59,754 nucleotides of DNA from Candidatus Thermoflexus sinensis (GTDB taxonomy: Bacteria > Chloroflexota > Anaerolineae > Thermoflexales > Thermoflexaceae), in the NCBI GenBank assembly GCA_016842045.1, contig JAEVEY010000044.1, forward strand, positions 1-59,754. The letters run 5' to 3'. Below the pieces are notes generated by a model. It had not been told where the DNA came from, did no database searches, and worked only from the letters and a program-made list of their open reading frames with translations. The position numbers and the translations under genes were made by a program. Positions 1-59,754 of this stretch are shown here, one piece after another; position 1 is the first letter of the stretch, and every line of letters begins with the position of its first letter.

Positions 1-2
1 TG

Positions 3-203
3 GGCGGGGCCGATGTGTTTTTGTTCCCCGAAACCGAAGGTCCGGAAGCGCTGGCGGCAGCAATCGCTCGCTTCCTGGAAACCGATCCCATCGCCCGCCT
101 GCGCCGGCGGGTCCGCCAGAGGTTCACCTGGCCCGCTCTAATTCAGAACCGGGTGATCCCGATCATCGAGGGCAGGGTGGAGAATCTCCCCGCGCGTTTC
201 TGA
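3..203 (+). CDS. C-terminal fragment of a protein, probably glycosyltransferase (truncated by window start)
   Basis: Frame is open back to the window edge (GGADVFLFPETEGPEALAAAIARFLETD...), resembling the end of a GT4-type glycosyltransferase. Confidence 0.5.
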   Translation, partial: GGADVFLFPETEGPEALAAAIARFLETDPIARLRRRVRQRFTWPALIQNRVIPIIEGRVENLPARF

Positions 204-254
204 ACGCGGCCCCCGACCTAGTATTCCAGCATTCGCAAGCCGGAGCGCCGCTGA

Positions 255-1283
255 CTATCTTTCGCGGGATGGTCGTCCTTTCCCGGAATCTTCTAAGGAG
301 ATCAAAGGACGAGGGAAGGGCTCAAAGAACGCTTGCTCGAGCAGATAGGATTCCTCAAAGCGGATGGCCCAGGATTGCAACAGGCGAAGGGGCGCGCTCA
401 GGGGCGCGCGGCCTTCCCGATAATCCATCAGAAGATCCAGGAAATGCGCCTTTTCCCGGGAAGTCAGGCGCGCGGAGACATACCCCATTCCATGCATAAG
501 CGCGTTAACGACAGCCGGACGTCGGGGTGGATGCGATAAGGCGGCCCGGAACATGGTCGCATAGCGCTGAGACACCTCCCGGACAGGCAGATGTTCTGGA
601 TTGGCCAGGAGGCGGCCCAGCTCCCGGAGCGCTTTCTGGTTGTAAGCCATCAGCAAGAATTTATAGCGGGCGTGGAAGTCCATCAGGGATCGGATGCGTC
701 CCTCCCGGATCGCGCAGCGCAAGCGAGCCAGTGCGAAGATGACGGTTAGAAAGTGCTCTCGGAGCTCCCGGTTGGTCAGGCGACCTTCGTCTTCTATGGG
801 GACGTTCGGAAAGAAGCGACGGGCCGCTTCGGCGAAAAGCCCTGCCCTTCGCCCCCCGGAGGTCCCCTTCCCGGATTCGGTATAAACCCGCGCATCTCGA
901 GGCGCGCACGAAGGAGAGCGGCTCTTCAGGATCAGTCCATCCACATCTCCCACCTGACTTAGAAAAGACTCACTGAACCGCCTCATTGTCTCCGTGAGAT
1001 CCTGACGCATGTCGGGCTGAAGGAGACGAATCCCCTCCCCGGTTTCCACGAGGCGAATGGGCGGCCGAGGAACCCCCAGCCCGATCGCCATTTCCGGGCA
1101 GATGGGGAGGAATTCCACGTAAGGCTTCAAGGCCTCAATCAAGGCATTCGGGATGCGGCTTCCATCGTAGCGAACATCGGCAAAGCCCAGACACGCGCTG
1201 ACCACCAGCCGTGGTTTCGGCCACTCCGCTGTCGCTGGGACCCCACATCCGAGGTGTTCCTTCATTGCTTTGCTGTCAACCAT
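255..1283 (-). CDS. rudS: DUF523 (TudS-like) + DUF1722 fusion protein, RudS-type tRNA thiouridine desulfidase candidate
   Basis: 342 aa; SACLGFADVRYDG, CPEMAIGLGVPRPPIRL and KSRSPSCAPRDARVY (three conserved Cys of DUF523/TudS) followed by a DUF1722-like C-terminal half. Confidence 0.8.
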   Translation of the reverse strand: MVDSKAMKEHLGCGVPATAEWPKPRLVVSACLGFADVRYDGSRIPNALIEALKPYVEFLPICPEMAIGLGVPRPPIRLVETGEGIRLLQPDMRQDLTETMRRFSESFLSQVGDVDGLILKSRSPSCAPRDARVYTESGKGTSGGRRAGLFAEAARRFFPNVPIEDEGRLTNRELREHFLTVIFALARLRCAIREGRIRSLMDFHARYKFLLMAYNQKALRELGRLLANPEHLPVREVSQRYATMFRAALSHPPRRPAVVNALMHGMGYVSARLTSREKAHFLDLLMDYREGRAPLSAPLRLLQSWAIRFEESYLLEQAFFEPFPRPLISLEDSGKGRPSRER

Positions 1284-1357
1284 TGCTCCTCCTAACTGAA
1301 GGCCCCAAGAGGACTTTTTCTGACCACCGGAGTCGGTTCAGTCTGGAAATTTTCAAT

Positions 1358-2335
1358 TCATTCGTTGGTGAGACGGGCATAGAAACCTGTCCGAACCCGC
1401 CACCAGATCCGGGGAAGGCGGGCGAGCATCGCACCGAAGCTCAAATGGGCCCTTCGTCGGAACACATCGTAATCATGGGCTTCGATGTCTTCCAGAATCC
1501 CACGGTATAGCTCGGCTGCGGCTGCGATGGCCAGACGTCCATCGGGATTTAATCCCATCACGCCCGGTAGCGCTTCCGCGTAGAGACGGCGAACCCGGAC
1601 GATCTGGAAGCGCATGAAATCCCGCCAGCGCCCATCGACTCGTCCCATCGCGATGTCATCTTCAGTGAGACGAAATGTGCGCAACTCTTCCCGCGGCAGA
1701 TACAGCCGCTGGCGCCTCCAGTCCTCCCCCACATCCCGCAGGATGTTGGTCAGCTGCAACGCGATCCCCAGGCGGATCGCATAGGGAATGATCTCGGGGT
1801 CGGAAAAGCCAATGATATGCATGCTCATCAGCCCGACAGTGGAGGCGACCCCGTAGCAATAGCCTGCCAGCTCCACAAACGTTTCGTAGCGGGTTTGTTG
1901 AAGATCTCGAGAAAGCGCGTCAAAAAATTGTTCCACGTAGGTTGTTGGGATCCGATAGCGGATGCGGGTGTCGGCCCACGCCAGCGCTATCGGCTCGCTA
2001 TCTGGTGGGGGATCGGCGTGAATGATCTGACGCCAGCGAGCGAGTTCCGCCTTCGGATCCCCCCGGGGCATATCCACGATGTCGTCGGCTACACGGCAAA
2101 GCGCATACAGCGCGCGCACGGCTTGTCGCTTGGGATAAGGCAGCAGCATCGAAGCCAGATAAAACGAGCGACTGTGCCATCGAATGATTTGCTCGCATGC
2201 CTTATATGCCTGGCGCAGCTGTGTGTCGCTGAGGATATGTGCACGGAATGAGCCAGAAGAATTCAGGGCTGCTTGGGCTTGCTCAACCAGCGGCTGTTCC
2301 CAATCCGCCAAGGCAAGAGCCATACGATCCTCCAT
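1358..2335 (-). CDS. crtB: Phytoene/squalene synthase family protein
   Basis: Protein from internal ATG (MEDRMALALADWEQ); SFYLASMLLPYPKRQAVRALYALCRVADDIVD and LQLTNILRDVGEDWRRQRLYLP signatures. Confidence 0.92.
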   Translation of the reverse strand: MEDRMALALADWEQPLVEQAQAALNSSGSFRAHILSDTQLRQAYKACEQIIRWHSRSFYLASMLLPYPKRQAVRALYALCRVADDIVDMPRGDPKAELARWRQIIHADPPPDSEPIALAWADTRIRYRIPTTYVEQFFDALSRDLQQTRYETFVELAGYCYGVASTVGLMSMHIIGFSDPEIIPYAIRLGIALQLTNILRDVGEDWRRQRLYLPREELRTFRLTEDDIAMGRVDGRWRDFMRFQIVRVRRLYAEALPGVMGLNPDGRLAIAAAAELYRGILEDIEAHDYDVFRRRAHLSFGAMLARLPRIWWRVRTGFYARLTNE

Positions 2336-2615
2336 AATCGATGAACTCTGCCCCTCAATTGGCGGGAACCGCGCTTCCGGATTCTCCCTTTGTGGCCCTT
2401 CCAGGCACGGGAAGGGGAACCCGGAGCTTTTGGGAAGCGGAACATCCGGTAGCAACCCCACGCCCCAGAATCCCCCAAAGGAGAGACCGACTTCAGAGCT
2501 GGGCATCGGTCGGCGAACAGGCGGATTGCCCCTTCTGCCAGACCGATTCACAGGCCGGAAATCGTGGCCCCTCCTCCCCCAGGTGGCTCGCCACATCGGG
2601 GCAGGCTACGGCTTC

Positions 2616-2645
2616 ACTATATCACGATTGTCCATATTTTGTCAA
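2616..2645 (-). promoter_or_regulatory. crtB promoter TTGACA-N18-TATAGT
   Basis: Minus strand -35 at 2645..2640, -10 at 2621..2616. Confidence 0.7.
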
Positions 2646-2658
2646 TATTATGTCAATA
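2626..2658 (-). promoter_or_regulatory. Putative CarH/LitR operator: three contiguous 11-bp direct repeats
   Basis: Minus strand TATTGACATAA / TATTGACAAAA / TATGGACAATC; each contains nTnnACAn; overlaps the -35 of crtB. Confidence 0.75.
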
Positions 2659-2663
2659 ATATC

Positions 2664-2692
2664 TTGACAAAATGAGGCGATTGGGATAAGAT
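2664..2692 (+). promoter_or_regulatory. crtI promoter TTGACA-N17-TAAGAT
   Basis: Direct reading; divergent to the crtB promoter. Confidence 0.7.
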
Positions 2693-2711
2693 AGAGCGGG
2701 GTGCAGGAGGC

Positions 2712-2745
2712 GGGCGGGTCTTCGGCAGTTGCCGGAGACCCGCCC
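2712..2745 (+). other. Stable hairpin in the crtI 5' leader
   Basis: GGGCGGGTCTTCGGC-AGTT-GCCGGAGACCCGCCC, 15 bp including one U-G pair, no T-run. Confidence 0.7.
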
Positions 2746-2951
2746 AATCGTCCGGGTTCTTTCCTCCCTCCATGCGCGGCGCTCTTTGGATGGGTCTCGA
2801 TCCCGGGGGGATCATCCCCGGAACTCGAAGGGCGCCCCTTCCTCTGAAAACCGGTCAGAACCTGGAATGGTTTGCTGATGGGGCGAAAAATCGTTTGCTC
2901 TTCCCTTAAAACTGATGGGGGCCGTCAACTTGATGGAAAGGAGCTTCTGAG

Positions 2952-4481
2952 ATGAATTCCAAGCGAGTGGTTGTCGTTGGGGCGGGGATTGGCGGGCTGG
3001 CGGCGGCAGCCCGATTCGCACGCCTGGGCTTTTCGGTATTCGTGCTGGAAAAAAACCACGAGCCCGGGGGTCGTTGCGGGCGCCTTGTGCGAGATGGCCA
3101 TCGTTTCGATACAGGGCCCACCTTGCTGCTGATGCCGGAGGTCTTTGAGCAGACATATGCCGATCTGGGGGAGCGGATGGAGGATCATCTGGATCTGATC
3201 CGTGCGGATCCCCTCTATCAGATCTTCTTCCCGGATGGCTCCCGGCTGACGATGACCAGCGACCTGGTTGCGCTTCGGGAGCAGATAGAGGCGCTGGCCC
3301 CGGGAAGTTTTGAGGGCTTTGTGCGCTATCTCACAGACGGTTATCGTTTCTACCAGATCGCTATGGAACGCTTTATTGGTCGGAACTTCTTGTCTTTCTT
3401 CGATTATTTCAATCCGACTCACCTGCGATTCCTTTTTGAGCTACGAGCTCTTACGCCTCACCACCAAGAAACCGGGCGGTATGTGCAGGATCCCCGCTTG
3501 CGAGCGGCGATGACGTTCCAGGACATGTATCTGGGGCTAAGCCCCTACGAGGCTCCGGCAACCTATGCGATGCTGGCTGCGGCGGAATTCATCCGCGGTA
3601 TCTGGTTGCCTCGAGGTGGGATGTATCGCCTTGTGGAAAGCCTGGAACAGATCGCCAGAGGGTGGGGCGCCCACGTCATCTATCAAGCCCCTGTGCGGCG
3701 AATTGAAATCGACGGCGATCGGGCCACAGGGGTAATCCTGGAAAGCGGGGAACGTATCCCGGCGGATTTTGTGATCGTGAACGCGGATCTGCCTTACGCA
3801 TATCGTCATTTATTGCCCCCGGGGCCGGAGGTTCGCCGAATCGAGCGCTATCGCTACACGTGTTCGGCGATCACATTTTACTGGGGGTTAAATGCTCCTC
3901 TATCACAGCTCTTCGCACACAACCTGTTCCTCGCTGGTGATTACCGGGCGAGTTTCGACCGGATCTTCCGTGATCGCACTCTGCCCGATGAGCCCAGCTT
4001 TTACGTCCATGCGCCGGCGCGTCTGGACCCATCGGCCGCTCCTTCCGGTGGAGATACGTTGATGGTGCTGGTGCCGATGGGACATCTGGATCCGGCACGA
4101 CAGGACATGGATGCTCTTGTCCAGCACGCCAGGATAAAAGTGGAGCAACGATTGAGGGAGGAGCTTGGGGTTCAGGTCGGTGAGCTACGTCGCTTTGAGG
4201 TGACTTATAATCCCGAGGCCTGGCAGCGCCTCTATAATCTGGAAAAAGGAGCGGCCTTTGGCCTTAGCCATCACTTTTCACAGATGGGCTATCTACGGCC
4301 CTCGAACCGTCATCCCCGATATCGGAATCTGTATTTTGTGGGCGCCAGCACCCATCCCGGAACCGGCCTGCCGATGGTACTGATTTCCGCCCGGCTCACG
4401 GTGGAGCGCCTGATCGAAGAGCACGGAATCGATTTCCCACTTCACCAGCATGTTCTCGCGCGGGCCCATGCAACGTCCTGA
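2952..4481 (+). CDS. crtI: Phytoene desaturase
   Basis: 509 aa; VVVVGAGIGGLAAAARFARLG FAD motif; C-terminal YFVGASTHPGTGLPMVLISARLT typical of CrtI. Confidence 0.93.
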   Translation: MNSKRVVVVGAGIGGLAAAARFARLGFSVFVLEKNHEPGGRCGRLVRDGHRFDTGPTLLLMPEVFEQTYADLGERMEDHLDLIRADPLYQIFFPDGSRLTMTSDLVALREQIEALAPGSFEGFVRYLTDGYRFYQIAMERFIGRNFLSFFDYFNPTHLRFLFELRALTPHHQETGRYVQDPRLRAAMTFQDMYLGLSPYEAPATYAMLAAAEFIRGIWLPRGGMYRLVESLEQIARGWGAHVIYQAPVRRIEIDGDRATGVILESGERIPADFVIVNADLPYAYRHLLPPGPEVRRIERYRYTCSAITFYWGLNAPLSQLFAHNLFLAGDYRASFDRIFRDRTLPDEPSFYVHAPARLDPSAAPSGGDTLMVLVPMGHLDPARQDMDALVQHARIKVEQRLREELGVQVGELRRFEVTYNPEAWQRLYNLEKGAAFGLSHHFSQMGYLRPSNRHPRYRNLYFVGASTHPGTGLPMVLISARLTVERLIEEHGIDFPLHQHVLARAHATS

Positions 4482-4725
4482 ACAGGATGGACATGGCGAG
4501 ATCGGATGCGCCGTTGACCTTTACCTGTGGTTTGGGGCGCGGGCGCCTTCATTCAGCCCACATGGCCCTGGGCTTCATATACGACGCTTTTACAATTTTG
4601 CAATCAATGAAGGGCGACCTGCCAATTCGGAGGATGTTAGGGATCCCTCCGGGGATCCTGGGATGGCGTGATCGTCTGCCGTGCGACAGGTCTGCCGAAA
4701 CTGTCTGATCCGGCTGGGGTGACCA

Positions 4726-6033
4726 ATGGAGCGCGAGGAAGAACGGCCGGCATATGGCTTGCAGGTGGTCGTGCGGGAGACGGGGATCCGTCCGGATACA
4801 TTGCGAGCCTGGGAGCGAAGGTATGGGCTACCTCGACCCCATCGGACTCCAGGCGGACACCGTCTGTATTCCCGGCGGGATATCGAGATGATCCGCTGGT
4901 TGCTGGCCCGCCAGGCGGAGGGCATGCGCATCCAGCAGGCGATTGCCCTGTGGCGAGCGCTGGAAGCGGCGGGTCAGGATCCCCTGCGGGGGATGCCGGT
5001 TTCCCCTCCCCCTCGTGAGATGGGCCCGGCCTCCATGGAGGCCCTCCGACAGGCCTGGGTGGAGGCGGTGTTGAACTTTAACGAAGAGGAGGCAGACCGG
5101 GTCTGGAGTCAAGCCCTGGCCCTGTATTCTGTGGAGCAGGTGTGCATCGGCCTGGGGATTGCCGGGATGATTGAGGTAGGCGAGCGCTGGTATCGAGGAA
5201 CCGCTACGGTGCAGCAGGAGCATTTCGCCTCGGCGCTGGTGAGCCGTCGCCTCCATGCAATGATTGCGGCAACCCCTCCTCCCATTCGCCCGGAGCGGAT
5301 CCTGGTGGCCGGGCCGCCTCAGGAGATCCATGCATTGCCGGGCCTGCTCATCACACTGCTGCTTCGCCGCCATGGATGGATAGTCGTGGACCTGGGGGCT
5401 GACGTCCCCTTCGTTCAGATGGAGGAAGCCCTGGAGGCCACGCGGCCGCATCTGATCGTGATGACGGCTCAGACGCTGTATACCGCAGCCACCCTGGCCG
5501 ATGCAGCCGAGTTCATCCGGCGCCGTGGGATTCGCTTTGCCTTTGGTGGGAGGATCTTTCAACGATATCCGGAAGCCCGACGATATATCTGGGGACATTA
5601 CCTGGGGGATCGATGGGAGGAGGTGCCTCAGCAGGTCCTGGGAATCCTGATGGGTTCGGATTCCCCACCCACCCTCTCACTGCCCACGGAGTATCTCGAA
5701 GCTCTCCGTCGTTATCGCCTTCATCGGCCGCAGATCGAGTTCAGGCTGGCCCAACAGGCAGGAGAGGAATTTCGAACCCTGCAGGAACTGGACCTGGATC
5801 TTGTCAGCCCCGACCGCATGCTGGAGGCTTCGCTGCGCCTGGGGGTGGTTGAACTGACCCGAGGGGAGATGCGATGGCTCGCGGATTTCTTCCGCTATCA
5901 TCAGCTGCCGCTCCCGGCGCTGCGATCCGTTTTGCTTGGATACGCGGCGGGCTTGCGGCAGATCGCGGATCCTGGGGATCCGCTGGCGCGTCTGGCCTCC
6001 ATCCTGGAGGAGGAAGCCAGCGACCTGCAATAA
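4726..6033 (+). CDS. carH: B12-binding MerR-family regulator (CarH/LitR type) with extra C-terminal domain
   Basis: 435 aa; MerR HTH (IRPDTLRAWERRYGLPRPHRTPGGHRLYSRRDI); W155-x9-E165-H166; B12 motif EIHALPG with H202. Confidence 0.88.
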   Translation: MEREEERPAYGLQVVVRETGIRPDTLRAWERRYGLPRPHRTPGGHRLYSRRDIEMIRWLLARQAEGMRIQQAIALWRALEAAGQDPLRGMPVSPPPREMGPASMEALRQAWVEAVLNFNEEEADRVWSQALALYSVEQVCIGLGIAGMIEVGERWYRGTATVQQEHFASALVSRRLHAMIAATPPPIRPERILVAGPPQEIHALPGLLITLLLRRHGWIVVDLGADVPFVQMEEALEATRPHLIVMTAQTLYTAATLADAAEFIRRRGIRFAFGGRIFQRYPEARRYIWGHYLGDRWEEVPQQVLGILMGSDSPPTLSLPTEYLEALRRYRLHRPQIEFRLAQQAGEEFRTLQELDLDLVSPDRMLEASLRLGVVELTRGEMRWLADFFRYHQLPLPALRSVLLGYAAGLRQIADPGDPLARLASILEEEASDLQ

Positions 6034-6150
6034 AAGTTAGCTTGAAACCTGACCGATCCCCGGCTCGGATCCGCCCATCGCAATCGGGCTGGATGCCCGG
6101 GCCGGGCACTCGGCGAGTCTCGGAACCAACGTTCAGGTTTGGAGCAGACG

Positions 6151-6594
6151 ATGAGATTTCGCTATGCCCTGATCGTGAAGGCACCCATCGAAAAAGTCTC
6201 CGCGCTGCACCGGGATCCGGCAGTTCTGGAACTTCTGACCCCATCTTTCCTGGGGTGGAACTGGGAGCATCGGGAGCCGGTGGCGGAGGGATCCATCGCG
6301 CGCTTTGTGATCGGCCGTGGTCCATTTCGGATTCGATGGACGGCCCGCCATCGGGCGGTTTCGGAGCTGGGGTTCACGGATGAGCAGCTGGAAGGCCCGT
6401 TCCGGCGCTGGGTCCATACTCATCGCTTTGAACGAGAGGGCCCCCAATGCACCCGGATTATTGAGGAAATCGAAGCCCGCTGGCCCTCACATCCGATTCG
6501 CTGGATCCTGGCGACCGCGATATGGATCAGTCTTCCGCTTTTATTCGCTTATCGGGCCCGGAGGATTCGTAAGTTGCTGGAGGTTCGGGCATGA
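6151..6594 (+). CDS. SRPBCC family protein
   Basis: MRFRYALIVKAPIEKVSALHRDPAVLELLTPSFLGW...; stop overlaps the next ATG (ATGA at 6591). Confidence 0.7.
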   Translation: MRFRYALIVKAPIEKVSALHRDPAVLELLTPSFLGWNWEHREPVAEGSIARFVIGRGPFRIRWTARHRAVSELGFTDEQLEGPFRRWVHTHRFEREGPQCTRIIEEIEARWPSHPIRWILATAIWISLPLLFAYRARRIRKLLEVRA

Positions 6595-8144
6595 AACCGG
6601 TCGTGGTGGTGGGCGCAGGGATCGGTGGGCTTACGGCCGCGGCGTTGCTCGCCCACGCTGGATGTCCGGTTGTGGTCCTGGAAGCCCACTGGGACCCGGG
6701 AGGGTGCGCCGCCACATTCGTTCGAAGGGGGTTCCGATTCGATGCGGGCGCCACCCTGGCTGCAGGATTCGAGCCCGGGATGCCCCTGGCTCTTCTGGGC
6801 GAGGTTCTGGGCATCGATTGGGGGGTTCGGCCCGAGGCCATCGCCATGCAGGTTCATCTCCCGGATGGGACCTGTGTGACCCGATGGGTGGACCGCGAGC
6901 GCTGGCGGGAGGAACGGCGCGCTCGCTTCGGCCTCGCAGCCGAGCCCTTCTGGTCCTGGCAGGAGCAGACGGCTCATGCGTTCTGGGCAATAGCGCTCCG
7001 GAGGCCGCCATGGCCTCTCCAGACGTGGAGCGATGCCTTTCGTCTGGTTTACGAAGGGGCCCGATGGCTCAGCGAAGATCGGGCGCGGATCAGGGTCCTC
7101 TCAGATCTGTTCCGACGGGTAACCGATCATATGCCCAAAGATATTCCACGACTTCGTGAATTTGTGGATGCCCAGTTGCTGATCAGCGCACAGGCGCTGG
7201 CCGATCGGGTTTATGCTGCATACGGGGCGGTGGCGCTCGATTTGCCGCATACGGGAGTGGGATCCGTCCGCGGAGGGATGGGAGGGCTGGCGGTCCAGCT
7301 GGCCGGGGCGATCCAGCGGTTCGGAGGTCAGATCTTTTATCGTCAGGAGGTTGTGCGCGTGCGGGCAGCGCGGCCGAGCGGGTGGCTGGTGGAGACGCGC
7401 ACGGCCATGGCCGTGGAGGCCAGTCACGTGATCTTCAATCTCACGCCTTTCGATACGGCGCGGTTGCTGGGCGACGAAGCCCCCGCATCCTTGCGGAATA
7501 CCTCCCCTGCGTCAGCGGATGGATGGGGCGCTTTCGTCATCTATGCGGGGATCCGGGATGATGGTTCAATGATCCGGTTGCCTCTTCATCACCAGATCCT
7601 CGGGGGGACCGGATGGGGCGAGGGGCGTACGATCTTTCTTTCTATCAGCCCCGCATGGGATTCCATGCGAGCTCCTCCGGGTCATCGCGCGCTGAGCATC
7701 AGCACCCATACGGCCCTTGCGCCGTGGTGGAAATGGTGGGAAAGCGATCGGGAGGCCTACCTGGAACAAAAGGCCCGGATGGAGGAACGCATGCTGGATC
7801 TCGCCGCTCAGGTCATCCCGGATTTGAAGAACCGGCTGGTCTTCCGGGAATCCGGCACTCCGATCACCTTTCAGCGGTTCACCCGACGTTCCCTGGGATG
7901 GGTGGGCGGCTTTCCCCAGACCGGAATCGGGCGGAGCCGGGGGCCTCGCCTGGGTCCCCAACTGTGGCTCGTCGGCGATAGCGTGTTTCCCGGGCAATCG
8001 GTTCCCGCCGTCGTGCTGGGCGCCTGGCGGGCAGCGGAAGCCATCCTGCGGGCGCTGGCGGAAACCCCATCGTTCCGGGTGTTCCCGATGCCGGGCCTCT
8101 CCAACGCACAGATAACTTCGTCGGAAAGGGGAAAACTCCAGTAA
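6591..8144 (+). CDS. CrtI/CrtD-family FAD-dependent carotenoid desaturase/oxidoreductase
   Basis: 517 aa; VVVVGAGIGGLTAAALLAHAG; C-terminal LWLVGDSVFPGQSVPAVVLGAWRAAE. Confidence 0.8.
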   Translation: MKPVVVVGAGIGGLTAAALLAHAGCPVVVLEAHWDPGGCAATFVRRGFRFDAGATLAAGFEPGMPLALLGEVLGIDWGVRPEAIAMQVHLPDGTCVTRWVDRERWREERRARFGLAAEPFWSWQEQTAHAFWAIALRRPPWPLQTWSDAFRLVYEGARWLSEDRARIRVLSDLFRRVTDHMPKDIPRLREFVDAQLLISAQALADRVYAAYGAVALDLPHTGVGSVRGGMGGLAVQLAGAIQRFGGQIFYRQEVVRVRAARPSGWLVETRTAMAVEASHVIFNLTPFDTARLLGDEAPASLRNTSPASADGWGAFVIYAGIRDDGSMIRLPLHHQILGGTGWGEGRTIFLSISPAWDSMRAPPGHRALSISTHTALAPWWKWWESDREAYLEQKARMEERMLDLAAQVIPDLKNRLVFRESGTPITFQRFTRRSLGWVGGFPQTGIGRSRGPRLGPQLWLVGDSVFPGQSVPAVVLGAWRAAEAILRALAETPSFRVFPMPGLSNAQITSSERGKLQ

Positions 8145-8324
8145 TAGCCCCCAGAACTTCTGAAAACAGGAGTTGCGCTATCGACTTCCCGAATGGACTT
8201 TGGAGGTGGGGCGAGACGCTGAAGAAGCTTTCCTTCGCTCCCAACGATCGTTTGGTCGAATCCGCGACAGGCAGGCCACCTGAAGTTTTGTTCGCAGGAC
8301 GATCAGTCAGGGAGGAGGCGCTTC

Positions 8325-8909
8325 ATGTCTGCCTTTCGGATCCTGGATGATTTCTACAAGGACGTTCTATCATCTTATCCCCCTCAGGGAGAGGCGTTGC
8401 TCCGGCAGCTTACCCCGGAAGCGTGGCGTCATATTGCATTTCGCTACATCCTTTCGGTGGCAGCCATGACTTCGGTCAGCCACATTATTGAGGAAGCGGC
8501 CGCTCAGAGTCGGGGCACCGCCCATCTTCACGTTTCATTCCAGTTCATGTCCCGTTTTCTCCCTCAGGTGGAGCGCTATCGCACGATTTCGCTCGGAATC
8601 GCCAGGGGATGGATCTACGGCGCCATGGATGTTCATGAGCCCGGAGGGCCTATCCTTCCCGCTTCTCTACGCTGGATCAATACCGAAGGGACTCCGCTGG
8701 TCCAGTACTGGTTCGTTATTGCTTATGGTCCCGGGCTCTTTATGTCTCTTCTGGCTCGGGAGATCTCGGCCCTGCACGGAGCGGGGCGCTATTATGAAGG
8801 CTTTTACGCCTTTGATCGCGATATCTCTTACCAGTTGCTGTTGATTCTGCACATGTGTTTTCCTGAGGATGTGCCTATGCCCCGTCGGCCCGAGGAGTTG
8901 CAATGGTGA
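8325..8909 (+). CDS. DICT-like sensory domain protein (stand-alone)
   Basis: 194 aa; SVSHIIEEAAAQ...HVSFQFMSRFLPQVERYRTISLGIARGWIYGAMD resembles the DICT domain pattern; RBS GGAGGAGG. Confidence 0.55.
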   Translation: MSAFRILDDFYKDVLSSYPPQGEALLRQLTPEAWRHIAFRYILSVAAMTSVSHIIEEAAAQSRGTAHLHVSFQFMSRFLPQVERYRTISLGIARGWIYGAMDVHEPGGPILPASLRWINTEGTPLVQYWFVIAYGPGLFMSLLAREISALHGAGRYYEGFYAFDRDISYQLLLILHMCFPEDVPMPRRPEELQW

Positions 8910-10285
8910 TCGCTCTATGGTGGATCCGTCGAGATCTGCGCCTTCATGATCAGATCGCCTTAACCGCCGCCTTAAGGGCAGCGGACGCGGTCATTCCCGT
9001 CTTTATTCTGGACCCGGTTCTCCGGAGTGTATCGCCCCGTCGGCAAGCGTTTTTGATGGCCGCCCTTCAGGCGCTGGATCATGCCCTTCGGAAGCGGGGA
9101 AGCTACCTGGTGGTTCGCGCCGGACCTCCCCTCGAAACGCTTGGGGCTCTCATGGCGGAAACCGGAGCCCGGCTGATCTTCGCGGAAGAGGATTTCACTC
9201 CCTATGCTCGTGAGCGGGATGAGCGGATCGCTCACCAGCTACCTCTCCATCGTATAGGTTTCCCGACCATTCGCCATCCGGCTTCCATAGTGAAACCGAA
9301 TGGGATGCCGTATCGAGTGTTCGGCGCCTTTCGACGGATGTGGCGAAGTACCACCGCGCTCAACCCGAACTCGCTGCAACCGGCTCCTGTTCGGATTCCA
9401 ACCCCTCCAGGGATCCCTTCGCTTCCGCTGTTCCTCGAACGTGCGGAGCGCTTCGATGATTTCCCGCCTTCGGAGGAAGCCGCTCTGGAGCGCCTGCGAT
9501 CGTTTACAGAAGGAGAGGAGGCGCCGATCTATCGTTATCATCGGGATCGAAACTGGCTGGATCGGGAGGGGAGCGCCCGTCTCTCGCCCTACCTGCGTTT
9601 CGGGATGCTTTCCCCCCGTCGGGCGGCGATCGCTGCATGGCAAGCGATGGAGCGCGCGCCGCATGAGGAGGCGCGTCAGGGAGCTTCGGCGTGGCTGGAC
9701 GAGCTGATCTGGCGCGAGTTTTTCATCACATTGTTCTTTCACTTCCCGAACCTGGCGGAACGTCCTCTTCGGCCGGAGGAAGGAAGGATACGGTGGCGGG
9801 AGGATCCGGAAGCGCTCCAGGCGTGGATCGAGGGCCGCACCGGATATCCGCTGGTGGACGCCGGGATGCGGCAGCTTCGGGCCACCGGATGGATGCCGAA
9901 TCGCGCGCGGATGGTCGCTGCCTCCTTCCTGACTCGTGCGCTAAGGGTGGATTGGCGCCTGGGGGCCCAGGTGTTCTTCGAGGAGCTTCTGGATGGAGAT
10001 CCGGCCGTCAACGTGGGGAACTGGCAATGGGTCGCCGGCGTCGGCACGGATTATGCCTCGGGGTTTCGCGCCTTTAATCCAACAGTTCAAGCGCGAACCT
10101 GGGATCCAGCGGGCCGTTACATCCGGCGATGGGTGCCTGAGCTGGAACACGTTCCGGACTCTTACGTGCATGCCCCGTGGACGATGCCTGAAGAGGTCCA
10201 GAGAACCGCGCGTTGTCGGATCGGAGTGGACTATCCGGCTCCGATGGTCGGCGGGGCACACGGGCAATCGAAGGTGGAAGAATGA
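8903..10285 (+). CDS. phr: Deoxyribodipyrimidine photolyase (cryptochrome/photolyase family)
   Basis: 460 aa; IALWWIRRDLRLHDQIAL; WLDELIWREFF; NVGNWQWVAGVGTDYASGFRAFNP. Confidence 0.94.
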   Translation: MVIALWWIRRDLRLHDQIALTAALRAADAVIPVFILDPVLRSVSPRRQAFLMAALQALDHALRKRGSYLVVRAGPPLETLGALMAETGARLIFAEEDFTPYARERDERIAHQLPLHRIGFPTIRHPASIVKPNGMPYRVFGAFRRMWRSTTALNPNSLQPAPVRIPTPPGIPSLPLFLERAERFDDFPPSEEAALERLRSFTEGEEAPIYRYHRDRNWLDREGSARLSPYLRFGMLSPRRAAIAAWQAMERAPHEEARQGASAWLDELIWREFFITLFFHFPNLAERPLRPEEGRIRWREDPEALQAWIEGRTGYPLVDAGMRQLRATGWMPNRARMVAASFLTRALRVDWRLGAQVFFEELLDGDPAVNVGNWQWVAGVGTDYASGFRAFNPTVQARTWDPAGRYIRRWVPELEHVPDSYVHAPWTMPEEVQRTARCRIGVDYPAPMVGGAHGQSKVEE

Positions 10286-11622
10286 AAACCGGGAGTCAGC
10301 CATCGATGAGCTCGCTATATCCTCACGCGGTTCCGGGAGTTTACGCGCGCTGGCAGGCCCTGCGCATTCTGCTTCGAGAGCGCTTCCTGTTAGAGGCCTT
10401 GCGTCCGTTGCGGGAGGATGCGGGGGATGTTTTCTTCCTGCCGTTGCCCGGGATGCAAGTGGCCGTGGTAGCTGGCGCGGAGGCTGCACGGATGGCTCTG
10501 GTGACCCTTCGCCCTTTGCTCTCCTCGCGCCTGCAGTCTGATCCGGTGGTCCAGCTCCTTCGGAGCGGCATGCTGGTGATCGATGGGGAGGCCCATGATC
10601 GGATGCGTCGGATCGCGGAGCCTTTCTTCCGGCCGGAATATCTGGAGGCTCATGCGGGCCGCATGCTGCAACAGATCGACCGTCGGATCGATGCCTGGCC
10701 GGATGGGGGCGTCGTGGAGATGGATGTCGAAATGCGCCGGCTGGCGCTGGAGATCCTGCTGGATGTTCTTTTTAAGTTGCCGGAGGAAGCAGCGGAAGAG
10801 CTCTGGGAACCCTTACAAGCTGCTCGTGCATATATTGCGCCTGGAGCATGGCTGCTTTGCCCCCGGATCCCCCGGCCAAGTTACAGAAAACCCCTTCAAC
10901 GGCTGGATACGTTGATTCGGGAATTCATCCGCCAGCGGCGCTCGGAGCCTGATCAGGGCGACCTTTTCTCCGCATGGGTTCAGAGGACGGATATGAACGA
11001 CGAAGAGATCCGGGATCAGATGACGACCATGCTGATCGCTGGCCACGACACCGTCGCCACCTGGCTGGCGTGGACGATCGCGTTGCTGGCGTGGCATCCG
11101 GAGATTCAGACTCGTGTCCGGGAGGAGATCCGGGAACAACTGGGGGAGAATATGCCCGATCCCCGGTTCATCCATCGACTGCCCTTGCTGCGCGCGGTCG
11201 GTATGGAATCCTTGCGGTTATTCCCTCCCATCCCGGTTCTGAACCGACGAGCCCTTGTCCCCCTAAGGATGTGTGGCGTTTCGATCCCATCCGGGACACG
11301 TTTACTGATATCGATTTATACCATCCATCGGCATCCCAAGTTATGGAAAGCCCCCGAATCCTTCCAGCCAGAGCGCTTTCTCAACCCGGAGGGGGAAGGG
11401 ATGGGGTTTCGATATCTTCCTTTTGGGGGAGGGCCGCGGTTTTGCATTGGGGCCCCCTTGGCCCGGCTGGAAGGATTTCTGGCCCTGGCCCGGATGCTTC
11501 AGCGGGTGATCTTTACGCCGCTCGCTTCGCCTCCGCGTCCCCATCTTCGGGCCACGCTGGATCCATGGCCAGGGGTATGGGTGCGCGTCCAGCGAATCGC
11601 AGTTCGGGGTTCGACTGCCTGA
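10282..11622 (+). CDS. Cytochrome P450 (CYP175-like, probable carotenoid hydroxylase)
   Basis: AGHDTVATWLAW, ESLRLFPP, FGGGPRFCIGAPLARLEG; ATGA overlap with phr. Confidence 0.88.
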   Translation: MKTGSQPSMSSLYPHAVPGVYARWQALRILLRERFLLEALRPLREDAGDVFFLPLPGMQVAVVAGAEAARMALVTLRPLLSSRLQSDPVVQLLRSGMLVIDGEAHDRMRRIAEPFFRPEYLEAHAGRMLQQIDRRIDAWPDGGVVEMDVEMRRLALEILLDVLFKLPEEAAEELWEPLQAARAYIAPGAWLLCPRIPRPSYRKPLQRLDTLIREFIRQRRSEPDQGDLFSAWVQRTDMNDEEIRDQMTTMLIAGHDTVATWLAWTIALLAWHPEIQTRVREEIREQLGENMPDPRFIHRLPLLRAVGMESLRLFPPIPVLNRRALVPLRMCGVSIPSGTRLLISIYTIHRHPKLWKAPESFQPERFLNPEGEGMGFRYLPFGGGPRFCIGAPLARLEGFLALARMLQRVIFTPLASPPRPHLRATLDPWPGVWVRVQRIAVRGSTA

Positions 11623-11655
11623 TTTGAATTCCGGATGGGGCTTTTCAATAGAAGC

Positions 11656-11794
11656 AGGACTTACGCAGTTCGTTTCCCATGGGGGCAAAGATTTTTCTCC
11701 CCCCTCCCCACGGCCCAAAGGGCCGTGGGGAGGGGGGAGAAAGGGGGGTGGGGCCATTCCGTCCCACCTTAGAGCTTTCAACTGCGTAACTCCT
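11656..11794. mobile_element. MITE-like element with TIR AGGA[C/G]TTACGCAGTT
   Basis: Left AGGACTTACGCAGTT, right AACTGCGTAACTCCT; central GC hairpin CTCCCCACGGCCCAAAGGGCCGTGGGGAG. Confidence 0.7.
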
Positions 11795-11897
11795 AAGAAG
11801 TAGAAGTCTTTGGGGCTGGGATGGGCACCAGAGGTGTCCGTCCTAACCCCCAACTCCATTTTTGATTACTACGTTCTCTTATCCGGAGCGTTCAAAG

Positions 11898-12962
11898 ATG
11901 CGCTGGATGCTGATGCATGCGGGCGTCAAGCTGGGCCTGGCGCTTTATGGATTTCACCGGACTCAGCGCCTGCCGGTTTTGCCCGTCTGTCCGGTTTCCG
12001 GCCCGTTGCCTTCCCTTTCCATCATCGTTCCCGCCCGTAACGAGGCGGAGAATCTCCGTCGCCTGCTCCCTTCTTTGCGTCAGCTTCGTTATCCGGGGCC
12101 GTTGGAGATCCTCGTGGTGGATGATCAGTCGCGAGATGATACCGCCCGGGTGGCCGCTGCCTTCGGGATCCCGGTGTTGTTCATCCGGGAGTTGCCGCAA
12201 GGCTGGTTGGGCAAGCCGTATGCCGCCCATCAGGGAGCTCTGGCGACCCGAGGGGAGTGGTTGCTGTTCACCGATGCGGATACATGGCACGCGCCGGATA
12301 GCGCAGCCAGTGCGGTCGCCTGGGCGCTGACCCATGAGGCAGATGGATTGACGCTGTTCCCAGCTTTCGATTTCAATAGCGCACTGGAAGCGGCAGCTCT
12401 GGCCGCGGCTTTCGCCGGCCTCTTTGCGGCGCTGCGCGCTTCGCATGGGATCGTGAACGGCCAATATTTGCTGATCCGCCGAGAGGTTTATGAGCGGATC
12501 GGTGGGTTTGTAGCCGTGCGGGACCAGATGCTGGAGGATCTGGCCCTCGGCGTTCGATTGCACGCCTCCGGCTATCGCGTTCCCATGCTGGACGGTCAAC
12601 ATGCGCTGCGGGTGCGAATGTATTCCGGCCTTCGACATATGCTGGATGGAATGTCCCGCCTGAGCGCAGGGACTCTGGTATGGCCCGGCCTGCGGCCATG
12701 GATCGCAGCGCTCCTGATCGCATGGCTGGCCACTCCGTTCTCAATCCCCCGGCTGGGGATCCGGGATCGAGGATGGACCGCGCTGATCAGCTGGGCAACC
12801 AGCGGGTTGTCTCTGCTTCCGTGGACCTGGCGGATGGGTCGCCCGGAGGCGGCCCTGCTGGCTCCTCTGGGGGCCGCCATCGTGGCCGTCGCCGGCCTGC
12901 GTGGCCTCTTTCAGCGCTGGATTGGGACAGGAATCCATTGGAAGGAGCGCCGGGTCCGATAG
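11898..12962 (+). CDS. Glycosyltransferase family 2 (CrtQ-like)
   Basis: LSIIVPARNEAENLRRLLPSL, ILVVDDQSRDDT, LLFTDADTWHAP. Confidence 0.82.
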   Translation: MRWMLMHAGVKLGLALYGFHRTQRLPVLPVCPVSGPLPSLSIIVPARNEAENLRRLLPSLRQLRYPGPLEILVVDDQSRDDTARVAAAFGIPVLFIRELPQGWLGKPYAAHQGALATRGEWLLFTDADTWHAPDSAASAVAWALTHEADGLTLFPAFDFNSALEAAALAAAFAGLFAALRASHGIVNGQYLLIRREVYERIGGFVAVRDQMLEDLALGVRLHASGYRVPMLDGQHALRVRMYSGLRHMLDGMSRLSAGTLVWPGLRPWIAALLIAWLATPFSIPRLGIRDRGWTALISWATSGLSLLPWTWRMGRPEAALLAPLGAAIVAVAGLRGLFQRWIGTGIHWKERRVR

Positions 12963-13002
12963 CCATGCCGCAAATCTTCCAGATCCCCTTTCGGAGCGAT
13001 CG

Positions 13003-13818
13003 ATGACCTATCTGGGATTTCTGGTTCTTTTTCTCATCCTTCCCACTCTCCTCTTAATGGCCATGCTGGTCCATCGCTGGCGCCGCGGTCAGCTATCTGT
13101 TCCTTTGCGGACGTGGTCTCTCTCCATCCTGATCCACACTGGAATCGCACTGACCTATACCACGCCATGGGATAACTTTCTGGTGGCTCACGGAGTATGG
13201 ACGTATGATCCAAACCGCGTGACCGGTTGGCTTGTTGGCTGGGTCCCGCTCGAAGAATATCTGTTCTTCATACTTCAGCCGATCCTTGTCGGGCTGTGGT
13301 TGGGGATCCGGTGGAAAAATCCTCGAAACCCCCATGGATCCCTACACCGGGCAGGCCCTCGATGGCGATGGGGCATGACCGCTGTGGGTATCGGACTCTG
13401 GGTGGCGAATCTGGCGATCTGGCGCTGGGGAGGGCCATCCTGGACGTATATGGGCCTGATCCTGGTCTGGGGTCTTCCGCCTTTCATCCTGCAGATGGCC
13501 TTCGGTGGAGATCTGTGGTGGGATCAGAAGAAGAACTTTCTGAAGATCTGGCTTCCGCCGGCTCTCTATTTATCCGTCGCGGATGCCCTCGCCATCCGGG
13601 AGGGGATCTGGCGGATTTCCGTGAACTGGAGCACGGGATGCCATATTCTGGGGTTGCCCATCGAGGAAGGGGTGTTCTTTTTTCTGACCACCGGATTGCT
13701 GACGAGTGGAAGTCTCTTGATGATCCTTCCCGAATCCCAGACCCGATTGCAGCGCATTCACGAACGGGTTCGCGATGGAATCCGGATGGTCTGGGGGAAA
13801 GCTGATCCTATCGGGTGA
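13003..13818 (+). CDS. Lycopene cyclase domain protein (fused CrtYc/CrtYd type)
   Basis: Multi-TM protein with two repeats, PLEEYLFFILQP and PIEEGVFFFLTTGLL. Confidence 0.85.
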   Translation: MTYLGFLVLFLILPTLLLMAMLVHRWRRGQLSVPLRTWSLSILIHTGIALTYTTPWDNFLVAHGVWTYDPNRVTGWLVGWVPLEEYLFFILQPILVGLWLGIRWKNPRNPHGSLHRAGPRWRWGMTAVGIGLWVANLAIWRWGGPSWTYMGLILVWGLPPFILQMAFGGDLWWDQKKNFLKIWLPPALYLSVADALAIREGIWRISVNWSTGCHILGLPIEEGVFFFLTTGLLTSGSLLMILPESQTRLQRIHERVRDGIRMVWGKADPIG

Positions 13819-13874
13819 GCGGTTTCTCGGTTCTGGCAATTTCCATAAACCCATAAGGATCCACAGGCAGGCTT

Positions 13875-14435
13875 ATGATCGCGGTGCTATGGACGGTTAT
13901 CGCGTTCTTGTCCGGCTCGCTTCCCCTGGCCTGGTGGATCGGACGATGGGGGATGGGTGTGGACATCCGACAATATGGAGATCACAATCCCGGGGCGATG
14001 AACGTGTGGCGGGCGGGGGGACGAGGCTGGTTTGTGCTGGCATTGCTCCTGGAATTCCTCAAGGGGGCATGCCCGCTCTGGTTGGCCCAGGTCCTGGCTG
14101 GTCTATCGGGCTGGTGGCTGGTCCCGCTGGCGATCGCTGCGCCGCTGGGCCATGCGTTCTCTCCATGGCTGGGCTTTCGCGGGGGGAAGGCGCTGGCGGT
14201 CACCTTCGGGGTGTGGAGCGGGTTGACCCTGTGGAAGATCCCTATGCTGCTGGGCGGGCTCTTTGCCCTTTTCCTGAGGTGGATGCCTCCGGAAGCTCGG
14301 GCGGTTCGGATGGGGATGTTGAGCCTGGATGGATTGCTCGCCCTGGCTGTGGCTGCCGGGTGGGCTTCTCCAGCATGGCTGATCGTGGCGCTGGGACATA
14401 CGGTTTTGCTGTTCTGGACGCACCGCCGAGGATAG
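13875..14435 (+). CDS. plsY: Glycerol-3-phosphate acyltransferase PlsY family
   Basis: SGSLPLAWWIGR, GDHNPGAMNVWR, GHAFSPWLGFRGGKALAVTFG. Confidence 0.85.
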   Translation: MIAVLWTVIAFLSGSLPLAWWIGRWGMGVDIRQYGDHNPGAMNVWRAGGRGWFVLALLLEFLKGACPLWLAQVLAGLSGWWLVPLAIAAPLGHAFSPWLGFRGGKALAVTFGVWSGLTLWKIPMLLGGLFALFLRWMPPEARAVRMGMLSLDGLLALAVAAGWASPAWLIVALGHTVLLFWTHRRG

Positions 14436-14621
14436 CGGAAACGCCCTGTTGGCTTTTGCCTCCCTCTCTTATGTGGATCAGAAGGGATGGTCAGCTAAAT
14501 GGGTTCCTCTCTCCGGAAAGCCCTCCGAATCGAAAAGCGGCCAGGCCCGAGGAACCGTGCGACGCCGATACGCTTTTCGAAACACAGGAGGAAGGCGATC
14601 CAGCGCAGGGATTGCCTGTGA

Positions 14622-15395
14622 TCAGCTCCAAGGATAAAACCCACGACCAGCCTTGCGGCCCAGGTGGCCGGCCCGGATCATCTGGCGGAGCAGCGGGGCG
14701 GCCCGATAGGCTCCATTCCGGTGCTCGGCCTCCAGAGCGTCCAGGACGGCGACCACGAGATCCAGCCCGAGGAGATCCCCCCACTCCAGCGGCCCGCGTG
14801 GATAGTTCGTCCCCAGTTTCATAGCGGTATCAATGTCCTCCGGTGAGGCGACCCCTTCCATCACCGCGAAGGCGGCTTCATTGATGAGCGCGCAGAGGAT
14901 CCGTGGAAGCACCATCCCCACCGCGTCGCGGACGACCTCAATCTGAAGCCCAATCCCTTCCAGATACGCCTTTGCGGGTTTCAGGGCCGTGGAATCCCCA
15001 GACAGCGGGATCGCCAGCTCGGCCGGGGCTCCCCGGGTCAAAGGGGGCAGCGCCGCGAATCCCACCACCCGGCCCGGCCGCCGGGTCCAGCTGGCTACCT
15101 GCGTCGCCGAGACGGTGAGGCACAGGGAGAGCAATGGCGTTTCCGGGGGAAGCGCCTGGTCGAGAATGGCAATCAGCGTCTGTTTCGCTTCCAGGGGGGA
15201 GGGGAGGACCTCCAGGGCGAGGGCGGCGCTTCGGGCTTCGGTCTCCAGGGCTGGCGAAAGGGTGGAAGGAACCTCCCCCTCGCAGGTCAGGACGGCCGTT
15301 GGGTAACCCTGCTCCAGGAACAGCCCGCCGAGGTCCTCAGCGAAGGCGGGGGCGCCCACGATCAGGATGCGCTCCTTCAAGGGCTGGGTTCCCAT
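14622..15395 (-). CDS. 3-hydroxyacyl-CoA dehydrogenase-related protein (second half of a PaaH-type protein)
   Basis: C-terminal 3HCDH domain (INEAAFAVMEGVASPEDIDTAMKLGTNYPRGPLEWGDLLGLD); N-terminal Rossmann-like part lacks GxGxxG and the HFFNP motif. Confidence 0.7.
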   Translation of the reverse strand: MGTQPLKERILIVGAPAFAEDLGGLFLEQGYPTAVLTCEGEVPSTLSPALETEARSAALALEVLPSPLEAKQTLIAILDQALPPETPLLSLCLTVSATQVASWTRRPGRVVGFAALPPLTRGAPAELAIPLSGDSTALKPAKAYLEGIGLQIEVVRDAVGMVLPRILCALINEAAFAVMEGVASPEDIDTAMKLGTNYPRGPLEWGDLLGLDLVVAVLDALEAEHRNGAYRAAPLLRQMIRAGHLGRKAGRGFYPWS

Positions 15396-15427
15396 GGGAT
15401 CCTCCCCGGCGATTCGCCGTGTCTGTT

Positions 15428-15455
15428 GTAAGGGCGAGGCATGCCTCGCCCCTGC
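15428..15455. repeat. Palindromic REP-like element (GGGCGAGGCATGCCTCGCCC)
   Basis: Perfect palindrome; related copy GGGCAAGGCATGCCTTGCCC near 50086-50105. Confidence 0.75.
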
Positions 15456-15456
15456 A

Positions 15457-16299
15457 TCAGTATTCATACCACCCCTTCCCGGTCTTCCGCCCCAGCCGGC
15501 CGGCCTGGACCATCTGGCGCTGCAGAGGGTGGGGACGAAAGCGGGGTTCCTCAAAAAACGCATGATAGACGCTCTCGCTGACGGCCAGATTCACATCCAG
15601 GCCGATCAGATCCATCAGCTCGAATGGGCCCATCCGGAATCCCAGGGCGCGAACCAGTCGGTCTATGGTGGGTGGATCGGCGATTCCCTCTCCCACCAGA
15701 CGCAGGGCCTCCAGGTAGAAGGGACGAGCGACGCGATTCACAAGGAATCCCGGGGTGTCCTTCACGATCACAGGGGTCTTTCCCCAACGTCGCGCAAGAT
15801 CCGCTAAGGCGCGCAGGGTCTCCTCGGAGGTCACCAGCCCCCGCACAACCTCCACCAGGCGCATGACCGGCGCCGGGTTGAAGAAATGCATCCCCGCCAC
15901 CCGTTCCGGGCGTCGGGTGACAGCCCCCAGGGCGGTGATGGGGAGCGAGGAAGTATTCGAGGCCAGGATGGTCTCGGGGGGGCAGATCGCGTCCAGCTGG
16001 CGGAAGATCTCCTGCTTGAGGGCCAGATCCTCCGGAGCGGCCTCGATAATCACATCCGCTCCGGCCAGGTCCTCCAGGGCGGTGCTGAGCTGAAGCCGTT
16101 CCCGGGCGCGCTGGGCCTCCGTTTCGTCGAGCCGGCCCTTCGCCGCGGCCTCGTGGAGCCACGCCTCGATCTGGGCCGCCGCGTTCTCCAGGGCGCCGGA
16201 TGCCACATCATACAGCGTGGTCTGAGCGCCATGGGTGATCGCCACATAGGCGATCCCCCGTCCCATTGTCCCCGCCCCCACAATCCCCACGCGCTCCAT
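15457..16299 (-). CDS. 3-hydroxyacyl-CoA dehydrogenase
   Basis: MERVGIVGAGTMGRGIAYVA; ASNTSSLPI; GMHFFNPAPVM; C-terminal 3HCDH. Confidence 0.9.
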   Translation of the reverse strand: MERVGIVGAGTMGRGIAYVAITHGAQTTLYDVASGALENAAAQIEAWLHEAAAKGRLDETEAQRARERLQLSTALEDLAGADVIIEAAPEDLALKQEIFRQLDAICPPETILASNTSSLPITALGAVTRRPERVAGMHFFNPAPVMRLVEVVRGLVTSEETLRALADLARRWGKTPVIVKDTPGFLVNRVARPFYLEALRLVGEGIADPPTIDRLVRALGFRMGPFELMDLIGLDVNLAVSESVYHAFFEEPRFRPHPLQRQMVQAGRLGRKTGKGWYEY

Positions 16300-16523
16300 A
16301 AGCCTCCTCTCCACCTTTCGGCGTTTCGTTATTTATCTTATCTGCCCGGGGGCGATCCTGGCGGTGCCCGCTCGGGTTCCGCGTTTGCCCCTCCCTATGC
16401 CGCGAAGCGGCATGGGGAGAAATGAAAGTAAAAGCATCAAAGTGTCGGGTGATGGGGCGGCCAGCGAAGCTGGCCCCCCTCACCCAAAAAGCTCCAGGTT
16501 GGCAACAGAGCCGATCTTCGTTC

Positions 16524-17306
16524 TCATCGACGCCGCTGGAGGAAGGCCTCTACCCGTTCGCGATGCTCCGGGGTGCGGGCGGCGGCGTCCTGAAGATGCG
16601 CCTCATACTCCAGGGATTGCTCCAGCGTGAAGGTCAGCGCTCGGTTCAGGGCGCGCTTCAGCCAGCCCACCGCCCGCGGCGGCAGCTCCCGCAGCCGCGT
16701 GGCCCATTCCCGGGCGGTCGGCAGCACCTGCTCCGCCGGCGTCACCGCATTGACCAGCCCCCACGCCAGCGCCTGAGCGGCCTCCAGCCGATCGATCAGG
16801 GTTGCGGCCTCAAAGGCCCGGGCGTAGCCCACGAGGTGGGGAAGGAACCAGGTGGAGCCGGAATCCGGAATCAGGGCGATCTTCGCGAAGGCATTGAACA
16901 CGAAAGAGGCGTTCTCCGCCATCACCCGGAGGTCACAGGCCAGGGCCAGGCTGCAGCCCGCCCCTGCCGCCACGCCGTTGATCGCGGCGATGAACGGTTT
17001 CTCCGTGTTGCGGATGCGGAGGATCAGGGGGTTATATCGGGTCCGCAGATGCTCGCCGATCGAAGCTGCCTCCTCAGGGCGCTCGTACCGCTGTCGCATC
17101 TCCGCCAGATCCTGCCCGGCGCAGAATCCCCGCCCAGCCCCCGTGATGATCACCACACGCACCGCTTCATCACGCTCAACGGTGCGCAGGGCCTGTTGCA
17201 GTTCCTCGAACATTCGCTCGTTAAAGGCGTTCAGAACGTCCGGGCGGTTCAGGGTGATGAGCGCAACCCCATCCTGGACGTCGTAAAGTAGCGTCTCGTA
17301 TGCCAT
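16524..17306 (-). CDS. Enoyl-CoA hydratase/isomerase
   Basis: ALITLNRPDVLNAFNERM, ITGAGRGFCAGQDLAEM, KPFIAAINGVAAGAGCSLALACDLRV. Confidence 0.93.
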   Translation of the reverse strand: MAYETLLYDVQDGVALITLNRPDVLNAFNERMFEELQQALRTVERDEAVRVVIITGAGRGFCAGQDLAEMRQRYERPEEAASIGEHLRTRYNPLILRIRNTEKPFIAAINGVAAGAGCSLALACDLRVMAENASFVFNAFAKIALIPDSGSTWFLPHLVGYARAFEAATLIDRLEAAQALAWGLVNAVTPAEQVLPTAREWATRLRELPPRAVGWLKRALNRALTFTLEQSLEYEAHLQDAAARTPEHRERVEAFLQRRR

Positions 17307-17370
17307 GGCACGACCTCCTGTTCGGTGTAGATCGGGAGGGATAGCCAGCTGGATAGGCCTGTCCCTCCGG

Positions 17371-20073
17371 TTAATCCCTTGTGGGGATCAGCGCCGTCAG
17401 CCCTCCGATAAGGAGGGCAACGAATCCGGACGCCAGCGGGAGAAACCCCTGAATCCCCGGGAAAGGAAGCACGGGCCGTCCGAGGATCAATAGCGTGTAA
17501 GCTACCCAGCCTGCGATCAGGCTCAGCAGAGCGGCTCGCCACGCCTGATCCAGATTGCGGCGCCGCCCCAGCGCAAAGGCGATCGCGCTGAAGCCCAGAA
17601 CGAACAGGTTGCTCCACCCGAAAGCCTGCCACCCGGATGAGGAAAACGGCCAGGCGATCAGGCTCGATGGACGCGGGGTGGGCGTCGGCGAAGGAGCAGG
17701 GGTCGGGATGATCGTGGGCTCCGGAGGACGAGTGGGCGTAGGCGGCACGACCGTCGCAATCCGCCCTGGACGGTTCTTCTCGATCTGAATTTGTAGTCGA
17801 TAAGAGAGGCGCGCCGGCTCGCTGACCGCCCGGATCTCCAGCGACCCCTCTCGATCCAGTGGGATATCCACTTCCGCGAAACCCTCGCGGGTTCGAGCGA
17901 CGAAGGGACCGATGGTCCCCTGGCCCGTGTAGACACCGGTAAACGACACCGGCGTTCCATCGGGGACCACATATCCGTCCCGATCGTAGATAGGGCCGGC
18001 CCAGACCCGCAGGGCTTGCCCGACCTGAACCGCAACCGGAGTCGGGGTGCCGGAAGGAGCGCCTTCGCGAGGGCCCGCCCCGAGAGGGATCACCTGATTG
18101 GGATCCGGCCGCAGGCGATCCGCCAGATCGTAGCCGATGGCCGCGATGGAGATCGGCGGGCGACTGCGAGGCGTGAGCGCGCCGAACAGCACACGGGCCA
18201 TGATCTCCACCGCCGGAGGCACATGGGTCCAGATGGCCTCGTACCGGCTCAACCGGGCGATCTCCCGCGCGGTCAGGGGGTAAAGCGCTCCAAACCCCCA
18301 GAAAACAACCTGCTTCCCCAGCAACAGCTCCGCATGTTCCCCAAGAAGGAAATGGGGGAAGCTGGAGGCGGGATACGCGGGATGCTCATCCAGGGCTGCG
18401 ATTACGATCCATGTGGAACGCTCGAACTCCGGCCGCAGATCCGGCGCCCCGGGGGTCTGGGTAAGAAAGGCCATCGCTTCCTCAAAGGTGTGCACAGAGA
18501 GCCGGGTGGGGTCCAGCGTGCCGCCGCTGGCCGTCAGCAGGGCCTGGGTCACGGTCTCCGTGGGCAATAGCGGCTGTTCCGGGCAGGCCGCACAGGCCCG
18601 TACCGTTCGCCCATCCACCAGCACCAGGATCGACTCCCCCGCCTGCGGGAGGGGGAGGGAGGTGGAGCCGGTGGGGTGGAGGCGCACCACCGCGCCTTCT
18701 AAGACCTGGCGGATCACCTGGAGATGTTCCGGGACGCCCACGGATTGACGGAGCCGCTGGCCGCTTGGAAACACTGCTCCCGTGGCGAAGCCCGGATAGA
18801 GCGCGTATTTCAGGCGCAGGATGCGGGCGACAGCGCTGTTCACCAGGTTCTGGAAGGCCAAATCCGTGGAATACTTTTCGCTGAAAAACCGGATGACCTC
18901 GACGGCGTGGCGGGCCGCCTCCGAGGGATTCGCGTGAAGGTCCCCCAGCCAGATCAGATCATTGCCCGCCAGGAAGGCATCCATGGCGGCCCGGCGGAAA
19001 TCAACCTCCCCCCGCTCATCGGTATACAGCGTGCGGAGGATGCGATGTCCCAGGGGAGGGGAGAGCAGAACGCCGCCGCTATCCCGCCAGGTTTTGATCT
19101 CCGGTAACGCCAGCAAGGCCCCCAGCGCGTTCCCATCCACGGCCAGGGGGCGAGTCCACTCCTGGGCGCTCCCCCCAAAGCCCCGGATCCGGACCGTCGA
19201 AACCTGGACCGCTCGAAGCAGCGGGCGGCCGGTCTCCGTGGGCGTTCGCATAAGCTCCAGGAAAGGGACGAGGTCAAAGGCGACGAGATCTTCTTTGGTG
19301 AGGATCGCGACCCGTTCAGCCCGGCCGTAGGCGCGGCCTTCGCCAGGGAAGGACCCGGGCGCCACCAGCAATCGCCCTCCGCTGCCGGCCAGCAGGCCGC
19401 TCAGGTAAGCCCGGGCGATGCGACTGACCCATTGCGGGTCTCCGCCGAAGGTTTGTGCGCCGACGTCTCCCATCTCCGGTCGGGGCTCCAGCAGGACGTC
19501 CAGGGGAGGGCCCAGGAGCAGATTCACCCCTACCGACTGGAGTTCCTCGCCCAGCGCCTGTCCGACCGCCTGAACACGCTCAGGATCCCAGCTGGCGCCC
19601 AGGGCCAGAGGGGAGGGCAGTGGCATCGCTCCGCTGGTCCACGCGGAAAAAGGAGGGCCATCGCCCTGCTGCCGTAGCCCAATGAACAGAGGGATGAAGG
19701 GGGTGAGCGTGGCGGCCTGTTGCTGGAGCGAGAGCGTGATGGAAAGCAATTCGGAGGGAGTATCGCCCAGATTGGTGAAATTCCCCTGTTCCGGGCTGAG
19801 GACCACGCCGCCAACCCGCTGTTCGGTGAGCAGCGAACGGAGCGGATGATCTGAACGGACGATCGAGCCGGGCAGCGTCACCAGGAACAGCTGCCCCACC
19901 TTGGCCTCCGGCGGCATCTGGGCCAGCAGGCGAGCGATGAATTCATCTTCACCCCCCTGTGCCATGGCCGGCGGGAGCGGGAGAAGCCCCACCGCCAGGG
20001 CGATCGCCAGCGCCCAGCGAATCCATCGGTTCAACGTCTCAACCTCCAGAGCGCAGGAGCCGTTGATGCTCAA
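17371..20073 (-). CDS. Glycoside hydrolase family 3-like protein with Pro/Thr-rich linker and C-terminal TM segments; catalytic motifs degenerate
   Basis: 900 aa; PPEAKVGQLFLVTLPGS and overall GH3 order; PTPTRPPEPTIIPTPAPSPTPTPRP linker; terminal hydrophobic helices. Confidence 0.7.
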   Translation of the reverse strand: MSINGSCALEVETLNRWIRWALAIALAVGLLPLPPAMAQGGEDEFIARLLAQMPPEAKVGQLFLVTLPGSIVRSDHPLRSLLTEQRVGGVVLSPEQGNFTNLGDTPSELLSITLSLQQQAATLTPFIPLFIGLRQQGDGPPFSAWTSGAMPLPSPLALGASWDPERVQAVGQALGEELQSVGVNLLLGPPLDVLLEPRPEMGDVGAQTFGGDPQWVSRIARAYLSGLLAGSGGRLLVAPGSFPGEGRAYGRAERVAILTKEDLVAFDLVPFLELMRTPTETGRPLLRAVQVSTVRIRGFGGSAQEWTRPLAVDGNALGALLALPEIKTWRDSGGVLLSPPLGHRILRTLYTDERGEVDFRRAAMDAFLAGNDLIWLGDLHANPSEAARHAVEVIRFFSEKYSTDLAFQNLVNSAVARILRLKYALYPGFATGAVFPSGQRLRQSVGVPEHLQVIRQVLEGAVVRLHPTGSTSLPLPQAGESILVLVDGRTVRACAACPEQPLLPTETVTQALLTASGGTLDPTRLSVHTFEEAMAFLTQTPGAPDLRPEFERSTWIVIAALDEHPAYPASSFPHFLLGEHAELLLGKQVVFWGFGALYPLTAREIARLSRYEAIWTHVPPAVEIMARVLFGALTPRSRPPISIAAIGYDLADRLRPDPNQVIPLGAGPREGAPSGTPTPVAVQVGQALRVWAGPIYDRDGYVVPDGTPVSFTGVYTGQGTIGPFVARTREGFAEVDIPLDREGSLEIRAVSEPARLSYRLQIQIEKNRPGRIATVVPPTPTRPPEPTIIPTPAPSPTPTPRPSSLIAWPFSSSGWQAFGWSNLFVLGFSAIAFALGRRRNLDQAWRAALLSLIAGWVAYTLLILGRPVLPFPGIQGFLPLASGFVALLIGGLTALIPTRD

Positions 20074-20779
20074 TCTTCATACACCGGTCCATCACGACCA
20101 GCAGGCCGGCCTCGCGGGCGCGCTGGGCCGCCTCGAAATGGATCACCCCCAGCTGCATCCAGATCACCTTCGCGCCTTTGGCGATGGCCTGTTCCACGAT
20201 CTCCGGAACATAGCGGGCAGGCCGAAAGATATCCACCACATCCACCGGTTCGGGGACCGAGAGGAGATCCGGATAGGAAGGCTCTCCCAGGACCTCCTGG
20301 ATCGTCGGGTTCACCGGGATAATCCGGTATCCCTGACGTTGAAGATAGGAAGCCACCTGATGGCTGGGCCGTTCGGGGTCCGCTGAGAGGCCGACCACGG
20401 CGATGGTGCGGGCCTCGCTCAGGATACGGCGCAGCGTGGCATCATCCTGAACCGTGATCGGCTCCGGGATGATCACCTCCACCTGCTGGCGGTCCAGGAG
20501 GGCATCCTTTCCCAGAAGACGGGCTTCCACCCGATAGCGCGCGCCGGGGTCCGGCTGGCGGAGGTGAAGCACATAGGTCGGGTGGAAATCCATCACCCCC
20601 ATCACGGCCATCGAATGCACTTCCTCTCCCCGTTCATTATAAAGAATCAGCTCGAGCTCCGGGGGCTGAGGCGAGGGGGCGAGCTCCAGCTCAACCACTA
20701 CCCGTCGCCCATCCGGCATGGGGGTGGCCCGAAGCGCATGGATTCGGGGGGATTCCGCCCCACCGGGGTTTATGTCCAT
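20039..20779 (-). CDS. CoA-binding (YccU-type) protein with extra N-terminal domain
   Basis: RTIAVVGLSADPERPSHQVASYLQRQGYRIIPVNPTIQEVLGEPSYPDL...VIWMQLGVIH...VVMDRCMKIEH. Confidence 0.85.
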   Translation of the reverse strand: MDINPGGAESPRIHALRATPMPDGRRVVVELELAPSPQPPELELILYNERGEEVHSMAVMGVMDFHPTYVLHLRQPDPGARYRVEARLLGKDALLDRQQVEVIIPEPITVQDDATLRRILSEARTIAVVGLSADPERPSHQVASYLQRQGYRIIPVNPTIQEVLGEPSYPDLLSVPEPVDVVDIFRPARYVPEIVEQAIAKGAKVIWMQLGVIHFEAAQRAREAGLLVVMDRCMKIEHQRLLRSGG

Positions 20780-20905
20780 AGGCGACCTCCCTGAGGCTTT
20801 CGTAGCGCTCTTAGCTTCAGCGTCATCGCGATTGGGGATGAGAAAGATGGTTTGTTCTTTAAATGAAAAGGCCGGGCCTTTCCCGCGCCCGGCCGACCCC
20901 TTCAG

Positions 20906-20979
20906 CGCCCCCGGCGGGATTCGAACCCGCAACACAGGACTTAGGACGCCCTTGCTCTATCCTGTTGAGCTACGGGGGC
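20906..20979 (-). tRNA. tRNA-Arg (anticodon CCT)
   Basis: Cloverleaf: GCCCCCG acceptor, D arm GCTC/GAGC, anticodon loop GTCCTAA, T arm GCGGGTTCGAATCCCGC; CCA not encoded. Confidence 0.93.
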
Positions 20980-21089
20980 ATCGCCCTTCTACAGTAATTA
21001 TAGCGCAACTGGCCGCTTCGCTCCCGGGGAGGGCCTCGAAGTCACGTGGCGAACTCTCCCCTGATGCTCAGGGCGGACGGCTTGCTTTT

Positions 21090-21554
21090 CTAACGAAAAG
21101 CGTGGGCCACCCAATCCCCAATCAGCCAGTAGCGGAAATCCTCCCCCCGGCTGCAGGCGATCCCGCCCACGACGCCATACACAACGGCTCCCAGCGGGAT
21201 CAGGGTAAACAAACAGGCGATCGGCATCAGGCAAAATCCCACGATCACAGCAGTTAAGAGCCCCGATATCACCCAGGTGATGGCCGCCAGCAAGCCGCCG
21301 CCCACCCATGCAACAAGCTGAAACACCAGGGATTGCATCGCATGAAAGCCAATATATCGCGACCTTTCCCGATAGAACATGTAGATCAGGAAAGCAGCAA
21401 TGGGGCCCCCCAGCGCCGTGACCAGATTGAGCAGCACGCTCAAATGGGCCAGCATCGCCCACTGTCGTTCCTCTGCGGAAGGGCCCGCGGGAGGAAGTTG
21501 CTCCCCGGTGGGGGGCTCAGACGCTGAGGGAGGAAGGGCAGTCGGCTCGTCCAT
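21090..21554 (-). CDS. DUF4870 domain-containing membrane protein
   Basis: EERQWAMLAHLSVLLNLVTALGGPIAAFLIYMFYRERSRYIGFHAMQSLVFQL. Confidence 0.85.
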   Translation of the reverse strand: MDEPTALPPSASEPPTGEQLPPAGPSAEERQWAMLAHLSVLLNLVTALGGPIAAFLIYMFYRERSRYIGFHAMQSLVFQLVAWVGGGLLAAITWVISGLLTAVIVGFCLMPIACLFTLIPLGAVVYGVVGGIACSRGEDFRYWLIGDWVAHAFR

Positions 21555-21923
21555 GTCGTCCTCCGATTGGGATGATTTCTTCAGATTTCCTGCGTGATCA
21601 CGATAGAGGGGGTGAAGCGATTCCGCAACAAGCCCATGGGACCCTGTGCTCGATCACTTAGCCTGACGGCCGGACGGGGTTTCGGATGGAGACCCTGTGC
21701 CTAGGGACTATCATGCCACAGGTTGAGCGATGCGACAATCGATGGAAGCCGGATCCGGCAGGCCAGGCTTTCAGGCTGTGGCCGCGCTCGCTGCTGTTCC
21801 TCGGAGGGCGCATCTCCTGACGTGGGAGGCCGGTGGGTCTGCCCCCGGAAGCGCCTGAATCCCGGAAGCCATCCCCGCGGCCTGCCGGCGATTTTGAGGG
21901 CGGGGGCTTTCCCAAGATCCGGG

Positions 21924-21952
21924 TTGACGGCGTGTTCCGGGTTTTCTACAAT
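21924..21952 (+). promoter_or_regulatory. recJ promoter TTGACG-N17-TACAAT
   Basis: Direct reading; lies just upstream of ATG 21987. Confidence 0.65.
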
Positions 21953-21986
21953 GGGCGTCGAAATCCTCTGGGGAACGTTTCACCCC

Positions 21987-23759
21987 ATGCGACATCCCGA
22001 TCACCGGATGGTGGGACGAGGACGTCGGGTCTGGTGGCTGGCCCCTCCGGCCCCGGAGATCGTTCGGGCGGCCCTGGGGCGATGGCCCCCTTTGCTTCAG
22101 GACCTCCTCTACCATCGGGGGATCACCTCGGCGGAGGCGGCGGATGAATTCCTGGCCCGCGCCTGGTCCGCCGGGGATCCGTTCCAGCTGAAGGGAATGG
22201 AGCAGGCGCTGGAACGCCTGGAGCGAGCGATCGCAAGGGGGGAGCCGATCGCGGTCTACGGCGACTACGATGTGGATGGCGTCACGGCAACCGCGATGCT
22301 GGTCCAGGTCCTCCAGGCCCTCGGCGCCCACGTTCGCCCCTACATTCCCCACCGGGAAACTGAGGGATACGGCCTCAACAGCGAGGCCCTGAGAGGTCTG
22401 GCGGAAGCGGGGATCCGGGTGGTCATCACCGTGGACTGCGGGGCACGGGCGGTGACGGAGGCGGCGCTGGCTCGCTCCATCGGCCTCGACCTGATCCTGA
22501 CGGACCACCACCTGCCCGGCGAGGTTCTCCCCGAGGCGGTGCTCATCAACCCGAAACAGCCGGATTGCCCTTATCCGTTTAAAGAACTGGCGGGGGTGGG
22601 GGTAGCCTATAAGCTGGTGCAGGCGCTGAAGGTCCTTTATCCGCACGCTCCCTTCGAACCGGAGGATTTCCTGGATCTGGTGGCGCTGGGGACCGTCGCC
22701 GATATCGTGCCGTTGCTGGGGGAAAATCGAGCGCTGGTGGCCCGCGGGCTGGAGCGGCTGCGGACGCCGGCGCGCGTCGGTTTACAGGCTCTCTATCAGG
22801 TCGCCGGCCTGGAAGCCTCGCGGGTGGATCCGTGGGCGATCTCCTTCATTCTGGCTCCGCGCCTGAACGCAGCGGGACGCCTGGAGCATGCCCTGGCGGC
22901 TTACCACCTCCTGATGACGGCAGATCCGGCGAAGGCGATCACGCTGGCGGAAGAGCTGGATCGCCAGAACCGGGAGCGCCAGGCCCTGACCCAGGCGACG
23001 GAGGAGGCCGCGCGCGCGATGGCGATCCCGGATGATCAGATCCCATGGTTGATCTTCGCCGCCTCCGAGGATTTCCGCCCCGGCGTGGTGGGACTGGCGG
23101 CCGGACGGCTGGCGGAGGCGTTCCACCGTCCGGCGGTGGTGATCAGTTTGATGGGCGAGGAGGGACGGGGGTCCGCTCGCAGCATCCCGGAGTTCCATAT
23201 CACCCAGGCCCTGGATGCCTGCGCCGATCTCCTGGTGCGTCACGGGGGGCACGCGGCCGCCGCAGGATTCGTCGTGCGGCGGGAGAATCTCGAGCGGCTG
23301 CGGGAGCGCCTGCAGGAGCTGGCGGCCCAGGCGCTCCGTGCGCAGGAGCTTCAACCCACCATCGTGGTGGAAGCGGTGTTGCCGCTCCGTGAGGTAACCT
23401 GGCGTCTTCACGAATGGATCGCCCGGCTGGAGCCTTACGGCTACGGGAACCCGGCCCCGCGCTTCCTGAGCCGCGGCGTGGTGGTCCGTAATGCCCGGAC
23501 GGTTGGCAACGATGGCCAGCATCTCCGCATGGTGCTGACGACGCCGGAGGGCGGTCCCGTCTGGGATGCCATCGCTTTCCGCCAGGGAGATCGGGCAGGG
23601 GAGGTGCAGGCGGGGATGCGGCTGGATGTGGTCTTCGAAGTGCGAGCGGAACGGTGGAATGGGGAACCTCGCCTGACGCTCTTCGTGGAGGACTTCGCCC
23701 CTGCGTCCGGACCCTCACAGGTTTCCCTTCCCTTCCCAGGCCTGGAGGGACACCGATGA
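21987..23759 (+). CDS. recJ: Single-stranded-DNA-specific exonuclease RecJ
   Basis: AVYGDYDVDGVTATAM, TVDCGA, LTDHHLPGEVLPEAVLINPKQPDCPYPFKELAGVGVA; start chosen from promoter position. Confidence 0.93.
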   Translation: MRHPDHRMVGRGRRVWWLAPPAPEIVRAALGRWPPLLQDLLYHRGITSAEAADEFLARAWSAGDPFQLKGMEQALERLERAIARGEPIAVYGDYDVDGVTATAMLVQVLQALGAHVRPYIPHRETEGYGLNSEALRGLAEAGIRVVITVDCGARAVTEAALARSIGLDLILTDHHLPGEVLPEAVLINPKQPDCPYPFKELAGVGVAYKLVQALKVLYPHAPFEPEDFLDLVALGTVADIVPLLGENRALVARGLERLRTPARVGLQALYQVAGLEASRVDPWAISFILAPRLNAAGRLEHALAAYHLLMTADPAKAITLAEELDRQNRERQALTQATEEAARAMAIPDDQIPWLIFAASEDFRPGVVGLAAGRLAEAFHRPAVVISLMGEEGRGSARSIPEFHITQALDACADLLVRHGGHAAAAGFVVRRENLERLRERLQELAAQALRAQELQPTIVVEAVLPLREVTWRLHEWIARLEPYGYGNPAPRFLSRGVVVRNARTVGNDGQHLRMVLTTPEGGPVWDAIAFRQGDRAGEVQAGMRLDVVFEVRAERWNGEPRLTLFVEDFAPASGPSQVSLPFPGLEGHR

Positions 23760-24754
23760 GGCGGCGGGGATTCCTGTTGCTCGGCGTGGCGCTTAGCACG
23801 GCCCTGCTGGCCTGGACGCTGCGGGGCATGCATCTGGAGGAATGGGGCCGTATCCTCCGGGAGGTGGAGATCCTGTGGCTTCTGACGGGAGCCATATTTT
23901 ATTTCGTCGCGGTGATCCTGCGGACGTGGCGGTGGGGGATTCTGCTCCATGGCCTGCAGCCTACCGGATTTCGGGAGCGCTTTGTGGCGCTCACCATCGG
24001 ATATATGGGGAATAATCTCTATCCAGCCCGAGCCGGAGAGCTGTTGCGGGCATATGTCCTTCAGCGTCGATGCGGACTCAGCCTGAGCGCATCCCTGGGG
24101 ACCATCGTGGTTGAACGGGTCCTGGATGGGCTGATGGTGGTGTTCCTGGCCCTGCTGGCCCTCATGTTCTTCCCCCTGCCCGTTTTGTTGCGGCCCGCGG
24201 TGATCGCCGGAGGGCTGGTGTTTGGCGGAGCATTGCTGATGCTTCTGGGGATGGCCCGCAACGCCAGCAAACTCCATGGCTTGCTGGAGCGGATCCTGCA
24301 ACAGCGATCTGGCTCGAGGGTCGAACGACCGCTCCGATTTCTCATGCAGTTCCTGGACGGATTAACCGTCCTGCAACGACCGATCCTGGCGCTGGCCGTG
24401 GGGAGCCTTACGGCTCTGATCTGGCTGGTGGAGGCCGGGACGTATTGGCTGGTCCTGATGGCGTTCCCCTTTCGCACCTCGTTTTTCTCCCTGCTGGTGA
24501 TGACCGCGGTGGTGAACCTGGCCACCGCGCTTCCCTCGGCCCCAGGCTATGTGGGCACCTTTGAGGCCCCGGGCGTGGCCGTGCTCCAGGCCTTCGGGAT
24601 CCCCTCCAGCATGGCCGTCGCGTATACCCTGACCCTCCATCTGGTGCTCTGGCTGCCGATCACGCTGCTCGGTCTTTCCCTGTTCCTTCGGGAAGGGCTT
24701 CGCGGGGTCGCCCATCCCCTGGATGCTTCAACCTCTTTTCCCTCCGCCCCATGA
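23756..24754 (+). CDS. Lysylphosphatidylglycerol synthase TM region / UPF0104 flippase-like protein
   Basis: GYMGNNLYPARAGELLRAYVLQRR, VVERVLDGLMVV; ATGA overlap with recJ. Confidence 0.82.
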   Translation: MRRRGFLLLGVALSTALLAWTLRGMHLEEWGRILREVEILWLLTGAIFYFVAVILRTWRWGILLHGLQPTGFRERFVALTIGYMGNNLYPARAGELLRAYVLQRRCGLSLSASLGTIVVERVLDGLMVVFLALLALMFFPLPVLLRPAVIAGGLVFGGALLMLLGMARNASKLHGLLERILQQRSGSRVERPLRFLMQFLDGLTVLQRPILALAVGSLTALIWLVEAGTYWLVLMAFPFRTSFFSLLVMTAVVNLATALPSAPGYVGTFEAPGVAVLQAFGIPSSMAVAYTLTLHLVLWLPITLLGLSLFLREGLRGVAHPLDASTSFPSAP

Positions 24755-25106
24755 TTTCCAGGCGGTGACGGGCGTGTCCCATTTTCGTCAGTGACTTCTA
24801 TTCGGCCCCTTACGCTCGCCTTTTGTCCCCTCCCGGAACCCCCACAGGTGTTAACCCGGGGCCTGTGCGGATAGGATCGCCGCTTCGGGAGCCGACTCAA
24901 GGCGACCGCTTAAGGTCTTCGCCGACCTCCTGAGAAGGGCGTCCACGAGGGTTGGCGCCCGGCTCGCCGCCCACATCCTTTTCATCTTCATCTCCTTCCC
25001 CACCGCCCTTCGGGCTGTGGGGAAGGAGGATCCAGAGGAGTGAGGCCATCCACTGGACCCACACGGGATGCTGATGGAAAAGCCCTGCACCGTTTTATCC
25101 AGGGTC

Positions 25107-25135
25107 TTGACAAAATTTCAGGTTTATGCTATAAA
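25107..25135 (+). promoter_or_regulatory. ilv operon promoter TTGACA-N17-TATAAA
   Basis: Direct reading. Confidence 0.75.
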
Positions 25136-25171
25136 CGAGGTCAAACCTTGAACCGGCAGGAACAGCGGCCC

Positions 25172-25282
25172 ATGGCATTCGGTCTGGTGGTTCTCTCCCT
25201 CATCCTTACCGTCCTCATTCTTCGGGGCATCCTTCGCCTCGGAGAGGCGATACCCGTTTGGGAGGGAACCACCCCCGGTTAG
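25172..25282 (+). CDS. Branched-chain amino-acid attenuator leader peptide (36 aa)
   Basis: MAFGLVVLSLILTVLILRGILRLGEAIPVWEGTTPG; 16/36 residues are Leu/Ile/Val; precedes terminator and ilvB. Confidence 0.8.
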   Translation: MAFGLVVLSLILTVLILRGILRLGEAIPVWEGTTPG

Positions 25283-25319
25283 CCCGGACCGTATTCCACA
25301 TTCTGAACATCAGTGAATC

Positions 25320-25357
25320 GAGAGGGGGCCTCCCAAACGGGAGGCCCCCTCTCTTTT
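25320..25357 (+). terminator. Rho-independent terminator/attenuator upstream of ilvB
   Basis: GAGAGGGGGCCTCCC-AAAC-GGGAGGCCCCCTCTC, perfect 15-bp stem followed by TTTT. Confidence 0.88.
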
Positions 25358-25385
25358 ATCCCCACCCGCCGAAAGGAGGGATCCG

Positions 25386-27143
25386 ATGGATACGGCGACG
25401 ATGGCCCAGACCCAGGTAGCCCCTCGCACGATCCGACGGGAGCGCCGTCGGATGAAGACCGCATGGGCCGTGATGGAGGCCCTGGTCCGCGAGGGTGTGG
25501 AGGTGATTTTCGGCGTCCCCGGCGGCGCTTCCCTGCCCCTTTATGACGCGCTCTACGATTACCCCCAGATTCGCCACGTCCTCGTCCGCCACGAACAGTG
25601 CGCCATCCATATGGCCGAAGGCTACGCCCGGGCGACCGGGAAACCCGGAGTATGCTTTACTACCTCCGGCCCCGGCGCGACAAACCTGGTCACGGGCCTC
25701 ACAGACGCCATGATGGATTCCACCCCGCTGGTGGCGATCACCGGCCAGGTCCCCACATTTTTCATGGGCGGCGATGCCTTCCAGGAAGCGGATGTGATCG
25801 GCGTTACCATGTCGATCACCAAGCACAACTGGCTGGTGAGAACGCCCGCGCAAGCCCCCGAGGCCGTTCATATGGCCTTCCGCCTGGCCACCGACGGACG
25901 GCCCGGTCCGACCCTGGTGGACCTCCCCCGCGATGTGCTGCTCGCCGAAGCGGACTTCATCCTCGAGGACCCCGAGGCCTTCCGGCCCTCCCGGCCACGC
26001 CCGCCTTTCCCGGATGAGAGGGCTCTCCGACAAGCGGCCGATCTCATCGCTCAATCCCAGCGTCCGATCCTTTACGTCGGCGGCGGGGTCATCCATTCCG
26101 GCGCGGCCCCGGAGATCCGGGCGCTGGCGGAGAAGGCCCGCATCCCGGTAGCCACCACGCTGATGGGCCTGGGGGCCTTCCCCGAGGATCATCCCTACGC
26201 CCTCAAAATGCTGGGGATGCATGGGACCGTGTATGCAAACTTTGCAATCAACTTCTCGGATTTAATCATCGCCGTCGGCGCCCGTTTCGATGACCGGGTG
26301 ACCGGCAAGCTCTCCGCCTTCGCCCCCCATGCGAAGGTCATCCACATCGACATCGACCCGGCGGAAATCAACAAGAACCGCAGGGCCGACGTGGCCCTCA
26401 TCGGCGACGCCAAATCGATTCTGCGAGCGTTGCTTCCCCTGGTCCGTCCTCCGGATACCGAGGCCTGGTGGCGTCAGATCGAGGACTGGAGGGCGCGTTA
26501 TCCACTGCGCTACCGGCAGGGAGAGGACGTCATCAAACCCCAGTTCGCCATCCAGATGATCTACGAGCTGACGAAGGATTACCGGCCCATTGTGACCCTC
26601 GATGTGGGCCAGCATCAGATGTGGGCCGCCCAGTTCTTCACCTGGACCGAGCCGCGGACCTGCATTACCTCCGGGGGGCTGGGAACGATGGGCTTCGGCC
26701 TGCCAGCGGCGGTCGGGGCCCAGTTCGGCCGACCGGACCGTCTGGTGATCAACATCAATGGCGATGGATCTTTCCAGATGACCTTCCAGGCCCTGATCAC
26801 CGCCGTGGAATGGCAGCTGCCCATCAAGGTGTTCATCATCAACAACCAGTATCTGGGTATGGTCCGCCAGTGGCAGGAGCTGTTCTACAACCGGCGCTAC
26901 TCCGCGGTTTATCTGGCCAACCCGGATTTCGCCCGTATGGCGGAGGCGGTGGGCGCCGCCGGGATCCGGGTGGAACGGCCCGATCAGGTGGAGCCGGCCG
27001 TCCGGCAGGCTCTGGCCATCACGGATCGTCCGGTGGTGGTCGATATCCACGTGGATCCGGAGGAGAACTGCTTCCCGATGATCCCCTCCGGGATGACCGT
27101 GTTCGACACGATGATCGCCCCTGGCGTGAAGGCTGTCCCGTAA
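25386..27143 (+). CDS. ilvB: Acetolactate synthase large subunit
   Basis: 585 aa ThDP enzyme; EGVEVIFGVPGGASLPLYDAL, GDGSFQMTFQALITAVEWQLPIKVFIINNQYLGMVRQWQELFY. Confidence 0.96.
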   Translation: MDTATMAQTQVAPRTIRRERRRMKTAWAVMEALVREGVEVIFGVPGGASLPLYDALYDYPQIRHVLVRHEQCAIHMAEGYARATGKPGVCFTTSGPGATNLVTGLTDAMMDSTPLVAITGQVPTFFMGGDAFQEADVIGVTMSITKHNWLVRTPAQAPEAVHMAFRLATDGRPGPTLVDLPRDVLLAEADFILEDPEAFRPSRPRPPFPDERALRQAADLIAQSQRPILYVGGGVIHSGAAPEIRALAEKARIPVATTLMGLGAFPEDHPYALKMLGMHGTVYANFAINFSDLIIAVGARFDDRVTGKLSAFAPHAKVIHIDIDPAEINKNRRADVALIGDAKSILRALLPLVRPPDTEAWWRQIEDWRARYPLRYRQGEDVIKPQFAIQMIYELTKDYRPIVTLDVGQHQMWAAQFFTWTEPRTCITSGGLGTMGFGLPAAVGAQFGRPDRLVININGDGSFQMTFQALITAVEWQLPIKVFIINNQYLGMVRQWQELFYNRRYSAVYLANPDFARMAEAVGAAGIRVERPDQVEPAVRQALAITDRPVVVDIHVDPEENCFPMIPSGMTVFDTMIAPGVKAVP

Positions 27144-27207
27144 TCCGCGCGAGGTTTTCATCAGGGAGGCGGCTGGCGAATCCGCCCTCATCGATAAGGA
27201 GGTGAAA

Positions 27208-27726
27208 ATGCCTCACTGGCTGGCGGTGACGATTGAGAACTCGGTGGAGAGCCTGAATCGGGTGTTCCATTTGCTGCGCCAACGCCACCTCCCGGTGGGC
27301 CCCATCTCGATGTGCCGGACGGAGGATCCTCAGGATCTCCGCCTGCTGATCCCGGTGGATCCGGCCCGGGTGGATCCGCAACGGGTCCGGGCCAACCTGG
27401 AGAAGCTGCTCTGCGTGAAGGCTGTGGAGGACTGGGGGGAACGCCCACTGGTGATCCGCGATATGGCGCTGGTGAAGGTCCGGGCTCCCTCAGAAGCCTG
27501 GGTAGAGATCGCCCAGCTGGCGGAGTTCTATCGGGCCCGCATCGTGGACGTCGGCCCGGAGACCCTGATCGTGGAGGTCACGGGCTCGGCGGAAAAGGTG
27601 GATTCCTGCATCGCCCGCCTGCAGCGGTTCGGCGTGGTGGAGGTCACCCGCTCCGGACCTATGGCGATGGTCCGGGGTCAGGCCGAGGCCGCGCCGGCTG
27701 ACCGGATGGCGGAAGCCGCTGCATGA
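27208..27726 (+). CDS. ilvN: Acetolactate synthase small subunit
   Basis: ACT-domain start (HWLAVTIENSVESLNRVFHLL), ALVKVRAPSEAWVEIAQLAEFYRARIVDVG. Confidence 0.93.
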   Translation: MPHWLAVTIENSVESLNRVFHLLRQRHLPVGPISMCRTEDPQDLRLLIPVDPARVDPQRVRANLEKLLCVKAVEDWGERPLVIRDMALVKVRAPSEAWVEIAQLAEFYRARIVDVGPETLIVEVTGSAEKVDSCIARLQRFGVVEVTRSGPMAMVRGQAEAAPADRMAEAAA

Positions 27727-27796
27727 CCCATCCCGCCCTGCACAGGGAAGATGTTGAACCCTTCTGCTGCCAGATCCCTCAACCGGAGGTCTTCCA

Positions 27797-28798
27797 ATGG
27801 CGCGGATTTACTACGATGCCGATGCGGATCTCAGCCTCCTGAACGGCCGCCGGATCGCTGTTCTGGGCTACGGCAGTCAGGGCCACGCCCACGCCCTGAA
27901 CCTCAAAGACAGCGGCTGCGATGTGTGCGTGGGCCTTTACCGGGGCAGCAAGTCCTGGGAGAAGGCCCGGGCCGACGGATTGCCCGTTTACGAGGTCGCG
28001 GAGGCGGTGCGGCAGTCAGACATCATCGTGATGCTGGTGCCGGATCCCGCTCAGCCGGCCCTCTACCGGGAGGCGATAGCGCCGAACCTGGCCCCAGGCA
28101 AGACCCTGATGTTCGCCCACGGCTTCAACATCCGGTTCGGCCAGATCATCCCGCCACCGGATGTCGATGTCAGTATGGTGGCGCCCAAGTCCCCCGGCCA
28201 CCGCATGCGGGAGGTTTTCCAGGAGGGCGGCGGGGTCCCTGCCCTGGTGGCCGTGCATCAGGACGCCACGGGGAAGGCCCTGGCCACAGCCCTGGCTTAC
28301 GCCAAGGGCATTGGCTGCACGCGAGCGGGGGTGATCGAAACCACCTTTGCTGAGGAGACGGAGACCGACCTCTTCGGTGAGCAGGTGGTCCTGTGTGGTG
28401 GAGTCAGCCACCTGATCAAGGCCGCCTTCGAGACCCTGGTGGAGGCCGGCTATCAGCCGGAGGTGGCCTACTTCGAATGTCTGCACGAGCTCAAGCTGAT
28501 TGTGGATCTGATCTATCAGGGCGGGCTTTCCTATATGCGTTACTCGGTCAGCGACACCGCTGAGCACGGGGACTATGTGAGCGGGCCGCGGGTGATCGAT
28601 GAGCATGTGCGGAACACGATGAAGCAGATCCTCGCGGAGATCCGCAACGGCTCTTATGCCGAATCCTGGATCGAGGAAAACGCGAAGGGACGCCCATGGT
28701 TCAACGCCAAACGGGAGGAGGAGCGCAGGCATCCGATCGAGGAAGTGGGCCGCCGGCTGCGGGCGATGATGCCCTGGATCAATCCCAAGGAAGTGTGA
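27797..28798 (+). CDS. ilvC: Ketol-acid reductoisomerase
   Basis: [43 protein letters not shown]. Confidence 0.97.
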
Positions 28799-28810
28799 AA
28801 GGAGGGCTCC

Positions 28811-30394
28811 ATGGAGGAAGATGTGGTTCGCATTTTCGACACCACCCTTCGGGATGGGGAGCAATCGCCGGGCGCAACTCTTACGGTGGAGGAGAAACTG
28901 GAGATCGCCCGGCAGCTGGTCCGCCTGGGGGTGGACATCATCGAGGCGGGCTTCCCCATCGCCTCGCCAGGGGATTTCGAGGCCGTGCGACGGATTGCCC
29001 GGGAGATCGGACCGCTGGGGAAGGATCGCCCCAACGGCCCGCCGGTGATCGCCGGGCTGGCCCGGGCGAACAAAGAGGACATCGACGCCTGCTATGAGGC
29101 GGTGCGGGAGGCCCCCCGCCATCGGATCCATGTCTTCCTGGCCACCTCGGATATCCACCTCCAATACAAACTGCGCATGACCCGCGAGGAGTGCCTCGCC
29201 CGGATCCGGGAAATGGTCGCCTACGCCCGCCGCCTGTGCGACGACGTGGAGTTCTCCCCGGAGGATGCGGGGCGCACCGATCGGGATTTCCTGATGCAGG
29301 CCCTGACGGTGGCGGTGGAAGCCGGGGCGACCACCCTGAATATCCCGGATACCGTGGGCTATACCACACCGGAGGAATTCGGAAGCCTCTTCGCGGAGAT
29401 CCGCCATCGGGTCCCGGGGGCGGAGCGGGTGATCCTCTCCGCCCACTGCCATAACGATCTGGGCCTGGCCACAGCCAACACCCTGGCGGCCATCCGCAAC
29501 GGCGCCCGCCAGGTGGAGGTCACGGTCAACGGCATCGGGGAGCGGGCGGGCAACACCGCCCTGGAAGAGGTGGTCATGGCCCTCCACACCCGCCGGGATG
29601 TCTTCGGGGTGCGCACGTATATCGACACCACGCAGATCTACCGCACGAGCCGGCTGGTGAGCGCCCTCACCGGCATCCCGGTCCAGCCCAACAAGGCCAT
29701 CGTGGGGGCCAACGCCTTCGCCCACGAAGCAGGCATCCACCAGGACGGAATGCTGAAAAACCCGTTGACTTACGAGATCATGCGGCCCGAAACCGTGGGG
29801 GTGCCGGAATCCCGCCTGGTCCTGGGGAAGCACTCCGGACGGCACGCCTTCCGGGTCCGTCTGGAGCAGATGGGATATCACCTTCCCCCGGATGCCTTCG
29901 AGGAGGCGTTCCGCCGGTTCAAGGCCCTGTGCGATCGTAAGAAGTATGTGACGGATTTCGATCTGGAAGCGCTGATGGTGGACTTCACCCAGAGCAGCGG
30001 TCAGTCCTGGCGGCTGGACACCCTGCAGGTGACCTGCGGCACGCCTCTGATCGCCACCGCTACCGTCCGCCTGATCGGGCCGGATGGGGAGGTTCGCCTC
30101 GGCACCGGGACAGGGAACGGTCCGGTGGATGCAGCCTATCGGGCCATCGAGACCGCCCTGGGGATCCAGGCCCGCCTGTTAGAGTTCAACGTCCATGCGG
30201 TCACCCCGGGGCGGGACGCGATGGGTCGGGTCTTTGTTCAGGCGGAAGATCCGCACACCGGCGATCTGGCTGGCGGATTCGGCACGGACACCGATATTGT
30301 GGTGGCGGCGGCCAAGGCCTATCTTCACGCGCTCTTGCGGTTGAGCCGCGCGTCCCAGAACGCTCGGGTGGAGGTTTCCGTCCCCGTGCCTTAA
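28811..30394 (+). CDS. leuA: 2-isopropylmalate synthase
   Basis: [56 protein letters not shown]; LeuA regulatory C-terminus. Confidence 0.96.
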
Positions 30395-30488
30395 AGCCGA
30401 GAGCGGTGGAGGGGCTGGGGTCATAGCGCCCCACCTGTTCGGCTCTTCGTTGAGTGAGCTCTCCATATTTCTTTCCGGAGGTCGAGCG

Positions 30489-31769
30489 ATGGGCATGACC
30501 ATGGCCGAGAAGATCATCGCTGCCCACGCAGGACTGGAACACGTGGAGCCGGGGGAGCTGGTGGAGGTGCGGGTTGATTTCGTGATGGCCAATGACATCA
30601 CCGCCGCCCTGGCCATCCGGGAATTCGAGAAGCTGGAAGTCGAAGGGGTTTTCGATCGAGAGCGCGTGGCCTTCGTGGCCGACCACTTCGTCCCACCCCC
30701 TAACATTAAGGCCGCGGAGCAGTGCATGGCCGTCCGCACCTGGGCCCGTCGAAAAGGGATCCTCTACTTCGAAGGGGGGCGGGATGGCGGCATCGAGCAC
30801 GTCGTGTTGCCGGAGCAGGGCCTGGTGCTGCCCGGGGAGATCATCATCGGGGCGGACTCCCACACCTGCACCTATGGGGCGCTGGGCGCTTTCTCAACTG
30901 GCGTTGGCTCCACAGATGCCGCCGTGGCCATGGCCACCGGCCGGCTCTGGCTGAAGGTGCCTCCCACCATGCGCCTGTTCTACCACGGGACGCTCCGGCC
31001 CTGGGTAACGGCGAAAGATCTCATCCTGCACACCATCGGCCACATCGGAGTCGATGGAGCGCTCTATAGGGCGATGTTCTTCACTGGGCCGGTGATCCGG
31101 GCCCTCAGCATGGACGGACGATTCACCATCGCGAACATGGCGATTGAGGCGGGGGCGAAGGCCGGACTGATGGAGGTGGACGAGAAGACCCTGGAGTATG
31201 TCCGCCCGCGGGCGAAACGCCCCTTTGTAGTTTATCAGGATGATCCCGACGCTCGATATGAGATCGACCTGGATTTCAACGTGAGCGATTGGGAGCCAGT
31301 GGTGGCCGTGCCCCATCTACCCTCGAACGTGCGGCCGGTGAGCGAGCTCGCTGACGTTCGGATCGACCAGGTGTTCATCGGCTCCTGCACGAACGGGCGT
31401 ATAGAGGACCTGCGGCTGGCGGCCCGGATCCTCCAGGGACAGCGGGTGCATCCGGAGGTTCGCTGCATCATCATCCCGGGCAGCGGGCCGACTTACCGGC
31501 AGGCGCTGGAAGAGGGCCTCATTGACGTCTTCGTGGAGGCCGGCGCCGTGGTGGGTCTGCCATCGTGCGGCCCCTGCATGGGAGGATACTCCGGGGTGCT
31601 GGGGCCCGGGGAGCGTTGTGTTTCCACCACCAACCGCAACTTCATCGGCCGCATGGGCCATCCGACCAGCGAGGTGTATCTGGCGAACCCGGCAGTGGCC
31701 GCGGCCAGCGCGATCCTGGGCCGCATCGCCAGCCCGGAGGAGATTCGGCTGGAAGCCGTTCCCGTGTAG
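30489..31769 (+). CDS. leuC: 3-isopropylmalate dehydratase large subunit
   Basis: GADSHTCTYGALGAFSTGVGSTD; FIGSCTNGRIEDLRLAARIL; GPCMGGYSGVLGPGERCVSTTNRNFIGRMG. Confidence 0.95.
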   Translation: MGMTMAEKIIAAHAGLEHVEPGELVEVRVDFVMANDITAALAIREFEKLEVEGVFDRERVAFVADHFVPPPNIKAAEQCMAVRTWARRKGILYFEGGRDGGIEHVVLPEQGLVLPGEIIIGADSHTCTYGALGAFSTGVGSTDAAVAMATGRLWLKVPPTMRLFYHGTLRPWVTAKDLILHTIGHIGVDGALYRAMFFTGPVIRALSMDGRFTIANMAIEAGAKAGLMEVDEKTLEYVRPRAKRPFVVYQDDPDARYEIDLDFNVSDWEPVVAVPHLPSNVRPVSELADVRIDQVFIGSCTNGRIEDLRLAARILQGQRVHPEVRCIIIPGSGPTYRQALEEGLIDVFVEAGAVVGLPSCGPCMGGYSGVLGPGERCVSTTNRNFIGRMGHPTSEVYLANPAVAAASAILGRIASPEEIRLEAVPV

Positions 31770-31787
31770 GGACGCTCTCTTCGTGCA

Positions 31788-31880
31788 GACGCTTATGACG
31801 GGCACTCCGCTTCGCTTCGTGCCCTACTACAAACAGGGGGCTTTTCGTTCGTAGTAGGGCACGTGAGTGCCCGTTCTTTC
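31788..31880 (-). repeat. Dispersed palindromic element, inverted copy of the 41.8-kb tandem unit
   Basis: Reverse complement AAAGAACGGGCACTCACGTGCCCTACTACGAAC...GGGCACGAAGCGAAGCGGAGTGCCCGTC closely matches the unit at 41792. Confidence 0.8.
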
Positions 31881-31905
31881 CAAACATTCATTCAAAGGAG
31901 GAGCT

Positions 31906-32073
31906 ATGAACGCCCGCCGCTGGACCTGGGAGGAACTTCTGGAGGAAGCCCTTGCCTCCTCAGAGGCAGAGGATGAGGACCGTCCCGACAGCGCCCGCCG
32001 CCCAACCGATTGGGTGGTGGATTGCATGATGGGATGCTACAACTTCACGGATCTTCGCGAGGAAGAGGAATAA
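31906..32073 (+). CDS. Small acidic protein (55 aa) between leuC and leuD
   Basis: RBS AAGGAGGAG before ATG; MNARRWTWEELLEEALASSEAEDEDRPDSARRPTDWVVDCMMGCYNFTDLREEEE. Confidence 0.65.
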   Translation: MNARRWTWEELLEEALASSEAEDEDRPDSARRPTDWVVDCMMGCYNFTDLREEEE

Positions 32074-32084
32074 GGAGGGAGCTT

Positions 32085-32603
32085 ATGCGCTTCCAGGGGC
32101 GCGCCTGGGTTTTCGGAGACAACATCGATACCGACGTGATCATCCCGGGCCGGTATCTGAACACGACGGATCCCAAAGAGCTGGCGGCCCACTGTATGGA
32201 GGGGGTCGATCCGGAGTTCCCCCGCAAGGTGCAACCGGGCGATATTGTGGTGGCCGGCCGGAACTTCGGAAGCGGCTCCTCCCGGGAGCACGCACCGATC
32301 AGCCTGAAGGCGGCGGGGGTTTCCTGTGTGATCGCCAGATCCTTCGCCCGTATCTTCTTCCGTAACGCCATCAACATCGGCCTCCCGGTGCTGGAGTGTC
32401 CGGAGGCCGTGGAGGCCATCGCCCCGGGGGATGAGCTGGAGGTCCGCCTGGACACCGGGGAGATCCATAACCTGCGAACGGGCCAGGTCTTCCGCGCCAG
32501 GCCTTATCCGCCCTTCATGCTCGAGCTGATCCGCGCCGGCGGGTTGATCCCCTATACCCGGGCCCGCCTGGCGAAACCCCAGCCGGGCGCTCCGGGAGGC
32601 TGA
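32085..32603 (+). CDS. leuD: 3-isopropylmalate dehydratase small subunit
   Basis: GDNIDTDVIIPGRYLNTTD; GRNFGSGSSREHAPISLKAAG. Confidence 0.95.
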   Translation: MRFQGRAWVFGDNIDTDVIIPGRYLNTTDPKELAAHCMEGVDPEFPRKVQPGDIVVAGRNFGSGSSREHAPISLKAAGVSCVIARSFARIFFRNAINIGLPVLECPEAVEAIAPGDELEVRLDTGEIHNLRTGQVFRARPYPPFMLELIRAGGLIPYTRARLAKPQPGAPGG

Positions 32604-32607
32604 AGCG

Positions 32608-33354
32608 ATGTCCTCTGTCTTTGAGTTCGACCAGGTTTTCGACGAGGACTATCTGTTCTTTTATGAAACCTTCCTGACCGCTGAGCGCAGCGACCAGGAG
32701 ACGGAAGCCATCGTCAAAATCCTCAATCTGACGCCGGGGATGCGCATCCTGGATGTGGGTTGCGGCCACGGGCGGATCGCGAACCGGCTGGCTCGACGAG
32801 GGTGTCGGGTTGTGGGGCTGGACCGTTCCCTCCGTTTCCTGAACCTCGCCCGCCAGGAAGCGCAGGCCCATGGGCTGGCCGCCCACTATGTGCAGGGCGA
32901 TATGCGCCGCCTGCCCATGACCGGGATCTTCGACGCGGCGATCAGCTGGTTCACATCTTTTGGTTACTTCGATGATCCGGAGAACCATCAAGTGTTGCGG
33001 GAACTATTCCGCATCCTGAAGCCGGGAGGCGGGGTGATCGTCGAGATGATGAACCGGGATCGCCTCCTGAAAGAGTTCCTTCCCTTCCTCGTAACGGAAC
33101 GGGAGGGCCACCTGATGGTGGATCATCACCGATATGATCCCCTGAGCGGACGGCTCGAGACGGAGCGCACGGTGATCCGCGAGGGACGGATCCGGCGTTT
33201 CCGGTTCTCCGTTCGGCTGTTCACCTTCCCGGAGCTCCGTGACTGGCTCCAGGAAACCGGCTTCCAGGAAGTTCGAGGCTTCGATGAGCGGGGGGAGCCT
33301 TATACCCTGGCCACCCGCCGGATGATCGTCACGGCAGTCAAGCCCGCGATGTGA
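32608..33354 (+). CDS. Class I SAM-dependent methyltransferase
   Basis: MRILDVGCGHGRIANRLARRGCRVVGLDRSLRFLNLAR. Confidence 0.88.
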   Translation: MSSVFEFDQVFDEDYLFFYETFLTAERSDQETEAIVKILNLTPGMRILDVGCGHGRIANRLARRGCRVVGLDRSLRFLNLARQEAQAHGLAAHYVQGDMRRLPMTGIFDAAISWFTSFGYFDDPENHQVLRELFRILKPGGGVIVEMMNRDRLLKEFLPFLVTEREGHLMVDHHRYDPLSGRLETERTVIREGRIRRFRFSVRLFTFPELRDWLQETGFQEVRGFDERGEPYTLATRRMIVTAVKPAM

Positions 33355-33528
33355 GCCCTATCCGAAGGGAGGTTCCGATGCATCGTCCGAAGAGGAGGTG
33401 GACCCGGGTTGCCCCGCGATGGGACCGCTGGGTGGAGGTCCTGAGCGGGGTCGCCCGCGCCATCGCCGCCGTTTTCGGCCGGATGATCTCCCCTGCTTCC
33501 CATCCCATACCGGTCGAGGAGGTGCGCG

Positions 33529-35082
33529 ATGGAACCCGTTTTGCTTTACGATACCACGCTACGCGACGGCAGCCAGCGGGAAGGGATCTCGTTCACCGTT
33601 GAGGACAAGCTCCGGATCACCGAGAAGCTGGATGAGCTGGGCGTCCATTACATTGAGGGCGGCTGGCCCGGCTCCAACCCGAAGGATGCGGAATACTTCC
33701 GCCGGGTCCGCCATCTGCCCCTTCGCCATGCCCGCGTTGCCGCCTTCGGCATGACCCGGCGTCCAGGCCGTCGGGCTGAGGAGGATGAGAACCTGCGGGC
33801 ATTGCTGGAGGCGGAGACCCCGGTGGTGACCGTGGTCGGTAAGTCGTGGGATCTCCACGTCCATCGGGTGCTGGAGACCACGCTTGAGGAGAACCTCGCC
33901 ATGATCCGGGAGAGCGTGGCCTTTCTGAAGGCCCATGGACGGGAGGTGGTCTACGACGCCGAACACTTCTTCGATGGCTGGAAACGGAGCCCGGATTACG
34001 CCCTGGCCACTCTGCGGGCTGCTCAGGAGGGCGGGGCGGACTGGATCGTCCTCTGTGACACCAACGGCGGCTCCATGCCCTGGGAGATCGAAGCGGGGGT
34101 GGAGGCGGCAAAAGGGTCGGTTTCCGTCCCGCTGGGCATCCACACCCACAACGATTGCGAGCTGGCGGTGGCCAACTCCCTGGCGGCGGTCCGTCGGGGT
34201 GTGCGCCAGGTCCAGGGCACCATAAACGGCTATGGGGAACGAGTGGGCAACGCCAACCTGATCTCCATCATCGCCAATCTCAAGCTGAAGATGGGCATCG
34301 ATTGCGTGAGCGACGAACAGCTGGCCCGCCTCACCGAGATCTCCCGCTTCGTGGCGGAAGTGGCCAATCTCCCCCACGATTCCCATCAGCCCTATGTGGG
34401 GGCCAGTGCCTTCGCCCATAAAGGCGGCATCCATGTCGCCGCCATCCTCAAGATCGAGGAAAGCTACCAGCATATCGATCCGACCCGCGTGGGCAATGTT
34501 AAGCGGGTCCTGGTCTCCGAGCTTTCCGGACGAGGGAACATCGTCGCCAAGGCCATGGAGTTCGGGCTACAGCTGGATCCTGATGATCCGGCGGTGCAGG
34601 CAGCCGTGCGCCGCATCAAGGCCCTGGAAAACGAGGGTTTCTACTTCGAGGACGCCGAGGCCTCGGTGATCCTGATGCTGCGGCGCGCGCAGCCGGATTA
34701 CACCCCACCCTTCGAGGTCCTTGATTACGTCGTGATGGTGGAGCGGCGAGATGGTCGGGAGCCAGTGGCGGAGGCCGCGGTGAAGGTTCGGGTGGACGGA
34801 GAGACCGTGCACACCGCTGCGGAGGGCAACGGCCCGGTTAACGCCCTCGACCTCGCCCTGCGCAAGGCGCTCCTCCCCCGCTACCCAATCCTCGGCCGCG
34901 TGCACCTGACCAACTATCGGGTCCACATCCTGAACGGGGACGCCGGCACGGCGGCACGGGTGCGGGTATGGATCGAGAGCACCGATGGCCAGCGGGTGTG
35001 GCGGACCGTCGGGGCTTCCACCAACATCCTGGAGGCCAGCCGGCTGGCCCTGCAGGACAGCCTGGAGTTCGGAATCGGATAA
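33529..35082 (+). CDS. cimA: (R)-citramalate synthase
   Basis: LYDTTLRDGSQREGISFTVEDKLRITEKLDELGVHYIEGGWPGSNPKD; DWIVLCDTNGGSMPWEI. Confidence 0.93.
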   Translation: MEPVLLYDTTLRDGSQREGISFTVEDKLRITEKLDELGVHYIEGGWPGSNPKDAEYFRRVRHLPLRHARVAAFGMTRRPGRRAEEDENLRALLEAETPVVTVVGKSWDLHVHRVLETTLEENLAMIRESVAFLKAHGREVVYDAEHFFDGWKRSPDYALATLRAAQEGGADWIVLCDTNGGSMPWEIEAGVEAAKGSVSVPLGIHTHNDCELAVANSLAAVRRGVRQVQGTINGYGERVGNANLISIIANLKLKMGIDCVSDEQLARLTEISRFVAEVANLPHDSHQPYVGASAFAHKGGIHVAAILKIEESYQHIDPTRVGNVKRVLVSELSGRGNIVAKAMEFGLQLDPDDPAVQAAVRRIKALENEGFYFEDAEASVILMLRRAQPDYTPPFEVLDYVVMVERRDGREPVAEAAVKVRVDGETVHTAAEGNGPVNALDLALRKALLPRYPILGRVHLTNYRVHILNGDAGTAARVRVWIESTDGQRVWRTVGASTNILEASRLALQDSLEFGIG

Positions 35083-35142
35083 CCGGATGCGTAATCCCTA
35101 TCCCCAAAAAGCCAGAACCTTCATGGGAAAGAGGCACACATC

Positions 35143-36225
35143 ATGGGACGCTTCGTGATCGCTGTGCTACCGGGGGATGGGATCGGGCCGGAAGTGATGG
35201 CCGAGGCCCTGCGGGTCCTGGAAGCCGTGGGACACCGATTCGGGCATCGCTTCGAGTTCCACGAGGCCCTCATCGGGGGAGCCGCGATCGATGCGACCGG
35301 CTCCCCTCTTCCCCCAGAAACTCTGGAGCGTTGTCGGCGTTCGGATGCGATCCTCCTGGGGGCTGTCGGCGGACCGAAGTGGGATGACCCCACCGCGCCG
35401 ATGCGCCCGGAACAGGGGCTCCTGGGCCTGCGCAAGGCCTTTGACCTGTTTGCCAACCTCCGCCCGGTTCGCGTGTTCCCGGCCCTGGTCCACGCAACCC
35501 CGCTGAAAGAGGGGATCGTGCGGGGGGTGGATATTCTATTCGTTCGGGAGCTGACGGGAGGGTTGTATTTCGGCCCCCGACAGGAAGCTGGACCGGAAGG
35601 TGATGAGGCTTACGATACCATGCGCTATACTCGCCCGGAGATCGAACGGGTGGTCCGGCTGGCGGCCCGCTTCGCTCAGAGCCGCCGCAACAAGCTGACC
35701 TCGGTCGACAAAGCCAATGTGCTGGCCTCCTCCCGTCTCTGGCGCCGGGTGACCGAAGCTGTGGTCCGGCGGGAATTCCCGCATCTCGCCCTGGAGCACA
35801 TGCTGGTGGACGCCTTCGCCATGCACCTGATCCGGCGCCCGGCGGTCTTCGATGTGGTGGTGACGGAAAATATGTTCGGGGACATCCTGACCGATGAGGC
35901 GGCTGTGCTGGCGGGGTCGATGGGGATGCTCCCCTCCGCCTCGCTGGGGGAAGCGCCGCCCGGTCTTTTCGAGCCCGTGCATGGCTCCGCGCCGGACATC
36001 GCCGGGCGCAACCTGGCCAACCCGATCGGCGCGATCCTGAGCGGCGCCTTGATGCTGCGCTATGGCTTCGGCCTGGAGGCGGAAGCCCGGGCCATCGAAC
36101 AGGCCGTGGAGGAAACCCTCGAGGCAGGCTACCGCACCCGGGATATCGCGGATGGCGAGACCTGCATCGTCGGAACACGCGAAATGGGCGAGGCCATCGC
36201 CCGGCATATCCTGCGCGATGCATAA
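35143..36225 (+). CDS. leuB: 3-isopropylmalate dehydrogenase
   Basis: [59 protein letters not shown]. Confidence 0.95.
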
Positions 36226-36331
36226 CCGATGGTCCCACCAGCCGTCCTCCTGCAAAGGGGCCTTCTGAAGCTGTTGGGGCGGCCGGAGCTGACCTCCCCC
36301 TGCTCTGTTGCAAACGGGGGGCTTTATTGAC

Positions 36332-36368
36332 TCCCCTCCCCACGCCGCGAAACGGCATGGGGAGGGGG
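36332..36368. repeat. GC hairpin repeat of the CTCCCCACGSCC family
   Basis: CCCCTCCCCACGCCG-CGAAA-CGGCATGGGGAGGGG. Confidence 0.7.
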
Positions 36369-36524
36369 ATGAAGGGAGGTGGGGCCATCCGCTGGACCCG
36401 AATGGGATGAGGGCTGAAAAGCTCCGGGCAAACGCTGAACCCGAGCAGGCGCCGCCAGGATCGCAATGGAGCAACCTCCGCTTCAAAGCAGCGTGGCGGC
36501 TCCTGTATCATAAAGGCAAGGTAT

Positions 36525-36555
36525 TTCAGGGGCGCGCCTTTGGCGCGCCCCTGAA
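36525..36555. repeat. Perfect 14-bp hairpin upstream of ilvD
   Basis: TTCAGGGGCGCGCC-TTT-GGCGCGCCCCTGAA. Confidence 0.85.
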
Positions 36556-36657
36556 GCTTCTCTCCCCCACCAGGGGCGCAATAAGGAAAGGTCCTTCACC
36601 CTCCAATCAGGGACCAGCGGCGTAAGTCGGAACCAAACTGGATCAGGAGGTTCCCCC

Positions 36658-38343
36658 ATGAGCGTTCCTTTGAACGGGCGCAAGCATCGCAGCGCGCGGG
36701 TGACGGAGGGCCCGGAGCGGGCTCCGCATCGGGCGATGCTTCGGGCCGTCGGATTCCGGGATGAGGACTTCCGCCGGCCCTTCATCGGCGTCGCCAACAC
36801 ATGGTTCGAAGCCCAGCCCTGCAATCACCATCTCCATCGTCTTGCCGAGCTCGTCAAACAGGGGATCCGGGACGCCGGTGGGACGCCCATCGAGTTCAAC
36901 GCCGTCCCGGCCAACGACGCCATCGGGATGGGTCATGAAGGAATGAAGGCCTCGCTGGTCAGCCGGGAGCTGATCGCCGACTCCATCGAGCTGGCCGCTG
37001 TGGCCTATCAGCTGGACGCCCTGGTGACCATCGGGGGCTGTGATAAAACCCAGCCCGCCTGCGTGATGGCGATGGCCCGCCTGAACCTGCCCTCGATCTA
37101 CCTGTACGGGGGAAGCGTCCCCCCGGGAAACTGGCGCGGGCACGCGGTGACCATCCAGGATGTCTTCGAAGCGGTGGGCGCGGTGAGCCGCGGACGGATG
37201 AGCGTTGAGGAGCTGCAAGAGCTGGAGGAAGTAGCCGTGCCCACCTATGGCGCATGCGGTGGGATGTTCACCGCCAACACCATGGCCTCCGCCTTCGAGG
37301 CGATGGGGCTGACGCTTCCCAACGGGGCCGCCCCGGTCGCCCCCAGCCGGGCCCGGGAGGAGCTGGCCTATGAGACAGGCCGGGCGATCGTCCGCATCCT
37401 GGAAGCCGGCATTCGGCCCCGGGACGTGATGACCCGGGAGGCCTTTGAGAACGCCATCGCCGTAGCGGCCGCGATGGGCGGATCCACAAACCTCATCCTG
37501 CACCTGCTGGCCATCGCCCACGAGGCAGGGGTTCCCCTCGCCCTGGAGGACTTCGAGCGGGTCAGCGAACGGACGCCTTATCTGGCGGATCTGAAGCCCG
37601 CGGGCCGCTATGTGATGGCCGATGTGGATCGTATCGGCGGAGTGCCCGTGGTGATGAGGGCGCTGCTGGACGCCGGGTTGCTGCACGGGGAATGCCGCAC
37701 CGTCACCGGCGAGACCATCGCCGAGCGCCTGGCCAGCGTGGCCTTCCCTGAGGATCAGGACGTGGTTCGACCGGTGAGCCGTCCGCTGCATCCGACCGGC
37801 GGCTACGTCATCCTGCGAGGCAACCTTGCCCCGGAGGGAGGGGTCCTGAAGATCACAGGGACCACCAAACGCTATCACCGTGGCCCGGCGCGCGTCTTCG
37901 ATCGGGAGGAGGATGCCTTTCAGGCGATCAACAGCGGCCAGATCCGGCCGGGCGATGTCGTGGTGGTGCGCTATGAAGGCCCGAAGGGGGGGCCGGGGAT
38001 GCGGGAGATGCTGGTGGTCACCGCTGCCCTGGTAGGCCAGGGCTTGAAGGATGATGTCGCCCTCCTGACCGACGGACGGTTCTCGGGAGCCACCCATGGG
38101 CTGATGATCGGCCACATCTCCCCTGAGGCCGCCGTGGGAGGGCCGCTGGCATTGCTTCAGGATGGCGATATCATCGTGATCGACGTGGACCGTCGGGTGG
38201 TGAACGTGGAGCTCTCCGAAGAGGAGCTGGCCCGCCGCCGGGCAGTCTGGACCCCCCCGCCGCCGAAGTATCCGCAGGGGCTCTTCGCTAAATATGCCCG
38301 CCTGGTCTCCTCTGCAGCTCGGGGGGCGGTGTGCGAGGCATAA
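36658..38343 (+). CDS. ilvD: Dihydroxy-acid dehydratase
   Basis: [75 protein letters not shown]. Confidence 0.96.
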
Positions 38344-38406
38344 CGGGATTACGCCCTCTGAAACAAAGGGTCCATCCATCTCATTGAACGGGAAGCGGAG
38401 GCGAAG

Positions 38407-39462
38407 ATGAGCCTGAAGCCCTCCTTCCGGGTTGCGGTACTGGGAGCCACGGGTATGGTCGGTCAGTGGCTGGTGCACCTGCTGGACCGTCATCCATGGT
38501 TCCGCGTGGTCGCGCTGACGGGGTCTGATCGCTCAATAGGCCGCCCGTATGGAGAGGCATGCCGCTGGCTGCTGAGCGCCCCGATGCCGGAATGGGCCGC
38601 CCGGATGATCGTGCAGCCGACCGAGCCGGGGTTCGACGCGGAGATCGTGATCTCCGCCCTCCCATCGGACATCGCCCGAGAGGTCGAGCCCCGGTTCGCC
38701 GCCGCGGGCTATCTGGTGGCCAGCAATGCCTCCGCTTACCGAATGGCGGCGGATGTGCCGCTGGTGATGCCGGATGTCAATTTCGACCACCTGGGGCTGC
38801 TACAACGCCAGCGGGAATCCCGGGGCTGGTCCGGCGCTCTGGTGACAAACCCCAATTGCACCACCACGGCGGCGGTCCTTCCGCTCAAAGCCCTGATGCC
38901 CTATGGAGTTCAGCGGGTGCATCTCGTGAGCTTACAGGCCCTCTCCGGCGCCGGCTACCCCGGCGTCCCGGCTGTCGAGATCGCGGACAACGTCCTTCCA
39001 TACATTCCCGGGGAAGAAGAGAAACTGGAGACAGAGCCCCGCAAGCTGCTGGGGCAGTTACGGGACGGTAAAGTGGAGGAGGCCCCGGTGCGCCTCAGCG
39101 CGCAGACGAACCGGGTGCCCACCCTGGATGGGCATCTGGTTTGCCTGTCGGTGGAGCTGAGGGAACCCATTGGCCCTGAGGAAGCGGTGAAGGCTATGGC
39201 GGATTATCGCCCACCGGAGGAGGTATCGGATCTCCCGTGCGCGGTGGCCCAGCCCATCGTGGTGCGGACGGAGCCGGATCGGCCTCAGCCTCGCCTGGAT
39301 CGCATGGTGGGAGGGGGGATGAGCGTGGTCGTGGGGCGAGTTCAGCGGTGCCCGGTCTTCACGCTGAAGTTCGTGGCCCTCACCCACAATACCATCCGGG
39401 GCGCCGCCGGCGCCGCCCTTTTCAACGCCGAAGCCGCCCTGCGATGGATGGGACAGGTATGA
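38407..39462 (+). CDS. asd: Aspartate-semialdehyde dehydrogenase
   Basis: VAVLGATGMVGQWLVHLL; VTNPNCTTTAAVLPLKAL; QALSGAGYPGVPAVEIADNVLPYI. Confidence 0.93.
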   Translation: MSLKPSFRVAVLGATGMVGQWLVHLLDRHPWFRVVALTGSDRSIGRPYGEACRWLLSAPMPEWAARMIVQPTEPGFDAEIVISALPSDIAREVEPRFAAAGYLVASNASAYRMAADVPLVMPDVNFDHLGLLQRQRESRGWSGALVTNPNCTTTAAVLPLKALMPYGVQRVHLVSLQALSGAGYPGVPAVEIADNVLPYIPGEEEKLETEPRKLLGQLRDGKVEEAPVRLSAQTNRVPTLDGHLVCLSVELREPIGPEEAVKAMADYRPPEEVSDLPCAVAQPIVVRTEPDRPQPRLDRMVGGGMSVVVGRVQRCPVFTLKFVALTHNTIRGAAGAALFNAEAALRWMGQV

Positions 39463-39617
39463 GAGAGGTTCCGATCTCCGTTGGGGAGGTTTACGAGGGG
39501 ACGGGTCGCCTTCGACGGCCTGCTTCCACTTTTCTTCCCACCGCTTTGCGATGTGAGCGAGAGGAGGAGGGAAGCGAACCCCTCCAGCCCCCAAATTGCT
39601 TTTCCCTGTGAGGTCCG

Positions 39618-40478
39618 ATGACAGGTAGTGATCTTCTCCTTCTTTTCGCGCTGGGCGCGATCTGGGGCGGTTCGTATCTGTTTTTCGCGGTGGGGGTGAG
39701 AACCATCCCGCCCCTCACGTTTGTAGCAGGCCGGTTGCTGATCGGCGCGGCCTTGCTGATGTTGTTCCACAGCCGTCGGCGGCGGGAGCCCATCGGGGAT
39801 CCGCCCCCGGGGGTGTTCCTGGTGATGGGCTTTTTCAACGGGGCGCTCCCTCACACGTTGATCGCCTGGAGCGAGCAAACCATCGCCAGCGGGCTCGCGG
39901 GGGTGCTGATCGCCACCATGCCCCTCTGGGCCGCTGGCATGACCAGCTGGATGCTACGGGAAGAACGACCCTCCCGGCGTCAGCTCGCCGGCCTGCTCAT
40001 CGGGTTCCTGGGGATCATCGTTCTGCTCTTTCCGGATCTCCGTCGGGCCTCTCGCTCCCATCTGCTCGGGGAAGCGGCGGTGCTGATGGCCGCGATCTCT
40101 TACGCGGGGGCCACGGTGTTCGCCCGGCGGGCTCTGCGAGGCATTCCGCCGCTGGAGGCGGCCATCGGGCAGTTGCTGAGCGGGGGATTGATGGTGTTGC
40201 CCATGAGCCTGATCCTGGACCGCCCATGGGCGCTTTCCCCAGCCCCCGCCTCGATCGCCGCCCTGCTGGCGCTGGCCGTCCTGGGAACCGCGATTGCGTA
40301 TGTGATGTATTACCGCTTGCTGCAACGAGTGGGGGTGGTGGGCATCTCGCTGGTGACATATCTGAACCCGATCTTCGCGGTGATCTGGGGCGCTCTGTGG
40401 CTTGGGGAACCGCTCTCAGAATGGATCATAGGCGGTATGGCGCTGATCCTGACCGGGGTGTTCCTGGCGGGGCGTTAG
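39618..40478 (+). CDS. EamA/DMT superfamily transporter
   Basis: About ten hydrophobic segments, GAIWGGSYLFFAVGV, LLGEAAVLMAAISYAGATVFARR. Confidence 0.88.
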   Translation: MTGSDLLLLFALGAIWGGSYLFFAVGVRTIPPLTFVAGRLLIGAALLMLFHSRRRREPIGDPPPGVFLVMGFFNGALPHTLIAWSEQTIASGLAGVLIATMPLWAAGMTSWMLREERPSRRQLAGLLIGFLGIIVLLFPDLRRASRSHLLGEAAVLMAAISYAGATVFARRALRGIPPLEAAIGQLLSGGLMVLPMSLILDRPWALSPAPASIAALLALAVLGTAIAYVMYYRLLQRVGVVGISLVTYLNPIFAVIWGALWLGEPLSEWIIGGMALILTGVFLAGR

Positions 40479-41686
40479 ATGCCCAGCCATCCTTCGAAGA
40501 TATCGGCCGCTTCCTCCGGTCCCCCTGCGATGCGCATACGCGCTGCCCAGCGTTGGGCCTGTTCGCGGAAGCCGCTTTCCCCTAACAAACCGGCGATGGC
40601 CTCCCGCCATCGATCCGGCGTGGCCTCGGAGGGCCGCAGTGCCCGCCCCACGCCGGCCGCCTCCACCCGCCGGGCTTGCAGGTGCTGTTCCCCCGCATGG
40701 GGGACGACCAGCTGGGGGACCCCGTGGACAAGGGCCGCATGGGTGGTCCCCATCCCCCCGTGATGGATCACCAGATCCAGCGTGGGGAAGACCCCGCTAT
40801 AATCCACCCAATCGTGCAGGGGGACATCGGGCAACGCACGGCGCACCGCTTCATGGAGCTCCAGCGCGAAGGGGCTGCGCCCGAGGACCAGGATGGGCTC
40901 CCCGCCCAGGCGCTGCACAGCGCGGGCCGCCCCGATAAAGAAGGCCGGATCCTCCGTGAAGGTGCTGCCCAGGGTAATCAGGACACGAGGACGAGAGCCT
41001 CGAGGGAGGTCCCGCGCACGGCCTTTCGGGCGGCCGCCGAAGAACCGGTTCTGGGGATCCAGGGCCTCGAAATCCGAGAACCAGGCGGCCGGGAAAAAGA
41101 CGATGTGGGCGAACGGGGAGACGATTTGGGGAAAGGGATCCGCCCGCCAGTAACGCCCGGTCAGGCCCAGCCTGGCCGCGACATCCGCCAGCCGATCCTG
41201 AGCCCGCCGGAGATCCTCTCGCGCTTCCGGGGTCTGAGGGGCGGGCCAGCGGCCCGCCGGGAAACCCACGACGATGAGGGGAAGGTCATGGCGCTCCGCC
41301 GCCCAGGCCGCCGCGCCGGCGAAGGGCTCCGCGACGATCCCGTCGGGCCGCCACGCCTCGATCCAGGACCCCAGAGCGCGCAGCGCCCGAGCGTGTTCCT
41401 CCGGATGAAGCCAGACATCCAGGGCGCGCGCTCGCCGCTGGCGCTGACGCTCCGCGGGAGGAAGCTCAGGGCGCAGCGGCGGCAGCCACCGCCAGCCCAC
41501 GGAGGGGAGCGGCACGAAGGGTAGACCACGACGGACCACTGTCTCCTGGACCATGGGGCCGCTGGCCCATAGCACGCGATGGCCTCGCCGGGCCAGGGCG
41601 ACCGCCAGCTCCAGATAGCCCCCGTAATCCAGATGCCCCCAGAGTGGCACCGAAACAAATAGCCAGCGTCGTGGCTTCATCGGCAC
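40475..41686 (-). CDS. Glycosyltransferase, GT1/MGT (UGT-like) family
   Basis: PLWGHLDYGGYLELAVALARRGHRV; VIHHGGMGTTHAALVHGVPQLVVPHAGEQHLQARRVE. Confidence 0.88.
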   Translation of the reverse strand: MPMKPRRWLFVSVPLWGHLDYGGYLELAVALARRGHRVLWASGPMVQETVVRRGLPFVPLPSVGWRWLPPLRPELPPAERQRQRRARALDVWLHPEEHARALRALGSWIEAWRPDGIVAEPFAGAAAWAAERHDLPLIVVGFPAGRWPAPQTPEAREDLRRAQDRLADVAARLGLTGRYWRADPFPQIVSPFAHIVFFPAAWFSDFEALDPQNRFFGGRPKGRARDLPRGSRPRVLITLGSTFTEDPAFFIGAARAVQRLGGEPILVLGRSPFALELHEAVRRALPDVPLHDWVDYSGVFPTLDLVIHHGGMGTTHAALVHGVPQLVVPHAGEQHLQARRVEAAGVGRALRPSEATPDRWREAIAGLLGESGFREQAQRWAARMRIAGGPEEAADIFEGWLGI

Positions 41687-41791
41687 TCCGGAGAATCCAG
41701 CGGGAGGTTCCTGGCCAGGGCCTCGTGATGATGAACAAGAGACTCCCGTTTATAACAGGCAAGTAGCGAGGCGCCCGTTCCAGGCGTTCCC

Positions 41792-41889
41792 AAAAAGAAC
41801 GGGCACGGACGTGCCCTACTACGAACAGGAAAAACCCTTTGTTCGTAGTCGGGCACGGAGCGAAGCGAAGTGCCCGTCTAAGCGTTCAC
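41792..41889 (+). repeat. 98-bp palindromic unit, copy 1 (uninterrupted)
   Basis: AAAAAGAACGGGCACGGACGTGCCCTACTACGAACAGG...GTTCGTAGTCGGGCACGGAGCGAAGCGAAGTGCCCGTCTAAGCGTTCAC. Confidence 0.85.
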
Positions 41890-42143
41890 AAAAAGAACGG
41901 GCACTTTCGTGCCCTACTACGAACAGGAAAAGCCCTTTGTTCGTAGTGCTCCCTCCAGATTTGATTTTTGGTTTTGGTCCCCTGGGGGTTTGGGGGCGAG
42001 CCGGGCGCCTTCGGCGCTCGGCTCGCCCCCAAAATCTCTTTGGGGTGGGGTCATTGGCCCACACCCTCTTATATCCTCAAAACAAATCTGGACGAAGCAG
42101 TAGTCGGGCACGGAGCGAAGCGGAGTGCCCGTCTAAGCGTTCC
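41890..42143 (+). repeat. 98-bp palindromic unit, copy 2, interrupted by an insertion
   Basis: Same unit split at TTCGTAG/GTAGTCGGGC by 41948..42099 plus a 4-bp duplication. Confidence 0.85.
41948..42099. mobile_element. 152-bp MITE-like insertion, TIR TGCTYCSTCCAGATTTG, TSD GTAG
   Basis: Left TGCTCCCTCCAGATTTG, right CAAATCTGGACGAAGCA (15/17 matching TIR); GTAG at 41944-41947 and 42100-42103. Confidence 0.85.
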
Positions 42144-42199
42144 CCTAAAAAGCGGATGCCAGACGCATCCCACCACGATTGTGAATCCGGGCATTATGA

Positions 42200-42823
42200 T
42201 CACGGTCCCATTCGAATCGGCCCCCGGCCGACCTCCCGATGACAGCGCTCACAGGCCGGGATGACGATCTCCCGGATCGTGAAAAAGGCCTCCAGGCTTT
42301 CCTGATGGGCGCGATGGCAATCCACACAACGCACGGATGTGCGAAGGTCTGGTTGTAGCAGATCGGTGTGGAAATGGTTCTCAAAGCCCTCGATGGTCAC
42401 CGGGTTAAGCTCCCCCGGTTGAAGGCCTCCTCGTTCCGGCTCCCGAATGTGGCAGAGCCAGCATCCGGCTTCGGGGAGGGCAGGGAGACGCATGGGGTGC
42501 TGCGGGATGTCCGGAGGGACGAACGGGGTGCGGGCGGTGTTCCATGCTCCTAGGGTGAGGGCGAGGGCGCGCTGGGGGAGGGATTGATCGCCCCGGTGAC
42601 AACCCACACACGAGATCCCGGCGGCCGCGTGGGCGGCGGCGAGATCGACCGTCCGACCCGCCCGCGCGGCGATCGCCCGCCCCACATAGGTCTGCTCCGG
42701 GCGCAGGTGACAGCTCGCACAGAAGGGGTCCTCTTCCTCTGCCCGCGAAACCGCCAGCGCCGCGCCCAGCGCGCCGATGAAAACGGCGCCCAGGATCACG
42801 CCCGCTCCCCGTCGGATCGACAT
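42200..42823 (-). CDS. Pentaheme c-type cytochrome (NapC/NirT-like)
   Basis: Five CxxCH motifs: CASCH, CVGCH, CWLCH, CVDCH, CERCH; N-terminal hydrophobic anchor. Confidence 0.88.
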   Translation of the reverse strand: MSIRRGAGVILGAVFIGALGAALAVSRAEEEDPFCASCHLRPEQTYVGRAIAARAGRTVDLAAAHAAAGISCVGCHRGDQSLPQRALALTLGAWNTARTPFVPPDIPQHPMRLPALPEAGCWLCHIREPERGGLQPGELNPVTIEGFENHFHTDLLQPDLRTSVRCVDCHRAHQESLEAFFTIREIVIPACERCHREVGRGPIRMGP

Positions 42824-42971
42824 GAATGGATACTCCGAAGTGCCCTCCGAGGAGGCTCTGTCCTCCGAGCTCCTCCGCAGGCCAGCCGCTCACGCCCTGA
42901 TGGCAGACTGTCTTTCGCCGGAGAGGATCGCAGCCTCCCCGGAATGGTTCAGGAATAAGACGGCTCGATGG

Positions 42972-43859
42972 CTATTCCAGCGCCGGACCTCCACCGGTGG
43001 TGGGGACCTGCTTCCAGACCCGGTTGCGGATCAGGATCACCAGCCCGGCCGTTAGGGCGATCAGCGAGAAGATCTGGGCGGCGGCGATGTGACCGATCTT
43101 CCATGCATCCGGCCGCAGGCTCTCGATCCACAACCGCCCGATGGGATACCAGATCAGATAGAGCGCGAAAAGATCGCCTTCCCGTAACCGATGGCCGAGC
43201 CGCCGATTCAGGTTAAACAGGATCAGGAAGCCAATGGTGTTCCAGAGGGATTCATACAGGAACACCGGGTGGAACCGGGTCTCCGGCGGCAGGGTCAGGT
43301 GCTGGGGCAATCGATGTTCCAGGGGAATAGGGATCCCCCAGGGCAACGTGGTGGGCGGGCCGTAGAGCTCCTGGTTGAAAAAGTTCCCCCACCGCCCGAT
43401 GGCCTGGCCGACCAGGATCGAAGGGGCCACGATGTCCAGCCAGCGCCAGATGGCAAGGCGGTGCCGGTAGGCATAGAGAAAGAAGCCTATCAGCCCCCCG
43501 ATGAGGGCGCCATAAATGGCCAGTCCGCCTTCCCAGATATAGAGGATCTTAATAGGGTTCTCCCGATAGTAAGACCAGCCCACTGCGCCCTCAGGGTTCG
43601 AGAACACGTGGTAAAGACGAGCGCCGATCAGGCCCAGGATGAAGACCACCAGCAGGCCGTCCCAGACGTGATCCGGCTTCTCCCCTCGCCGTCGGGCCTC
43701 TGCGGCAGCCAGCCAGGCTCCTAACAGGATCCCGATCATCAGCAGGAGCCCATAGGCCCGAATGGCGAAGTTCCCAATGCACAGGATCGCTCCGGTTGTC
43801 CCCGGCGGACAGAACATCGGGACCTCCCTGGCGAGAATGAAATCGCTCACGGCCCCCAT
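42972..43859 (-). CDS. lgt: Prolipoprotein diacylglyceryl transferase
   Basis: AYGLLLMIGILLGAWLAAAEARRRG; LVGQAIGRWGNFFNQELYGPPT. Confidence 0.94.
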   Translation of the reverse strand: MGAVSDFILAREVPMFCPPGTTGAILCIGNFAIRAYGLLLMIGILLGAWLAAAEARRRGEKPDHVWDGLLVVFILGLIGARLYHVFSNPEGAVGWSYYRENPIKILYIWEGGLAIYGALIGGLIGFFLYAYRHRLAIWRWLDIVAPSILVGQAIGRWGNFFNQELYGPPTTLPWGIPIPLEHRLPQHLTLPPETRFHPVFLYESLWNTIGFLILFNLNRRLGHRLREGDLFALYLIWYPIGRLWIESLRPDAWKIGHIAAAQIFSLIALTAGLVILIRNRVWKQVPTTGGGPALE

Positions 43860-44230
43860 TATAGTCCGAACGCATCCTGGAAGTTATCCTCTCAAAGGGC
43901 GACCCCGGGACAGGGCCTTTGGTCTTCTCCCCGGGTTTTTGAGGCTGGGTTGGGCGTCGAAGGCACCCGACCCAGCCTCAAAAAAATGGAAGAGGTGTTC
44001 CTCGGCTCCCTTTCGCCAGAGACCACCGGGTAAGTTCTAATGGATAGAGGCGTTTCACGCGGGTTTTTACATTATTTCCCCTGATATGATGGGGAGCGGG
44101 AATCGTGGGGATGCTGCAGAAGGAACGGATGGGCCTGGGGCGGGTGCCGGTCTTTCTGCGGACGGGGATTCAGGCCCATCGGGCGTGGTGGAAAGGAGCC
44201 TTGCGCCGGGCGACTTGATAAACAACATCC

Positions 44231-44263
44231 CCCTCCCCACGGCCCGAAGGCCCGTGGGGAGGG
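44231..44263. repeat. GC hairpin repeat of the CTCCCCACGGCC family
   Basis: CCCTCCCCACGG...CCGTGGGGAGGG. Confidence 0.75.
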
Positions 44264-44334
44264 ACATCCCCTCCGCGCATATTCATCGGGAAGTCCCGTG
44301 GCCTTTCCCACATGCGCTAACCCCTCCAAACCCC

Positions 44335-44363
44335 TTGACAAAGCCTCGGGACATGAATAAAAT
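44335..44363 (+). promoter_or_regulatory. lacI-family gene promoter TTGACA-N17-TAAAAT
   Basis: Direct reading. Confidence 0.7.
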
Positions 44364-44388
44364 AAAAGCGCTTTTGTAAAGCGCTTTA
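44364..44388. promoter_or_regulatory. Tandem LacI-family operators
   Basis: AAAAGCGCTTTT (44364-44375) and TAAAGCGCTTTA (44377-44388). Confidence 0.75.
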
Positions 44389-44493
44389 TCAAACCGCCGC
44401 GATGGATCTTCCTCCCCATCCTCTCCGGCCGCGGGGCAGCGCAGGATTGTCCTGGGGAAGGGCGGCGGGGACGGTTCGGGCACGGAGTCCCTT

Positions 44494-45504
44494 ATGAGCG
44501 GGAAGGGCATGCCCACCATTTATGACATTGCGCGGGAAGCGGGCGTTTCCATCACCACGGTCTCCAACATCCTGAACAACAAGGGCCGGTTCAAACCGGA
44601 GACCGTGGCCCGGGTGTTAGAGGCGGTGGAGCGTCTCCGATACCGTCCGAACTTCGCCGCCAGAAGCCTGGCGGCCCGTCGGACCTACACCGTGGCCCTT
44701 TCCGCGCTGTTGACCCCGGAATCCTTTGACCCCCTGAACCTCCAGTATTTCGGGGCCATCGCGCAGGTCGTCAGTCGCTCCGGGTTTAATTTCCTCCTCC
44801 ACATCAGCCACGATCGGGAATCCTTCGAGCGGTTTGCCTCCACCGGGATCTGCGAGGGCTGGCTGTTGATGATGATCCGCCGTCAGGATGAGCGTGTTTC
44901 CCTCCTGAAGGATCTGGGCGTCCCCTTCGTTTCCATCGGCCGGCCGGACGAGGTGGAGGGGATCGATGTGGTGGATACGGATTTCGAGCAAACGGCCCGT
45001 TTGGCGCTGGAGCATTTGCTGGCCCTGGGGCATCGACGGATCGCCTATCTGGCGGAGCCGCTCGAGTTCGGCTACTCCGCGATCCGCCTCCGGGCGTATC
45101 GGGCGCTCCTGCGGGAATACGGCCTGGAGGAGAACGCGGACCTAGTGGCGGAGACCGATGGGACGGAGGCGGGGACGGTGCGGGCGCTGGAGGCGCTGTG
45201 GTCCAAAGGGGAGCCGATCACGGCGATCATCACCCATGACATCCCGGCCCTCACGGTGCTGCAGACCCTCAAAAGCTGGGGACTGCGGGTTCCGGAGGAT
45301 GTTTCGGTGGTTGGGTGTTCGGACTCGCCGCTGGCGGCGCTGGCGGACCCGCCGCTGACCACGATCAACCTGCATGTGGACCGGATTGCCGAGGCGGCCG
45401 CGGAGGCCCTGGCCCGTCGTCTTCAGGAGCCGGAGGCCCCGCCGGTTTACACCCTGATCCCCGCCCGGCTGGTGGTGCGAGGATCCACTGGCCCATGTCG
45501 ATGA
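44494..45504 (+). CDS. LacI-family transcriptional regulator
   Basis: TIYDIAREAGVSITTVSNILNNKGRFKPETVARVLEAVERLRYRPNFAARSL. Confidence 0.95.
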   Translation: MSGKGMPTIYDIAREAGVSITTVSNILNNKGRFKPETVARVLEAVERLRYRPNFAARSLAARRTYTVALSALLTPESFDPLNLQYFGAIAQVVSRSGFNFLLHISHDRESFERFASTGICEGWLLMMIRRQDERVSLLKDLGVPFVSIGRPDEVEGIDVVDTDFEQTARLALEHLLALGHRRIAYLAEPLEFGYSAIRLRAYRALLREYGLEENADLVAETDGTEAGTVRALEALWSKGEPITAIITHDIPALTVLQTLKSWGLRVPEDVSVVGCSDSPLAALADPPLTTINLHVDRIAEAAAEALARRLQEPEAPPVYTLIPARLVVRGSTGPCR

Positions 45505-45647
45505 ACGGCGAAAATAAGCGGGCTCCGCCCGGAGGCTATGGGGGAATTCAGGAGAGCCCATCGATGATGGGATGTTCCCTACCAGCAAGCTCCGGAGGCC
45601 TGCCTGCGGCCTCCGAAGCCGGAAAATCTGGAATGGGGAGGTGGAAG

Positions 45648-46967
45648 ATGGTTCCGCGACATTCCTATGTGTGGATGGCGGTGTTTGTGGCGCTGGGCCT
45701 GCTGCTGGCGGCCTGCGCTCAGCCGGCGACGCCCACACCGACCCAGGCACCGGCCCCGACGCAGCCCCCCCAGCCGACCCAGGCGCCGGCTCCCACTCCC
45801 ACCCCCGCCCCGAAGGTCAAGATCACCTACTGGGAGCAGGAGAACGAGGAAGTGGACGCCTTCCTGGATGAGCTGGTCGCCGACTTCATGAAAGCGCACC
45901 CGAACATCACCGTCGAGCGGGTGCATTACGGCAACGAGGAGCTGCGCGATCAGTTCCAGGCGGCCAGCCTGGCCGGGGCGGCCCCCGAGCTGGTGCGGGT
46001 GCCCAACGACTTCGCCGGCCCCTTCAGCGCCCTGGGCATCATCGCCAAAGCCACCGACGTGTTCGATCGCGCCTTCCTGGATCAGTTCATCCCTGAAGCC
46101 CTGAACGCCACCCGGGTGAAGGGGGAGATCTGGGGGGTGCCCGACAACTATGGCAACCACCTGATGTTGCTTTACAATAAAGACCTGGTCAAGGAACCCC
46201 CCAAGGATACCGATGAGTTGATCCGGATGGCCCAGGAGCTCACCAAAGGCGAGATCCAGGGCTTCGCCTACAACCTGAACGAACCTTTCTGGCTTGCCCC
46301 CTGGCTGGGTGCCTTCGGGACCTGGCCGCTGGATGAGAACGACAAGCCGACCTTCGACAACGAGGGCACGGTGGGGGCGCTTCAGTTCGTCCAGGACCTC
46401 AAGTTCAAGCACAAGGTGGTCCCCCAGGAGTGCGATTACAACTGTGCCGACACCCTCTTCAAGGAGGGCAAGGCGGCGATGATCATCAACGGCGACTGGT
46501 CCCTGGGCGGCTACGCGCAGGTCCTGGGCGACAAGCTGGGCGTGGCCCCGATCCCGAAGGTGACGGCCACCGGCAAATATCCTACCCCCATGACCGGTGG
46601 CAAATACTGGATGGTCTCCAGGGCTGTCCTCCAGGATCCCGCTAAGGTGGAGGCCGTCAAGACCTTCGTGGCCCACATGACCTCAGCGGACGTGCAGAAG
46701 AAGTGGATCGAGAAGTTCAAGCGCCTGCCCTCCCTGCAAGCCCTGAAGGATAATCCCGCGATTCAGCAGGATCCGATTCTGAAGGGCTCCTTCGAGCAGT
46801 TGCTGCTGGGTCGGCCCATGCCCGCCGCCCCCGAGATGCGCTGTGCCTGGGATGCCATGCGCCCGAACCTGGAGGGCGTGATGGCGGGGACCCTCAAGCC
46901 GGCTGATGCGGCAAAGGCCATGCAGCAGGCAGCGGATCAGTGCGTGGCAGAGCTGGGGAAGAAGTAA
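45648..46967 (+). CDS. Carbohydrate ABC transporter substrate-binding lipoprotein
   Basis: Lipobox LLLAACAQ; PT-rich linker; ITYWEQENEEVDAFLDELVADFMKAHPNITVERV. Confidence 0.92.
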   Translation: MVPRHSYVWMAVFVALGLLLAACAQPATPTPTQAPAPTQPPQPTQAPAPTPTPAPKVKITYWEQENEEVDAFLDELVADFMKAHPNITVERVHYGNEELRDQFQAASLAGAAPELVRVPNDFAGPFSALGIIAKATDVFDRAFLDQFIPEALNATRVKGEIWGVPDNYGNHLMLLYNKDLVKEPPKDTDELIRMAQELTKGEIQGFAYNLNEPFWLAPWLGAFGTWPLDENDKPTFDNEGTVGALQFVQDLKFKHKVVPQECDYNCADTLFKEGKAAMIINGDWSLGGYAQVLGDKLGVAPIPKVTATGKYPTPMTGGKYWMVSRAVLQDPAKVEAVKTFVAHMTSADVQKKWIEKFKRLPSLQALKDNPAIQQDPILKGSFEQLLLGRPMPAAPEMRCAWDAMRPNLEGVMAGTLKPADAAKAMQQAADQCVAELGKK

Positions 46968-47092
46968 GGCTTGAATCGGGCGCGGCGGGGGGCTGGTTCA
47001 GCCCCCCGCCCGCTGGTTGAATGAACACGCGCCATCGCAGCGGGCTGGGAGGACGGCCCCTGAGCGGCGGCGCAGGACAGGAGGGATGCGGA

Positions 47093-48457
47093 ATGGGTGC
47101 GTTAACCCCTTCGCTAATGATCCGCTCCCTGGGCCAGGTTCTTGGATTTGTCTTCGCCATCGCAGTCGTTCTGGCCCTGTTAGAAGGCTATGTGTATCTC
47201 CTCTTCTTCCGACGGCCCCGGAGTCTCCCCTCGGCTGTGTTCGCTCGAGGTGTCCAGAGTGCCATCGCAATCCTCTTGGTTTTGCTGACCCTGCGCTTTC
47301 TGGATCGGATGGGGCTTGTCGCCGACCTGGTCGCCGCATGGGGGTTAACCCCGGTGGTGACCCTGCCGGAGCGCCTTTGGGACGCCTGGGCGGCCCTCAC
47401 GCCGATGCCATGGCGCCTGATCCTCCCACCGGTAGCGGTCCTGGTTCTGGAGGCGGCGATCTACCTCACCGGGGAGCCCCGCCCCTCTCGTCTGGGGCTG
47501 GCCTATGTTCTCGTTCTTCCTGCCCTCGTCGGCATCAGCTTCCTGATCATCATCCCCTTCCTGTTCGAGGTGCGTCTGGCGTTCTCGAACATGGCGATGT
47601 ATACGGCTCAGAACCCTCAGTTTGGGCTTCAGTATGGCATCGAAAACTTTATTAAGGTGTTCACGGGACCTGTGGCGAAGGATGCCACATTCTTTGAGGT
47701 ATTGGGACGGACGGTCCTGTGGACTGTCATCAATGTTTCCCTCCATGTCACCGGGGGCCTGATCCTGGCGCTGTTGCTGAATCGCTCGATGCGGCTGCGG
47801 GGCCTTTACCGGACGATCCTGATCCTCCCCTGGGCGGTCCCTTCCACGATCACGGCGATGGCCTGGCGCAACGAGTTCGACTTCCGCTACGGGTTCTTCA
47901 ACATCCTGCTCCGAAACGCCCAGCAGTTCTTCACGGACCTGGCGGCGCAGACTCAGACGCTCCCCTTGATTTATGACCTCTTCAACTGGCTCTCCCAGGC
48001 CATCCATCCCGTCCCCTGGCGGCAGGACCCCACATGGGCCTTCATCTCAGTGGTTATGACCAATGTCTGGCTGGGGATCCCGTTTATGATGGTGGTGATC
48101 CTCGGGGGGTTGCAGAGCATCTCCCAGGAATACTACGAGGCGGCGGAGATCGATGGGGCCAGCAAATGGCAGCAGTTCCGCCACATCACCCTGCCGCTGC
48201 TCCGCCCGGTGCTGGTGCCGGCGACCATCCTGGGGACGGTGTGGACGTTCAACCGGTTTGAGGTGATCTATCTGGTGACGCAGGGCGGGCCTCAGGAGAA
48301 GACCGATATTCTGGTATCGTCGCTTTACAAAGCCATCTTCCAGTTTTACCGTTACGGCTTCAGCGCTGCGTTCGCGCTGGTGATCTTCCTCATCCTGCTT
48401 CTCTGGTCGATCATTTATCTGCGGATCACAAGGGGATTACGGGGGGTTTATGAATGA
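47093..48457 (+). CDS. Carbohydrate ABC transporter permease (MalF-like)
   Basis: LILPWAVPSTITAMAWRNEF; EYYEAAEIDGASKWQQFRHITLPLLRPVL (EAA loop). Confidence 0.9.
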   Translation: MGALTPSLMIRSLGQVLGFVFAIAVVLALLEGYVYLLFFRRPRSLPSAVFARGVQSAIAILLVLLTLRFLDRMGLVADLVAAWGLTPVVTLPERLWDAWAALTPMPWRLILPPVAVLVLEAAIYLTGEPRPSRLGLAYVLVLPALVGISFLIIIPFLFEVRLAFSNMAMYTAQNPQFGLQYGIENFIKVFTGPVAKDATFFEVLGRTVLWTVINVSLHVTGGLILALLLNRSMRLRGLYRTILILPWAVPSTITAMAWRNEFDFRYGFFNILLRNAQQFFTDLAAQTQTLPLIYDLFNWLSQAIHPVPWRQDPTWAFISVVMTNVWLGIPFMMVVILGGLQSISQEYYEAAEIDGASKWQQFRHITLPLLRPVLVPATILGTVWTFNRFEVIYLVTQGGPQEKTDILVSSLYKAIFQFYRYGFSAAFALVIFLILLLWSIIYLRITRGLRGVYE

Positions 48458-49398
48458 GGGGGAAAGGGATATGGTCTTCCATGGTAGAAGTCCCGGCGGC
48501 CCCGGCCCGGCTATGGCCGCGCCTTCAGCTGCGCGCGTTGTTTTACCGACCTCGTGGGGATAGCCCGATCAAGCGGTTGTTCATCCATCTGGCGCTGTGG
48601 GTCGCCTGTTTGATCGCGGTTTACCCCGTTCTGCGAGTGGTCACCATCTCCCTGCGGCCGGCGAACAAGCTGCTCACCACCAGTCTGGCCATTATCCCGG
48701 AAGACGCGACGCTGGCGAACTATATGGAGCTGCTGTTCGGACGGCCGGGGCGTCCGACGGAGTTCTATCTCTGGATCTGGAACAGCCTGGTTATCACCGT
48801 CACCACCGCGACGATTGGGTTGCTGCTTTCTGCGACCGCCGCCTATGCCTTCTCCCGCTTTCGCTTTCCGGGCCGCAATGCCGGGCTGATCTTCCTGCTC
48901 AGCACCCAGATGTTCCCGGCGGCGATGCTGCTTTTGCCTCTCTTCATCATGATCTCCCGCCTGGGTCTGATCAATTCCTACCTCGGGCTGGTTATCGCCT
49001 ACTCTGTGACCGCTGTGCCCTTCAGCATCTGGATGCTCAAGGGGTATTACGACACGATCCCCCGGGACCTGGAGGAGGCCGCCCTGATCGATGGCGCCTC
49101 CCGATTAGGAGTTCTCTGGCACATCATCCGCCCCCTCTCCACCCCGGCCCTGGCCATCGCCTTCCTCTTTAACTTTATGAGCAGCTGGAACGAATACATT
49201 GTGGCCCGCATTATCCTGAACAAGCGGGAGATGTACACCTGGCCTCTGGGGCTGTGGACTTTCACGGAGCAGTACACGGTATTGTGGGGGAAGTTCGCCG
49301 CCGCCTCCATCCTGGTGGCCGTCCCGGTCACATTGCTTTTCCTCTATTCCTCCCGCTGGCTGATCTCCGGATTGACGCTCGGAGGTGTGAAGGAGTAG
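48454..49398 (+). CDS. Carbohydrate ABC transporter permease (MalG-like)
   Basis: DLEEAALIDGASRLGVLWHIIRPLSTPALA; ATGA overlap with previous gene. Confidence 0.92.
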   Translation: MRGKGIWSSMVEVPAAPARLWPRLQLRALFYRPRGDSPIKRLFIHLALWVACLIAVYPVLRVVTISLRPANKLLTTSLAIIPEDATLANYMELLFGRPGRPTEFYLWIWNSLVITVTTATIGLLLSATAAYAFSRFRFPGRNAGLIFLLSTQMFPAAMLLLPLFIMISRLGLINSYLGLVIAYSVTAVPFSIWMLKGYYDTIPRDLEEAALIDGASRLGVLWHIIRPLSTPALAIAFLFNFMSSWNEYIVARIILNKREMYTWPLGLWTFTEQYTVLWGKFAAASILVAVPVTLLFLYSSRWLISGLTLGGVKE

Positions 49399-49422
49399 GA
49401 GTTCGTCCCCTCTCTTCTTCGC

Positions 49423-49468
49423 GGAAATTCGAAAGGGGACAGCTCAGCTGTCCCCCTTTCGAATTTCC
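49423..49468. repeat. Long near-perfect inverted repeat between convergent genes
   Basis: GGAAATTCGAAAGGGGACAGCT/CAGCTGTCCCCCTTTCGAATTTCC, one-base bulge, no T-run. Confidence 0.8.
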
Positions 49469-49526
49469 GGGGGCGGTGCGGGCTGTTGCTCATCGCTCGC
49501 ACGTCCGGGGCTGGCGGAGCGGAGCG

Positions 49527-49991
49527 CTACCGATCCTGCCCTTCCACCGGCTCCTGCATCCGATCGGGAGGGCATAGGAAGGGGATGCCATCGCGCCCGG
49601 CATGGTAAGCATATCGCTGCCCCTGGGCCTCCAGGATCACCCGATAGCCGGGGGTGAGGACCTGCAGATACATCCGTCCGGGCTCCGGGCACCCCAGGCT
49701 GCTATCCGGCCAGGTCACCGCCCGCGCCTCGACCACCCGGATCTCATCGATCCGAAGGCCCAGGCGGGCGGCCAGATCCTGCCGGGCTCGCTCGCTGATC
49801 TCCCTCAGAGGAACCTCCACGGTTGGACCTCCTGGGCCCTTCAGAGGCGGGGCTGGAGTGGGAAACGCGGGGGCCGGAAGCGGCGAGAAACCTTCCAGGG
49901 GGGAAACCCCCGGGGTTGCCGGCGCGCAGGCCCCCAGCCAGATCCCTAAGAACCCGAGCCCCACGATTTGGAACCATCGCCAGCGCTTCAT
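49527..49991 (-). CDS. Uncharacterised lipoprotein
   Basis: MKRWRWFQIVGLGFLGIWLGACAP signal/lipobox; 154 aa. Confidence 0.7.
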   Translation of the reverse strand: MKRWRWFQIVGLGFLGIWLGACAPATPGVSPLEGFSPLPAPAFPTPAPPLKGPGGPTVEVPLREISERARQDLAARLGLRIDEIRVVEARAVTWPDSSLGCPEPGRMYLQVLTPGYRVILEAQGQRYAYHAGRDGIPFLCPPDRMQEPVEGQDR

Positions 49992-50114
49992 CGATAGGCC
50001 TCCTGGGAGGATTTCATCCAGAAAGACGATCCCAGGAAGCCATGGGTTCCTGTTTCCTGCACCTTCTGCTTTGGAAGCGGGGTGGGCAAGGCATGCCTTG
50101 CCCCTACCCAATCC

Positions 50115-51821
50115 CTAATCCTCACCCTCCCCCCGCATCACGTTCAGGTAGTTCTCCACCAGATCCTCCCGTTGATTGCCCTGGGCCAGCTCCTTATAGA
50201 ACGAGGCGTCATAGGATCGGGTCCGCACCACCACCGGCATGGGCACCGCGTGCCCCAGAAGCAGGGCCTGCTGTTTGGTCTCCAGACGGGCCAGCACCTC
50301 GCGCAGCCGGGAGGCGCCGGAGATCCCCGCCAGGGCCGCCCGCACATCCTCCTCATGATCCAGCAGGCACAGCACCCGCGTCCCAATCTGGGAGAGCACC
50401 TCGCTGTCGATCTGGCTGGGCCGCTGGTCGACGATGAGCAGCGTGACGTTATACTTGCGCAATTCCCGGGCGATGGTCCCGAACACGGTATGCTCGGCGA
50501 TGCCCGGCTGCAGGAACTTGTGGGCTTCCTCCACGACGATCACCAGATGCGGCGGCTCCCGACCTGGATCTCCCAGGGCGGCCTCTTTGCGGCGGACGTA
50601 TTCCGCGTGGATGCGTCGGGTCAGGTAGTTGGCCACCAGCACGTAGGCGGCCATGTCGTTGCCGTAGCGGCCGAATTCGAGGACCACGCTCTGGCCATTG
50701 AGGATGCGGGAGAGGATCGCCTGGGCCGCGTCCTCGGAGGTCTGGGGGACCAGAAACCGGAACCGGTGGAAGAGGCCCAGCTTCCGCTGAAGGGCCCCCA
50801 GGGTGCTGCTGGTGATCAGGTCCCGCTCCACCAGCTCCGTCAGCGGATCCGCTATGGCTTCTTCCTCCCCTTCAACCGGCGCGCGCTCCTCCTCCAGAAG
50901 GATCCGTAGCCAGTCCCGGCCCAGCCGTCGCCGCAGCATGTAAAGGGCGCCAATCTGAACCTCGCTCAGGCCGATCACCCCGCGCAAAAGTTCCACATCT
51001 TCCGGCTCGATCTGGTCGTAGCCGATGCGGATCACGAGATCATACCGGCTGTTGCGGCGCCGGGAGGATTCCTCATCGAGGGTGGCGATGACGACGCGGG
51101 AGAAGCATCCGGGCAGTTGCTTCAGGCCATTCACCAGCCCTTCCTCGCCCGGCGCGCTCCATCCGTATTCGTTGTGCATATCGAACACCAGGGCCACCGA
51201 GGCGTTGTGGCGGATGACCCCGGCTAACAGCAGCCGGGTGAGGAACGTCTTCCCGGTCCCGCTCTTCCCAAACACGCCGCTCGAGCGCTCCACGAAGCGA
51301 TCCAGGTTGAGAGGGATGTGCACCCCCGGCATGTCCAGGGGCTCCCCGATAACGAAATAACGATCCTCCCGCCCTTTCACGCGAGGCCGGAAGATCGCGT
51401 GGACCTCTTCCTCGGTGGCCTCATAGACCGGGGAGAAGTGGGCGGGGACGGTTTTCACCGGCCGGGGGAGCGGATCGTTCTCCTCGAGGACCAGCATCGG
51501 CTGGACGTGGATCTGGCCGAAGACCCCGATGCCCGCCATCATCTCCCGGATCAGCGGATCGTCCGGATCCGGAGGCATCCGGGCGAGGTCCGGGTTGGCG
51601 CTGTCCAGCCGGATGTCCGTGATCATCCCGAAGAAGCGCCGTCGGTAGCCGCGGATCACCACGTAGCGCCCTACCGCCAGACCCTCGATGGCGATGCGGG
51701 GGTCCAGCTTGACCACCAGCCCTTCCGAGAGGGAGCCTCCGATCACCATCCCCAGCCGGCGTGCCTCCATAGGAGAGGGAGCCGATCGGGCTCCAAAGAC
51801 CACATCCGGTTCTGAAGCCAT
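50115..51821 (-). CDS. herA: HerA-type HAS-barrel ATPase/helicase
   Basis: GVFGKSGTGKTFLTRLLLAGVI Walker A; VIVVEEAHKFLQPG Walker B; LLIVDQRPSQIDSEVLSQIGTRV. Confidence 0.88.
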   Translation of the reverse strand: MASEPDVVFGARSAPSPMEARRLGMVIGGSLSEGLVVKLDPRIAIEGLAVGRYVVIRGYRRRFFGMITDIRLDSANPDLARMPPDPDDPLIREMMAGIGVFGQIHVQPMLVLEENDPLPRPVKTVPAHFSPVYEATEEEVHAIFRPRVKGREDRYFVIGEPLDMPGVHIPLNLDRFVERSSGVFGKSGTGKTFLTRLLLAGVIRHNASVALVFDMHNEYGWSAPGEEGLVNGLKQLPGCFSRVVIATLDEESSRRRNSRYDLVIRIGYDQIEPEDVELLRGVIGLSEVQIGALYMLRRRLGRDWLRILLEEERAPVEGEEEAIADPLTELVERDLITSSTLGALQRKLGLFHRFRFLVPQTSEDAAQAILSRILNGQSVVLEFGRYGNDMAAYVLVANYLTRRIHAEYVRRKEAALGDPGREPPHLVIVVEEAHKFLQPGIAEHTVFGTIARELRKYNVTLLIVDQRPSQIDSEVLSQIGTRVLCLLDHEEDVRAALAGISGASRLREVLARLETKQQALLLGHAVPMPVVVRTRSYDASFYKELAQGNQREDLVENYLNVMRGEGED

Positions 51822-52010
51822 TGATAACCTCCCGTCAGCGGACGATCCTTCCGCTCGATTTTTGGGGCTGGCAAAGGCCGGTGGCGCGGCCTTCCTCCGC
51901 TCTGAGCGATGAATAGGGTGAGCCGGGCGCCGAAGGCGGCCGCTCCCCGTGAAAATATGACGCGCACCTGAGGAGACCGCTGAAGGCGGCCTCCTACCCG
52001 CATCCGGGAC

Positions 52011-52640
52011 TTAAGGCGCTTCCGCCGCCATCCGGATCCGGCGCAGCACCTGGCCCAGCCGGGTGGGCTCGTCGGCCAGCAGCCGCACCAGCTCCCGCCC
52101 GACCTGGATCAGGAAATCCTGCCGACGGGGGCCGGCCCGGATGGCGGCGGCGGTGCGGATGACCGCGGCGAGCACATCATCGGAGGTCTCCCGGGCCTCC
52201 ACCAGCGTGCGGATGAAATCCGGCTGTTCGGTGAATCGCTGGATCTGGGCCGGCGGACAGGTGTAAACCGGCTCCAGCAGGGCCGGGGGCTGATGGGGAA
52301 TGCCGTAATAGGTGAAGCGGTCCCGTATATAACCCAGCGTCAGCACCCCAATCTGGACCGGGATGTTACGGTTCTCGATCATATCCTGCTGGATCTCCTG
52401 CGGCGGGACATCCTGGAGCGCTACCATGCGGGTGAGCTCATCGCCCTGCAGGACCAGATCGTAGATCACCCCGATGATGGTCGTCTCGCCCCGGGCGGTC
52501 TGGACGAAGGAGCCGAAGGCCGGGATGTCCTCGGCGGTCAGCCGACAGCCCACCAGAAAGGTGCGGGCGCTGGATTCGATCACCCGCCCGATGAAGGCAG
52601 GCCCTGTGGATGGATTCCAGCGAGCTCGTGGGGTGGCCAT
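52011..52640 (-). CDS. HAS-barrel-like protein without ATPase domain, between herA and nurA
   Basis: FIGRVIESSARTFLVGCRLTAEDIPAFGSFVQT..TIIGVIYDLVLQGDELTRM; no Walker motif. Confidence 0.6.
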   Translation of the reverse strand: MATPRARWNPSTGPAFIGRVIESSARTFLVGCRLTAEDIPAFGSFVQTARGETTIIGVIYDLVLQGDELTRMVALQDVPPQEIQQDMIENRNIPVQIGVLTLGYIRDRFTYYGIPHQPPALLEPVYTCPPAQIQRFTEQPDFIRTLVEARETSDDVLAAVIRTAAAIRAGPRRQDFLIQVGRELVRLLADEPTRLGQVLRRIRMAAEAP

Positions 52641-52733
52641 CTCACACTCCTGCTCTGAATGTGTAGCGCCCCATTCCCCAATGAACGGGCTGACATATGG
52701 GGCTTACGCCGCTGGCCTCTGGGTTCCCTTCGC

Positions 52734-53921
52734 TTATCCTCCCAGCCACTCCTTTTGCCGGGCCTTGGCGGAGATCGAGACGCGCAGGCCGCGCCGGAGG
52801 AGGGCCTCCTGAATCATCTGCTCCAGTTGCCTTCGCTCCTCCGAGCGGATGCGGGCCAGCTCATGAGCCCGGGTGAGCAGATACGGATAGGGGGCTTCCG
52901 CCAGGATGCGACACTGATCCCAGATCGCGCGATGCAGCCGATCCAGGCGAGCCCGATCCTGGGCCACCCACTCGGGGATCTCCACGCGGGCGAGGTGCGG
53001 GCGGCCCTCCGTTCCCACGTTGAGATAGAAGAACAGGAGCCGGTGGCCCTCCTGACCCAGGTGATCGTTGATCGGCCAGGTGGGCGCGAAGAGGGCGGAA
53101 CGCTCCCCAGGCGCCAGCAGCTCCGCGAAGAGCGCCCGATCCCGTAGCTGCCCGAAGGGATAGTCCGCCACCTTCTCCCGGGTAATCTCATCCAGCACCC
53201 CCAGAGCCAGCAGGCGAAGCACCGCATGGCCTGTCGGCCGATCCACGTATCCGGCAATGGCGCCTCCTGTTTCCCTGGCCGATTCCAGGGCCTCCACCGC
53301 GCGTCGGAAGAGCTCACGATAGCGTTCAGCCGGGACAGCGGCGAAGGGCTCGCCACGGGCCAGGGCCCACGGGAGCAGCAGTCCATCCGCCAGCCCGACC
53401 GGCGGGCCGAAGGGATCGCCGGCCCGCTGGACCATCGCCGCCGCCAGCTGCTCCAGCTCCTGGATATCCCGCTCTGCCTCCAGGTCATTGAGGGCACGCA
53501 TCTCCCCGTCCTCGGTGAAAAGCTCCTCCTCCCGATACCAGAACACCAGGTGGTGCCGCGTTTGAGGCGGGGCGCCGGAGCCGGAGCGCATCTCGATGAG
53601 GCCGATGTTCAAAACAAAGTAGGGAACGGTCCCATGGCGGTCCGGATAGATCTGGGAGCCATCGGCCGCGATGACCAGAACCTGAGGCTGTTCGGATGGT
53701 AAGGGGAATCGGGCCGCGAGGGGCTCCCCCCATGGGATCGCCCCCCGCCATCCGGCTCGCAAGGCCTCCCGGGCCATCTGTTGCAGGCGCTCCAGATCCT
53801 CGGAGAAGCGGTGGAGCAGGCTCAGGGCATAGCGCAGGGTTGGAGGATGGGCGCGAAGGCGATCCCCTGCGTAATCCGCCATCTCCTGCACATATCGTCT
53901 CACCTGTCGCCAATCCAGCAT
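52734..53921 (-). CDS. nurA: NurA-domain nuclease
   Basis: VLVIAADGSQIYPDRHGTVPYFVLNIGLIEMR; AGYVDRPTGHAVLRLL; NurA-like layout next to herA. Confidence 0.8.
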   Translation of the reverse strand: MLDWRQVRRYVQEMADYAGDRLRAHPPTLRYALSLLHRFSEDLERLQQMAREALRAGWRGAIPWGEPLAARFPLPSEQPQVLVIAADGSQIYPDRHGTVPYFVLNIGLIEMRSGSGAPPQTRHHLVFWYREEELFTEDGEMRALNDLEAERDIQELEQLAAAMVQRAGDPFGPPVGLADGLLLPWALARGEPFAAVPAERYRELFRRAVEALESARETGGAIAGYVDRPTGHAVLRLLALGVLDEITREKVADYPFGQLRDRALFAELLAPGERSALFAPTWPINDHLGQEGHRLLFFYLNVGTEGRPHLARVEIPEWVAQDRARLDRLHRAIWDQCRILAEAPYPYLLTRAHELARIRSEERRQLEQMIQEALLRRGLRVSISAKARQKEWLGG

Positions 53922-54059
53922 CGCGCCCCCTCTCGCCGGGTTCGAAAGCTCCGGCTCTTTTCCTGGTTCCCATTATAAGAGGGAGTTGCAGGATGGGAAG
54001 TCCCCTTTCATCCCCCTTCGCTCCCTGGGCCGGAGCCTGCGGCATAAACCCATTTCACT

Positions 54060-54088
54060 TTGACGGATTGGGCGTGGCCGGATATAAT
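54060..54088 (+). promoter_or_regulatory. rho promoter TTGACG-N17-TATAAT
   Basis: Direct reading; about 550 bp upstream of rho. Confidence 0.75.
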
Positions 54089-54636
54089 AAGGGTGCTTCT
54101 GCCGCTTGAGGCATCAACCCCGAAAATCACCAGGGCCCATCCGAGTTAGGGGTTACGCGCCGGATCTCCCCAGAGACAGGACGGGGGGATCACCCCTGTG
54201 GCGGGACAACGATTTTGCGACCTCCTCCCTGGGGGAGACCGGCGGGCATGTCCGGGAAGCATGCGGTCAGACTCCCAAAGGATTTTCTTCTCCCTCGTGC
54301 CTTTCCCTCCGGGGAGTCTAAGTTTCCCTCCTCCCCGTGGCCTTTTGAGCCATAGGGAGAGGGAAAGAGAGGAGGGGTCCTCTGCCCGGTATGGGAAAGG
54401 CGTCCCGGTAGCCAGCGGCGTGACCCTGGAGGCCATGGGTTATCGGGGTGTTCCCTCCTGCGAGGTGGACGGGGCTGGGGGAGTGTGGGACGGTCGAAGG
54501 TCATCCGGTTGGCCCCCAAAGCCCTCTCAGGGAATGGATGGCTCATCGGGTCAGGTATATCTCAGCTCTCCGGTCTGGTTCCCCAGCGGGCATGATGTCA
54601 GGGCGGTAATCCATCCTTATAAAGAGTGGAACGAAC

Positions 54637-55971
54637 ATGGAACAGGCACAGGTTCAGGTTCCCATCCTCGATTTTGATTACATCCATCTGGAATCCAAAA
54701 CCCTGGATGAACTCCGCGAGCTGGCTCGGGCGTTAAAGATCCCCAGCTACAGCCGCTTGAAAAAGCAGGATCTGATCATGCGGCTCCTCCAGGCCAAGGC
54801 GGAGCAGCAGGGTTACGCCTTCGGCGGGGGGACGCTGGAGATCGTGGAGGATGACGCCCTGGGCACAATCGGGTTCCTCCGGGTGAACCCGAATTTCCTC
54901 CCCAGCTCCCAGGACATCTACGTCAGCCAGTCCCAGATCCGGCGTTTCGGCCTGCGCCGGGGCGATTTCGTCGTTGGCCAGATCCGGCCGCCGAAGGAGA
55001 CAGAGAAGTATTTCAGCCTCCTGCGGGTCGAGGCGGTCAACGGCCTGGATCCCGAGCAGGCCCGCCTGCGGCCGCGGTTCGAGGAGCTCACCCCGATCTT
55101 CCCGAACGAGCTCTTCGATCTGGAGACCGACCCGAAGAACCTCACCACCCGCCTCATCAACCTGGTGGCGCCGATCGGCCGGGGGCAGCGTGGCCTGATC
55201 GTCTCGCCGCCCAAGGCGGGCAAGACCACCGTCCTTAAGCACATCGCCAACGCCATCTCCACCCGCTATCGCGATGTGCATCTGATGGTCGTGCTGGTCG
55301 GCGAGCGGCCGGAGGAGGTCACCGATATGGACCGCTCGGTGGAGGCGGAGGTGGTCCACAGCACCTTCGATGAGCCTCCGGAGAACCACATCAAGGTGGC
55401 CGAGCTCGCCCTGGAGCGGGCCAAGCGCATGGTGGAGGGCGGGAAGCATGTGGTGATCCTTCTGGACTCCATCACCCGGCTCACCCGGGCCTACAACCTG
55501 GTGGTGGAGCCCAGCGGCCGCACCTGGACCGGCGGTCTGGATCCGGCGGCGCTGTATCCCCCCAAGCGCTTCTTCGGCGCTGCCCGGAACATCGAGGGCG
55601 GCGGTTCCCTGACCATCCTGGCGACCTGCCTGATCGATACCGGGAGCCGGATGGACGATGTGATCTATGAGGAGTTCAAGGGAACCGGCAACTGGGAGCT
55701 GCATCTCTCCCGCAAGCTGGCGGAGCGCCGGATGTTCCCGGCCATTGACATCGAGCGCTCCGGGACCCGGCGGGAGGAGCTGCTGCTGGATCCGGACACG
55801 CTGGAGAAGGTGTGGCTGCTGAGGCGGATGATCGCCCGGATGATGGCCCCGCCGCCTGATGGGGGCGGCTACGATCTGACTCAGGTGATGGAATCTCTCC
55901 TCAACGCCCTCAGCAAGACCCGGACTAACGCTGAGTTCCTGGCCCGTATCAAGAAGGGGGACTGGAACTAA
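54637..55971 (+). CDS. rho: Transcription termination factor Rho
   Basis: Rho_N domain; [70 protein letters not shown]. Confidence 0.97.
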
Positions 55972-56066
55972 GCTTCCGGCGTTCCGACCTTGCGGTGAAC
56001 GTGGGGGTTCGGGAAGAAGGGATGGGGGGCAGGGAGCCAGGTCGGTTCCCTGCCCCCTTTTTTCTC

Positions 56067-56232
56067 ATAGAAGTTACGCAGTTGGTTTTCTCCTGGGGGT
56101 TTGGGGGGAGTCGCGCGCCTTCGGCGCGCGACTCCCCCCTCCCCACGGCCCAAAGGGCCGTGGGGAGGGGGGATAAAGGGGGGTGGGGCCATTCTACCTC
56201 TTCTCGCGAGCCCCAAACTGCGTAACTCCTAT
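56067..56232. mobile_element. MITE-like element with TIR ATAG[A/G]AGTTACGCAGTT
   Basis: Left ATAGAAGTTACGCAGTT, right AACTGCGTAACTCCTAT; two internal GC hairpins. Confidence 0.72.
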
Positions 56233-56305
56233 CTTTCAGGAAGGGTTAGGTTAGGAGCCCCTTCCCCTCACCGCGGCCTTTCGGCCGCGGTGGGGGGGAG
56301 AAAAT

Positions 56306-56353
56306 GATTTTTGGGGCTGGGACGGGCGCTGAAGCCGCCCGTCCCAGCCCCAA
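56306..56353. repeat. Hairpin repeat TTTTTGGGGCTGGGACGGGCG/CGCCCGTCCCAGCCCCAAAA
   Basis: Long inverted repeat; a related but diverged hairpin lies at about 43934-43985. Confidence 0.7.
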
Positions 56354-56386
56354 AACCCGGGCGGGAAGGTCAACCGCGTAACTCTC

Positions 56387-57619
56387 TTAATGAAGGCCCT
56401 CCACAATGGTGGCTTCCCCCTGCCCCACGCCGACGCAGAGGGTGGCCAGCCCATAACGGGCCTTCCGTCGGCGCATTTCGTAAAGCAATGTGGTCAGGAT
56501 CCGCGCTCCGCTGCATCCCAGAGGATGCCCCAGGGCGATGGCCCCTCCGTTCACGTTCACTTTGTTGAGATCCAGCCCTAACAGCTTGATACAGGCCAGG
56601 GTCTGAACCGCAAAAGCCTCATTGATTTCCACCAGGTCGATCTGCTCCAGGGTCAGCCCAGCCCGCTCCAGGACCTTGCGGGTGGCCGGAACCGGGCCGT
56701 AGCCCATCACGCGCGGGTTCACCCCTACGGCGGCGGAGGCCACCCAGCGAGCCATGGGCTGCAGGCCCAGCGCCCGCGCTTTCTCCGCGCTCATCAGCAG
56801 CAGCGCCGCGGCGCCATCGGACAGGCCCGAGGCGTTCCCCGCCGTCACCGTCCCGCCTTTCCGGAACACCGGAGGCAGGCGGGAGAGGCGCTCAAGATCC
56901 GTGTCCAGGACGATCGCTCCATTCTCCACCCGATAGCGCGGCCCTTCATCGGTGTCGATGACCAGAGGAGGCTGCCCCGGCCGTTCGATGATCACGGGGA
57001 CGATCTCCTCTTTGAATTTCCCGGAGCGGATGGCCTCCACCGCGCGCTGATGGGAGAGGAGGGCGAAGCGATCCTGTTCCTCGCGGGTGATCTCAGGATG
57101 CTCCTCCGCGATGTTCTCCGCGGTCTCCCCCATAGATTCCAGGGGGAACATGGCTTCCATCCGGGGGTTCGGAAACCGCCATCCCAGCGCGGTGTCGTAG
57201 ACGGTGAAGTTGCCCCGGGGGAAGGGGACAGCCGCCTTGGGCATCACCCATGGCGCCCGGGTCATGCTCTCCACTCCTCCCGCCACGATCACGTCCGCCT
57301 CGCCACACCGGATGGTCCGCGCGGCCAGGTTCACGGCCGTCAGCCCGGAGGCGCACAGTCGATTCACTGTTACGCCAGCCACGTGCTCCGGGAAGCCGGC
57401 CAGCAACAGGGCCATCCGGGCGACATTCCGGTTATCCTCCCCGGCCTGATTGGCGCAGCCCATATACACCTCATCCACCATCCCCGGGTCGATGCCGGCC
57501 CGGCGCACCACCTCGCGGATCACCAGGGCGGCCAGATCATCCGGCCGCACATCTTTTAAGATCCCCCCGTATTTGCCCATCGGCGTGCGCACCGCCGCGA
57601 CAATCACCACCTCCCGCAT
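56387..57619 (-). CDS. Acetyl-CoA acetyltransferase (thiolase)
   Basis: [67 protein letters not shown]. Confidence 0.95.
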
Positions 57620-57700
57620 CGATCCCTCCCGGCCAGGGATTGGCATGGAACAGCTCCCGTTTTCCGTGGCCCTCAGGGCCATCGAGAGGGGAACATCCGG

Positions 57701-58198
57701 CTATTGAAGCCGGTTGATATCCACCCACATCGATCCCCCTATGGTCCGAACTGGGTGAGCAGGCAGTGGAGTGGAACAGGAGCCCGCGATGGGGCGGCCG
57801 TCCGCGGCGAAGCGGCATCCCACGCACTCCGCCACCAGCTCCAGCCCCTCGATCTTCAGCAGGCAGGGGATGCCTGGCGGCTGCATCGGGAAGGCCCGGA
57901 TTTGCTCTCCGGTGCGCACCAGGATCAGGGGATAAATCCGGCCGCTCCGGTCCGACAGCGTGATGGGGAAGGGAACCCCTTCGCTCAAGCGGTCCGGCGG
58001 GATGCCGGTATCCAGCCACCGGGGCGTCCAGGGAGCGCCGAAGATCGCCAGCCCGAAGATCACACAGAGGCCCAGCCCCAGTAAGCTTCCAAAAAGGGCA
58101 AGGAACACTTTGCCTTTTCGACCTGCCTGGGAAGGCAACCCCTCCTCCTCAATCGGAAAAGGAACGCCCTCCCGTTGACCATCCCCTACCCATGTCAT
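57701..58198 (-). CDS. Uncharacterised single-pass membrane protein
   Basis: MTWVGDGQREGVPFPIEEEGLPSQAGRKGKVFLALFGSLLGLGLCVIFGLAIFG... Confidence 0.6.
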   Translation of the reverse strand: MTWVGDGQREGVPFPIEEEGLPSQAGRKGKVFLALFGSLLGLGLCVIFGLAIFGAPWTPRWLDTGIPPDRLSEGVPFPITLSDRSGRIYPLILVRTGEQIRAFPMQPPGIPCLLKIEGLELVAECVGCRFAADGRPIAGSCSTPLPAHPVRTIGGSMWVDINRLQ

Positions 58199-58493
58199 CG
58201 CCGATTTACTCTCCTTGAGGCGGGTGGAACCATCGAAGGCAGCCCTCCCCCCCAAACTCCCCCAGGTCTACCGATCCAGAAGAGCGTTCTATCCGTTACA
58301 GTGCAAGCGTTATCCGCGGTCTGATTCCCCGATATTTTGCTGAGGTCGGAGCCTGGGGAGCAAAGCCAGGCCCCTTCGACAGCCAGCTTCGCCCTCAAAG
58401 GGATCTGGATCTTCCCGGCCAGCCCGTGGATAAAAAGCGCGGGGAGGAACTTTTCCCTCCCCGCGCCGATTCCTCCCTCCGGATGAAAAGCGC

Positions 58494-58682
58494 TCATGCC
58501 CGTCCTTCGACTTCCAGGACCTGCACGCCCCGGTAAGTGCCGCAATACGGGCAGACGTGGTGCGGGAGGATCCGGTTCTTGCAGCGGGGGCATGGCACGA
58601 GATTCGGACGCTGGAGCGCATCATGCGCCCGGCGCATCCCCCGTCGCGTCCGGGTCACCCGGCGCTTCGGCAATGCACCCAT
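58494..58682 (-). CDS. rpmF: 50S ribosomal protein L32
   Basis: MGALPKRRVTRTRRGMRRAHDAL...CPRCKNRILPHHVCPYCGTYRG. Confidence 0.93.
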   Translation of the reverse strand: MGALPKRRVTRTRRGMRRAHDALQRPNLVPCPRCKNRILPHHVCPYCGTYRGVQVLEVEGRA

Positions 58683-59124
58683 CGGAGATCACCTCCTCTT
58701 CGTTTTTTGGTTTGGGTTGGTCGGGGCTGTCAAAGACAGCCCCACCCGAAAATCTCCCGGATAAAGGGATCGGCCTGCCGCAAAGCCTGGCCTCTTTCCC
58801 CGCATCGCTCCGGGGCACGAGGGAAAAGCCTCTTCAGGCCCGGGCAACAACATGCATCACTTAATGGTAATCGAGAGCCTGAAGAATCGCAACCTTCTTT
58901 CTGGGAGGCGCGTCCCCCTACGCTCCGGGCTTTTCCATCATCGGACAGACCGGGAAGCGAAAGGGCGCGCCACTGATCCGGCGGGCCGCCTGATGGCTCA
59001 CCCCGGCCAATCCACCCCTGGAGATGGGGATCAGGGATTGGGCCTGTCGGATCGAAGCCGCGCTATGGATTTGCCCCATGGATCGATGGATGGAAAAACC
59101 TGCCTGATCCTTCTGGTCATCTCA

Positions 59125-59153
59125 TTGACAGGGTTCGTTTTATCGGCTAAAAT
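59125..59153 (+). promoter_or_regulatory. rpsL promoter TTGACA-N17-TAAAAT
   Basis: Direct reading. Confidence 0.7.
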
Positions 59154-59328
59154 ACCGCATGCTCTTTTGATCCCTGGACCCTGGGCGAAGCGGTCCATTC
59201 TCCTGTCCGGAGGATGGAGGCAGGGGGGTAGTAGCTGGCCAGCCCCCGAACTTCCTTTGCCTACCGCCCAAAGGGCCACGGTATATCGTCCGTTCGTCTA
59301 AAAGATATCTTGAGAGGGATAAGGAAGG

Positions 59329-59754
59329 ATGCCAACCATCAATCAGCTGGTCCGCAAGGGCCGTAAGCCGAAAGTTCGGAAAAGCAAGTCCCCTGCCCTT
59401 CACTGGGTGTATAACTCGCTGACCGGGGAGCGCTACTGGGATCCGAAAGGCGCTCCACAGCGCCGTGGGGTGTGTGTGGTGGTGCGCACGATGACCCCCA
59501 AGAAGCCCAACTCGGCGTTGCGGAAGATCGCCCGCGTTCGCCTGACCAGCGGGGTGGAGGTCACCGCTTACATCCCCGGCGAGGGCCACAACCTCCAGGA
59601 GCACTCGGTGGTTCTGGTGCGCGGGGGGCGCGTGAAGGATCTGCCGGGGGTGCGCTATCACATCATCCGGGGCGCGCTGGACGCAGCGGGCGTGGATAAG
59701 CGACGCCAGGGGCGCTCGAAATATGGCGCCAAGCGGCCCAAGGAGCAGAAGGGT
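59329..59754 (+). CDS. rpsL: 30S ribosomal protein S12 (truncated by window end)
   Basis: [24 protein letters not shown]...[69 protein letters not shown]; not in the ORF track because the stop is outside the window. Confidence 0.97.

Follow-up and report, generated by a model that had tools for sequence, protein, structure and literature searches.

The window, that is, the whole 59,754-nucleotide stretch of Candidatus Thermoflexus sinensis DNA that we analysed, carries a group of carotenoid genes arranged on two divergent arms. The features of the two arms and of the gap between crtB and crtI, in which both promoters are predictions, are as follows:

255–1283, minus strand: gene with DUF523 and DUF1722 domains (PF04463, PF08349), behind crtB on the crtB arm
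1358–2596, minus strand: crtB, phytoene synthase (PF00494, E 1.8e-76)
2616–2645, minus strand: crtB promoter, TTGACA (2645..2640), 18 nt, TATAGT (2621..2616); 11 of 12 consensus matches
2626–2636, minus strand: direct repeat DR3, TATGGACAATC, within the spacer of the crtB promoter
2637–2647, minus strand: direct repeat DR2, TATTGACAAAA, holding the crtB -35 TTGACA (2640–2645)
2648–2658, minus strand: direct repeat DR1, TATTGACATAA, 5′ of the crtB -35, TnnACA in phase
2659–2669, minus strand: degenerate repeat dr, TGTCAAGATAT, in phase, TnnACA with one mismatch, overlapping the crtI -35
2664–2673, plus strand: half site TTGACAAAAT, orientation opposite to the direct repeats, its TTGACA being the crtI -35
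2664–2692, plus strand: crtI promoter, TTGACA (2664–2669), 17 nt, TAAGAT (2687–2692); 10 of 12 consensus matches
2952–4481, plus strand: crtI, phytoene desaturase family (TIGR02734 over cut-off)
4726–6033, plus strand: CarH-like regulator gene, behind crtI; MerR helix-turn-helix at residues ~10–75, B12-binding four-helix and Rossmann domains at ~105–308, photoglobin at ~320–433
6139–8144, plus strand: 151-aa protein and CrtD/CrtI-like desaturase, crtI arm
8325–11622, plus strand: DICT-domain protein, DNA photolyase and cytochrome P450, in the same order in relatives
11862–13818, plus strand: glycosyltransferase (CruG-like, below cut-off) and lycopene-cyclase-domain protein (TIGR03462 over cut-off)

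The crtB product scored under the cut-offs of the NCBIfam CrtB models. Its open reading frame (412 aa) has some 80–95 N-terminal residues more than its relatives, with homology starting near residue 77–96. The true start probably lies well inside the frame, near 2329, in which case the crtB leader would measure roughly 280 nt. On the crtI arm, no family match was found for the 151-aa protein. Intergenic gaps of 180–244 bp occur within this arm and could harbour internal promoters, but none with a good score was found; the extent of the operon is an assumption. The DICT-domain gene (8325–8909, plus strand; PF10069) overlaps the start of the photolyase gene, and it accompanies the photolyase in every cluster of the genus in which both are covered.

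Between the P450 and glycosyltransferase genes sits an element (11657–11793) with a perfect internal hairpin and a counterpart at 56070–56229. Both elements are ~140–160 bp long and have terminal inverted repeats near GGACTTACGCAGTT/GGAGTTACGCAGTT. Their core, CTTACGCAGTT, occurs in 93 copies in the genome, while its reversed control has none; this is a MITE-like repeat family.

Four promoter-like sites were recognized within positions 1–14000 of the window, and the crtB site had the top score. Apart from the two promoters of the gap, one site (score 10) uses the TTGACA of DR1 and the other (score 9) lies elsewhere. The spacing of the crtI promoter is alike in the relatives, as judged by inspection. 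A 15-bp RNA hairpin (2712–2745, plus strand) follows directly downstream of this promoter, in the crtI leader. In three other genomes of the genus (G002, G003 and G007) its sequence has changed with 15 of 15 pairs kept, three of them through changes on both sides, and a strong hairpin also folds at this position in the remaining three. The GGTG directly 5′ of the hairpin is conserved in 7 of 7 genomes. The hairpin possibly plays a role in mRNA stability or attenuation. No riboswitch was found in the long crt leaders in an Rfam scan of positions 1–14500, where the sole matches, all below gathering scores, were to a perfect hairpin at 11693–11743.

The published CarH direct repeat reads 5′-nnnnTnnACAn-3′ (PMC9304148), and the gap carries three contiguous units of this form. 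On the minus strand, 2658..2626 reads TATTGACATAA-TATTGACAAAA-TATGGACAATC without gaps, with TnnACA in the same phase in each 11-mer. The initial annotation had described three exact 11-mers here. The motif, the exact 11-bp pitch and the contiguity hold, but the units are not identical to each other. DR2 covers the -35 of the predicted crtB promoter, just as had been proposed. With the crtB -35 inside the middle repeat and the -10, TATAGT, at 2621..2616, DR3 falls within the spacer. The array and the crtI -35 face each other head-to-head. The fourth match noted earlier in the other orientation, CTTGACAA, is indeed present there, with the crtI TTGACA at 2664–2669. DR2 and the block at the crtI -35 additionally form an inverted repeat (2636–2648/2661–2673), the 13-nt arms of which are 92% complementary.

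The repeat stretch is 76% AT, and its arrangement is rare even against this background. The triple pattern matched once in the window and not at all in 100 dinucleotide shuffles. Across the whole 3.44-Mb genome it again matched once, with no match to the reversed control pattern. None of 2000 dinucleotide shuffles of the gap equalled the array, nor did any of 20,000 shuffles of the AT-rich core (2610–2700). A wider regulon was not apparent: there is no second exact triple in the genome, and triples with a single mismatch occur elsewhere at about the level of the reversed control.

We compared nine genomes of the genus (G000–G008, G000 being the one described here). The CarH-like protein and CrtB are both present in seven of them and both absent from the other two (G005 and G008). 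In all seven genomes with the regulator, the best array of the locus is the one in the crtB/crtI gap. It comprises three exact units in G000 and G002, and two exact units plus one with a single mismatch in G003, G007, G004, G006 and G001. The individual units differ in how well they are kept. The TTGACA of DR2 is retained in 7 of 7 genomes, and TnnACA at the DR1 position is in phase in G002, G003 and G007 and has one mismatch in G004 and G006. The DR3 unit is kept in G002, G004, G006 and G001 and lost in G003 and G007. By inspection, each genome retains at least one non-promoter unit 11 bp from the crtB TTGACA, which argues against a plain conservation of the -35. Within the gap, conservation is highest at TTGACAAAAT on the crtI arm, which is invariant in all seven. 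The distance between the inverted TTGACA blocks is 8 bp in G001, 18 bp in five genomes and 30 bp in G006, that is, it changes in steps of 10 and 12 bp, near one turn of DNA. The genes themselves have been rearranged: those for the lycopene cyclase, glycosyltransferase, P450, photolyase and DICT protein are on the crtB arm in G003 and on the crtI arm in G000, with the operator central in both arrangements. The DUF523/DUF1722 gene adjoins crtB in G003 too.

Similar arrays were observed more widely in the class, in the regions around 14 more distant homologues of the regulator (231 kb). These regions contain 14 exact two-unit arrays, 5 of which are placed no more than 250 bp ahead of carH, the expected number there being 0.2. 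Members of other families of the class also carry two-unit arrays ahead of their carH or crt genes. Two more arrays, in L049 and L053, lie where crtB and crtI diverge, in the gap between them, and in L050 three exact units precede a TATAAT, 835 bp upstream of the L050 carH. A further region (L059, 12478–12526) has a pair of exact two-unit arrays that point in opposite directions with 15 bp between them. One of the two has a good -35 and -10 (TTGACA, TATAAT), and a CarH-like gene follows ~0.8 kb downstream; the pair is a candidate for another bidirectional operator.

The regulator encoded at 4726–6033 had been proposed to be CarH-like, and its sequence bears this out. The MerR winged helix scored over cut-off (PF13411, PF00376), as did PF02607 of the B12 domains, with PF02310 at 30.6 bits, slightly under its cut-off of 32.1; the four-helix and Rossmann domains were both matched by fold. 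The signature of adenosylcobalamin (AdoCbl) binding, W-x9-EH and ExH, is present as W155, E165-H166 and E200-x-H202, the glycine of ExHxxG being shifted by one (EIHALPG). The best solved relative is Thermus CarH, with which it shares 30 of 67 residues of the DNA-binding domain and 20 of 26 in its core. It does not reach the NCBIfam CarH equivalog (NF052513; 132.3 bits against a cut-off of 400), and by its sequence it is a CarH relative rather than an equivalog. No other full-length CarH-like protein was found in the genome; a second CarH was sought there, and the other three matches cover just ~50–70 residues of the MerR domain. The genome also has two strong matches to cobalamin adenosyltransferase genes and a weaker third.

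At 435 aa, the regulator is ~120 residues longer than the B12 domains need. A profile of 16 homologues from the class matched the photocobilin chains 8J2W, 8J2X and 8J2Y, the aligned stretch covering both the B12 and the globin domain (profile positions 107–420 for 8J2X). The AlphaFold2 model of the regulator (mean pLDDT 84.7) superposed on 8J2W over 343 columns with a TM-score of 0.79 by target length and an rmsd of 4.3. Thermus CarH gave a slightly better E-value, presumably owing to the DNA-binding domain that the two have in common, and a poor whole-chain superposition (rmsd 11–15). Both profile and fold place a photoglobin domain after the B12 domain, the arrangement of photocobilins. The regulator appears to be a hybrid of CarH and photocobilin, with a globin domain that matches photocobilins in sequence and predicted fold. 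A CarH fused to a photocobilin globin domain is found across the class and is the unusual part of the system. We found no report of a photocobilin acting directly on DNA in the literature searched, and no description of the MerR-B12-photoglobin arrangement in those parts of it that were available to us.

The upper-ligand histidine of the Thermus mechanism, His132, is replaced by Tyr156 in the regulator. This ligand belongs to that mechanism and is not known to define CarH/LitR class I. At the same position AbPcob has Tyr and SasPcob has Gln. The light-state chemistry of the regulator therefore probably differs from that of Thermus CarH. Photocobilins without an equivalent of His132 still release in light, and light turns SasPcob into a monomer in which water ligates the cobalamin and the Glu-His helix is shifted (PMC10979010), whereas most of the Thermus CarH H132A protein remains tetrameric in light (PMC10442372). 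From this difference we would expect release of the photocobilin type.

Whether the globin domain also senses a bilin is another matter. W384, which corresponds to the D-ring Trp296 of SasPcob, is nearly universal in the regulator family. D358 (Asp270 of SasPcob) is confined to this species plus the three relatives nearest to it, most others having Gly or Ala. A canonical heme oxygenase (PF01126), considered as a source of bilin, was found in none of the 9 genomes of the genus and none of 60 related genomes, while the same search recognized it in 3 control genomes. Bilin sensing by the regulator is thus possible but, judging from sequence, doubtful. We give a low chance to a repressor with two chromophores, in which a photoglobin bilin beside AdoCbl would let both red and green light lift repression through the bidirectional operator.

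We consider 2616–2692 to be, probably, a CarH-type, light-released operator common to the two divergent promoters. This putative assignment draws on sequence, conservation, co-occurrence, domain architecture and predicted fold, from which we infer the binding, its dependence on AdoCbl and light, the oligomeric state and the extent of the operon. In darkness the protein from 4726–6033, loaded with AdoCbl, would oligomerise and sit on the tandem 11-bp repeats that cover the crtB -35 and its spacer. The oligomer would also occupy the inverted TTGACAAAAT at the crtI -35, so both -35 elements would be covered. Both arms would then be off: crtB on one side, and crtI, carH and the pigment and photolyase genes behind them on the other. 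As carH lies behind crtI, it would repress itself through the crtI promoter. Green light would cleave the Co–C bond, the oligomer would fall apart and both arms would be transcribed, giving pigments and photolyase. Release would probably follow the photocobilin route, with loss of the adenosyl group, water-ligated cobalt and a shift of the Glu-His helix. Since most genomes have just one good half site on the crtI arm, repression of crtI could be weaker or indirect. The initial annotation had the CarH-like protein repress both arms and light release it. Its action at this locus agrees with the arrays in 7 of 7 genomes that have the regulator, the joint loss, the arrays elsewhere in the class and the rearrangement in G003; the protein is, however, not a plain Thermus-type CarH.

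On the DNA side, the repeats might be nothing but two strong overlapping -35 regions in an AT-rich gap, with no dedicated repressor site. TTGACA is the -35 consensus, the stretch is rich in AT, and triples with one mismatch turn up elsewhere in the genomes about as often as the reversed control does. Yet local shuffles reached the array in 0 of 20,000 cases, non-promoter units are kept in phase, and the array recurs in all seven genomes, is lost together with carH and has two-unit counterparts upstream of carH in the class. We therefore regard this explanation as very improbable. A functional site consisting of the inverted repeat, with two head-to-head copies of TTGACAAAAT to which the CarH-like protein or another regulator would bind as a dimer and with the direct repeats secondary, also seems quite unlikely. 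The near-complete complementarity of its arms, the invariance of the crtI-arm block and the spacings of 8, 18 or 30 bp are in its favour, and the Myxococcus CarA site has inverted repeats as well (PMC9304148). However, both blocks double as -35 elements, which accounts for their conservation, and the distance between them is variable, whereas the direct repeats stay in their 11-bp phase; moreover, characterised CarH proteins use direct repeats (PMC9304148).

On the protein side, the regulator could bind the site as a sensor of B12 level or as a light-independent repressor, rather than as an AdoCbl photoswitch. Myxococcus CarA, which is independent of B12, offers an analogy. Such a role would suit the loss of the upper ligand, given the behaviour of Thermus H132A in light (PMC10442372), and a homologue from the class (L058, 3061–4335) has lost the B12 residues altogether, i.e. 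the Trp, the Glu-His and the lower-ligand His. That homologue is likely, by its sequence, a B12-independent, CarA-like derivative. In the regulator, by contrast, W155, E165, H166 and H202 are all retained, a photolyase gene is part of the same cluster, and photocobilins lacking the His132 equivalent do release in light (PMC10979010). We thus think it improbable that the regulator is not a photoswitch.

Taken as a CarH-type operator, the site resembles that of Thermus thermophilus CarH/LitR (PDB 5C8D, 5C8E, 5C8F), which likewise has three tandem nnnnTnnACAn repeats, one over the -35 of crt; here, in contrast, two divergent promoters share the array. The Thermus protein likewise combines MerR and AdoCbl-binding domains with W-x9-EH and the lower His, whereas the regulator described here adds a C-terminal globin domain and has Tyr for His132. 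The photocobilins SasPcob and AbPcob (PDB 8J2W, 8J2X, 8J2Y) also have a B12 domain followed by a globin domain, and AbPcob shares the Tyr at the His132 position; unlike them, the regulator has an N-terminal MerR DNA-binding domain, and its bilin binding is putative. Operators of CarH in Myxococcales, too, have a variable number of DR and dr repeats around the -35, and in Sorangiineae they have been reported between divergent crt genes (PMC9304148). The gene order differs from that in Myxococcales: here the operator is between crtB and crtI, and carH is behind crtI. As an operator the site is of a familiar, ordinary type; the sensor is a new variant.

Cultured T. hugenholtzii has been reported to be without carotenoid genes (PMC8129789), and among literature titles and abstracts we found nothing relevant on CarH/LitR in Chloroflexota. 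The locus would extend CarH-type light control of carotenoids to Thermoflexus, where one operator has been retained between two divergent crt promoters despite gene rearrangement. It is worth adding that the regulator may serve as a natural MerR-B12-globin protein for studying AdoCbl photosensing without the bis-His switch. It also poses the question of what role a photoglobin plays where no canonical heme oxygenase is found.
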